A stretch of 39,721 nt of DNA from Butyrivibrio sp. Its GTDB lineage: Bacteria > Bacillota > Clostridia > Lachnospirales > Lachnospiraceae. The notes beneath the pieces were generated by a model. The model was not told the DNA's origin, did not search any database, and saw only the letters and a list, made by a program, of their open reading frames with translations. How positions within the stretch are numbered: the first letter of the stretch is position 1; the number at the start of each line of letters is the position of its first letter. Of the stretch, positions 1 through 39,721 are shown piece by piece. The stretch lies in contig NZ_JAGBLU010000119.1 of the NCBI RefSeq assembly GCF_017635265.1, positions 1 to 39,721 on the forward strand, read 5' to 3'. The position numbers and the translations under genes were made by a program.

Positions 1-15
1 AAAATGAATATATAA

Positions 16-45
16 ATCAATATGTTACATATATAACATATTGAT
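16..45. repeat. Perfect inverted repeat, 12-base arms
   Basis: Arms 16-27 (ATCAATATGTTA) and 34-45 (TAACATATTGAT) are perfectly complementary around the 6-base centre CATATA. The right arm contains the TATAACA heptamer seen elsewhere in this region. It could be a protein-binding site or cruciform; its function is unknown. Confidence 0.65.
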
Positions 46-193
46 GATATGTATATAATTTTTATGTACGGATTTATAAAGTTTGATAAGAATAATGAGA
101 ACTGGCAAAAATAAGCAAATCTATTAAAAGTATATGAAATATATAATACATATATATGGGATTAACTAAGACATAATATTAATAAGTAATAAA

Positions 194-227
194 TATAATG
201 CCTCAGGCCTGCAAACATGGCATTATA
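194..227. repeat. Nested palindrome forming the only GC-rich island of the AT desert
   Basis: Outer arms TATAATGCC (194-202) and GGCATTATA (219-227) are perfectly complementary over 9 bases. Inside lies a second perfect palindrome, CAGGCCTG (204-211). Most of the G and C bases of the surrounding 800 bases are concentrated here. That suggests a conserved binding or processing site, not drift, but its role is unknown. Confidence 0.6.
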
Positions 228-485
228 GTTAAATTGAAGAGAAATTAAGATAAAATGATATATATGATATATAATATTTACAATATAATCAATAACTATG
301 AGAATTCTTATTGAATAATAATATATGATAAATATGATATACAAGTAATATATGTAGAAATCTAAACTAAAAACACATAGATATATAAAATATATAACAA
401 ATATCATATATAGAAAAGTTGTATCGCTTATAATAAGAATGGAAGCATTGCCTATAGATATATTATATATATAGTATAATATATG

Positions 486-512
486 TAATAAATATAATAA
501 ATATAATAAATG
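486..512. repeat. Three tandem 9-base repeats
   Basis: The unit TAATAAATA occurs at 486-494 and 495-503, and with one changed base at 504-512. It is a low-complexity tandem array within the AT-rich region and may be simple slippage, not a functional iteron. Confidence 0.5.
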
Positions 513-630
513 CTTAAAAAACATAATAAATAACATAAATGAATTATGTGTGTTATATAACTCAAATAATGTATAAATAAAAAAATAGAATTGTCATATA
601 AAATAAATAACAGAATGATTATATAACAAA

Positions 631-684
631 TATAATAGATATATTAAATATAATAGATATATTAAATATAATAGATACAATAAA
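631..684. repeat. Three tandem 18-base repeats (iteron-like)
   Basis: The unit TATAATAGATATATTAAA is perfect at 631-648 and 649-666 and diverged at 667-684. The 14-mer TATATAACAAATAT runs straight into the first copy at 620-633; the same 14-mer is at 391-404 and 778-791. Short direct repeats upstream of parA are typical of centromeres bound by ribbon-helix-helix proteins, and of iterons. Which applies, if either, is inference. Confidence 0.6.
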
Positions 685-777
685 TATATGATATGCTAAA
701 TATATCTTTCATATTTATTATTGAAAATGAAATGCTATGTGGATATAATGTTTTAGGAATATAAAAGAGAAATATAA

Positions 778-799
778 TATATAACAAATATATGTTATA
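778..799. promoter_or_regulatory. Inverted repeat next to the parA ribosome site, candidate par operator
   Basis: TATAACA (780-786) and TGTTATA (793-799) form a perfect 7-base inverted repeat around AATATA, touching the ribosome site AGGAGGG at 799-805. A protein bound here would block transcription or translation start of the parA gene, which fits autoregulation by the partner protein. The site is seen directly; the binding protein is inferred. Confidence 0.4.
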
Positions 800-808
800 G
801 GAGGGTGT

Positions 809-1633
809 ATGCGAATTATAGCATTTAGTAATCAAAAGGGCGGAGTTGCAAAAACTACTTCCAGTTATGCTATGGCAGTAGGTCTTTCAAAAAGAGGATA
901 TAAGGTACTTGTTGTTGATGCTGATCCACAGGAAAATCTTTCGATGACAGCTGGAATCGACCTTAACGAAGTTGATCCTGATCCTGAAGATATTGAGGCA
1001 TTAACTCCGGAACAAAGAGAATATTTTGAAAAAAATGTTCCTGCAAAATTATTTGAAGTAATGGCCGGAGATAAGGATATAAATAAAGCGATTATTCCAA
1101 TTGCTGAAAATCTGGACCTTATAGTAGGCGGAATAGATCTTGCATCTGCAGATATGACATTTTCAATGTTAGGACGTGAAAAACTGATTAAAGAGGCATT
1201 TTCAAAAATAAAAAAGGAGTATGACTTTTGCATATTCGATTGCAGCCCTGCATTAGGTGTCGTTCTGATGAATATCTTAACAGTTGCAGATGAAGTAATT
1301 ATTCCTTTGGAGCCCGGGGCATTTTCTTTGCAAGGACTTTCAAGATTATATAAGTTTATAGGACAGATTCACGATTTCACAAATGATAAGCTTAAAGTGG
1401 ACGGAATACTTGTAACTAAAGTAAGAAATACAGCAAACGCCAAAATATGGATAAATGATATAGAAGAAAAAGCAGAACTATTAAAAACTTCTGTTTATAA
1501 ATCAAAAATCAGACTTAATGTATCTGTTGAAGAAGCACAGACAATGAAAATGGATTTGTTTGAATATGCAGGCGGATCAAGTGCGGCAAGAGATTATGAT
1601 GATTTTATAGATGAATTTTTAGGGGAGGAATAA
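809..1633 (+). CDS. parA: ParA/Soj-family partition ATPase
   Basis: A 274-residue ParA-type ATPase that binds ATP and nonspecific DNA and, with a DNA-bound partner, moves replicons or cargo apart. The deviant Walker A motif KGGVAKTT is at residues 10-17, the second aspartate motif VVDADPQ at 35-41 and Walker B FCIFDCSP at 140-147. There is no N-terminal helix-turn-helix, and with its short length this fits type Ib plasmid or chromosomal Soj-like ParAs, not P1/F type Ia. The start is fixed by AGGAGGG at 799-805. The partner gene begins 3 bases after the stop. No replication initiator gene is visible, so a plasmid, chromid, integrated element or chromosome are all possible. The family is sure; the symbol is the generic one. 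Confidence 0.93.
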   Translation: MRIIAFSNQKGGVAKTTSSYAMAVGLSKRGYKVLVVDADPQENLSMTAGIDLNEVDPDPEDIEALTPEQREYFEKNVPAKLFEVMAGDKDINKAIIPIAENLDLIVGGIDLASADMTFSMLGREKLIKEAFSKIKKEYDFCIFDCSPALGVVLMNILTVADEVIIPLEPGAFSLQGLSRLYKFIGQIHDFTNDKLKVDGILVTKVRNTANAKIWINDIEEKAELLKTSVYKSKIRLNVSVEEAQTMKMDLFEYAGGSSAARDYDDFIDEFLGEE

Positions 1634-1636
1634 AAT

Positions 1637-2290
1637 ATGGCAAGTAAAGCTAGCATGTTGAAATCCGGTGTCAGAAAAACAGGAACAGGATTATTTGCAG
1701 GAATGCAGGCAATTAAGGAAGAAGAAATAAAAGAAGACGTAAAAGAAGAAAATAAGACTGTAAAAGAAGAGAAACCATTAGAAGAACCGATTATAGAAAA
1801 AGAAGTAACAATTGAGAAAGCTGTAGAAAAGAATGTTGAAGAAAAAGTTGAGCCGATTCCACAACCTCAGATTCCGGTCAATACATACATAGCACAGCCA
1901 CAGATTCAACAGGAAATTCAACAGCCGGTGCAGCAGTTTGTTCAGTCCCAGCCTCAGCCTCAACCATCGATGGCAGCTGTTCAGTTTGAACAACCAATCA
2001 GACAGAGCCAAAATCAGCCGGTATATGTTCAGCAGGTACAACAGCCGGAAGTTATACAGCAGTCAAAAAGTAAGGCAGTAAAAGGTGAGAAGAGCAGTAG
2101 ATACGAAAAAGAAAAATTTCTTTTATTGGATATCAGAGGCCTTAGAGATTATGTTGAACATATGGCTAAAGCTGCTAATATGTCAGCCACCAAGTATATA
2201 AGAAATCTTATTGAGATAGATATGCAACAAAATATGGATATATATGAGGCTCATAAGGCATTGGAAGAGAGACTGAAAGAAAGAAGATAG
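1637..2290 (+). CDS. Putative ParA partner: Gln/Glu-rich linker with C-terminal ribbon-helix-helix-like domain
   Basis: Not recognised as a named family. The 217 residues fall into three parts. A basic N-terminus (1-23) is rich in Lys and Arg. A low-complexity stretch is first Glu/Lys/Val-rich (about 28-72), then Gln/Pro-rich (about 73-145). A folded-looking end (about 150-217) has a short beta-type segment EKFLLLDIRG followed by two helices, the pattern of ribbon-helix-helix DNA-binding proteins. Position directly after parA, with its ribosome site AGGGGAGG inside the end of parA, indicates translational coupling and a centromere-binding role. By analogy with ParG and omega, the basic N-terminus may stimulate ParA ATPase activity (inference). 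The long linker is unusual, as such partners are often under 100 residues. Confidence 0.7.
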   Translation: MASKASMLKSGVRKTGTGLFAGMQAIKEEEIKEDVKEENKTVKEEKPLEEPIIEKEVTIEKAVEKNVEEKVEPIPQPQIPVNTYIAQPQIQQEIQQPVQQFVQSQPQPQPSMAAVQFEQPIRQSQNQPVYVQQVQQPEVIQQSKSKAVKGEKSSRYEKEKFLLLDIRGLRDYVEHMAKAANMSATKYIRNLIEIDMQQNMDIYEAHKALEERLKERR

Positions 2291-2300
2291 GAAGGACATA

Positions 2301-2333
2301 AAAAAGGTGATTACAATGAGTAATCACCTTTTT
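2301..2333. terminator. Bidirectional intrinsic terminator between the par pair and the HU gene
   Basis: A perfect 13-base stem pairs AAAAAGGTGATTA (2301-2313) with TAATCACCTTTTT (2321-2333) around a 7-base loop. It has a T-run on both strands, so it can end both the plus-strand par transcript and the minus-strand HU transcript. Confidence 0.9.
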
Positions 2334-2346
2334 AAAATCAATATAA

Positions 2347-2631
2347 TTATTTCTTCTTGCCGTTAACAGCATCCTTAAGAGCTTTACCAGCTTTGAATTT
2401 AGGAACTGTAGCTGCAGGAATCTTGATAGCTGCGCCAGTCTGAGGATTCTTACCTGTTCTGGCTGCTCTCTTGGCAGTCTCAAATGTTCCGAATCCTACG
2501 AGCTGAACTTTCCCCTTTTTCTTAAGTTCCTTTGAGACAGCTTCTGTGAAAGCCTTAACAGCCTTCTCTGAATCCTTTTTAGAAAGACCAGTCTCTTTTG
2601 CAATAGCATCAACAAGTTCTGTCTTATTCAT
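2347..2631 (-). CDS. hup: HU-family DNA-binding protein
   Basis: A 94-residue histone-like protein that bends and compacts DNA as a dimer. It begins MNKTELVDAIAKETGLS and carries the canonical arm signature GFGTFETAKRAARTGKNPQTG followed by the IPA/PKFKAGKALKDAV end, all full length for HU. The start is taken at 2631 because GGGAGG lies about 8 bases before it. A longer reading to 2649 would add six unconserved residues and skip the ribosome site. It is transcribed alone, with a candidate promoter at 2676-2704 and a shared terminator. HU often assists partition complexes and origins, but adjacency to the par genes may be chance. Confidence 0.95.
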   Translation of the reverse strand: MNKTELVDAIAKETGLSKKDSEKAVKAFTEAVSKELKKKGKVQLVGFGTFETAKRAARTGKNPQTGAAIKIPAATVPKFKAGKALKDAVNGKKK

Positions 2632-2675
2632 GGTATATACCTCCCTCAAATTGAGTATTTACACTACTAGGGAAA

Positions 2676-2704
2676 ATTTTACACCCATTTTATGTACTTC
2701 ACAA
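2676..2704 (-). promoter_or_regulatory. Candidate promoter of the HU gene
   Basis: Read on the minus strand, TTGTGA (2704-2699) and TAAAAT (2681-2676) are 17 bases apart. This would give a 5' leader of about 38 bases before the ATG at 2631. Confidence 0.45.
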
Positions 2705-2852
2705 GTATTTAAAGCCGAAAAAATGCCAAAAACTGTAATGTTTTTTAGTGCATTATTCTGAAATGACACGTAAATCGGGATGATTTAAACGCAAAAGGTT
2801 GACAACACAGAAAAACAGGGCTCTTATAAAATATAATTCTATAAACTACAGA

Positions 2853-4223
2853 TTAGAGGCTTGTCATCATAGTCTTATATAGTTTTCTAAAAAATATAGT
2901 CGATAATACAAGCGAGGCAAGTTCAGCTATTGGAAAGGCAAACCAGACAATTTCAAGTTGGCCTGTTTGGGCAAGTAGCCATGCGACTGGAATAAGAACA
3001 ACAAGCTGTCTTCCAACAGAGACAATCAGTGAGTAGAAGCTCTTCGAAAATGCCTGGAAAATTGATCCCATAGCAATGCAAATGCCTGCCAGAGGGAATG
3101 AAAGACTTATTATCCTAAGAGCAGGAATACCGATTTGAATCATATCATCTGAAGCATTAAAGAACGATAAAAGTAGCTCAGGAATAGATTGAAAAGCAAT
3201 TGTGCCAACTATCATTATTGATAAAGCAAGAACCAATGAAAACGTTAAAGCTTCAGATATTCGCTGTTTATTTTTGGCACCATAATTATAAGCCAGAACC
3301 GGAATAAGTCCGTTGTTAAGGCCGAAAACAGGCATAAAGAAGAAACTTTGAAGTTTAAAATATACACCGAATACAGCAGTTGCAGTTGATGTAAACGATC
3401 CTAGAATTAAGTTCATAAGATAAGTCATAACAGAACCGATAGACATCATGAGAATAGATGGTATGCCGACATAATATATATCTTTAACAGTGGTTAAATC
3501 GATAGCAAGAATTTGTTTAAAGGAAAAGTGTATTTCTTTATTGTAATTTAAATTGCAGTACAGACCAATGCATGCACCAATACATTGACCGAAAATAGTA
3601 GCATAAGCTGCACCGGCTATGCCAAGCTCAGGGAAGGGACCGATACCGAATATGAGCAAAGGGTCAAAAATAATATTGATTATTGCTCCGGAAGCTTGTG
3701 AGAGCATGCTATAGAATGTTTTGCCGGTTGATTGAAGCAAGCGCTCAAATGTCATTTGAAAAAACAAGGCAACAGAACAGCATGCAATTATACGAAGATA
3801 GGTTGATCCGTAAGACAAAATAATCTCGCTATCAGCCTGAGATTTAATAAAACCTTCAGCAAAGAAAATACCGATAATAAGGAAAAATATATAGTTAAAG
3901 AACGTTAACAATAAACCTGTGTTAGCGGCAGAATCAGACTTCTTAAAGTTCTTTTCACCAAGTGATCTTGAAAGTAGAGCATTAATTCCTACACCTGTTC
4001 CGGACCCCAGAGCAATCATGAGATTCTGCATAGGAAATGCTAAAGTTACCGCTGTAAGAGCATCCTGACCGGCATTAGGAGAAGTACCGATAATCTGTGA
4101 TACAAAAATGCTGTCGACAATATTGTATAATGCCTGAACAAGCATTGATATCATCATAGGTAAAGACATAGATATAATTAGTTTTTTTACGGGCATAACG
4201 CCCATTTTGTTCTCTTTTATCAT
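2853..4223 (-). CDS. MATE-family multidrug/cation exporter
   Basis: A 456-residue membrane protein of the multidrug and toxin extrusion family, which exports organic cations or drugs in exchange for Na+ or H+. Twelve hydrophobic segments are visible in two similar halves. The N-terminal region SMLVQALYNIVDSIFV and the glycine-rich stretch SGTGVGINALLSRSLG are family hallmarks. Length is normal. A ribosome site (AAAGGA) precedes the ATG at 4223. It stands alone, head-to-head with the regulator gene at 4394, and no local repressor is seen. Its closest subgroup appears to be MepA/VmrA-like, but the substrate cannot be told from sequence. Confidence 0.93.
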   Translation of the reverse strand: MIKENKMGVMPVKKLIISMSLPMMISMLVQALYNIVDSIFVSQIIGTSPNAGQDALTAVTLAFPMQNLMIALGSGTGVGINALLSRSLGEKNFKKSDSAANTGLLLTFFNYIFFLIIGIFFAEGFIKSQADSEIILSYGSTYLRIIACCSVALFFQMTFERLLQSTGKTFYSMLSQASGAIINIIFDPLLIFGIGPFPELGIAGAAYATIFGQCIGACIGLYCNLNYNKEIHFSFKQILAIDLTTVKDIYYVGIPSILMMSIGSVMTYLMNLILGSFTSTATAVFGVYFKLQSFFFMPVFGLNNGLIPVLAYNYGAKNKQRISEALTFSLVLALSIMIVGTIAFQSIPELLLSFFNASDDMIQIGIPALRIISLSFPLAGICIAMGSIFQAFSKSFYSLIVSVGRQLVVLIPVAWLLAQTGQLEIVWFAFPIAELASLVLSTIFFRKLYKTMMTSL

Positions 4224-4393
4224 AAATTCATCCTTTGTTAAGAGTTAAATAGCCGTAAAAGTATAACATAATATGTAATTTATGTATATACAAAAAAACT
4301 CAAAAATGCCGTAAGCAAGCGGATTTTTTACTTTAGGAATTATTGAAATAATGATAAAATGAAGCGGGGAAAATGTTTTTAGGGGTTATTGGT

Positions 4394-6013
4394 ATGGTAA
4401 AAGTGTTTCTTGTGGAAGATGAATTTGTTGTTAGAGAAGGCATTAAGAACAATATAAATTGGGCTGCTAACGGATACGATTTCTGTGGAGAGGCATCTGA
4501 CGGGGAAGTTGCATACTCTATGATCCAGAAAGTGCAGCCGGACATATTGATTACTGATATTAAAATGCCTTTTATGGATGGTCTTACTCTTAGCCGCATG
4601 GTCAAGGCGGAATTTCCATGGATAGAGATTATTTTATTAACAGGATATGAAGATTTTCAGTATGCAAAAGAAGCGATAAGAATAGGAGTTTCCAGTTATT
4701 TGTCAAAACCTATAAGTGGAAATGATCTTCTTAAAGAAGTTGGCGCAATATCAGAGAAAGTAGAGGAAAAGAAAGCAGAACGAGAAGCAACAAAAAGATA
4801 TGAAGAAGAGATGAAAGAGCGCAATGAGTTGGATAAACAGGCATTTTTTGGCAAGCTTATCAATTCGAACTATGGTGCTTTTGAATACATAGAAATGGCA
4901 AAAAAACTGTCAATTGATATTACAGCGCTAAAATATAATATTCTCCTTATCAAAGTATGGTCAAAAAAACATGAAATAGGAGAATATTCTAACAGTGTTT
5001 TGAAAATCGAGGAAGGTATAAGAACTATAGCTGTAAGCAACGGAGCAATATGCTTTAACCTTGATCTTGAGGGATTGGCGCTATTATTTAAAGGCGATGA
5101 TGACAACACAATTAGCAGAAACATTGAGATTGCAATTCAAGAGATGGTGGAGCTTTTCAAAGAATATGATAGCATACGTTACTTTGCAGGAATCGGTCAA
5201 AGCGTCAATAGAATAACAGAGATCAGTACTTCTTTTTCATGGGCAAGCAGGGCATATGCTCATATGTATCTTACTTCGGACAATGGATTTATGGTTGGAT
5301 CAGAGGAAGAACTAAAAAATTCGAAAGAAGACGTCATTTTATCAGAAATAGATCCCAAGCATATTGACAGAAAGCTTGTAAAGGAGTTTTTGAGAAGGGG
5401 AGAAATTTCGGAAACGGAATTTTTCTTGGAAGAATTCTTTAACGGCATGGGGAAAAATGCTATCCGATCAACGATGCTAAGGCAGTATATATCTATGGAT
5501 CTGTACTTTTGCGTCACGGATTTTGTTTTAAATGAGCTCGGACTTTCAAGAGAAGAACTGGATGACAGAATAAGTGCTCCCAGTGCAGATGTTTTAGGAG
5601 ATGAGAAAAAGACATTTGATTATATGAAAAAAATAATGAATAAAGCTCTTTTGATAAAGCAGGATAATGCTATTGGAAAATACCATGACATAATGAATGA
5701 TGCTGTTTCTTACATTGAACAGCATTATGCGGAAGAAGAATTGTCTTTGAATTCACTTGCGGCTCATGTTAATTTTTCTCCTAATCATCTGAGTGCTGTG
5801 TTTAAGCAGGAGACAGGCCAGCCGTTTATAAAATATCTGACAGATTATCGTATGGAACAAGCCAAGGACTTGTTATGCACAACCTCGAAGCGAAGCAATG
5901 AGATAGGGGCTTTAGTGGGATACAAAGATCCACATTATTTTTCTTATCTTTTTAAAAAGACTCAGGGACTTACTCCTACACAATATAGAAACGGATTGCG
6001 CAAGGAGGAGTAA
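4394..6013 (+). CDS. YesN-type response regulator (receiver plus AraC-family DNA-binding domain)
   Basis: A 539-residue regulator with an N-terminal receiver (about 1-120; acidic VEDE near residue 9, phospho-acceptor D55 in ITDIKMPFMDG, lysine in the SKP motif). It also has a long middle region and a C-terminal AraC-type double helix-turn-helix (about 440-535; NFSPNHLSAVFKQETG and GYKDPHYFSYLFKK). I chose the ATG at 4394 because AGGGG lies 8 bases before it and family members start at MVKVFLVED. An ATG at 4373 would add seven residues. The kinase gene follows after 5 bases. Such pairs generally respond to extracellular carbohydrate and activate the neighbouring ABC transporter, here that starting at 7480. 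Confidence 0.93.
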   Translation: MVKVFLVEDEFVVREGIKNNINWAANGYDFCGEASDGEVAYSMIQKVQPDILITDIKMPFMDGLTLSRMVKAEFPWIEIILLTGYEDFQYAKEAIRIGVSSYLSKPISGNDLLKEVGAISEKVEEKKAEREATKRYEEEMKERNELDKQAFFGKLINSNYGAFEYIEMAKKLSIDITALKYNILLIKVWSKKHEIGEYSNSVLKIEEGIRTIAVSNGAICFNLDLEGLALLFKGDDDNTISRNIEIAIQEMVELFKEYDSIRYFAGIGQSVNRITEISTSFSWASRAYAHMYLTSDNGFMVGSEEELKNSKEDVILSEIDPKHIDRKLVKEFLRRGEISETEFFLEEFFNGMGKNAIRSTMLRQYISMDLYFCVTDFVLNELGLSREELDDRISAPSADVLGDEKKTFDYMKKIMNKALLIKQDNAIGKYHDIMNDAVSYIEQHYAEEELSLNSLAAHVNFSPNHLSAVFKQETGQPFIKYLTDYRMEQAKDLLCTTSKRSNEIGALVGYKDPHYFSYLFKKTQGLTPTQYRNGLRKEE

Positions 6014-6018
6014 AGCAA

Positions 6019-7347
6019 ATGTTCAGTGGTCATAGGATCAAGCAGCAATCAAAACTGGCTGCTCAGATAAGGCTTTCATATCTTATATTGCTACTACCCA
6101 ATCTGGTATTTATGATATATGCGTTATATAACCTGTTTTTGGTTAGTGAAAGGTATAATACAATGTTGAATTCAGTGGTTACAGCAAGTGAATTCAGCCT
6201 CGATTTTAAGGAAGATTTTGATTACGAAACATATTTGCTGATAGTAGGAAATGTTGCACCGGAGGATTCAAATATACCGACACTTTTAAATGATGCAAAA
6301 GGAGTTGTCGATGGGTTAAAGGGATATACCAACACAGACGACAATCAAAAGCGTCTTTCAAGTGCAGAAAAATACCTTAAAAATCTCGAAATATACATTG
6401 ATAGAATAAACAATAATCTAAAATCTGAAGATAAATATGAGGACAATATGCTCATATGGGAGAATGACGTTCAGATAGTAACTTCCCTTCTTCAAGAGAC
6501 TATTAATGAGTACATCTATTATGAAAATAAGCAAATTCAGGTTGCGCAAGCTAAGAATAAGGAAATCTTTCTGGATATAATAAAGATTTCATTTATAATA
6601 ACGATTGTTATATTTATGATAATTCTGCTGGTTTCATATGTGGGCCCGATTTGGATAACAAGACCTATAGAAGAACAGGTCAAGCAGGAACAGAAACAAC
6701 TCAGGAAGGCTGAATTTGAACTATTACAGGCTCAAATCAATCCACATTTTCTTTATAATACTCTGGATACAATTATCTGGTCGGCTGAAGCAGGGAATCA
6801 GAAGCAAGTTGTAAACATGGTAAAAAGCCTGTCGGATTTTTTTAGGGCATCACTTAATCGTGGAAAAGAGATTGTTACGGTAAAAGAAGAGCTGCAGCAT
6901 GTAAGAAGTTATCTGGAGATACAGCAGATACGGTATCAGGACATATTAAGTTATAAAATTGAAGTAGAGGATACAATTTATGACTATAGTATTCCGAAGA
7001 TTACAATTCAGCCTGTTGTGGAAAATGCACTGTACCATGGAATAAAAAACAAAAGAGGCGGCGGATGCATAACAGTTACAGGTAGGGAATATTCGGGACA
7101 CTTTGAAATCTCCGTAGAGGATGATGGAAAAGGAATGACACCGGAAAGGCTTAAAGATGTAAGTATGGCCCTGAAAGCTGAAAAACTGGAAGAGAAAAAT
7201 GCGGTATACGGACTATATAATGTTAACCAGAGGATTAAACTGAATTTCGGTGATGAATATGGTATGGAAATAGATAGCACATATGACAAGGGAACAAAAG
7301 TTGTAATAAAACTCCCAAAAAACTTAACTGAAATCGTAGAAAAATGA
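6019..7347 (+). CDS. YesM-type sensor histidine kinase
   Basis: A 442-residue membrane kinase. Transmembrane segment one is at about 18-42, an extracytoplasmic sensor region at about 43-185 and segment two at about 189-212. The His_kinase (PF06580-type) motif QINPHFLYNTLD carries the likely phospho-histidine H243. A GHKL ATPase domain follows, with QPVVENALYHG and DDGKGMTPER. A coiled segment EQVKQEQKQLRKAEFELLQ joins membrane and kinase parts. The classical extracellular dCACHE fold is not obvious; the sensor is short and looks mostly helical. It lies 5 bases after its regulator. The signal is probably a sugar or a loaded binding protein such as those encoded at 7480 or 12194 (inference). 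Confidence 0.92.
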   Translation: MFSGHRIKQQSKLAAQIRLSYLILLLPNLVFMIYALYNLFLVSERYNTMLNSVVTASEFSLDFKEDFDYETYLLIVGNVAPEDSNIPTLLNDAKGVVDGLKGYTNTDDNQKRLSSAEKYLKNLEIYIDRINNNLKSEDKYEDNMLIWENDVQIVTSLLQETINEYIYYENKQIQVAQAKNKEIFLDIIKISFIITIVIFMIILLVSYVGPIWITRPIEEQVKQEQKQLRKAEFELLQAQINPHFLYNTLDTIIWSAEAGNQKQVVNMVKSLSDFFRASLNRGKEIVTVKEELQHVRSYLEIQQIRYQDILSYKIEVEDTIYDYSIPKITIQPVVENALYHGIKNKRGGGCITVTGREYSGHFEISVEDDGKGMTPERLKDVSMALKAEKLEEKNAVYGLYNVNQRIKLNFGDEYGMEIDSTYDKGTKVVIKLPKNLTEIVEK

Positions 7348-7404
7348 AACAAAATGAAATGATAATAAAAAAATTAACTTAATTACAGTATTATTGAATT
7401 TAAT

Positions 7405-7475
7405 ATTTCCTCCTGAAATTTAAAATGTGCTTAAGAGGTTGGGAAACCTAAACACAAACTATTTTAGGAGGAAAT
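7405..7475 (+). promoter_or_regulatory. Long-range RNA stem that can bury the ribosome site of the binding-protein gene
   Basis: Bases 7405-7419 (ATTTCCTCCTGAAAT) can pair with 7461-7475 (ATTTTAGGAGGAAAT) over 15 bases, with a single G-U pair and no mismatch. The second strand contains the whole AGGAGG ribosome site of the gene at 7480. The 41-base loop holds a small hairpin, AGGTT/AACCT (7436-7449). If transcription begins upstream of 7405, the ribosome site would be closed. A start after 7419 would free it. The pairing is seen; regulation is inferred. Confidence 0.5.
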
Positions 7476-7479
7476 TGTT

Positions 7480-8475
7480 ATGATGAAGAAAGTATTGTCA
7501 ATCGCCATGGCATCAGCCATGACACTTGGTCTTGTTGCATGCGGAAGTACGGCATCAACAGGCACAACTACAGAAGCTCAGTCTTCTTCTGGAGACCTTA
7601 TTAAGGTCGGGATTATCAATAACGACCCTAATGAATCAGGCTATCGAACAGCCAATGACGCAGATCTCAAAGCAAAATTCACTAAAGAAAATGGCTATGA
7701 TGCATCTTTTGCCTATAGTTTAAAGAATGATGAACAGATTCAGTATGCTCAGACATTTATTCAGGATGAAGTTGATTATCTTCTTCTTTCAGCAGCTGAT
7801 ACAGCCGGCTGGGATTCGGTTCTTAAGGATGCACAGGCTGCAGGAATAAAGGTTATTCTTTTTGACAGAACAATAGATGCGGATGCAAGTCTATATGAGG
7901 CCTCAATCGTATCAGATATGGCAAAGGAAGGCCAGACTGCTGTTGACTGGCTGGCAGGCCAGAACCTTTCAGAATATAACGTAATCCACATTCAGGGTGT
8001 TATGGGGTCAGCTGCTCAGCAGGGACGCAGTGGAGCGCTTGACACAAAGGTTGCTGCAGAAAGTAATTGGAATATTGTAAAACAGCAGACTGCAGAGTGG
8101 AATGCAGAGAAAGCACAGCAGATTGTTCAGTCAGTTATCGATTCCGGAACACCGTTTAACGTAATCTATGCTGAGAACGACGACATGGCAAAGGGAGCGG
8201 TTGCAGCTCTTGACGCTGCAGGCATTTCTCACGGTGTTGGCAAAGATGTTGTAGTTATGGGCTTTGACTGCAATAAGTGGGCACTTGAAGAACTCCTTAA
8301 TCAGAATTGGAACTATGATGGACAGTGCAATCCTTTTCAGGCTAGTTACATTGATGACATCATCAAGACATTAGAGAGTGGTGGAACACTTTCACAGAAG
8401 ACAATCATCATGGATGAGAAGGGCTTTGATGCAACAACAATTACACAGCAGGATGTTGATACATACGGAATCTGA
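7480..8475 (+). CDS. Sugar ABC transporter substrate-binding lipoprotein (YtfQ-like, first copy)
   Basis: A 331-residue periplasmic-binding-protein type 1 lipoprotein. The signal peptide ends in a lipobox LVAC with lipidated C21, followed by a Ser/Thr-rich tether. The core begins VGIINNDPNESGYR, keeping the Arg of the YtfQ motif, and shares GWDSVLKDAQAAGIKVILFDR and QGRSGALD with galactofuranose-binding YtfQ. It is more diverged than the second copy at 12194. The start follows AGGAGG by 8 bases; this site is part of a long stem. A terminator hairpin after the gene would make the binding protein more abundant than the permease. Substrate is likely a furanose or other monosaccharide, not proven. 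Confidence 0.88.
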   Translation: MMKKVLSIAMASAMTLGLVACGSTASTGTTTEAQSSSGDLIKVGIINNDPNESGYRTANDADLKAKFTKENGYDASFAYSLKNDEQIQYAQTFIQDEVDYLLLSAADTAGWDSVLKDAQAAGIKVILFDRTIDADASLYEASIVSDMAKEGQTAVDWLAGQNLSEYNVIHIQGVMGSAAQQGRSGALDTKVAAESNWNIVKQQTAEWNAEKAQQIVQSVIDSGTPFNVIYAENDDMAKGAVAALDAAGISHGVGKDVVVMGFDCNKWALEELLNQNWNYDGQCNPFQASYIDDIIKTLESGGTLSQKTIIMDEKGFDATTITQQDVDTYGI

Positions 8476-8490
8476 TTAAGTAAAAAGAAT

Positions 8491-8538
8491 AAACGCGGTG
8501 CGGCAATGATCCGTAAGGACTACCGTACCGCGTTTTTT
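8491..8538 (+). terminator. Intrinsic terminator/attenuator inside the sugar transport operon
   Basis: AAACGCGGT (8491-8499) pairs with ACCGCGTTT (8527-8535), extended inward by four more pairs including one G-U. Six T bases follow at 8533-8538. It sits between the binding-protein gene and the ATPase gene with no clear new promoter after it. Partial read-through would set a higher ratio of binding protein to transporter. Confidence 0.85.
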
Positions 8539-8560
8539 AAAAGAAATAGAGGTAACGCCG

Positions 8561-10069
8561 GTGGAAGAAAAACAAGTGTTAACGATGCGAGGCATCAATA
8601 AATCATTTCCCGGAGTAAAAGCCTTACAGAATGTGGATTTTTCTTTGAACAAGGGAGAAATACATGCTTTGATGGGGGAAAATGGAGCGGGAAAATCAAC
8701 GCTGATAAAGGTTCTGACAGGAGTATACGTAAAAGACTCAGGTACTATCTGTCTGGATGGAAGAGGGGAAGTGCAGATACATTCCCCACAGGATGCGCAA
8801 AAACTCGGTATCAGTACTGTTTATCAGGAAATAACTTTATGTCCTAATCTTACTGTCGCTGAAAATATGTTTATCGGTAGAGGAAAGGGGCTTTTAACAG
8901 ATTGGAAGTCTATGAATGCTGATGCAGAAAAGCTTCTGCAAAAGCTTGACATACCTGCAAAGGCTACGCAGCAGCTTGCCAATTGTTCTATAGCTGTGCA
9001 GCAAATGGTAGCAATAGCAAGAGCTGTTGACATGGATTGTAAAGTGCTGATTTTGGATGAGCCTACATCTTCATTGGATGAACAGGAAGTATCCAAACTA
9101 TTTGGCCTTATGAGAGATCTAAAAAAAATGGGGGTTGGGATTATTTTCGTAACTCATTTCCTTGATCAGGTTTATGAAGTCTGTGACAGAATCACAGTGC
9201 TTAGAGATGGTCAGTTAGTGGGAGAATACGAGATAAAAGACCTTCCAAGAGTGCAGCTTGTTGCAAAAATGCTTGGAAAAGAAATGGATGATCTGTCTGA
9301 TATTAAAGGTGAGAATGAAGAATATTCCGGGAAAGACGCGGATGAAAAGGTATTTGAGGCATCAAAGCTTCAAAGTGATGCTGGAATTGCACCATTTGAT
9401 TTCTATATCAAAAAGGGTGAGGTTAATGGCTTTACCGGACTGTTGGGATCGGGGAGAAGCGAATGTGTAAGAGCAATCTTTGGAGCAGACAGAGTTATCG
9501 GTGGACATGTAAAGGTTCACGGTAAAGAAGTTAAGATAAATAATCCGTTGGATGCCATGAAAAATGGCATAGCTTACCTTCCTGAGGATAGAAAGGTAGA
9601 TGGAATTATAGGAGATCTGTCTGTAAGAGATAATATTATTCTGGCTCTTCAGGTGCTCACAGGCTTTTTTAAACCATTCAGCAAGGCAAAAGCAAATGCT
9701 TTTGCAGATGAATACATAAAAAAGCTTAATATCAAAACGGCATCTGCTGACACGCCAATCAAATCGCTTTCAGGCGGGAACCAGCAAAAGGTAATACTGG
9801 CAAGATGGCTTTTGATGCATCCTGAATATCTTATTTTGGATGAACCGACAAGAGGAATTGATGTAGGGACAAAGGTAGATATACAAAAGTTAGTATTAGA
9901 GCTGGCTTCAGAAGGGATGAGTGTTACATTTATTTCTTCTGAAACTGATGAGATGTTAAGAACGTGTTCAAGGTTGATAGTTATGAGAGACAGAAAGGTT
10001 GTAGGTGAACTTTCAGGTGAGGAACTTACACAGAACAAGATCATGAGCACAATTGCAGGGGGAGAATAA
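8561..10069 (+). CDS. ytfR: Sugar ABC transporter ATPase with two nucleotide-binding domains (YtfR-like)
   Basis: A 502-residue duplicated ATPase that powers monosaccharide uptake (CUT2 family, as RbsA, MglA and YtfR). The N-terminal domain has Walker A GENGAGKST (39-47) and Walker B LILDEPTSSLDE. The C-terminal domain has a degenerate Walker A (GSGRS), a clear signature LSGGNQQK and LILDEPTRGIDVG, as usual in this family. In the first half the signature is weak (LANCSIAVQQM). It starts with GTG at 8561, chosen because AGAGGT lies 7-8 bases before it and the reading frame aligns with relatives (MEEKQVLTMRGINKSFPG). The permease gene starts 3 bases after its stop. Confidence 0.93.
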   Translation: MEEKQVLTMRGINKSFPGVKALQNVDFSLNKGEIHALMGENGAGKSTLIKVLTGVYVKDSGTICLDGRGEVQIHSPQDAQKLGISTVYQEITLCPNLTVAENMFIGRGKGLLTDWKSMNADAEKLLQKLDIPAKATQQLANCSIAVQQMVAIARAVDMDCKVLILDEPTSSLDEQEVSKLFGLMRDLKKMGVGIIFVTHFLDQVYEVCDRITVLRDGQLVGEYEIKDLPRVQLVAKMLGKEMDDLSDIKGENEEYSGKDADEKVFEASKLQSDAGIAPFDFYIKKGEVNGFTGLLGSGRSECVRAIFGADRVIGGHVKVHGKEVKINNPLDAMKNGIAYLPEDRKVDGIIGDLSVRDNIILALQVLTGFFKPFSKAKANAFADEYIKKLNIKTASADTPIKSLSGGNQQKVILARWLLMHPEYLILDEPTRGIDVGTKVDIQKLVLELASEGMSVTFISSETDEMLRTCSRLIVMRDRKVVGELSGEELTQNKIMSTIAGGE

Positions 10070-10072
10070 GCT

Positions 10073-11140
10073 ATGAATAAGCAAATGATAAAAAAGATAA
10101 CGGGCAATCAGCTCTTTATTCCGCTTATGGCACTTATACTTCTGGCAGTAATAAATCTAGTCAACGACCCGGGTTTTTTTAAAGTTACATTGGGGACAAA
10201 TAATGCGGGAAATCCTGTTTTGTCCGGATATCTGATAACAATACTCGATTATGGCTCGGAATTGGCTATTTTAGCAATAGGAATGACATTGGTGACAGCT
10301 GCGTCAGGTGGACAGGATATCTCAGTAGGAGCAACTATAGCAATTGCGGGCTCTGCAATGTTAAGAATTCTTTGCGGTGGTAATTCCAGACCGGATACAA
10401 TTCAGGCTCCGATAATTGTGGCCTTTTTAGTGGCATGCGTGGTTGGTATGCTCTGTGGAGCATTTAATGGAATACTTGTTGCGATATTTAAGATTCAGCC
10501 TATGATTGCGACGCTGATATTATTTACCGCAGGGAGGTCAATCGCTGCGTGGATTAATAACAATGAGCTTCCGATCGTCCCTGATCCGAAATTTGCATAC
10601 TTTGGCGGATTTATACCGGGAATACCTGTTCCAACTACAGTATTTATCGTAATTATATGCATAATCATAATGGCATTGATTCTTAAATATACTAATCTTG
10701 GTCTATATACGCAAGCTGTGGGAATCAATGAAAATTCCTCAAGACTTAACGGGATAAACCCGACATTTATCAAGTTTTTGACATTTGTTATATTGGGATT
10801 GTGTGTAGCGGTTGCGGCGCTTATAAAGGTTAGCAGACTTTCAACCATCAACTATTCTGTAATAGCAAAAGACATAGAGATGGACGCTATTTTGGCTGTG
10901 GCCCTTGGGGGGAATGCACTTTCAGGCGGGAAATTTAACATGTGGGCTTCAATACTTGGTGCGTATGTGATTCAGTTCCTTACAACAACGCTCTACAAAT
11001 TCAATGTTCAATCTGATGCTCTTGCAGCATACAAGGCAGTAGTAGTTATTTTACTCGTTATTTTCTCTGCACCGACAGTCAGAGAGTACATACGTAGGCT
11101 GGCAAAACAGCTTCCGATGTCAAGAAGGGAGGCTGCATAA
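10073..11140 (+). CDS. ytfT: Sugar ABC transporter permease (YtfT-like)
   Basis: A 355-residue inner membrane permease of the RbsC/AraH type with about 8-10 hydrophobic segments. Family motifs are AIGMTLVTAASGGQDISVGATIAIAG near 75-100 and the cytoplasmic loop region YTQAVGINENSSRLNGI near 213-229, the latter contacting the ATPase. The region DIEMDAILAVALGGNALSGGKF is typical too. It is followed with no gap by a second, different permease, as in E. coli ytfT-yjfF, where the two form a heterodimer. Substrate is inferred from the family to be a furanose-form sugar. Confidence 0.92.
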   Translation: MNKQMIKKITGNQLFIPLMALILLAVINLVNDPGFFKVTLGTNNAGNPVLSGYLITILDYGSELAILAIGMTLVTAASGGQDISVGATIAIAGSAMLRILCGGNSRPDTIQAPIIVAFLVACVVGMLCGAFNGILVAIFKIQPMIATLILFTAGRSIAAWINNNELPIVPDPKFAYFGGFIPGIPVPTTVFIVIICIIIMALILKYTNLGLYTQAVGINENSSRLNGINPTFIKFLTFVILGLCVAVAALIKVSRLSTINYSVIAKDIEMDAILAVALGGNALSGGKFNMWASILGAYVIQFLTTTLYKFNVQSDALAAYKAVVVILLVIFSAPTVREYIRRLAKQLPMSRREAA

Positions 11141-12181
11141 ATGAAAAACACCAAAGAAAAGACAAGTATATTTAACAAAATGAGCGACACGAACCTGCTT
11201 TTAACAATTACAGTCGTTATTTTCTTTTTTATGTACATTGGGGCTGTTTTGTTTCAGGGAGGTGGTTTTACTAAGCCACAGATGTTTTTTAACATTCTAA
11301 ATGCCAATGCATCGCTCATAATAACGGCTTGTGGAATGAGTATAGTTATGATAAGCGGAGGAATTGACATTTCTGTCGGAGGTGTTGTGGCACTTGTGTC
11401 AATGTGCTGCGCGGTGTATCTGGATTATCATGACGGAAGCATCATAGGCTCTGTTTTAATAGCTTTAGGCATAGGTTTGGCTTATGGTTTGGTGCAGGGA
11501 GTTCTTGTAGCATATTTTGATATACAACCGTTTATTGTTTCACTGGCAGGAATGTTTTTTGCCCGGGGAATGACTACAATAGTTAATACAGCTCCATTTA
11601 ATGTCGAAGATCCTGAATTCAATGCACTTAAACTCACCAGAATAAATGTTCCGGGACTTGGTACGGTGAACAAAAAGGGAATATATGTGCCGGCATATGT
11701 TGAAATTGGTGTGTTGGTTGCACTTCTGATTGTGGTAATATTATTTTTAGTACTTCGCTATACAAGACTTGGAAGGAGCTTATATGCTGTAGGTGGAAAT
11801 AAGCAGAGTGCATTGATGCTTGGAATCAATGTTAAAAGAACAAAGTTCTTATCTCATCTTATCTGCAGTATACTGGCAGGAATTGGCGGCTATGTGTACT
11901 TTTTGCATGTAGGTTCCGGTGCCGCAAGCCACGCGATGGGTATGGAAATGAATGCTATCGCCTCATCTATTATAGGCGGAACGATGCTTACAGGTGGTGT
12001 AGGTAATATCATCGGAACATTGTTTGGGGTTCTTTCACTTAGCACAATCCAGAATATAGTTGCATCCGCCGGACTTGATCAGGCATGGTGGACAGGAATT
12101 ACGATTGCTGCTATGCTATGTATTTTCCTGCTTATCCAAAGTATTGTAATGTCTCAGAAGAAAAAGGCACTTAAAATATAA
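11141..12181 (+). CDS. yjfF: Sugar ABC transporter permease (YjfF-like)
   Basis: A 346-residue permease with the same fold as its upstream neighbour: ACGMSIVMISGGIDISVGGVVAL near 66-88, GRSLYAVGGNKQSALMLGI as the ATPase-facing loop, and EMNAIASSIIGGTMLTGG. About 9 hydrophobic segments are seen. The ATG directly follows the stop of the previous gene, so the two permeases are translationally coupled and should be made in equal amount. The charged C-terminus MSQKKKALKI is cytoplasmic by rule. Length matches YjfF. Confidence 0.92.
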   Translation: MKNTKEKTSIFNKMSDTNLLLTITVVIFFFMYIGAVLFQGGGFTKPQMFFNILNANASLIITACGMSIVMISGGIDISVGGVVALVSMCCAVYLDYHDGSIIGSVLIALGIGLAYGLVQGVLVAYFDIQPFIVSLAGMFFARGMTTIVNTAPFNVEDPEFNALKLTRINVPGLGTVNKKGIYVPAYVEIGVLVALLIVVILFLVLRYTRLGRSLYAVGGNKQSALMLGINVKRTKFLSHLICSILAGIGGYVYFLHVGSGAASHAMGMEMNAIASSIIGGTMLTGGVGNIIGTLFGVLSLSTIQNIVASAGLDQAWWTGITIAAMLCIFLLIQSIVMSQKKKALKI

Positions 12182-12193
12182 GGACATAGAGAT

Positions 12194-13240
12194 ATGAGAA
12201 AAAACGCCATGTTAGCGCTGGTACTGCTCCTGCTTTCGGTTACTCTGACCGGATGCGGGAGCAGTGCTGTTAATTCACAAAATAAAAATGAAGAAGCGGA
12301 GATTGGTCAAAATCTGATAACAGTCGGATTTTCGCAGCTTGGAGCAGAATCGGACTGGAGAAGTACGAATACAGAGTCTATGCTCGAAGCACTTTCCCAG
12401 GAAAATGGATATAATCTTATATATAAAAACGGACAGCAGAAGCAATCTAATCAGATTACTGCAATCAGAATGTTTATCCAGCAGGAAGTTGACTATATTG
12501 TACTTGCACCCGCCATGGAGACCGGATGGGATTCGGTTCTGTATGAGGCAAAAGAAGCCGGTATACCTGTAATAATCGTTGACAGACGAGTTGACGTTGT
12601 CGATAAGAATCTTTATTCATGCTGGGTGGGATCTGATTTTGAGCTTGAAGGAAAAAAAGTTACTGCGTGGCTTAAAGCCTTCACCGAAAAAAAGGGTATA
12701 TCTCCGGAAGATGTACATATAGTTAATATTCAGGGAACCATCGGGTCTACTGCGCAGATTGGCAGATCCAGAGGCTTGGCCAATGCCGCCAGGGAAAACG
12801 GATGGGATATATTAGACGAAGTCAGCGGCGATTTTACCGAGACAAGGGGAAGAGAAGTCATGGCCTCGTTTCTTCGCAAGTACGACAATGTAAATGTTGT
12901 GTATTGCGAGAACGATAATGAGGCAATCGGCGCAATTGAGGCCATAGAAAATGCAGGAAGAAAAGTTGGAACCAACATTACAGGTGGTGAAATAATGGTT
13001 GTTTCTTTTGACGGTGTTAATCAGGAGGCTATCAATTACGCCAAAGAGGGAAAAATTGCATGTATTGCAGAATGTAATCCACACCACGGACCAAGAGTGG
13101 CTTCTTTAATAGAAGCCCTGAATTCAGGAAAAACGCCGGATAAGTTTAATTACGTTTCAGAAAAGCTCTACAGCTCTTTTGATGATGTAGAATATGTTAC
13201 AGTAGATGGAATATCATATTTGATTGATGAAGTTGAATAA
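12194..13240 (+). CDS. ytfQ: Second sugar-binding lipoprotein (YtfQ-like, closer to canonical)
   Basis: A 348-residue lipoprotein with signal peptide and lipobox LTGC (C21). It matches the YtfQ galactofuranose-binding pattern more closely than the first copy: VGFSQLGAESDWR, NGQQKQSNQI, LAPAMETGWDSVLYEAKEAG and VIIVDRRVDV. The end, SEKLYSSFDDVEYVTVDGISYL, also agrees. It lies 12 bases after the last permease gene, so one permease core appears to be served by two binding proteins with different specificity, or this copy feeds the YesM sensor (inference). The two copies are distant paralogues, so this is not a recent duplication. Confidence 0.9.
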   Translation: MRKNAMLALVLLLLSVTLTGCGSSAVNSQNKNEEAEIGQNLITVGFSQLGAESDWRSTNTESMLEALSQENGYNLIYKNGQQKQSNQITAIRMFIQQEVDYIVLAPAMETGWDSVLYEAKEAGIPVIIVDRRVDVVDKNLYSCWVGSDFELEGKKVTAWLKAFTEKKGISPEDVHIVNIQGTIGSTAQIGRSRGLANAARENGWDILDEVSGDFTETRGREVMASFLRKYDNVNVVYCENDNEAIGAIEAIENAGRKVGTNITGGEIMVVSFDGVNQEAINYAKEGKIACIAECNPHHGPRVASLIEALNSGKTPDKFNYVSEKLYSSFDDVEYVTVDGISYLIDEVE

Positions 13241-13265
13241 AAGTGGTATTTTTATTTATATTTTA

Positions 13266-13294
13266 TTGTATAGCTTATGTTTTACTGTCATAAT
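13266..13294 (+). promoter_or_regulatory. Candidate promoter of the receiver/ACT/C-S lyase operon
   Basis: TTGTAT (13266-13271) and CATAAT (13289-13294) are 17 bases apart, in a 90-base gap after the sugar operon. No terminator hairpin is visible in that gap, so read-through from the sugar operon remains possible. Confidence 0.35.
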
Positions 13295-13330
13295 AGTATT
13301 ACTAACGTTGATTTGGTTTAGGAGAATATT

Positions 13331-13705
13331 ATGAGGAAAAAAATACTTATAGCTGATGATACTAATCTAATGAGAGAAATGTTAAAGTCTGCGCTTGATC
13401 CGGAGAAATACCAGATTGTTGGCGAAGCTATGACGGGGGAACAGGCGGTAGAGTATTACAAGGAGAAACAGCCGGATCTTTTGATCCTGGATATAAATAT
13501 GCCCAAGATGAACGGCATTGATGCACTTACCGAGGTTATGAAGATTGACCCTAAGGCCAATGTTATCATGTGTTCAGATCAGAAATATGAGAATATGATC
13601 GTTCTGGCTCTGAAAAAAGGGGCAAAAGATTTTGTGGTAAAGCCATTTACATCGACGGATGTCGTTGTGGCTGTTAGAAAGGTTTTTGGGGAAGAAGATG
13701 CTTAA
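13331..13705 (+). CDS. Stand-alone CheY-like receiver domain protein
   Basis: A 124-residue single receiver domain with the acidic pair ADD (9-11), phospho-acceptor D54 in LILDINMPKMNG, the conserved Ser in MCSDQ near 82 and Lys in VVKPF near 104. It has no output domain, so it must act by protein contact, as CheY does, or as a phosphate sink. No chemotaxis or kinase gene is next to it. It overlaps the next gene by 8 bases, implying coupled translation with an ACT-domain protein. TTAGGAGA gives a good ribosome site. It could serve the YesM kinase, but that is speculation. Confidence 0.9.
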   Translation: MRKKILIADDTNLMREMLKSALDPEKYQIVGEAMTGEQAVEYYKEKQPDLLILDINMPKMNGIDALTEVMKIDPKANVIMCSDQKYENMIVLALKKGAKDFVVKPFTSTDVVVAVRKVFGEEDA

Positions 13706-14102
13706 ACAAATTTCAATCTATGCTGAGAATAAGAAAGGATGCCTGCAGAGTATTACCGGAATTCTTTGCCAGAATGGAATTAATATACTTGGTTCTGTTA
13801 CAAATGATTCTGCTGAATATGGAATAATCAGAATGGTTGTTTCAGATACTGAAAAATGTATTGAAGTGCTCAAAGGTGCGGGCTATATATGTAAGACTAC
13901 GCCTGTTATAGCTGTTGAATGTCAGGATGAAGTAGGAGCCTTTGACAAGATTTTAAAAACGCTTTTTTCAAGTAACATCAATGTAAATTATACATATCTT
14001 TCATTTAATCGTGAGTCGGCAAGACCTATAATGGTTATCAACACCGATGATATAAAGGCTGTCGAGAATATTCTTGTCAATAAAGGATATAACTGTATTT
14101 AA
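13698..14102 (+). CDS. Tandem ACT-domain protein
   Basis: A 134-residue protein made of two ACT domains: ISIYAENKKGCLQSITGIL at about 4-22 opens the first (to about 67), and VIAVECQDEVGAFDKILKTL the second (about 70-134). ACT domains bind amino acids and regulate enzymes. The Asp/Gly-type ligand loop in the first copy reads ENKKGCL, in the second QDEVGAF. I chose the ATG at 13698, which overlaps the receiver gene by 8 bases, because homologous ACT proteins start at this beta strand. A longer reading from 13659 only translates receiver sequence. The C-S lyase gene 9 bases downstream suggests that it senses a sulfur or other amino acid (inference). Confidence 0.85.
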   Translation: MLKQISIYAENKKGCLQSITGILCQNGINILGSVTNDSAEYGIIRMVVSDTEKCIEVLKGAGYICKTTPVIAVECQDEVGAFDKILKTLFSSNINVNYTYLSFNRESARPIMVINTDDIKAVENILVNKGYNCI

Positions 14103-14111
14103 GGAGTAGAT

Positions 14112-15299
14112 ATGTACGATTTCACCGCATCCAAAGACAAAGTCAGTGATAACTCTTTTAAGTACAAGGATATGTATAAGAGAAATCCTGACGTTCCATC
14201 GGGGATTGTACCAATGTCTATTGCAGACATGGAGTTTCGAACTGCCCCTGAGATTACTGAAGAGGTAAAGAAGTATTTAGATACAAACGTGCTTGGATAC
14301 ACAGATGCCTCTGATGGATATCTCAACTCAATAGTAAATTGGATGAGGAAAAGACATAACTATCATATAAAAAAAGAATGGATAGCGCCATCAGACGGGG
14401 TAGTTACTGCTATAGGAGATCTCATCCTTTGTATGACTGCCCCGGGGGATGGCGTTGTTGTTTTTTCTCCGGTCTATAATCCTTTCAAAAGGGCTGTAAA
14501 GATGAAAGGAAGGACACTTATTGACATACCGCTGCTGTTAGATAAAGATGGATATCATATTGATTATGATGCCTTTTTGCAGGCTGCAAAGAAAAACACA
14601 ACAAAGCTAGTGATTTTTTGCAATCCGCATAATCCGATCGGCAAGGTTTGGACCGGTGAAGAACTTCTTAAGGTATATGAGATTTGTGTTGAAAATCAGC
14701 TTTTTATAATTGATGATGAGATTCATCATGACCTTATAATGCCCGGGTATAAGCATACAGTAATGGCTAATGTTGCGAAAGATGCCGGAAAACATATGGC
14801 TGTTTGTACTGCACCCAGTAAGAGCTTTAATCTTGCCGGACTTCAGACAGCTTCCATTATCATACAGAATTCTGAAATTTTAGACAGGTTCAAAGCTTCC
14901 AGGCTTGACGGATTCAGATCAGTGACTAATGTTTTGGGGATGGTAGCATGTGAAGCTGCTTATAATTATGGTGAAAAGTGGCTGGATGAATGTATTGAGG
15001 TTATAAATCGCAATGCCATTTATGTTTCTGAATTTGTAAAAACGAATATGCCGGAAATTAAAATTTTTCCATTAGAGGGTACTTATTTATTATGGTGTGA
15101 TTGTAGAGCCCTGAGGCTGGAGAAATCCAAATTAGAGGAATTTATGACTGAAAAAGCATATATATTTGCTGATGAAGGTTATATTTTCGGTGAAGAGGGA
15201 ACAGGCTTTGAAAGGCTAAATATTGCATGTTCTGAACAGACTGTCAGAGAAACCATGGATAGGCTTTTTAAGGCATATAAAAGATATATCAAGAAGTAA
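14112..15299 (+). CDS. MalY/PatB-family PLP-dependent C-S lyase
   Basis: A 395-residue fold-type I PLP enzyme. The PLP lysine is K237 in APSKSFNLAGLQ, and the phosphate and pyridine contacts are in CNPHNPIG and DDEIHHDL. MalY/PatB enzymes cleave cystathionine or cysteine S-conjugates to thiol, pyruvate and ammonia. The N-terminus MYDFTASKDKVSDNSFKYKD resembles the usual start in which a short Asp/Arg segment precedes the Lys-Trp/Tyr motif. Here the common KW is KY. AAGGAG lies about 6 bases before the start. It is the main enzyme of a four-gene unit with a receiver, an ACT protein and a small membrane peptide. Confidence 0.9.
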   Translation: MYDFTASKDKVSDNSFKYKDMYKRNPDVPSGIVPMSIADMEFRTAPEITEEVKKYLDTNVLGYTDASDGYLNSIVNWMRKRHNYHIKKEWIAPSDGVVTAIGDLILCMTAPGDGVVVFSPVYNPFKRAVKMKGRTLIDIPLLLDKDGYHIDYDAFLQAAKKNTTKLVIFCNPHNPIGKVWTGEELLKVYEICVENQLFIIDDEIHHDLIMPGYKHTVMANVAKDAGKHMAVCTAPSKSFNLAGLQTASIIIQNSEILDRFKASRLDGFRSVTNVLGMVACEAAYNYGEKWLDECIEVINRNAIYVSEFVKTNMPEIKIFPLEGTYLLWCDCRALRLEKSKLEEFMTEKAYIFADEGYIFGEEGTGFERLNIACSEQTVRETMDRLFKAYKRYIKK

Positions 15300-15314
15300 A
15301 GGAGTTAATTATAA

Positions 15315-15410
15315 ATGGTTACCAAAAAGAATAAAAAGATAGTTGCGATAATTGCACTGGCACTTATTCTTGCGATGGTTATCGGAACAGTTGCCAGTGC
15401 TTTGATTTAG
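15315..15410 (+). CDS. 31-residue single-pass membrane peptide
   Basis: A short gene of 31 codons: a positively charged start (MVTKKNKKI) followed by one hydrophobic helix of about 20 residues (VAIIALALILAMVIGTVASA). AAAGGAG at 15298-15304 stands 10 bases before the ATG and overlaps the stop of the C-S lyase gene, a good sign that it is translated. The pattern resembles small DUF4044-type membrane proteins of Firmicutes, but the match is from memory. It ends 3 bases before the stop of the convergent hydrolase gene. Function unknown. Confidence 0.7.
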   Translation: MVTKKNKKIVAIIALALILAMVIGTVASALI

Positions 15411-15413
15411 GGG

Positions 15414-16376
15414 TTATAGTTTGTCCAGTGTATTCAAAACAGCAGAAAAGTACGCCTTTCTGCTGTTTTCATCTGCATTGAAAATTTCATGGCGTGAATT
15501 ATCAAAGCTTATGAACTTAGCAGATGGAACAAGTTTCTTGAACTGTTCATATCCTTCAGGATCAATTAGATGATCATTTCCTGCTGTAAAAACTGTAATT
15601 GGAATGTTAAGTCTGTCAGCATTTTTCATAATGAGTTTGTTGGTCCTAAGGCTGGCAAGAGCCCACCCTATTGAAGCCCCATAGGTCTGATAGTGTTCAT
15701 CCTTAAGCCGCATATTAAACATATAATCATATCTTGGTTTGGACATGGCACTACTCGTTTCAAATACAGGCTTGGCATCAAATCTTCTTTGCCCAGGAGC
15801 AAGTAACTTACGCTTTCCGAATAAGAAGGAAAAGACTTTAAGAGCCGCAATCAGTATTGGTGAGGTGTTATTCTTCATTTTGAACATCGGAGAGCTTAAA
15901 ATAGCAGAATCAAAAAATCCCGGGTACATTTCCAGATAAAGTGTCCCAACAGCACCGCCCATTGAGTGAGCTATGATGGTTTTTTTCATGGATTGTGTCT
16001 TTGGTGTTACAATCTTCTCAATAAATACATGTAAATCTTCAACATATGTTTTGTAATCATCAATAAATACAATATCCGGGGCATCTAATTTACCTTCGGA
16101 ATATCCGTGACCGCGCTGTTCCATGAAAAATACAGCATATCCGGCTTTATAAAGATACCAGGCATATTCATGGAATTTGCCCCAAAACTCACAGAAACCA
16201 TGAACAAGTACGACAGCCCTTTTGGCTGAATCCGGAATAGCATAGTAATAGTTTATTTCTGTTTGGTCAAAAGATTTGTATTTGCCTTGAGAGACATATT
16301 TATCGCGCCAGGCTTTATTATCGGTTTTCATAACTTCCAAGAAGTCATCTTCACCTAAAAATTCTACTTTTGTCAT
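15414..16376 (-). CDS. Alpha/beta hydrolase, lysophospholipase/monoacylglycerol lipase-like
   Basis: A 320-residue cytoplasmic serine hydrolase of the Hydrolase_4 (S33) type. The oxyanion motif VHGF is at 58-61, the nucleophile elbow AHSMGG has S138, the acid is in TAGNDHLIDPEG and the histidine in NSRHEIFNADE near the C-terminus. It has no signal peptide. Family members release fatty acids from monoacylglycerols or lysophospholipids. It lies 4 bases after the sugar symporter gene in the same direction, with its ribosome site AAAGGA inside that gene, so the two are one operon. A joint role, such as deacylating an imported acylated sugar, would be speculation. Confidence 0.88.
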   Translation of the reverse strand: MTKVEFLGEDDFLEVMKTDNKAWRDKYVSQGKYKSFDQTEINYYYAIPDSAKRAVVLVHGFCEFWGKFHEYAWYLYKAGYAVFFMEQRGHGYSEGKLDAPDIVFIDDYKTYVEDLHVFIEKIVTPKTQSMKKTIIAHSMGGAVGTLYLEMYPGFFDSAILSSPMFKMKNNTSPILIAALKVFSFLFGKRKLLAPGQRRFDAKPVFETSSAMSKPRYDYMFNMRLKDEHYQTYGASIGWALASLRTNKLIMKNADRLNIPITVFTAGNDHLIDPEGYEQFKKLVPSAKFISFDNSRHEIFNADENSRKAYFSAVLNTLDKL

Positions 16377-16380
16377 ATGG

Positions 16381-17871
16381 TCATGCTTCCTTTGTCAGTT
16401 TATTTGCATTCTCCGTTTTCCAGAGATTATCATAAGAAAAACCGGTGACTTTTTCACAGATTTTCTTTTCTTCATCGGTTGTTAGTGATGAATCTTCACC
16501 TTTTCTGCGGGCGATTTCTTTTTGTATAATATCAAACTCTTTACCTGTAAGAGGAAAGATAACGGCTGTTATAAAAAGTAGAGTAATGAGTATTGCAGGC
16601 ACTATGATATAAATCATTGCGATACCTTCCTGAGTAGAAAGAGATTGTCTTCCACCGGCATTAGCGATGTTCTCATCAAATCCGACTGCAGCAAGAAGAA
16701 AACCTATTCCGGCTGCTGAGAGACCTGAGGATATTTTTCTTGCAAAAGTAGCCATTCCCGAAACGATTCCGGGACGTCTTATGGATGTGATAAGTTCATC
16801 AACTTCGGCCATATCTGCCATAATAGCGAAAATACTTGTAAGTGTCGCAGCATTACCAAAACCGATAAAAGCAGTAAGAATAAGAACAGGAACAATACTG
16901 GCACCTTCGTAAGAAAAAGCTAAAAGTCCAAGAGTTCCGATAAGTCTTGTTGGAGCACCAATAAGAATTGTTGTCTTTTTTGATGTGCGGCTCATTACAG
17001 GTCCCCATACTACCATACCGACAAGCTGAGAAACCAGTATTGTTGCCATGAGGTAAATGAAATAGCCATTTGAATAGCCGTTTAATACATCATCAATGTA
17101 ATAGACCGCCATCCCTGAAACGAAGTCCATGCCACATTGTCCAAAGAGATAAATTCCCAAAAACAGTTTAAATGATCTGCTCTTAAGAACACTTATAGAC
17201 TGTGGAAAGCTTTCTTTTAATGTTGTTTTTACAGGCTCTTTTTTCTTTTCCCATGTTCCAATGAATGTAACAGTAGTTGTAATAAAGAAAAGAATGCTGA
17301 ATATAAGTGCGCAGGTCATATATTGTGAGGGCTTTGTGTTGTCTTTTATGATAAAAGACGGAACAAGGCCGCAGACCATTGAACCCAGAGTGGACCACAC
17401 CATTCGGACTGTGGAGAACTTTGAGCGCATAGAATAATCATCGATCATGTCTGGCAATAAGCCATTGTATGGAACCATTAGAATAGTGAAGCCTGTTGAA
17501 AAGAGGCAAAACATGATCAGATAGAAAAAGTACATTGCCCAAACGGATTGTGTTGGAATAGTGAGCCAGAGAAGTAAAAATGTCACTGAAGAAGCTATTC
17601 CGCCAATAAAGATATAAAAACGCTTTGCTCCGTATTTTGATACGGTTCTGTCTGTGATGTTGCCCATCATTGGATCTGTGATGGCATCCCATATTTTTCC
17701 TACTAGTGGAATTGTTCCGGCAAGAGCTGCCGGTATACCAAGTGCTTTTATCAAAAACACGGTAAAGAACGTGTTGATAATAACAAAAGCACCTCCTCCA
17801 TAGAATTCTGCCATTCCAAACATTATTCTGTGTGCCATGTTATAGTTTGGCTTTTTTCCATAGTATTCCAT
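16381..17871 (-). CDS. GPH-family (MelB-like) sugar:cation symporter
   Basis: A 496-residue transporter of the glycoside-pentoside-hexuronide family, a branch of the MFS. About 12 membrane segments are seen. The cation-site region KIWDAITDPMMGNITDRT is the family signature (paired Asp residues in helix II), and YFFYLIMFCLFSTGFTILMVPYNGL is also typical. A long charged C-terminal tail (about 440-496) is cytoplasmic. AGGGGG precedes the start. The sugar cannot be told from sequence. It heads a two-gene operon with the hydrolase at 15414. Confidence 0.92.
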   Translation of the reverse strand: MEYYGKKPNYNMAHRIMFGMAEFYGGGAFVIINTFFTVFLIKALGIPAALAGTIPLVGKIWDAITDPMMGNITDRTVSKYGAKRFYIFIGGIASSVTFLLLWLTIPTQSVWAMYFFYLIMFCLFSTGFTILMVPYNGLLPDMIDDYSMRSKFSTVRMVWSTLGSMVCGLVPSFIIKDNTKPSQYMTCALIFSILFFITTTVTFIGTWEKKKEPVKTTLKESFPQSISVLKSRSFKLFLGIYLFGQCGMDFVSGMAVYYIDDVLNGYSNGYFIYLMATILVSQLVGMVVWGPVMSRTSKKTTILIGAPTRLIGTLGLLAFSYEGASIVPVLILTAFIGFGNAATLTSIFAIMADMAEVDELITSIRRPGIVSGMATFARKISSGLSAAGIGFLLAAVGFDENIANAGGRQSLSTQEGIAMIYIIVPAILITLLFITAVIFPLTGKEFDIIQKEIARRKGEDSSLTTDEEKKICEKVTGFSYDNLWKTENANKLTKEA

Positions 17872-17981
17872 TGATGTAACCCCCTAAAATCCCCAATTTT
17901 GTCACTTTTTATTTTATCATTTTTAAAAAAGCACAAAAATGGTAAAATAGATAGATTCTATTACGCCTAATTCGTCAGATT

Positions 17982-18011
17982 TTCACAATCTATGCTATTA
18001 TTAGGTAATAT
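17982..18011 (+). promoter_or_regulatory. Candidate promoter of the pncC-sda operon
   Basis: TTCACA (17982-17987) and TAATAT (18006-18011) are 18 bases apart, 20 bases before the start at 18032. It is one of several possible readings of this AT-rich divergent gap. Confidence 0.3.
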
Positions 18012-18031
18012 TTGAGGTAGAGGGAATATAA

Positions 18032-18532
18032 ATGAACGAAAAAAAAATCAGAGAAAAATACAATATAATTACAGACCTTCTTATGTGCAAGGGGCTTACT
18101 ATAACAACCATGGAGAGTTGTACAGGAGGACTGATAGCTTCTCTTTTAACTGATATTGAAGGATCTTCGGCTGTCATTAAAGGGGCTTATGTAACATATT
18201 CAAATGAAGCCAAGATTATGGAAGGAGTTCCGCAGAATATAATTGAAGAATTTGGTGTTTATTCAAAAGAGACAGCTGATGCTATGGCTATAGCATGTAA
18301 AAAAAGCTTTGGCGCTGATATCGGAATAGGGGTAACAGGAACCATGGGAAACAAGGATCCTCTAAATGAAGACAGCGCGCTTGGGCAGATATATTATACA
18401 ATTGCTTATAAAAACGATTGTTATTCCAAAGATACGATTATAATGCCGCAAAAGAGCAGATACGATTACAAACTTGAAGTTGCGGATATTATTGCTGATG
18501 ATCTTCGTTCAATAATAGAAGAGAGGTTTTAA
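18032..18532 (+). CDS. pncC: CinA C-terminal domain protein, nicotinamide-nucleotide amidase (PncC)
   Basis: A 166-residue stand-alone CinA C-terminal domain that deamidates nicotinamide mononucleotide to nicotinate mononucleotide, recycling pyridine nucleotides. The active-site motif ESCTGG is at 28-33 with S29 as nucleophile; YVTYSNEAK and GIGVTGTMG are also conserved. The usual C-terminal GT(S)G/AGP stretch is altered to TGTMGNKDP, a modest deviation. GAGGTAGAGGG precedes the ATG. The stop overlaps the start of the serine dehydratase beta gene by one base (TAATG), so the genes are translationally coupled, an odd partnership with serine breakdown. Confidence 0.88.
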   Translation: MNEKKIREKYNIITDLLMCKGLTITTMESCTGGLIASLLTDIEGSSAVIKGAYVTYSNEAKIMEGVPQNIIEEFGVYSKETADAMAIACKKSFGADIGIGVTGTMGNKDPLNEDSALGQIYYTIAYKNDCYSKDTIIMPQKSRYDYKLEVADIIADDLRSIIEERF

Positions 18533-19200
18533 TGAACGTATTTGATATGATCGGGCCCATAATGATAGGACCATCAAGTTCCCATACAGCTGGTGCTGTC
18601 AGACTTGGAAGAGTAGTGAATAAGCTTATAGATAACAGACAGCTAAAAAAGGTTGAAATAACTTTGTCAGGTTCTTTTGCCCAGACCTATAAAGGGCATG
18701 GAACAGACAGAGCGCTTTTAGCCGGCATCATGGGATATAAAAGCTATTCTCCGGAAATCCGAAGTGCTCTTGATATTGCTTCGGAGCAGGGGATTGATTA
18801 TGAGTTTATTACAGAGAATATAAAAGGCGCCCATCCTAATACTGCCAGGATCCATTATTTCTTAAATGATGGAACTGAAGGCGTCATGCAGGGGGCAAGT
18901 ATAGGCGGCGGAAACATATTGGTTAACCAGATCAACGGAATGAATGTTGAGTTTAACGGTGAAAATAATACAATTCTGGTAATGCATGAGGATAAGCCCG
19001 GCGTCATCGCCAGTGTGACCAATATGATGCATTGGGAGCATGCAGAGCTCAATATTTCTAATTTTCATTTGTCCAGGCAGGAAAAAGGCGGCGATGCCAT
19101 CATGACTATTGAGATTGATAATCAGCCTCCGGATACGCTGGTGGATGATATTAGGAAGATTGACCATGTTACAAATGCGATCTTGATAAGAAGAGTCTGA
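18532..19200 (+). CDS. sdaAB: L-serine dehydratase, iron-sulfur-dependent, beta subunit
   Basis: A 222-residue beta subunit of the oxygen-sensitive [4Fe-4S] L-serine dehydratase that converts serine to pyruvate and ammonia. GPSSSHTAG (13-21) is the family signature, and HPNTARI is also conserved. An ACT domain fills the C-terminus (about 149-220, starting ILVMHEDKPGVIASVTN), through which serine may control the enzyme. It overlaps pncC by one base and is followed 17 bases later by the alpha subunit gene. The length is normal for the two-subunit form. Confidence 0.95.
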   Translation: MNVFDMIGPIMIGPSSSHTAGAVRLGRVVNKLIDNRQLKKVEITLSGSFAQTYKGHGTDRALLAGIMGYKSYSPEIRSALDIASEQGIDYEFITENIKGAHPNTARIHYFLNDGTEGVMQGASIGGGNILVNQINGMNVEFNGENNTILVMHEDKPGVIASVTNMMHWEHAELNISNFHLSRQEKGGDAIMTIEIDNQPPDTLVDDIRKIDHVTNAILIRRV

Positions 19201-19217
19201 ATTAGAAATGGATATTT

Positions 19218-20096
19218 ATGCTTAAATACGAATCTGTCAGCGAATTAGTAGCTGAAGCTGAAAAAAGAAATATAAAGATAAGTGAACTGGTTTTGGAAGA
19301 CCAGGCTAAAAGCATGGAAAAAGAGCCACTTGAACTCTATGAAAAAATGGAGATCAGCTTTCAGGTCATGAAAGATTCAATAAATGAAGGTATGAAAAAA
19401 GATCAGAAATCCATGTCAGGTCTTACCGGTGGTGAAGGCTATCTTATGAATGAGTATGCCGCTACAGGTGGTATCAGCGGGAACTTCATGACAAAAGCAA
19501 TGGCCAGAGCTTTGGCAGTAGCAGGCTGTAACGCCTCAATGGGAAGGATCGTTGCTGCTCCTACAGCCGGAAGCTGCGGCATTTTACCGGGATGTCTTGT
19601 GTCACTTTACGAAGACCGCGGTTTTGAAGAAAAAGATGTGGTCATGGCTATGTTTACTGCTGGTGCAATTGGAATGGTAATAGCAGAGAAATCCAGTGTG
19701 GCAGGAGCTCAAGGGGGATGTCAGGCTGAGTGTGGAAGTGCTTCAGCTATGGCTGCAGCAGCACTTGTAGAAGTAATGGGTGGAAGGCCATCTCAGTGCG
19801 CAGATGCCTGTGCTATGGCTATTTCCAATCAGATGGGACTGGTCTGTGATCCGGTAGGCGGACTTGTTGAGATACCATGCATAAAAAGAAATGTATCAGG
19901 CCTTGCGATTGCTTTTTCAAGCGCAGATATGGCACTTGCGGGAATCAGGGCCAATATTCCGGCAGATGAATGCATAGGTGCAATGCGAGAAGTCGGTGAT
20001 GCACTTCCGGCCTCATTAAAAGAAACCGCTGGCGGTGGACTTGCCACAACGCCAACGGGTCGTAAACTTCGTGATAAAGTTTTTGGTCTTACTTAA
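19218..20096 (+). CDS. sdaAA: L-serine dehydratase, iron-sulfur-dependent, alpha subunit
   Basis: A 292-residue catalytic subunit. Likely cluster ligands are C172 (QAECGSASAM), C210 (GLVCDPVGG) and C221 (VEIPC). The spacing of 11 between the last two matches the pattern known from single-chain bacterial serine dehydratase. SMSGLTGGEGYLM and APTAGSCGILPG are also conserved. The ribosome site is weak, fitting coupling to the beta gene. Its last 8 bases overlap the 3' end of the convergent gene at 20089, and there is no terminator hairpin between them, so transcripts from the two sides must collide or overlap. Confidence 0.95.
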   Translation: MLKYESVSELVAEAEKRNIKISELVLEDQAKSMEKEPLELYEKMEISFQVMKDSINEGMKKDQKSMSGLTGGEGYLMNEYAATGGISGNFMTKAMARALAVAGCNASMGRIVAAPTAGSCGILPGCLVSLYEDRGFEEKDVVMAMFTAGAIGMVIAEKSSVAGAQGGCQAECGSASAMAAAALVEVMGGRPSQCADACAMAISNQMGLVCDPVGGLVEIPCIKRNVSGLAIAFSSADMALAGIRANIPADECIGAMREVGDALPASLKETAGGGLATTPTGRKLRDKVFGLT

Positions 20097-21000
20097 CTTC
20101 TACAAGTTCAATCTTGAAATTAAGCTCTTTGCCAGCCATTTCATGGTTGGCATCTAATGTGATAGTTGTATCAGTCTTACCTACAACTTTAACAGGGAAT
20201 GGTCTTCCGTACATATCCTGAAGGTAAACCTTCTGATCAACTGTCAGGTCCTCTGAACCGGGAAGCTCAGCAATCTCTACAGTGAAGATAGCTGTAGGAT
20301 CTGCTTCTCCATAAGCTTCTTCAGGCATGAGATGCACATCGAGTGTCTCACCTACGTTCATGTTAGCAACAGCCTTGTCAAATCCATAGATCATCATGCC
20401 TGCGCCGCATACGAACTCAAGAGGCTCTCCTCTGTCATAGGATGAGTCAAACTTTGTTCCGTCGTTGAAAGTACCAATGTAGTGTGTACGGCATGTCTTG
20501 CCAACATTTTTTCCCTCGAATGAAGGAGCTGAATGGCAACCGCTGCATCCGCCACAGCCACCTGAAGCACAACCGCCTTCCTCATCTCCGCAGTCGCTTC
20601 CACAACCACCTTCATCATGGTGTCCACAGCTATGTCCATCTTCGTGGTCGCCGCATGTGTGGCCCTCACCGTGATGGTCGCAATTTACACCAGAGCTCTC
20701 AAGGTTTCCGCTAAGGTAAGCTTCAACTACTTCATCAGTATTTCCGGATGTTCCGGCGCATACTTTAATGCCGTTCTCTTCAAGAGCTGAGAAAGCTCCT
20801 CCGCCGATCCCGCCGCAGATAAGAACATCAATTCCCTTATCGCCAAGAAGTCCGGCTAAAGCACCGTGACCGCTTCCGTTTGAGCTTATTATCTCAGAGG
20901 ATACGACTTTTTTATCCTCTACTGTATAAATCTTAAACTCGCTTGTATGTCCAAAATGCTGAAAAACTTCACCGTTTTCATAAGTAACTGCAATTTTCAT
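20089..21000 (-). CDS. Fusion protein: NifX/NifB-type domain, Cys/His-rich linker, SlyD-type prolyl isomerase
   Basis: A 303-residue three-part protein. Residues 1-105 are a dinitrogenase iron-molybdenum cofactor-type domain (PF02579), starting MKIAVTYENGEVFQHFGH and containing DVLICGGIGGGAFSALEENG. Residues 107-160 are a metal-binding linker with 9 Cys and 8 His, ending in repeated CxxC spacing. Residues 161-303 are an FKBP domain with the SlyD insert-in-flap: THYIGTFNDGTKFDSS, GFDKAVANMNVGE, PEEAYGEADP and QKVYLQDMYGRPFPVKVV. The start is taken at 21000, where AAGGAAAAG stands close by; a reading from 21030 adds ten unconserved residues. SlyD delivers nickel to hydrogenase, and NifX-type domains carry FeMo-co precursors, so metallocluster delivery is a fair inference. 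No nif or hydrogenase gene is in view. Confidence 0.88.
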   Translation of the reverse strand: MKIAVTYENGEVFQHFGHTSEFKIYTVEDKKVVSSEIISSNGSGHGALAGLLGDKGIDVLICGGIGGGAFSALEENGIKVCAGTSGNTDEVVEAYLSGNLESSGVNCDHHGEGHTCGDHEDGHSCGHHDEGGCGSDCGDEEGGCASGGCGGCSGCHSAPSFEGKNVGKTCRTHYIGTFNDGTKFDSSYDRGEPLEFVCGAGMMIYGFDKAVANMNVGETLDVHLMPEEAYGEADPTAIFTVEIAELPGSEDLTVDQKVYLQDMYGRPFPVKVVGKTDTTITLDANHEMAGKELNFKIELVEVK

Positions 21001-21180
21001 TATTCTTTTCCTTTCCAAATAAAAAGTCACTAGTGCATAGTAACATAAATTGCCAAAAAAGCAAAATATAGTGAAAAAACACGCTTATGTGCATATTTAA
21101 GGCTGATATAGAGCGTTGTACACTTTTTTTATCAAGAAAAAAGTATTGTTTTAGGGCAGAACCCTAAGAAAGGTGGAACA

Positions 21181-22686
21181 ATGACAATTTCAGCTATTAT
21201 TTTAGCAGCACTTATTCTTCTTGTAGTGATGGTAATTGCTACAGGATATGTAAAGGCTCCTCCAGACAGAGCCTATATTATTTCCGGTATGCGCAAGACC
21301 CCACGAATCCTTATCGGCCGCGCAGGCGTTAAGATTCCTTTCTTTGAGAGAGTTGATAAACTCTATCTTGGACAGATGACTGTAGATATCAAAACAGAGC
21401 AGTCAGTACCTACAAACGATTTCATCAATGTAAATGTAGATGCAGTAGCAAAGGTAAGAATCGGAACAAATCCTGAATCAATTCAGCTTGCTGCCAAGAA
21501 CTTCCTCAATAAAGATCCTCAGCAGATCACAGAGGACCTTCAGGATTCTTTACAGGGTAACATGCGTGAGATCATTGGTACTCTTGCTCTTAAGACTATC
21601 AATACAGACCGTGACAGCTTTTCAGATCAGGTAATGGAAAAAGCCTCAAGAGATATGAGTAAGCTTGGTATCGAGATCCTTTCATGTAACATCCAGAATG
21701 TTACAGATGAAAATGGTCTTATAAATGACCTTGGTATGGATAACACAGCCAAGATCAAAAAAGATGCAGCCATTGCTAAGGCACAGGCAGACAGAGACGT
21801 AGCTATTGCAAAGGCTGAAGCTGATAAAGCAGCTAATGATGCAAGAGTTCTTGCACAGACAGAGATTGCTGAAAAGAACAACGCTCTTGCAATCAAGCAG
21901 GCAGAACTTAAAAGAGAAGCAGATACAGCAAGCGCTGTAGCTGATGCAGCTTACGAGATCCAGCAGCAGGAACAGCAAAAATCCATTCAGACAGCAACTG
22001 TTAATGCTCAGATCGCTAAAGCAGAACGTGAAGCAGAACTCAAACAGAAGGAAGTTCTTGTTAAACAGCAGGAACTTGCAGCTGAAATCGAGAAAAAAGC
22101 TGATGCTGAAAAGTATCAGGCTGAAAAGAAAGCTGAAGCAGAGCTTGTTCAGAGACAGAAAAAGGCTGAGGCAGCCAAATACGAGCAGGAGCGTGAAGCT
22201 GATGCTAAAAAAGCTCAGGCTGAAGCTCAGAAATATGCGGCTGAACAGGAAGCTGCAGGTATTAAGGCTAAATATGATGCTGAAGCAGCCGGTATTGCTG
22301 CAAAAGGTAAAGCGGAAGCCGAAGCGATCAAGGCAAAAGGTATTGCTGAAGCTGAAGCAATGGAAAAGAAAGCTGAAGCCTACAAGAAGTACAACGGAGC
22401 TGCTATGGCAGAGATGATGATCAAGATCATGCCTCAGATGGCTGCTGAAATTGCAAAACCACTTTCACAGATTGATAAGATCAATATCTATGGAACAGGT
22501 GATGGAACAAATGGCGCAAGCCAGATTTCAGGAAATATGCCAATCGTTATGAAACAGGTATTTGATACAATGTCAGAAGCTACAGGCGTTGACTTTACAG
22601 AGATCATGAGAGCCGGAACATACGATGCAAAGGTAAATAAGAACATCAATATTACAGGCGCAGACGTTTCTGTAGAGACTAAGTAA
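21181..22686 (+). CDS. floT: Flotillin-like SPFH-domain membrane protein
   Basis: A 501-residue flotillin. A single N-terminal membrane hairpin (about 3-22) is followed by an SPFH/band 7 domain (about 28-185; VPTNDFINVNVDAVAKVRI, ILSCNIQNVTDENGLINDLG). A long coiled coil rich in EA/AE repeats follows (about 195-405), then a C-terminal oligomerisation part (about 410-501). Flotillins scaffold ordered membrane domains. The usual NfeD partner gene is not next to it. Codon use in the coil is strongly Ala/Glu/Lys and repetitive. AAAGGTGG precedes the ATG, with a small hairpin TTAGGG/CCCTAA at 21151-21167 just upstream, and a strong terminator follows. Confidence 0.93.
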   Translation: MTISAIILAALILLVVMVIATGYVKAPPDRAYIISGMRKTPRILIGRAGVKIPFFERVDKLYLGQMTVDIKTEQSVPTNDFINVNVDAVAKVRIGTNPESIQLAAKNFLNKDPQQITEDLQDSLQGNMREIIGTLALKTINTDRDSFSDQVMEKASRDMSKLGIEILSCNIQNVTDENGLINDLGMDNTAKIKKDAAIAKAQADRDVAIAKAEADKAANDARVLAQTEIAEKNNALAIKQAELKREADTASAVADAAYEIQQQEQQKSIQTATVNAQIAKAEREAELKQKEVLVKQQELAAEIEKKADAEKYQAEKKAEAELVQRQKKAEAAKYEQEREADAKKAQAEAQKYAAEQEAAGIKAKYDAEAAGIAAKGKAEAEAIKAKGIAEAEAMEKKAEAYKKYNGAAMAEMMIKIMPQMAAEIAKPLSQIDKINIYGTGDGTNGASQISGNMPIVMKQVFDTMSEATGVDFTEIMRAGTYDAKVNKNINITGADVSVETK

Positions 22687-22692
22687 TACAAT

Positions 22693-22742
22693 GAGCCATA
22701 TATAACATATATAATAAATATGTTATATATAGCTCTTTTTTT
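22693..22742 (+). terminator. Intrinsic terminator after the flotillin gene
   Basis: GAGC (22693-22696) pairs with GCTC (22732-22735), and after one mismatch the AT-rich stem 22698-22710 pairs with 22718-22730, with a 7-base loop. T-run at 22736-22742. The AT stem contains TATAACA and TGTTATA, the same inverted heptamer found near the par locus. Confidence 0.88.
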
Positions 22743-22783
22743 ATTGCTTCACTAGCTGCGATTATTATTGTATAGTAGACACC

Positions 22784-24943
22784 ATGAATGAGAATTACTT
22801 TTTTGAAAAATATACAGCTAAACTAAATGATCAGCAGCTGGAAGCAGTAAAAACCGTGGAAGGGCCCGTACTCCTTTTGGCTGTTCCGGGAAGTGGTAAG
22901 ACAACAGTTCTTGTCCATAGGCTTGGGTATATGCTCATGGTAAAAGAAATACCGCCGGAAAATATACTTACACTTACGTATACAGTTGCAGCAACAAGAG
23001 ATATGGCGGAGAGATTTGTTAAGGTCTTTGGAGAAGACGCTGCAAGGAATCTTGAGTTTCGTACCATAAACGGAATCTGTGCCAAGATAATCAGCCATTA
23101 TGCGAGGCTTATAGGAAAAACGTCTTTTGAACTAATTACAGATGAAAAGATATCCGGAAAAATTCTTACAGATATCTATGTAAAGGTAATGAACGATTAT
23201 CCCACGGAAAGCGACATAAAAACTGTAAGGACACTTATTACCTATTGTAAGAATATGTGTCTTTCAAGGGATGAGATAGAAAAACTAGGTAAAGATGAAT
23301 CTATTGAGCTTCTAAAAATATATGAGGCGTACAATAAAGAGCTTAAGTCTCGAAGCCTTATGGACTATGATGATCAGATGATATATGCCTACAGAATGCT
23401 GAAAAACAGCCCGGATCTATTGGAGTTTTACCGCAACAAATATAAATACATATGCGTGGATGAAGCTCAGGATACTTCAAAAATCCAACATATGATAATA
23501 GGTCTTTTAGCCGGGAAAAGCGGAAATCTGTTTATGGTGGGAGATGAAGACCAGAGTATATATGGTTTTAGGGCGGCTTATCCTGAAGCTCTTTTAAACT
23601 TTGAAAAAGAGCATTTGGGGGCAAAAGTTCTTGTAATGGATAAAAACTACAGATCAAATGCGACGATAGTTGAGACTGCAGATAAATTCATTCAAAGAAA
23701 CTTCAATCGTCACAAAAAGCACATGACAGCAACAAGGCAGGCAGGAGCTGATATTAGCTATGTTACTCTTCAGAGCAGGGAATCCCAATATAGCTTTCTT
23801 TTGGACATTGCTCAAAATATTTCTGTTCAGACTGCTGTTTTATACAGGGATAATGAGTGCATTTTGCCTTTGGTTGACATATTGGAGAGGAAAAATATCG
23901 AATACAGGATAAAGAGCTCGGATATGGCTTTTTTTAGCCATAGGGTGGTAGCAGATGTTGTAAACATCCTAAAGTTTGCCCTTAATCCCATGGATCCGGA
24001 GCTGTTTCTTAAAGTTTATTTCAAGTTTCAGACATTTCTTCGCAAGCAGGATGCCATGCAAATGTGCGATATTGCAGACAGGAGACATTGTGGGATTTTA
24101 GATGCGGCAGAGGAAATTGAATTAAACAAAAGAATACTTGGAAATGTAAGATCTCTTAGAACTCATTTCATGCATATGACCAGTGACTCCCCTATAAAGG
24201 CAATAAACAGGATTCAAAAATACATGGGGTACGGTGATTATCTCAAGGATAACAATATAGATGATAACAAACTTTTTACTCTGCAGATGCTTGCCAAAAA
24301 CGAGAACACAATTCCCGGATTCCTTGACAGGCTTGAAGAACTTAAGGATATTCTTTCCCAGAGGAAAGAAAACTACAGATCAAAGCTTATTCTTTCAACA
24401 ATCCACTCAAGTAAAGGGCTTGAGTATGACACAGTTATACTTATTGATGTTGTAAATGGCGTTTTTCCGGGCAAGATAATCAAGTCTTTTGCACAGGCTA
24501 CTCCGGAAGAAAAGCGGGAGAACGAAGAAGAAAGACGTATTTTTTACGTCGGAATGACCAGAGCAAAAGATAAACTGATTATTTTCAAATATAAAGATAA
24601 AGCGTCAGTCTTTGTTGGGGAACTTTGTCCCAAAGAAAAGTGGGCAGAGGAAGAGCCGGAGCCTTCAAGCAGGAAGAATAGAAAAAAGAGTGTAAATGAG
24701 TTAAAAAAGCCAATTTCATACTTAAAACAAAAGAAGGCACCGGTTTCTTCCGAAAACGTGCCCTCTAATCTCGTAATAGGTTCCCGTGTAACTCAGACAA
24801 AATACGGGACAGGAACAATTGTTGATGTAGACTGGGATGAAGATGAAATCCCAACCAAATTCATAGTAGAATTTGATGACCATACAAAGAAAAAATTCAT
24901 GTTTCCTGTTGCTTTTAACATGGGAATGGAGATTACTGATTGA
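22784..24943 (+). CDS. UvrD/Rep/PcrA-family superfamily 1 DNA helicase
   Basis: A 719-residue ATP-dependent 3'-5' DNA helicase. Motif I PGSGKTT is at 35-41, motif Ia LTLTYTVAATRDMAER, motif II YICVDEAQDTSK, motif III VGDEDQSIYGFRAA, motif IV KNYRSNATIV, motif V STIHSSKGLEYDTVILI and motif VI RRIFYVGMTRAKDKLI. The last 55 residues (GSRVTQTKYGTGTIVDVDWD) look like the Tudor-like C-terminal domain by which PcrA contacts RNA polymerase. It is likely an additional UvrD paralogue and not the main PcrA, as domains 1B/2B are short. No good ribosome site precedes the ATG, which follows the terminator by only about 40 bases; the leader may be very short. Confidence 0.9.
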   Translation: MNENYFFEKYTAKLNDQQLEAVKTVEGPVLLLAVPGSGKTTVLVHRLGYMLMVKEIPPENILTLTYTVAATRDMAERFVKVFGEDAARNLEFRTINGICAKIISHYARLIGKTSFELITDEKISGKILTDIYVKVMNDYPTESDIKTVRTLITYCKNMCLSRDEIEKLGKDESIELLKIYEAYNKELKSRSLMDYDDQMIYAYRMLKNSPDLLEFYRNKYKYICVDEAQDTSKIQHMIIGLLAGKSGNLFMVGDEDQSIYGFRAAYPEALLNFEKEHLGAKVLVMDKNYRSNATIVETADKFIQRNFNRHKKHMTATRQAGADISYVTLQSRESQYSFLLDIAQNISVQTAVLYRDNECILPLVDILERKNIEYRIKSSDMAFFSHRVVADVVNILKFALNPMDPELFLKVYFKFQTFLRKQDAMQMCDIADRRHCGILDAAEEIELNKRILGNVRSLRTHFMHMTSDSPIKAINRIQKYMGYGDYLKDNNIDDNKLFTLQMLAKNENTIPGFLDRLEELKDILSQRKENYRSKLILSTIHSSKGLEYDTVILIDVVNGVFPGKIIKSFAQATPEEKRENEEERRIFYVGMTRAKDKLIIFKYKDKASVFVGELCPKEKWAEEEPEPSSRKNRKKSVNELKKPISYLKQKKAPVSSENVPSNLVIGSRVTQTKYGTGTIVDVDWDEDEIPTKFIVEFDDHTKKKFMFPVAFNMGMEITD

Positions 24944-24946
24944 CAG

Positions 24947-26758
24947 CTACTCTTCGCTATCCATGTAATGATCTATAACTTTATATAATGGTAAATTAGG
25001 GTCCGCAATGGGCTCTATTTTATTATCAAGATTCAAAAGGAGCTGATTGTTTGCAGTTACAAGCGGCCATTTTGGCAGACCTTCGCCATTTGGATCGCCT
25101 GTTTTGACAAAGTTTACCCAATAGTTTTGCATTATTTCGGAGAGTTCAAAATCACTTTCGTCGTAGTTTTTGGCATGTCTGTGAAGGTTTCCGTAGGCGT
25201 ATGGCAATTCTCCTGCGTGATGGTTTGAGATTCTGCTGTTGGTCTTGGTAAAATAGTACTCATAAACAGGTTTATTTTGGCTAACCATGTAGTTGGTCCA
25301 TATGTAATGAGAATAACTAAACCACATTGCGCTATAGGCTGTATTCAATGAGCCCTTGGCTTCTCCTTTTTTGTCAATGATGATATATTCATCCCTTGAA
25401 GCAGCATCATAAGGGAGAACTTCTGCCATTTCTCTGGCGTAGCTGCTCAAATCTTCTGCTAAAAGCTCCACATAGTTTTCTTTGGTTGCCTTGGTATCGA
25501 GCATGAATGCATCCGCCTCTTTAAGATTGAAGCCGTTTAAAAGAGCTTTCTCATGATTATTTCCTTTTTCATATGTGAGGTAGGGCTGTTCTGTGATTGC
25601 ATACCCGTCCAAAGTCATGGCGGAATTGTTTGATGTTGTTTTTACGAGTTCCTCTGCGGGAATGTTTCTAAGTTCCTGCGAAGAAGATACAGAAAATTCT
25701 TCCTTCACAATATTTCCCTGTTCTAGGGCATCATCATAGGATCTGAAAGTATGGAACGGTTTTTTGGCAACAATTCCGCTGGATTCGGCTATGGCATAGT
25801 TGAACAGTCCTTCGGTTAAAGGGGAAACGCATAAAGCATTAACACTGGAAGCACCTGCCGATTCGCCGGCAATAGTTATCCTGTCAGGATCTCCTCCAAA
25901 AGCTTCAATGTTATCGCGAACCCATTTAAGAGCTGCAATCTGATCCAAAAGTCCATAGTTTCCGGTGGTGCCGTTTGGAGATTCAGCTTTAAGATCATCA
26001 GATGCGTAATATCCAAATACTCCAAGCCTATAAGCAAAGTTTACAAAAACAACACCTTTTTTAGCCAAATCTTCTCCTCTGTATTCAGTATAGGAGGATT
26101 GACCTGTGGTAAGAGAACCCCCATGTATGTAGAATATTACCGGGAGTAACTCATCGGTTTCTTTTTCAGGTGAAAAGACGTTGAGGTAAAGGCAATCTTC
26201 GCTCATTTCTTCGCGATATTCATCACCAATTTTAATACTGTAATCGTTCCATCCCAGAATATGAGATAAGGAATCATATAGCGCCGAACTTCTTGGCTGC
26301 ATAGCCATTGGTCCAAAATGATCACATGCAAGAACCCCATCCCAAGGCTGTGGCGCAGCCGGTTCTCTAAATCGCAGATCCCCGACAGGAGGTGCAGCAT
26401 AAGGGATTCCGGCATATACCTTCACAGATTTGTCCTCGTTGTAGACACCGGTTAATGTGCCCTGGTTTATAGTTACAGGTGCTGTAATTTCAGGATTTTT
26501 GTTATCTACAGCAGGGACTCTTTTATATGGCGGAGCTGTAAGATTGTAATTTATTACAAGAATAATAAAAAATGCGCACCACATTATAAAAATAGCCGGA
26601 AATTTCCCGGAAAATCTGCTTATAATGTTGTTTTTAAGTACCATCATCAGCACAGCAGCTAAGATACCTACAGCCCATCCGATTAAAATATTTTTTGAAA
26701 GCTCTAACAGTATCAGATACATGATAGTTAAAATAATTACAGCTATATAGAAAAACAT
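24947..26758 (-). CDS. Type-B carboxylesterase with three N-terminal membrane segments
   Basis: A 603-residue protein. Three hydrophobic segments (about 2-19, 24-42 and 53-71) are followed by a complete type-B carboxylesterase domain (about 92-600). It shows VKVYAGIPYAAPPVGDLRFR, SEDCLYLNVFSP, oxyanion HGG (212-214), nucleophile S300 in GESAGA and a catalytic histidine near HHAGELPYAYG. Three membrane passes put the enzyme outside the cell, as does its family use on carboxylic esters, perhaps acetyl or feruloyl groups of plant polymers (inference). The membrane part is an unusual addition. Its 3' end is only 3 bases from that of the convergent helicase gene, with no terminator between. Confidence 0.88.
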   Translation of the reverse strand: MFFYIAVIILTIMYLILLELSKNILIGWAVGILAAVLMMVLKNNIISRFSGKFPAIFIMWCAFFIILVINYNLTAPPYKRVPAVDNKNPEITAPVTINQGTLTGVYNEDKSVKVYAGIPYAAPPVGDLRFREPAAPQPWDGVLACDHFGPMAMQPRSSALYDSLSHILGWNDYSIKIGDEYREEMSEDCLYLNVFSPEKETDELLPVIFYIHGGSLTTGQSSYTEYRGEDLAKKGVVFVNFAYRLGVFGYYASDDLKAESPNGTTGNYGLLDQIAALKWVRDNIEAFGGDPDRITIAGESAGASSVNALCVSPLTEGLFNYAIAESSGIVAKKPFHTFRSYDDALEQGNIVKEEFSVSSSQELRNIPAEELVKTTSNNSAMTLDGYAITEQPYLTYEKGNNHEKALLNGFNLKEADAFMLDTKATKENYVELLAEDLSSYAREMAEVLPYDAASRDEYIIIDKKGEAKGSLNTAYSAMWFSYSHYIWTNYMVSQNKPVYEYYFTKTNSRISNHHAGELPYAYGNLHRHAKNYDESDFELSEIMQNYWVNFVKTGDPNGEGLPKWPLVTANNQLLLNLDNKIEPIADPNLPLYKVIDHYMDSEE

Positions 26759-26828
26759 TTCTTCTCCTTCTGTAAAAATAAATTGTTTACAATACTATAT
26801 CATCAAATTATATTCCATTAAAAACGTT

Positions 26829-26857
26829 TTGACAATGATTTTCAATAGTAATATTCT
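26829..26857 (+). promoter_or_regulatory. Promoter of the MacB/FtsX-type ABC operon
   Basis: TTGACA (26829-26834), a perfect -35, is 17 bases before TATTCT (26852-26857). A palindromic operator lies just downstream at 26868-26883, over the expected start of transcription. Confidence 0.65.
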
Positions 26858-26867
26858 ATGTATTGAA

Positions 26868-26883
26868 GTTAGCGATTGCTAAC
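26868..26883. promoter_or_regulatory. Palindromic operator GTTAGC-GATT-GCTAAC
   Basis: A perfect 6+4+6 inverted repeat placed about 10 bases after the -10 box, where a bound repressor would block the transporter operon. The shape fits TetR/MarR-type operators. No regulator gene is adjacent, so the repressor must be encoded elsewhere. Confidence 0.55.
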
Positions 26884-26924
26884 GAATTAAAAATATGGAC
26901 GATCTGCAAATAAGGAGAAAAGGA

Positions 26925-27623
26925 ATGCAGCTTGAATTACAAAACATAAAAAAATCCTATGGTGAAAGCGATAACAGGATAGAGGTTTTAAAGGATATAA
27001 ATTTAAGCGTAGAAAAAGGCGAATTTGTTGTGCTTCTTGGACCTTCCGGCTCCGGAAAATCCACTTTGCTTAATATTATTGGAGGAATAGACAATGCTGA
27101 CTCCGGGAAAATAATCATTAGGGGGAAAAGTATGTCAGATATGGATGATAAATCACTTACAAATTACAGAAGAGAACATTTAGGATATATTTTTCAAATG
27201 TATAATCTGATTCCTAATCTTACAGTCAGAGAAAATATTGAAGTTGGGGCATATTTATCAAAAAATCCCTTGGATATTGATGAAATAATGGGCGTATTAG
27301 GACTTGCGGAACATCAAAATAAGATTCCGAGTCAGCTTTCAGGCGGTCAGCAGCAAAGATGTGCTATTGGAAGAGCAATAGTAAAAAATCCCGATATTCT
27401 TCTTTGCGATGAGCCTACGGGAGCTCTGGATTATAAAACCTCAAAAGAAATTCTTTCGCTTATAGAAGAAGTTAATCAGAAATATGGGAACACAGTGATT
27501 ATGGTAACTCACAATGACGCCATAAAGAATATGGCAGACTTTGTAGTTAAGCTAAGGGACGGAGTTATAAGGAAGAGCTACAGAAATGAAGCAAAACAGA
27601 AAGCGGAAGAACTTGACTGGTAA
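26925..27623 (+). CDS. ABC transporter ATPase, MacB/LolD type
   Basis: A 232-residue ATPase with Walker A GPSGSGKS (39-46), Q-loop FQMYNLIPNLTVRENIE, signature LSGGQQQRCAIGRAI and Walker B LLCDEPTGALD. The MYNLIP and GALD words are typical of the MacB/LolD/FtsE group, which work with FtsX-type permeases. I chose the ATG at 26925 because AAGGAG stands 7 bases before it. An ATG at 26895 has no ribosome site and adds ten residues unlike relatives. Its permease starts 11 bases after the stop. The pair may export peptides or lipids, or transmit mechanical force to envelope enzymes. Confidence 0.92.
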   Translation: MQLELQNIKKSYGESDNRIEVLKDINLSVEKGEFVVLLGPSGSGKSTLLNIIGGIDNADSGKIIIRGKSMSDMDDKSLTNYRREHLGYIFQMYNLIPNLTVRENIEVGAYLSKNPLDIDEIMGVLGLAEHQNKIPSQLSGGQQQRCAIGRAIVKNPDILLCDEPTGALDYKTSKEILSLIEEVNQKYGNTVIMVTHNDAIKNMADFVVKLRDGVIRKSYRNEAKQKAEELDW

Positions 27624-27634
27624 GGGGAAATTTC

Positions 27635-29956
27635 ATGAAAAATCCATTAAATAAAAGATTATTCAGAGAACTTAAGAGCGATATAGGAAAATACATAGTA
27701 ATTTTTATACTGCTGGTCTTGTCTATTGGATTTGTTTCGGGGTTTCTGGTAGCCGGAGAAAGTATGATAAAGGCTTATAAAGAAAGCTTTGAAAAATACA
27801 CCATAGAAAACGGAAATTTCAGATCGGAAGAGAAACTTACGTCTTCTCAGAAGGAATGGATAGAGCAAAGAGGTATAACAGTATACGAAAACTTTTATAT
27901 AGAAAAAGAATTTAACAATGAAACAACAATAAGAATTTACGCAAACAGAGAAGAAATAGATAAAGTTTGCGTCATGGATGGCAGACTCCCGGAAAAAAAC
28001 GGAGAAATAGCCATAGATAGGATGTATGCAGAGAATAATGGTCTTAGAATCGGTGATGAACTATCGGAAGAAGGAAATGGTTACAAAATTGTAGGACTGG
28101 TGGCATTATCTGACTACAGTGCACTTTTTTACAGTAACAATGATATGATGTTTGACGCATCAGCTTTTGGAGTTGCAGTTGTTGATAAAGAGCAGTTTGA
28201 GGAGTATCTTGATGACGGTATAAGGTACAATTATTCATGGCTCTATGATGAAGAACCGGAAGATGAGATTCAGGAAAAAGACCTGTCAGATGAACTTATG
28301 GAGGCAATAGCCCAAAAAGTTTCACTTGAGAACTTTATTCCAAGATATTTAAATCAGTCAATCACATTTACCGGCGAAGATATAGTAGGCGATAAGGCCA
28401 TGATGGAGGTACTTCTTTATATAATAATCATAATCACTGCATTCGTATTTGGAATAACCATTAATAACACCATTCACAAGGAAGCTTGTGTTATCGGCAC
28501 GCTCCGGGCATCCGGATATACCAGAAATGAACTCATAAAGCATTACATGGAAATGCCGCTTATCGTTACTATTATTTCAGCTGTCATTGGAAACATACTT
28601 GGATACACATTTTTTAAAAATGTGTGCGTCGATATGTATTATGGAAGTTACTCGCTTCCGACTTACGTTACTATATGGAGTTCAGAAGCCTTCTTTAAGA
28701 CCACGTTTATCCCGCTGGTGATAATGATTGCGATAACGCATGTTATTTTAAGAAAAAAGCTGTCATTAAGTCCTCTCAAGCTTATTAGGAGGGATATTTC
28801 AGGAAAGAAGCAGAATAATGCAATAAAACTTGGGAACAGCATCAGATTTTTTGATAGATTCAGAATAAGAATTCTTATTCAGAATAAGAGCAGCTATCTG
28901 ATCTTGTTTTTTGGATTATTTTTTGCCAATGTCCTTTTGTTTTTTGGGATGATGCTGCCGCCGCTTTTAATACATTTCCAAGGTGTTGTTACACAGAGCA
29001 TGCTTGCTAAACACATATATCTTTTTCAGGTTCCTGCAGGAGCAATAGATACTCAGGATCAGCTTTCTGCAGCATTTTCCTATATCTTTTACCAAAACAA
29101 GATATCTACTAACAACCCAGATGCGGAGAAGTTTTCTGCATATAGCCTTAAAACTATCGGTGAGAACGGAGCCAGAGTTGAGGAAGTGACTCTTTATGGA
29201 GTAATTGATGATAGCAGATATATTCAGACAGATTTTGATGAAAAAACAGTACTTATTTCCTCGGCTTATGAGGATAAATATGGTCTGAAAAAAGGAGATG
29301 TCATTACGCTAAAGGAACCCTATGAAGACAAGTACTATGGATTTAAGATTACCGGTACTTATGATTATGATGGTGGAATTGCGGTGTTTATGAGCAAAAA
29401 ACACCTGAATGAAACTATGGGATTGGATGAAGAGTATTTTTCAGGATACTTCTCCGATAGCGAAATAACGGACATTGACTCCAAGTACATTGGAACTACG
29501 ATTGATGAGGAGACTCTTACCAGAGTATCGAGGCAGCTTATGATATCCATGGGCAATTTGATGTACATGGTGGATGGTTTTTCAATAATTCTGTTCATTG
29601 TTTTGATATATCTGTTATCAAAGCTGATAATTGAGCGCAATGTTCAGTCAATTTCTATGGTTAAAATACTTGGATATTCAAAAAAAGAGATAGCGCTTCT
29701 TTATATCATGCCAACTGCAATTGTGGTAGTGGCATCACTTCTTATATCATATCCGATTTTATCCTATGTTATGGTTGGGGTGTTCAGAGTGATGCTCAAG
29801 CAGATGATGAGTGGATGGTTGATAATCTGGCTTGATCCTTCGGTCTATGTAAAGATGTTTCTTATGGGACTTGTTACATACGCCGTTACAGCGATTATTG
29901 AATATCGCAAGATAGGCTATATTCCAATGAGCGAGGCACTAAAAAACGTAGAATAA
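27635..29956 (+). CDS. FtsX-type ABC transporter permease, two-domain
   Basis: A 773-residue permease with two FtsX/MacB-PCD repeats. The first membrane segment (about 18-40) is followed by a large extracellular domain (about 45-250), then three segments (about 255-375), a further segment (about 410-435), another extracellular domain (about 440-650) and three closing segments (about 650-760). The membrane motifs ACVIGTLRASGYTRNELI and SISMVKILGYSKKEIALLY are the coupling helices found at the same place in both halves. It has no periplasmic adaptor partner, as expected in Gram-positives. With its ATPase it probably forms an export or mechanotransmission unit for peptides, lipids or lipoproteins. 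Substrate unknown. Confidence 0.9.
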   Translation: MKNPLNKRLFRELKSDIGKYIVIFILLVLSIGFVSGFLVAGESMIKAYKESFEKYTIENGNFRSEEKLTSSQKEWIEQRGITVYENFYIEKEFNNETTIRIYANREEIDKVCVMDGRLPEKNGEIAIDRMYAENNGLRIGDELSEEGNGYKIVGLVALSDYSALFYSNNDMMFDASAFGVAVVDKEQFEEYLDDGIRYNYSWLYDEEPEDEIQEKDLSDELMEAIAQKVSLENFIPRYLNQSITFTGEDIVGDKAMMEVLLYIIIIITAFVFGITINNTIHKEACVIGTLRASGYTRNELIKHYMEMPLIVTIISAVIGNILGYTFFKNVCVDMYYGSYSLPTYVTIWSSEAFFKTTFIPLVIMIAITHVILRKKLSLSPLKLIRRDISGKKQNNAIKLGNSIRFFDRFRIRILIQNKSSYLILFFGLFFANVLLFFGMMLPPLLIHFQGVVTQSMLAKHIYLFQVPAGAIDTQDQLSAAFSYIFYQNKISTNNPDAEKFSAYSLKTIGENGARVEEVTLYGVIDDSRYIQTDFDEKTVLISSAYEDKYGLKKGDVITLKEPYEDKYYGFKITGTYDYDGGIAVFMSKKHLNETMGLDEEYFSGYFSDSEITDIDSKYIGTTIDEETLTRVSRQLMISMGNLMYMVDGFSIILFIVLIYLLSKLIIERNVQSISMVKILGYSKKEIALLYIMPTAIVVVASLLISYPILSYVMVGVFRVMLKQMMSGWLIIWLDPSVYVKMFLMGLVTYAVTAIIEYRKIGYIPMSEALKNVE

Positions 29957-29994
29957 GTCATAATAAATGAGCTATAATATTTAGAAAAGATTTC

Positions 29995-30023
29995 TTTACA
30001 TCGGTAATTCACTATGATAATGT
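29995..30023 (+). promoter_or_regulatory. Candidate promoter of the amino acid ABC operon
   Basis: TTTACA (29995-30000) and TAATGT (30018-30023) are 17 bases apart, 33 bases before the start at 30057. No terminator separates it from the preceding operon. Confidence 0.45.
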
Positions 30024-30056
30024 GATAAAGTAAATGTTATTCGAAAAGGAGAACTT

Positions 30057-30881
30057 ATGAAAAAGAAATTTGTTTCTGTATTTATGGCTTTAACTACGGC
30101 TTTGATGTTCACAGCCTGCGGAGGGGCTGCCACTGACAGCAGCGATGAGAGCGCTAAAGAGACTGTGTCTCTTGAAAACGATGTTGAGTATATAAAGTCA
30201 AAAGGCAGTCTTATTGTAGGTATTACTGATTTTGCACCTATGGATTATAAGGATGAAAACGGAGAGTGGATAGGTTTCGATGCCGATATGGCAAAAGAAA
30301 TCGCAAAGTCACTGGGAGTAGAGGTTCAGTTTGTAGAAATTGACTGGGATAATAAAGTTTTAGAGCTTAACAATAAATCAATAGACGTTGTATGGAATGG
30401 CATGACACTTACACCTGAAGTGACAAATGCAATGACATGTACCAACGCATACTGTAATAACGCGCAGGTAGTTGTTGTTAACGCAAAGGATGCTGAAAAG
30501 TACAGTACACCGGAGTCGCTTTCAGACCTTACATTTGCAGTAGAGTCAGGATCGGCCGGAGAAGCAGCTGCAAATGAGAACGGCTTTAATGCGACAGCGC
30601 TTAAATCCCAGGCTGACGCGGTTATGGAAGTCGCAGCCGGAACATCTGATGCATGCATTATTGATCTTCTGATGGCAGGAGCCATGGTTGGTGAAGGCAC
30701 AGGATATGCAGATCTTACTCACACTGTTGAGCTTACAACTGAAGAGTACGGTATAGGTTGCAGAAAGAATTCAGATCTTGCTTCATATATCAATGATCAG
30801 TTAAAAATCTTGTATGATGACGGAACCATGAAAGAAATAGCTACAAAATATGGCGTGCAGGATGCACTTGTTCAGCAGTAA
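30057..30881 (+). CDS. Polar amino acid ABC transporter, substrate-binding lipoprotein
   Basis: A 274-residue family 3 solute-binding protein (PF00497). The signal peptide ends in lipobox FTAC with lipidated C21. Family motifs are GSLIVGITDFAPMDYKDENGEWIGFDADMAKEIA split over about 51-83 (GITDFAPMDY, GFDADMAKEIA) and DVVWNGMTLTPE. ESGSAGE is the ligand-carboxylate region, and the usual Arg for the amino acid carboxylate is not obvious in the T(x)ER position, which reads TPEVTNAM. The ligand class could therefore be shifted. First gene of a three-gene importer, with ribosome site GGAGAA. Confidence 0.9.
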   Translation: MKKKFVSVFMALTTALMFTACGGAATDSSDESAKETVSLENDVEYIKSKGSLIVGITDFAPMDYKDENGEWIGFDADMAKEIAKSLGVEVQFVEIDWDNKVLELNNKSIDVVWNGMTLTPEVTNAMTCTNAYCNNAQVVVVNAKDAEKYSTPESLSDLTFAVESGSAGEAAANENGFNATALKSQADAVMEVAAGTSDACIIDLLMAGAMVGEGTGYADLTHTVELTTEEYGIGCRKNSDLASYINDQLKILYDDGTMKEIATKYGVQDALVQQ

Positions 30882-30901
30882 TTTTAAAGGAATAGCAATA
30901 T

Positions 30902-31558
30902 ATGTTTACGACAGTTACACTATCACTTCTTGAGGGCTTTTTAGGCACTTTAAAACTTTTTGTGCTCACATTGGTTTTCTCGTTGCCTTTGGGACTTGTA
31001 ATCAGCTTTGGCTCCATGAGCAAAAACCCGGTGTTAAGACTACCTGTCAGGTTCATAATATGGGTAGTCAGAGGTACACCGCTTATGCTACAGCTTTTGG
31101 TTATTTTTTATGGCCCGGGGATTTTTTTGGGAAATAACCTTTGGGGATCGGGAGCTACAGGTAGATTTACTGCGGCGCTGGTTGCTTTTGTATTTAATTA
31201 CGCTTGTTATTTCAGTGAGATATTCAGGGGCGGCATTCAGTCAATTCCCAAGGGACAACATGAGGCCGCTGCTGTGCTTGGTCTGACAAAATCGCAGGCA
31301 TTTTTTAAGATAATTCTATTACAGGTAGTAAAGAGAATAGTACCACCTATATCCAACGAAGTTATCACTCTGGTAAAGGACACATCACTTGCCAGAGTTA
31401 TTGCGTTCTACGAAATAATATGGGAAGGTGAGCGCTTTATTAAGAGCAGCGGAATCATCTGGCCGCTCTTTTACACGGGCGTATTTTACCTTGTTTTTAG
31501 TGGACTTTTGACTCTTCTTTTTGGATTTATTGAAAAGAAACTTGATTTTTTTAAGTAA
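30902..31558 (+). CDS. Polar amino acid ABC transporter, permease
   Basis: A 218-residue HisM/GlnP-type permease with about five membrane segments. VRGTPLMLQLLVIFYG is the N-terminal signature of the family. EIFRGGIQSIPKGQHEAAAVLGL is the EAA loop that touches the ATPase. It lies 20 bases after the binding-protein gene. Only one permease is encoded, so the transporter is probably a homodimer. Confidence 0.93.
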   Translation: MFTTVTLSLLEGFLGTLKLFVLTLVFSLPLGLVISFGSMSKNPVLRLPVRFIIWVVRGTPLMLQLLVIFYGPGIFLGNNLWGSGATGRFTAALVAFVFNYACYFSEIFRGGIQSIPKGQHEAAAVLGLTKSQAFFKIILLQVVKRIVPPISNEVITLVKDTSLARVIAFYEIIWEGERFIKSSGIIWPLFYTGVFYLVFSGLLTLLFGFIEKKLDFFK

Positions 31559-31577
31559 TTAATAGGCGGTGCTTTTT

Positions 31578-32330
31578 ATGGCAATACTTGAAGTAGAAAA
31601 TATAACTAAAGGTTTTGAAAATACAGAAATACTAAAGGGAATAAGCTTTGATCTTGAAAAAGGTAAGACACTTACTATTATAGGAAGATCCGGAAGTGGA
31701 AAAACAACCCTTCTTAGGTGCCTTAATTTTCTGGAAACTCCCGACAGCGGGACTATAAAAGTAAACGGAGAGGTCTTGTTTGATGGTAAAAATCCGTCTT
31801 CAAGTGAGAAAGAGCTAAGAGAAAAGAGACTTCATTTTGGGATGGTATTTCAGCAGTTTAATCTTTTCCCGCAGTATACAGCTTTGGAGAATGTAGTTCT
31901 TGCTCCGGGACTTCTTAATCCTGAAAAAGACAAAGTGCAGATCCTTGTGGAAGGGAAAGCAATACTTAGTAAGATGGGGCTACTGGACAGGATGGACAAT
32001 TATCCTCATCAACTATCCGGGGGTCAGCAGCAAAGAGTAGCTATAGCAAGGGCGCTGGCTCTTAAGCCGGATATACTTTGCTTTGATGAACCTACGTCTG
32101 CCCTTGACCCGGAGCTTACAGGAGAAGTCCTTAAGGTAATCAAAGATCTGTCGAGACAGGAAACTACCATGATAATAGTCACCCATGAAATTGAGTTTGC
32201 AAAAGATGTTTCAGATGAGATTATATTTATGGATGATGGAATCATTGCCGAAAAGGGGAGCCCAAGGCAGGTTATTGACAGTCCTCAAAATGAAAGAACC
32301 AGGCAGTTTTTACTTAACTATCATACGTGA
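31578..32330 (+). CDS. Polar amino acid ABC transporter, ATPase
   Basis: A 250-residue ATPase of the GlnQ/HisP group: Walker A GRSGSGKT (36-43), Q-loop FQQFNLFPQYTALENV, signature LSGGQQQR, Walker B LCFDEPTSALDPE and switch histidine VTHEIEFAKDV. I chose the ATG at 31578, since AGGCGG is 9 bases before it and relatives start at MAILEVENI. A GTG at 31569 would overlap the ribosome site. It completes the three-gene importer and is followed by a terminator. Confidence 0.93.
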   Translation: MAILEVENITKGFENTEILKGISFDLEKGKTLTIIGRSGSGKTTLLRCLNFLETPDSGTIKVNGEVLFDGKNPSSSEKELREKRLHFGMVFQQFNLFPQYTALENVVLAPGLLNPEKDKVQILVEGKAILSKMGLLDRMDNYPHQLSGGQQQRVAIARALALKPDILCFDEPTSALDPELTGEVLKVIKDLSRQETTMIIVTHEIEFAKDVSDEIIFMDDGIIAEKGSPRQVIDSPQNERTRQFLLNYHT

Positions 32331-32337
32331 TTATTTT

Positions 32338-32370
32338 AGACCGGAGGTTACAGACTTCCGGTCTGTTTTT
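32338..32370 (+). terminator. Intrinsic terminator after the amino acid ABC operon
   Basis: An 11-base stem pairs AGACCGGAGGT (32338-32348) with ACTTCCGGTCT (32354-32364) with one G-U pair around TACAG. Five T bases follow at 32366-32370. Confidence 0.9.
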
Positions 32371-32440
32371 GGCTTATAGTGGAAATAATATGGTATACTT
32401 AAAAAATACCGGCAACAATTTGTTTTATAAGGTGAATGAT

Positions 32441-34486
32441 ATGGAAAAAGAAATTTTTGATAAAGAGCAGGAGCATTTAACCAAGGTCTACGGAAAGCTT
32501 ATGGAAATGAAGAAAAAGCTTGAAGATCAGATTGCTGCGCTCGATGAAAAAGCTGTTGATGATAAGAATGATATCCGCGATAATATACGTTTTGACTATG
32601 CTGATATTGAGACCACTATGGAAACGCTTGCAGAGATTGAAGTATGGAATCGCTACATTGATACTTACAATGTAGAAAGCTCATCTTTGGGAAAAAGATT
32701 AAGCACTGTCAACAAACTTCTTGAATCGCCCTATTTTGCCAAGATTCAGCTTCAGTTTGATCCATCTGAAGAACCTGAAAGCTATTATATTGGAAGAGCT
32801 GCTATTTCAGAAAACGGATATGACCAGATGGTTGTAGACTGGAGATCCCCTATAGCGGAGGTTTATTACAATCAGGAAATGGGCAGTACTCACTATACAG
32901 TTGAAGAAAGGCAAATTCCGGTTGATTTAAAACTTCGTCGCCAGTTTGATCTAAAAAAAGATAAGCTGCTGTCATATTTTGATACACAGATTGCTATTGA
33001 GGATCCGATGCTTTTGCAGTCGCTATCTCAGACCAGATCAGATAAAATGCAAGCAATCACTTCTACAATACAAAAAGAGCAGAACACCGTTATCAGATAT
33101 CCGGATGTGCCGGTTCTTTTGGTAAATGGAATAGCCGGAAGTGGGAAAACATCTGTTTTACTGCAAAGGATTGCATACCTCTTTTACCAAAAGAGAAAGA
33201 CACTGCGTCCTGATCAGGTGTGCCTTATGACACTGAATCCGGTATTCAGGGATTATATAGACAATGTGCTTCCTGATTTGGGTGAGTCTAATCCTCTCAC
33301 CATTACATGGCAGGAATATCTGGAAATGTTAAATGTTCCGTTTATGGACAATGATTATGACTATACAGAGGCCTCAAGTCTTCAGAAAATACATGATGTT
33401 CTTCCGACTTTGGCGCCGGAAGAGGATGATTTCTTTGATATAAAGCAAAAAGAAATCATGGTGATGCCTAAAAAAGATGTTCTTTCGGTTGTTGACAGAT
33501 TCAGTCAGTTCCCATTGGGAGTAAGGCTTATTCAGATAGTATCCGATGAACTTGAGCAGAGAGCAAAAAATATTTTGCGAAATTCAGACCATTATACCGA
33601 CAATGAATCCGATAGTGTTTCCAAATCGGATTCTGCTGATGATAACCGCATTGAGAACGATTTTGGAGGAGCAATTCGTACTATAAAGAAATGCGGCTGG
33701 ATAAATGTTCTCCATATTGCACAGCGAATTTTGGGAACAAGCCATATCACCGCTGCAGAATGGCTGTACACGAAGATGGAACTGACAGGTGAATGTGACC
33801 GCAATATGCGCTATGTGATGATTGACGAAATTCAGGACTACACAAAGGCTCAGCTTATGGTGTTTAGAAAGTATTTCCCCAATGCAAGATTTATGCTTCT
33901 TGGGGATGAATACCAGTCGATCAGGGAGGGAACAATTACATTTGCTGAAATTGCCGAAATGACCGCTGCTGATGAGAAGGAGTTTGTCGAACTTCCATTG
34001 ATGACAAGTTATAGGAGCTCGCCTGAAATTACAGAGATGTTTTCATCTCTTTTACCGGCAGAGAAAAAGCTGCTTGTTTCATCTGTACAAAGACCCGGAG
34101 AAACCCCGATTATAGAGGCATACAATTCAGAGCAGGATTATTGCGCTGCTTTAAATAAATATATAGATGAATTCAGTAAAAAAGACGGGATAACAGCTGT
34201 TATTTGTAGAAGCGCGTATAGCCTTGAAAAAGTAAGTACTGCGCTGGGAGAAAAGGATGTTAAAATTATCTCAGAGCATGATGCACTTCCTTCGGGCGGA
34301 GCGGTTTTACTGGAGCTGTCACTGGCCAAGGGACTTGAATTTGATAATGTTATCCTTGCTGATGTAGATGCGGAGTCTTATCCGGATAATGAACTTGGAA
34401 AGCATTGTTTATATACAGCAATGTCACGTGCTACCCAGCGTTTGGTTGTTTTATCATGTGGCGAGTTATCAGCAGTAATAGAAAAA
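32441..34486 (+). CDS. HelD-like superfamily 1 helicase (RNA polymerase-associated)
   Basis: A 682-residue protein of the HelD/helicase IV group. HelD proteins insert into RNA polymerase and release stalled enzyme from DNA. The N-terminal coiled coil (about 1-60, KEQEHLTKVYGKLMEMKKKL) fits the HelD arm that enters the polymerase secondary channel. GRAAISENGYDQMVVDWRSPIAEVYY is a HelD-family hallmark. Walker A GIAGSGKT is at 230-237, Walker B MIDEIQDYTKAQ and motif III LLGDEYQSI follow, and the C-terminal motif is YTAMSRATQRLVVL. The start at 32441 is chosen for AAGGTGA just before it and for the HelD-like N-terminus; an upstream reading from 32327 runs through the terminator. It is about 90 residues shorter than B. 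subtilis HelD. Confidence 0.88.
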
Positions 34487-34514
34487 TAATTCAATTTTAA
34501 AAGAGGGGTGTGTT

Positions 34515-35501
34515 ATGAAAATCAAAAATGTTGTTGGAATTATTACCGGAATGGCTTTAGCTTTGTCTATGCCTGTGACTGTTTATGCAGGAACTTCAGA
34601 GCTTACGGGACTTGAGATTGATGATGCAATAGCCGGACAGAGACCTGTAGCAATTATGGTTGACAATGAAAAAAAGGCTCTGCAGCACTATGGTACAGCT
34701 GAGGCGGATATCGTCTATGAAATGATGAACAGTACGGCAAATGGACGTATCACAAGGCTTATGTGTATTTATAAGGACTGGGCCAACCTTCAGCAGACCG
34801 GCAGTATTAGAAGTACCAGAACTACCAATATTATGATCGCTGATGAGTATAATGCGGTTCTTATCCATGATGGAGGACCATTTTATATCAAGACATACCT
34901 TGCAAAGCCATATGCTGAACATATAAGCGGGGGGTTTAGCCGGATTCAGAATGGTAAACCTACAGAATATACTGAATATGTATTCGGATCTGAGCTTGTA
35001 AGCAGATTCGAAAAGAGCGGATTGTCGACCACTTATAATATGGAGATGGAAAGAGGGTCTCATTTCCTTTTTAATGAAGCTGATACCGAGTTACCAAGCG
35101 ATGTAGTTGCCGGTTCTGTTGACATGAGCAGCGTATTTGTACATAATAAGAGCCAACTTATTTTTAATCCTGAAAGTAGAACCTATGACTACTATGAGTA
35201 TGGGGCTCTTCATCAGGATGCGGAAGATGGTCAGCCACTTAGTTTTAAAAATGTTATTCTTCAGAACACATCCTTTAAACAGCTTGATAAAAACGGATAT
35301 TTAACTTATAACGTGGTTGGCTCAGATAAGGGCTATTACATCACAAATGGAAAAGTCATACCTATTATGTGGTCCAAAGCAAGTGAAACAGGAATGACTC
35401 ATTATTATAATTCTGAGGGACAGGAAATTAACCTGAATAAAGGAAAGACATATATTGGTCTGATTCCTTCCGATTCCTGGGATAAGATAGTTTTACAGTA
35501 A
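34515..35501 (+). CDS. DUF3048 (YerB-like) secreted protein
   Basis: A 328-residue exported protein. A signal peptide (about 1-26, ending VYAG) has no lipobox, so it is secreted or loosely wall-associated and not a lipoprotein as in B. subtilis YerB. DUF3048 motifs are RPVAIMVDN, ADIVYEMMNSTANGRITRLMCIY and the RSTRTTNIMIADEYNAVLIHDGG stretch. The C-terminal part (YYITNGKVIPIMWSKASETGMTHYY) is also typical. The family has no firmly assigned biochemical role. AGAGGGG precedes the start. Confidence 0.88.
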   Translation: MKIKNVVGIITGMALALSMPVTVYAGTSELTGLEIDDAIAGQRPVAIMVDNEKKALQHYGTAEADIVYEMMNSTANGRITRLMCIYKDWANLQQTGSIRSTRTTNIMIADEYNAVLIHDGGPFYIKTYLAKPYAEHISGGFSRIQNGKPTEYTEYVFGSELVSRFEKSGLSTTYNMEMERGSHFLFNEADTELPSDVVAGSVDMSSVFVHNKSQLIFNPESRTYDYYEYGALHQDAEDGQPLSFKNVILQNTSFKQLDKNGYLTYNVVGSDKGYYITNGKVIPIMWSKASETGMTHYYNSEGQEINLNKGKTYIGLIPSDSWDKIVLQ

Positions 35502-35514
35502 AAAGGGTTAAGAA

Positions 35515-36234
35515 ATGATAGATCAATTTTCTAGGACGCGGCTTCTTTTAGGGCAAGAGGCTATGGAGATACTTTCTGAAAAAAAGGTTGCCGTATTTGG
35601 CGTAGGCGGTGTAGGCGGATATGTTTGCGAAGCGCTTGTAAGAACAGGAATAGGGCATTTTGATATTATTGACAATGATCAGGTGAGTCTCACGAATCTT
35701 AACAGACAGATAATCGCTCTGCAAAGCACCATAGGGCGGGATAAGGTTGAGGTTATGAGAGAGCGAATGCTTGACATTAATCCAAATGTCGATGTAACTG
35801 TTCATAAATGCTTTTTTTTGCCGGAAAATGCTGATTCTTTTCCTTTTGAAAGCTATGATTATGTGGTGGATGCTGTAGATACGGTTGCTGCGAAAATTGA
35901 GATAATTATGCAGTGCAAGAACAAGGGTATTCCTGTGATAAGTTGTATGGGAGCAGGAAACAAGCTTGATCCAACCGGATTTGTTGTTACGGACATATAC
36001 AAGACTACTATGTGTCCTTTGGCCAAGGTTATGCGTCATGAAATGAAGAAAAGAGGCGTAAAAAAGCTTAAAGTAGTCTATTCGAATGAAAAACCGATTT
36101 CACCGGATCAGGCTCTTGCAAGTGAAGAAGTTACAGGGAAACGTGCGGTTCCGGGTTCGACAGCATTTACGCCTGCAGTAGCGGGATTGATTCTGGCAAG
36201 TGAAGTCGTAAAGGATTTAATAGAGTGTAAGTAA
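35515..36234 (+). CDS. tcdA: tRNA threonylcarbamoyladenosine dehydratase TcdA
   Basis: A 239-residue E1-like enzyme of the ThiF/MoeB family. It converts t6A at position 37 of ANN-decoding tRNAs to its cyclic form using ATP. It begins QFSRTRLLLGQEAMEIL, as in TcdA/CsdL, then has the nucleotide loop GVGGVGGY (29-36). IIDNDQVSLTNLNRQI carries the ATP-binding Asp and Arg, and it lacks the MoeB zinc CxxC pairs. DAVDTVAAKIEI is also conserved. The larE gene starts 2 bases after its stop. Confidence 0.92.
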   Translation: MIDQFSRTRLLLGQEAMEILSEKKVAVFGVGGVGGYVCEALVRTGIGHFDIIDNDQVSLTNLNRQIIALQSTIGRDKVEVMRERMLDINPNVDVTVHKCFFLPENADSFPFESYDYVVDAVDTVAAKIEIIMQCKNKGIPVISCMGAGNKLDPTGFVVTDIYKTTMCPLAKVMRHEMKKRGVKKLKVVYSNEKPISPDQALASEEVTGKRAVPGSTAFTPAVAGLILASEVVKDLIECK

Positions 36235-36236
36235 AT

Positions 36237-37064
36237 ATGGATAATATACTTTTAGATAAATATGATCAGCTTAAAGACTATTTAAAGAGTCTTGGAGCTG
36301 TGGCAGTAGCTTTTTCAAGCGGAGTTGATTCGACATTTCTTTTATTTGCCGCACATGAGGCTTTGGAGGATAAAGCTATAGCTGTTACAGCCTCCTCATG
36401 TCTTTTTCCTAAAAGAGAACTGCGTGAGGCTACAGACTATTGCAAAAAGCTGGGTGTAACGCATTATACTGTAGAGGAAGATGTTTTTACCATAGAGGGA
36501 TTTGCCCAAAATCCTCCGGACAGGTGTTATCTTTGTAAGTATAAACTGTTCGAGAGCTTTATAAATTTGGCAAAAAAACATGGAACAGAATTTGTAGTAG
36601 AAGGTTCAAACCTCGATGATAACGGGGATTACAGGCCGGGGCTCAAGGCTATTTCTGAACTTGGAATACTTAGTCCCTTACGAAAGGTTGGTTTTACCAA
36701 GCGTGAGATCAGGGAGTTGTCGGCACATTTTGGAATTCCAACAGCCGAAAAAGCATCTTTTGCCTGTCTTGCAAGTCGTTTTCCTTATGGAGAGACTATT
36801 TTTGTGGAAAAACTTGGTATGGTTGATAAGGCGGAACAATTTCTTTTGGATGAAGGATTTAAACAGTTCAGAGTACGGATTCATGGCACGGATGTTGCCA
36901 GAATAGAGGTGCTTCCTGAAGATTTTGAGCGTTTTATGAATCCGGATTTCAGGGAAAATATATACGGAGTTTTTAAAGAATATGGTTTTAATTATGTATC
37001 TCTTGACTTAAAGGGGTACAGAACCGGCAGTATGAATGAAACTTTAGGAACTGTAGTGAAATAA
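36237..37064 (+). CDS. larE: LarE-type ATP-dependent sacrificial sulfur transferase
   Basis: A 275-residue PP-loop ATPase. In lactate racemase maturation, LarE adenylates the nickel-pincer cofactor precursor and donates sulfur. PP-loop SSGVDS is at 27-32, and C177 in FACLASRFPYG matches the sacrificial cysteine of the studied enzyme (C176). CYLCKYKLFE adds a second Cys pair (C97, C100), more typical of LarE forms that carry an Fe-S cluster and reuse sulfur (inference). No larA, larB or larC is nearby, so another cofactor or target is possible. It is joined to tcdA with 2 bases between, and ends at a shared terminator. Confidence 0.9.
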   Translation: MDNILLDKYDQLKDYLKSLGAVAVAFSSGVDSTFLLFAAHEALEDKAIAVTASSCLFPKRELREATDYCKKLGVTHYTVEEDVFTIEGFAQNPPDRCYLCKYKLFESFINLAKKHGTEFVVEGSNLDDNGDYRPGLKAISELGILSPLRKVGFTKREIRELSAHFGIPTAEKASFACLASRFPYGETIFVEKLGMVDKAEQFLLDEGFKQFRVRIHGTDVARIEVLPEDFERFMNPDFRENIYGVFKEYGFNYVSLDLKGYRTGSMNETLGTVVK

Positions 37065-37108
37065 AAAAGGAACCTGTGCATCGTGCTTTGATGTACAGGT
37101 TCCTTTTT
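37064..37108. terminator. Bidirectional terminator between larE and the DUF4867-like gene
   Basis: A perfect 14-base stem pairs AAAAAGGAACCTGT (37064-37077) with ACAGGTTCCTTTTT (37095-37108), extended inward by GCATC against GATGT with one G-U. T-runs on both strands. Confidence 0.92.
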
Positions 37109-37109
37109 G

Positions 37110-37751
37110 TCAGATATTGTTTGCAATATCAATATTTTCACCGGTAATACCAATCCAGGCACCGTCCTTTGCTTCGGAGGACTCTTCATGAGCAAGGAGC
37201 CATTTGTTGGTAGCTGTTAAGAGTCTGTCCTCCTGATTTCCGGCAGGATACTCCGGTTTCCCTACATTTGTGCCCTTTGGAAGTCCTACAAGTACCTGAA
37301 ATCCTGAATCTTTGTGAGCCTGGCAAGGAGCATAGTGAAGAGTTGTAGCATATACTTCAACCATAACACCCTTTGGAACGAGGAAAGCCTTAACTTTGCC
37401 GGAATCAAGCTTGTAGTCGGCGATTTCTTCTCTTTTTGCCAAAAGAAGAATAAAGTCAGTTGCGCCAAGATTTATTTCGCTTGAACGATGATACTCAAGG
37501 CAGTTGAGCTTTGTGTTATGCCCGTTGCACCATCCGTATTGCATTGGTGATCCGCCAAACAAAGTGTTTGTCATCTTTGCTGAAGCATCAAGATCCTGAA
37601 GAGCCTTCTCTTCAGCGACATAGTCAGTTCCGGCAGGAATTGGAGTCTTATCTCTCAAAGTTTCCATTATCTGCTTTTTTTCTTCTTCGTACCCCTCAAT
37701 TATTCTTCCGTAGTTTGTAAACTCCGGGTCTGTAACGTTAAATATTTTCAT
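37110..37751 (-). CDS. DUF4867-like family protein
   Basis: A 213-residue soluble protein I recognise only as resembling DUF4867. No catalytic motif of a named enzyme is obvious. It has one clear cupin-like stretch, AFLVPKGVMVEVYATTLHYAPCQAHKDSGF: a GVMVEVYATTLHYAPC core with His and Cys that could bind metal. NGHNTKLNCLEYHRSSEINLG is also rich in His and Cys. The predicted fold is mostly beta, so a small-sugar or metal-binding cupin is plausible (inference). AAGGAGG precedes the start. It stands alone. Confidence 0.7.
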   Translation of the reverse strand: MKIFNVTDPEFTNYGRIIEGYEEEKKQIMETLRDKTPIPAGTDYVAEEKALQDLDASAKMTNTLFGGSPMQYGWCNGHNTKLNCLEYHRSSEINLGATDFILLLAKREEIADYKLDSGKVKAFLVPKGVMVEVYATTLHYAPCQAHKDSGFQVLVGLPKGTNVGKPEYPAGNQEDRLLTATNKWLLAHEESSEAKDGAWIGITGENIDIANNI

Positions 37752-37902
37752 TTTGCCCTCCTTAAAAGACAGTAATACATTCTCTATTAGTAATATACAC
37801 CGTGGTAGTCAATACTTCTTATCAATATGCACCCAAAACACTTCAAAAAGTGCTCTTTAGAAAAAATATTGAGAATTCTTTCATCATTATGAAAAATCAT
37901 GG

Positions 37903-37927
37903 ATTGTTGTGACGATGTCACAATAAT
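37903..37927. promoter_or_regulatory. Palindrome TTGTGAC-GAT-GTCACAA, candidate operator
   Basis: A 7+3+7 perfect palindrome at 37907-37923, extended on both sides by ATT/AAT after one mismatch (arms 37903-37913 and 37917-37927). It lies about 40 bases before a -10-like TATGAT (37953-37958) whose -35 is poor, a layout typical of an activator-dependent promoter. The half-site TGTGAC recalls Crp/Fnr-family sites, but the centre has an odd length. No regulator gene is adjacent. Confidence 0.5.
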
Positions 37928-38003
37928 CCGGTAAACAAAAATAATACATCCATATGATAAAAGCATAAAGAATAAAACAGATGTAATCAAAAGGAGGAAA
38001 GAA

Positions 38004-38198
38004 ATGGATAATACTAACACGTTTGAGTACAGTTACAGCGCAGAAAGGGCTAAGGAACTCGAAGCTATCAGAAAAAAATATGAAGAACCGACGGAGGATA
38101 AGTTTGAACAGTTAAAAGCTTTGGACAAAAAGGCCGAGAGATTAGGAGTTGCAGCTTTTGTAAACAGAGAAAAGATTGTTGATATAATCAGACAGTAA
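38004..38198 (+). CDS. Small charged protein, possibly an internally deleted form of a Clostridia membrane protein
   Basis: A 64-residue acidic/basic helical protein with strong ribosome site AGGAGG. The first half (FEYSYSAERAKELEAIRKKYEEPTEDKFEQLKALDKKAERLG) fits the start of a common small two-helix membrane protein of Clostridia (KRIRKKYMPQEEDKMEQLRRLD type), and the last residues (NREKIVDIIRQ) recall its cytoplasmic tail. In the usual form a membrane segment of about 60 residues separates them; none is here. The comparison is from memory. It could be a functional soluble variant or an in-frame deletion remnant. An operator-like palindrome lies upstream. Confidence 0.65.
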   Translation: MDNTNTFEYSYSAERAKELEAIRKKYEEPTEDKFEQLKALDKKAERLGVAAFVNREKIVDIIRQ

Positions 38199-38266
38199 TA
38201 TGGCAAGCGGAAATATTATAAAAGTGTAGTTTTTGAGAGTAACAGAGTGATAGAGATAATAAGCAA

Positions 38267-38295
38267 TTGCGCATGTATATAGCGTTGGGTATAAT
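38267..38295 (+). promoter_or_regulatory. Candidate promoter before the decayed lipoprotein and methyltransferase genes
   Basis: TTGCGC (38267-38272) and a consensus TATAAT (38290-38295) are 17 bases apart. TTGCGC overlaps a palindrome GCAATTGC (38263-38270). Confidence 0.5.
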
Positions 38296-38344
38296 ATTTT
38301 GTGTTATGACAATCTGAATAACAGGGGTCATATGGGAGGTAATC

Positions 38345-38448
38345 ATGAGAACACGAGATAACTACTCGGTGCAGTTTTAATGCTGACAGCAGGTTGTGCC
38401 GAGGTTAATTTAAGTGTTTTGCTGTCGCATACTGCACCGGACAAATAA
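38345..38448 (+). pseudogene. Frameshifted remnant of a lipoprotein gene
   Basis: A strong GGGAGGT ribosome site (38334-38340) precedes an ATG at 38345 that reads only MRTRDNYSVQF before a stop. In the neighbouring frame the same DNA gives LLGAVLMLTAGCAEVN, a classical lipoprotein signal with lipobox LTAGC. That frame is cut from the ATG by an in-frame TAA. It then stops after about 15 more residues at 38448. The simplest reading is a lipoprotein gene with a small insertion near its start and most of its body deleted. A functional 11-residue leader peptide is a weaker alternative. Confidence 0.55.
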
Positions 38449-38479
38449 ACTATTGACAATTATTTGAAAAGGAGCAGAT

Positions 38480-39253
38480 ATGAATACAGATAGAATAAAT
38501 GAATTGAGAAATGAGTGGAAAGCAGAGGAGAAAATAGCTCATATTCACGGTTGGGATTTTTCTCATATACGTGGCAGATATGAAGAGGAGGAAGATCTTC
38601 CCTGGGATTACAAGCAGATAATTGACGAGAAACGCATAGACAGCATGAAATTATTGGACTTTGATACAGGTGGTGGAGAGTTCTTATTATCTCTCGGACA
38701 TCCTTATGGCAATACTGCAGCTACTGAAGGATACCCTCCGAATGTTGAACTGTGCAAGAAAGAGTTGTTGCCGCTGGGAATAGACTTCAAGGCTTGCGAT
38801 GATGCTTCAAAAGTTCCTTTTGTAGACAACTCTTTTGACATAATTATAAATAGACATGGTGACTTTGATCCTGTAGAAACAGCCAGATTGCTGAGATCAA
38901 ATGGTTTGTTTATTACTGAACAGGTAGGCGGCGAGAATGACAGAGACCTTGTAATGGCGGTTTTGCCCGATGTACCAAAGCCATTTCCGGAGCTTGAACT
39001 TTCTATTCAACAGAAAAAGTTTGAGAATGCAGGATTAAAGGTTATCAGAGCAGAGGAAGCTTTCAGACCTATCCGCTTTTATGATGTGGGGGCATTTGTC
39101 TGGTTCGCACATATAATAGAGTGGGAGTTTCCGGGATTCTCTGTAGATAAATGTTTTGATAGACTTCTTGAAATGCAGGAAGAGATTGATAAGAATGGAT
39201 ATGTGGAAGGAACAATCCACAGATATCTCATCGTTGCACAGAAGCTCGGTTAA
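38480..39253 (+). CDS. Class I SAM-dependent methyltransferase
   Basis: A 257-residue soluble methyltransferase of the Methyltransf_11 type. Motif I is degenerate (LLDFDTGGGEFLLSL at about 58-72). The acidic residue of motif II lies in AATEGYPPN, and motif III/IV in ACDDASKVPFVDNSFDIIINRHG. ARLLRSNGLFITEQVGG is the usual post-IV strand. AAGGAG precedes the ATG by about 7 bases. The substrate is unknown. It stands alone behind a decayed lipoprotein gene and ends in a clear terminator. It may be an accessory gene given its surroundings. Confidence 0.85.
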   Translation: MNTDRINELRNEWKAEEKIAHIHGWDFSHIRGRYEEEEDLPWDYKQIIDEKRIDSMKLLDFDTGGGEFLLSLGHPYGNTAATEGYPPNVELCKKELLPLGIDFKACDDASKVPFVDNSFDIIINRHGDFDPVETARLLRSNGLFITEQVGGENDRDLVMAVLPDVPKPFPELELSIQQKKFENAGLKVIRAEEAFRPIRFYDVGAFVWFAHIIEWEFPGFSVDKCFDRLLEMQEEIDKNGYVEGTIHRYLIVAQKLG

Positions 39254-39257
39254 TAAT

Positions 39258-39292
39258 AAAAAGCGGTAAGTTCAAGGACTTGCCGCTTTTTG
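39258..39292 (+). terminator. Intrinsic terminator after the methyltransferase gene
   Basis: A 14-base stem pairs AAAAAGCGGTAAGT (39258-39271) with ACTTGCCGCTTTTT (39278-39291), with one T-G pair, around loop TCAAGG. The T-run gives termination on the plus strand, and the A-run permits it on the other. Confidence 0.92.
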
Positions 39293-39308
39293 TATAGTAG
39301 TATGACTT

Positions 39309-39384
39309 CTTGAACTTACTTTCAGAAATCCGCATATACTGCGGATTTCGTGAGAATATGAGTGAAGAGTCAACCAAGCCTCAT
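39309..39384 (+). repeat. Direct repeat copy A (76 bases)
   Basis: Copy A (39309-39384) shares CTTGAACT, GCATATACTGCGG, GAGAATAT and the run AGAGTCAACCAA, then CCTCAT, in the same order as copy B at 39453-39526. It contains a perfect 10-base hairpin, GAAATCCGCA/TGCGGATTTC (39325-39349), which copy B has lost on one side. Confidence 0.7.
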
Positions 39385-39414
39385 CGACGAAGTCGATTTA
39401 ATTTGGCTTGGTTG
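39371..39414. repeat. Inverted repeat with nested hairpin
   Basis: CAACCAAGCC (39371-39380) and GGCTTGGTTG (39405-39414) are perfectly complementary. The loop holds a second stem, ATCGAC/GTCGAT (39383-39397), around GAA. Confidence 0.75.
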
Positions 39415-39447
39415 ATGCATTCTTGAATTGTTGATTCAAGAATGCAT
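39415..39447. repeat. Perfect 14-base inverted repeat
   Basis: ATGCATTCTTGAAT (39415-39428) pairs with ATTCAAGAATGCAT (39434-39447) around TGTTG. It abuts the previous hairpin and lies between the two direct repeats. Confidence 0.8.
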
Positions 39448-39452
39448 GCCCT

Positions 39453-39526
39453 CTTGAACTGATTTTTTAAATCAGCATATACTGCGGGGTTTTGAGAATA
39501 TAATATAAGAGTCAACCAATCCTCAT
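39453..39526 (+). repeat. Direct repeat copy B (74 bases)
   Basis: Partner of copy A at 39309, about 70 percent alike by eye. It has its own short stem CTGATTT/AAATCAG (39459-39475), not present in copy A. Confidence 0.7.
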
Positions 39527-39605
39527 AGGTGAAGCCTGTTTAAATATCGGCATAGAGTACCGTTAGAACAGGGGACGAACCTAGTGTAGCTGTTTTATAT
39601 TAACT

Positions 39606-39721
39606 CGACTATATGCTTGCTATAATTTGAATCTACTGCGTTGTCATCAGTCGTCGATGGACGCCCATCGACTCCATCTTCCGCCTTGTAGATTGCAAAT
39701 TATATCTAAGCAATATAGTCG
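39606..39721. repeat. Large imperfect inverted repeat with nested stem, ending at the window edge
   Basis: Arm 39606-39636 and arm 39688-39721 are complementary except for three small insertions; outermost words are CGACTATA and TATAGTCG. The 51-base loop contains a perfect 8-base stem GTCGATGG/CCATCGAC (39653-39672). The window stops on the last base of the second arm. Confidence 0.75.

Follow-up and report, generated by a model that had tools for sequence, protein, structure and literature searches.

The window, by which we mean the whole analysed stretch of 39,721 nucleotides from Butyrivibrio sp., is an entire contig (C96) of a draft assembly (4.15 Mb, 151 contigs, 88% complete). Its base 1 is therefore an assembly break. 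The first 808 bases hold no recognised gene; with 17% GC and a 9-bp period they form a candidate centromere and, we propose, the parA-proximal part of a chromid origin region. A parA gene (809 to 1633) follows on the forward strand, and then the gene of a 217-residue partner (1637 to 2290), a candidate centromere-binding protein. Next, on the reverse strand, lie a convergent gene for an HU-family DNA-binding protein (2347 to 2631), matched in 19 of the 25 window-like loci introduced below, and a gene for a MATE-type transporter (2853 to 4223), a conserved neighbour in the synteny block of these loci. GC content is 17.2% in 1 to 808 versus 36.2% in 809 to 2290.

The ParA family assignment made in the original prediction is secure. 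The 274-residue protein matches Pfam AAA_31 over residues 1 to 197 (E 1.6e-54), has the Walker A motif KGGVAKTT, and finds ParA/Soj-type ATPases as its sequence relatives in the PDB. It is type Ib-like: short, with a deviant Walker A motif and without an N-terminal extension or N-terminal HTH domain. Its ribosome-binding site, AGGAGGG at 799 to 805 on the forward strand, is read from the sequence. Comparison with the ParA of a relative (L063) gives dN 0.026 and dS 1.19, and judged from these rates ParA is under purifying selection.

The partner had been described as unlike classic ParB, which is correct. A Pfam scan with E-values up to 1 finds no ParB_N domain (PF02195), so the partner is not a canonical ParB/Spo0J protein, and no Pfam model matches it at the cut-off. 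A search of the same genome for the ParB family returns matches on contigs C94, C43 and C74 only. The N-terminal 23 residues of the partner (1637 to 1705) are conserved and form a candidate ParA-contact peptide. They are followed by the long linker that had been predicted, E-rich and then Q/P-rich, which spans 130 residues (1706 to 2095) and has a mean pLDDT of 41 to 63 per 10-residue block. A small conserved C-terminal domain (2096 to 2287) completes the protein. This layout is shared by the family, in which the E/Q/P-rich linker measures 90 to 232 residues.

By protein search, the partner occurs in 18 of 61 genomes: its own, 17 of 36 others from the same genus and none of 24 from other genera. 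Scanning a named genome collection yielded 35 confirmed loci from 54 pattern matches, all titled Butyrivibrio. They split into group 1, the 25 window-like loci, and group 2, a sister lineage of 10 loci with ParAs 46-48% identical to that of the window. parA directly precedes the partner gene in all 35. Plasmid and viral collections contain no relative of the partner; the lone match (E 0.5) carries a zinc carboxypeptidase annotation. The partners of two close plasmid ParAs (pNP21 and E. faecium) have no significant similarity to the window partner. The original prediction suggested a variant used by Lachnospiraceae chromids. A conserved locus at a chromid origin is indeed what we find, but in the collections searched it is known only in Butyrivibrio. 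Nor are the pairs in relatives just degraded fragments: no listed partner match has a stop inside it, and the ParA substitution rates agree.

Whether the C-terminal domain is of the ribbon-helix-helix (RHH) type, as had been proposed, receives a divided answer. Structure prediction favours an RHH in the sister lineage and goes against it in the window partner, whose own AlphaFold model has helices at residues 155-198 and 200-216 and no strand. The full model finds no structural match in the PDB. Of 30 C-terminal domains, 21 are hit by NCBIfam models of RelB-family antitoxins (best E 4.4e-7); the domain of the window partner reaches the cut-off of no profile (RelB: 20.3 bits versus 50). In an hhalign comparison with RHH_1, the group 1 alignment gave 25.3%, a value without a control of its own, and the group 2 alignment 0.4%. 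The joint alignment gave 9.2%, and none of its 40 column-shuffled controls exceeded 6.7%; the match covers 25 columns and not the strand. The comparison used 17 of 18 PF01402 loci, L168 being left out for its internal stop; PF01402 itself, searched in the window's own genome, gave no match. Sequence searches of the PDB returned nothing for the window partner alone and four low-complexity or helical matches (E 0.6 or worse) for the partner alignment. The sister-lineage model and the weak profile matches suggest that the C-terminal domain may be an RHH. The Pfam scan of the 30 domains also listed Ned1_M in 14 (best 0.0014), DUF6290 in 7 (best 0.0032) and Rhodanese in 3 (best 0.0018); we took these scattered, weak matches to unrelated families as chance.

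The AT desert upstream of parA contains every repeat that had been reported. The 14-mer TATATAACAAATAT starts at 391, 620 and 778, and three 18-mers fill 631 to 684, two of them identical and the third off by two bases. The 18-mers had been called iterons, but they are better read as a degenerate 9-bp tandem array. They are not initiator iterons, which are found at the far end of the origin region, on contig C84. Seven tandem degenerate 9-bp units, including the 18-mers, run from 624 to 686, and three units of the TAATAAATA type from 486 to 512, all on the forward strand. The word TATAACA stands on the forward strand at 32 to 38, at 393 to 399 and at 622 to 628, the latter two inside the 14-mers at 391 and 620, and on the reverse strand at 551 to 557. 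Copies at 780 (+) and 793 (-) form the inverted repeat TATAACA-N6-TGTTATA (780 to 799), which touches the parA ribosome-binding site and is a candidate operator or partner site. The 800 bases before parA hold six copies of TATAACA versus 0.9 expected; across the whole window the word is mildly enriched (16 versus 8.2). Six-base matches within 1 to 808 number 27 at lag 9 (3.4 expected) and 37 at lag 18 (3.5 expected), and none of 300 first-order shuffles reached either count.

The inverted repeat recurs with at most 2 mismatches of 14 in the leaders of 11 of 27 group-1 loci (expected fraction 0.004); it is not in BPc2, the chromid discussed below. Like the RelB-family matches, it would suit a RelB/RHH-type repressor or an orphan antitoxin that is cotranscribed with ParA and has no role in segregation. 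We think this reading very unlikely. The partner accompanies ParA in 35 of 35 loci and has an initiator beside it in 31, its N-terminus is conserved across the linker, and the array, at about 1 kb, is larger than an operator. We noticed no toxin-like neighbour in the ORF listings of 17 loci, and the recognised neighbours of the partner gene are ParA, HU, MATE and Rep.

The 9-bp period characterises group 1 as a whole. Counted over the 1 kb before parA, 6-base matches at a lag of 9 number 441 versus 59.6 expected and exceed expectation by more than 2 SD in 25 of 25 loci, with harmonics at 18, 27, 36 and 45. Smaller rises (z 7-9) are seen at lags 7, 11, 16, 25 and 29. Group 2 has a period of 8 bp instead, built with ACATCA words: 115 matches at lag 8 versus 17.3 expected, more than 2 SD in 7 of 8 loci, and harmonics from 16 to 56. 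These period tests left out L068 and L091, which have 172 and 82 bp upstream. Second-order shuffles, with BPc2 and L095 added, give the same picture (group 1, lag 9: 454 versus 96.5, 24 of 26 loci; group 2, lag 8: 126 versus 23.6, 8 of 9 loci). Neither period is enriched in the other lineage (group 1, lag 8: 51 versus 106.9; group 2, lag 9: 11 versus 22.5). Words were counted in 26 group-1 and 9 group-2 loci, leaving out L095. TATAACA is above expectation in all 26 group-1 regions, including the 172 bp of L068 with a single copy. The same holds for ACATCAT in all eight testable group-2 regions, where TATAACA occurs 0-4 times versus 0.8-1.5 expected. A position weight matrix fitted to group 1 by expectation maximisation collapsed onto plain AT-richness and was dropped.

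A third type of repeat is found with a third type of partner. Two B. fibrisolvens replicons with an HTH ParB carry the GC palindrome GGCCACSGTGGCC near parA, in 1 and 3 exact copies, which the 35 regions upstream of parA in groups 1 and 2 lack. Hence the array type follows the partner type, a correspondence that covers two partner lineages and the HTH case and in which Rep also differs between the two lineages. Since the array matches the partner lineage, the repeats upstream of parA are, as far as sequence comparison can tell, probably the centromere and separate from the Rep iterons.

The gene pair was expected to sit beside replication genes, and it does. A Rep_3 initiator (PF01051 and PF21205) lies divergent from parA in 21 of the 25 loci of group 1, and the remaining four contigs stop less than 850 bp upstream of parA. 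In these 21 loci the interval between rep and parA is 2.2-4.8 kb long, has 20.6-28.4% GC and contains 9-16 iteron matches of the TTCCCTTTTTTGTCACCT type on one strand against one or none on the other. All 10 group-2 loci have their Rep_3 initiator on the downstream side of the partner gene. There the 845-955-bp gap between partner and rep is filled by TAGTAGTTTTTGGG-type repeats, which we take to be the Rep iterons of this group and which lie apart from the array upstream of parA. This initiator family has a match in 50 of the 79 Butyrivibrio genomes scanned. Not all carriers have this par module: L152, a region with a Rep_3 relative, lacks any ParA or partner match in its 19.9 kb.

Such an AT-rich array inside the rep-parA gap of group 1, with HU encoded nearby, could instead be the DNA-unwinding element of a Rep-driven origin or an HU-binding region, with the partner sites elsewhere. 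The layout of the two groups makes this unlikely. Group 2 keeps its 8-bp array upstream of parA, with Rep and the Rep iterons on the far side of the partner gene. The 9-bp signal of group 1 peaks in the first kilobase from parA and falls to background by about 2.5 kb (z 16.9, 12.7, 5.5, 3.5, 1.8 and 0.0 for each 500-bp bin in turn); in 22 regions the kilobase nearest to Rep has spacings of 22, 23 and 31 bp instead. The group-2 signal lies mainly within 1.5 kb, with a weaker second one 2-3 kb upstream (z 4.5 and 2.4). Moreover, an unwinding element would presumably need no species-specific register of 8 or 9 bp.

The left end of the window breaks inside the replication origin, and the other half is on contig C84. 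The only initiator match of the genome, 91% identical to the L042 initiator, lies near the end of C84. The 2,291 bp that separate the Rep start codon from the end of the contig hold 15 TTCCCTTTTTTGTCACCT-type iteron matches on one and the same strand (14 if one overlapping match is left out); the 808 bp of the window contain none. The two pieces together fall 130-350 bp short of the rep-parA gap of the closest relatives, L063, L064 and L082 (3,233-3,445 bp). GC skew per 10 kb is -0.12 to -0.19 on C84 and +0.08 to +0.18 on the window, as expected for two sides of one origin. From synteny and skew we infer that the locus of the window strain is on a chromid. Six large draft contigs checked for circularity have no terminal overlap. 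The draft contigs thus give no proof of a separate replicon, for which the evidence comes from a B316-like genome.

This genome (G069) comes in four contigs, of which contig 2, at 302,358 bp, has the size published for BPc2 of B. proteoclasticus B316 (PMC2914790) and is presumably BPc2; the initiator matches on contigs 3 and 4 agree in position with those on pCY360 and pCY186. Rep begins at base 1 of contig 2, and the parA-partner pair lies at the end of the record, 3,455 bp away. Cumulative GC skew has its minimum at base 1 and its maximum at 165 kb. Ten of the 98 TATAACA words are within the rep-parA gap, the kilobase richest in them, with 9 copies in a scan by 250-bp steps, immediately precedes parA, and 12 of 15 iteron matches lie at 301,210-302,211. 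The skew minimum of this large secondary replicon thus coincides with a plasmid-type initiator and partition genes, which marks the replicon as a chromid. Two side observations concern the same contig: a 1,409-residue gene lies between the partner and HU, and G and C are missing altogether near 62.5-64.7 kb, presumably through masking.

The pair might instead be what is left of a plasmid, degraded or integrated into the main chromosome; the window is indeed a 39.7-kb contig, and the genome's only Rep match lies on another. We regard this as highly improbable. ParA is under purifying selection, no listed partner match has an internal stop, and the same locus is on the 302-kb replicon. All seven relatives checked have a strong ParB (113-120 bits), which in the B316-like genome is encoded on C1 and not on C2 with the partner. 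Butyrivibrio chromids are reported to carry core genes (PMC5716241), and one study reports a chromid resembling the B316 one in FD2007 alone among its genomes (PMC6912079). On that account, gene content varies more than the origin module.

Resemblance to type Ib plasmid partition with an extended tether had been predicted, and the short ParA, the partner directly downstream, the long linker and the repeats upstream agree with it, as would an RHH fold. In type Ib ParF-ParG of TP228, the ParG chain has 76 residues and no long linker, and we found no sequence match between ParG and the partner. The omega protein of pSM19035 is small, with a short N-terminal arm, whereas here 90-232 residues separate the N-terminus from the C-terminal domain. 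Here, too, the period is 9 or 8 bp over about 1 kb, and the replicon is a chromid. SegB of the SegAB system belongs to the RHH class. In pSM19035 delta/omega, a ParA likewise goes with an RHH partner and a short-repeat centromere, of which our locus has putative counterparts; the plasmid centromere consists of 7-bp WATCACW repeats, 7-10 per site, that overlap the par gene promoters, and RHH partners touch ParA through the N-terminus (PMC9499535). SegAB of Sulfolobales chromosomes has been called a minimal two-protein chromosome partition machine (PMC12284271); it is archaeal.

We therefore consider it likely that the locus is the partition half of a Butyrivibrio chromid origin, in which ParA works with a tethered centromere-binding partner on an AT-rich array. 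Gene order, conservation, chromid location in a relative, the skew minimum and the arrays that match the partner lineage are direct observations. From them we infer an RHH fold in the window partner, DNA binding, contact with ParA, autoregulation and segregation. By analogy with known systems, the type Ib-like ParA, a short Walker ATPase, would coat the nucleoid. The C-terminal domain of the partner, probably an RHH dimer, would bind the 9-bp TATAACA-containing array upstream of parA, and dimers would line up on contiguous repeats as described for pSM19035 (PMC9499535). Where the leader inverted repeat is present, binding there may repress the partner's own operon. The N-terminus, at the end of a 130-residue disordered tether, would contact nucleoid-bound ParA and trigger ATP hydrolysis, and chromid copies would follow the receding ParA gradient. 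What sets this system apart is its long tether, which could enlarge the volume over which dimers on the 1-kb array reach ParA and so may offset the lack of spreading.

In the literature searched on RHH chromid partition and Butyrivibrio centromeres we found no account of the module; Yeoman et al. 2011 (Plasmid 66:67), on B316 episomes, may cover it. What appears to be new is a variant of ParA-RHH-type partition, within Butyrivibrio, with a long partner tether. The locus offers a natural test, in that an RHH-type partner apparently serves a replicon of about 300 kb and comes in two sister versions with 9-bp and 8-bp arrays. The partner linkers could be swapped and shortened.

The coarse anatomy of such origins is already known, as repA, parB and hbs have been reported together at the skew switch of the B. 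fibrisolvens chromid (PMC6249431). Judging from pNP243, that parB is presumably of the HTH type. The HTH ParABS loci of B. fibrisolvens pNP243 and G068:C2 resemble ours in having a related Rep_3 initiator (32-35% identity), a ParA and HU within about 4 kb; pNP243 also shares HypA. Unlike ours, they have a canonical ParB/Spo0J partner, a ParA only 25% identical and the GC palindrome. This suggests that par modules of different fold were exchanged at the origin of related chromids. We lean, by a modest degree, towards a broader proposition: that a Butyrivibrio second chromosome is segregated without HTH ParB spreading, by an RHH-type protein whose ParA-activating end sits on a disordered tether and which acts on a kilobase 8- or 9-bp array. 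Tether and array would replace spreading as the means to present many ParA contacts, and chromid lineages would have swapped HTH and RHH modules, with matching centromeres, around a related initiator.

Chromid lineages appear, from comparison of their sequences, to have swapped their par modules. Two replicons of B. fibrisolvens, NZ_CP146964.1 and G068:C2 (regions L100 and L153), carry a Rep_3 initiator that is related to that of the loci studied here, together with an HTH ParAB module that is distant. GC palindromes are present on both replicons. On a further B. fibrisolvens replicon, pNP21, the partner of ParA has only 115 residues (L175:812-1159). The N-terminal half of this protein is charged and of low complexity, and its end gives a weak match to RHH_1 (E 0.13). 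Judged by these sequence features, the pNP21 partner is possibly a short-tether analogue of the long-linker partner. A Rep_3 relative in another genome (L152, G033:C21) is 47% identical to the group-2 initiator; within 19.9 kb of L152, nothing matched the reference sequences used for ParA, the partner or ParB.

The draft genome of the window (G000) contains three more parA-parB pairs, on contigs C94, C74 and C43, with canonical ParB proteins scoring 74-83 bits. All seven relatives checked have a ParB of 113-120 bits. No ParB of matching strength was found in the G000 draft, which is 88% complete.

The same draft holds an additional partner-HU-MATE block (L030, G000:C135:1-6000). Over 5,997 bp this block is 94.9% identical to L049, which belongs to strain NC2007 going by its contig, and its similarity to the window is confined to the surroundings of HU (88.9% across 423 bp). 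These identities suggest that C135 is probably a contig from a different Butyrivibrio.

In 21 of the 25 group-1 loci, rep is followed by a gene for a DUF815 AAA+ ATPase (PF05673; L042:15758-17059 and equivalents). On the BPc2-like replicon, a gene for a 1,409-residue protein (L148:2631-6860) lies with the partner on one side and HU on the other. In the window, a cluster read by eye from the translations as response regulator, sensor kinase and sugar-type ABC transporter adjoins the origin (4373-13240). L042 has a similar block.
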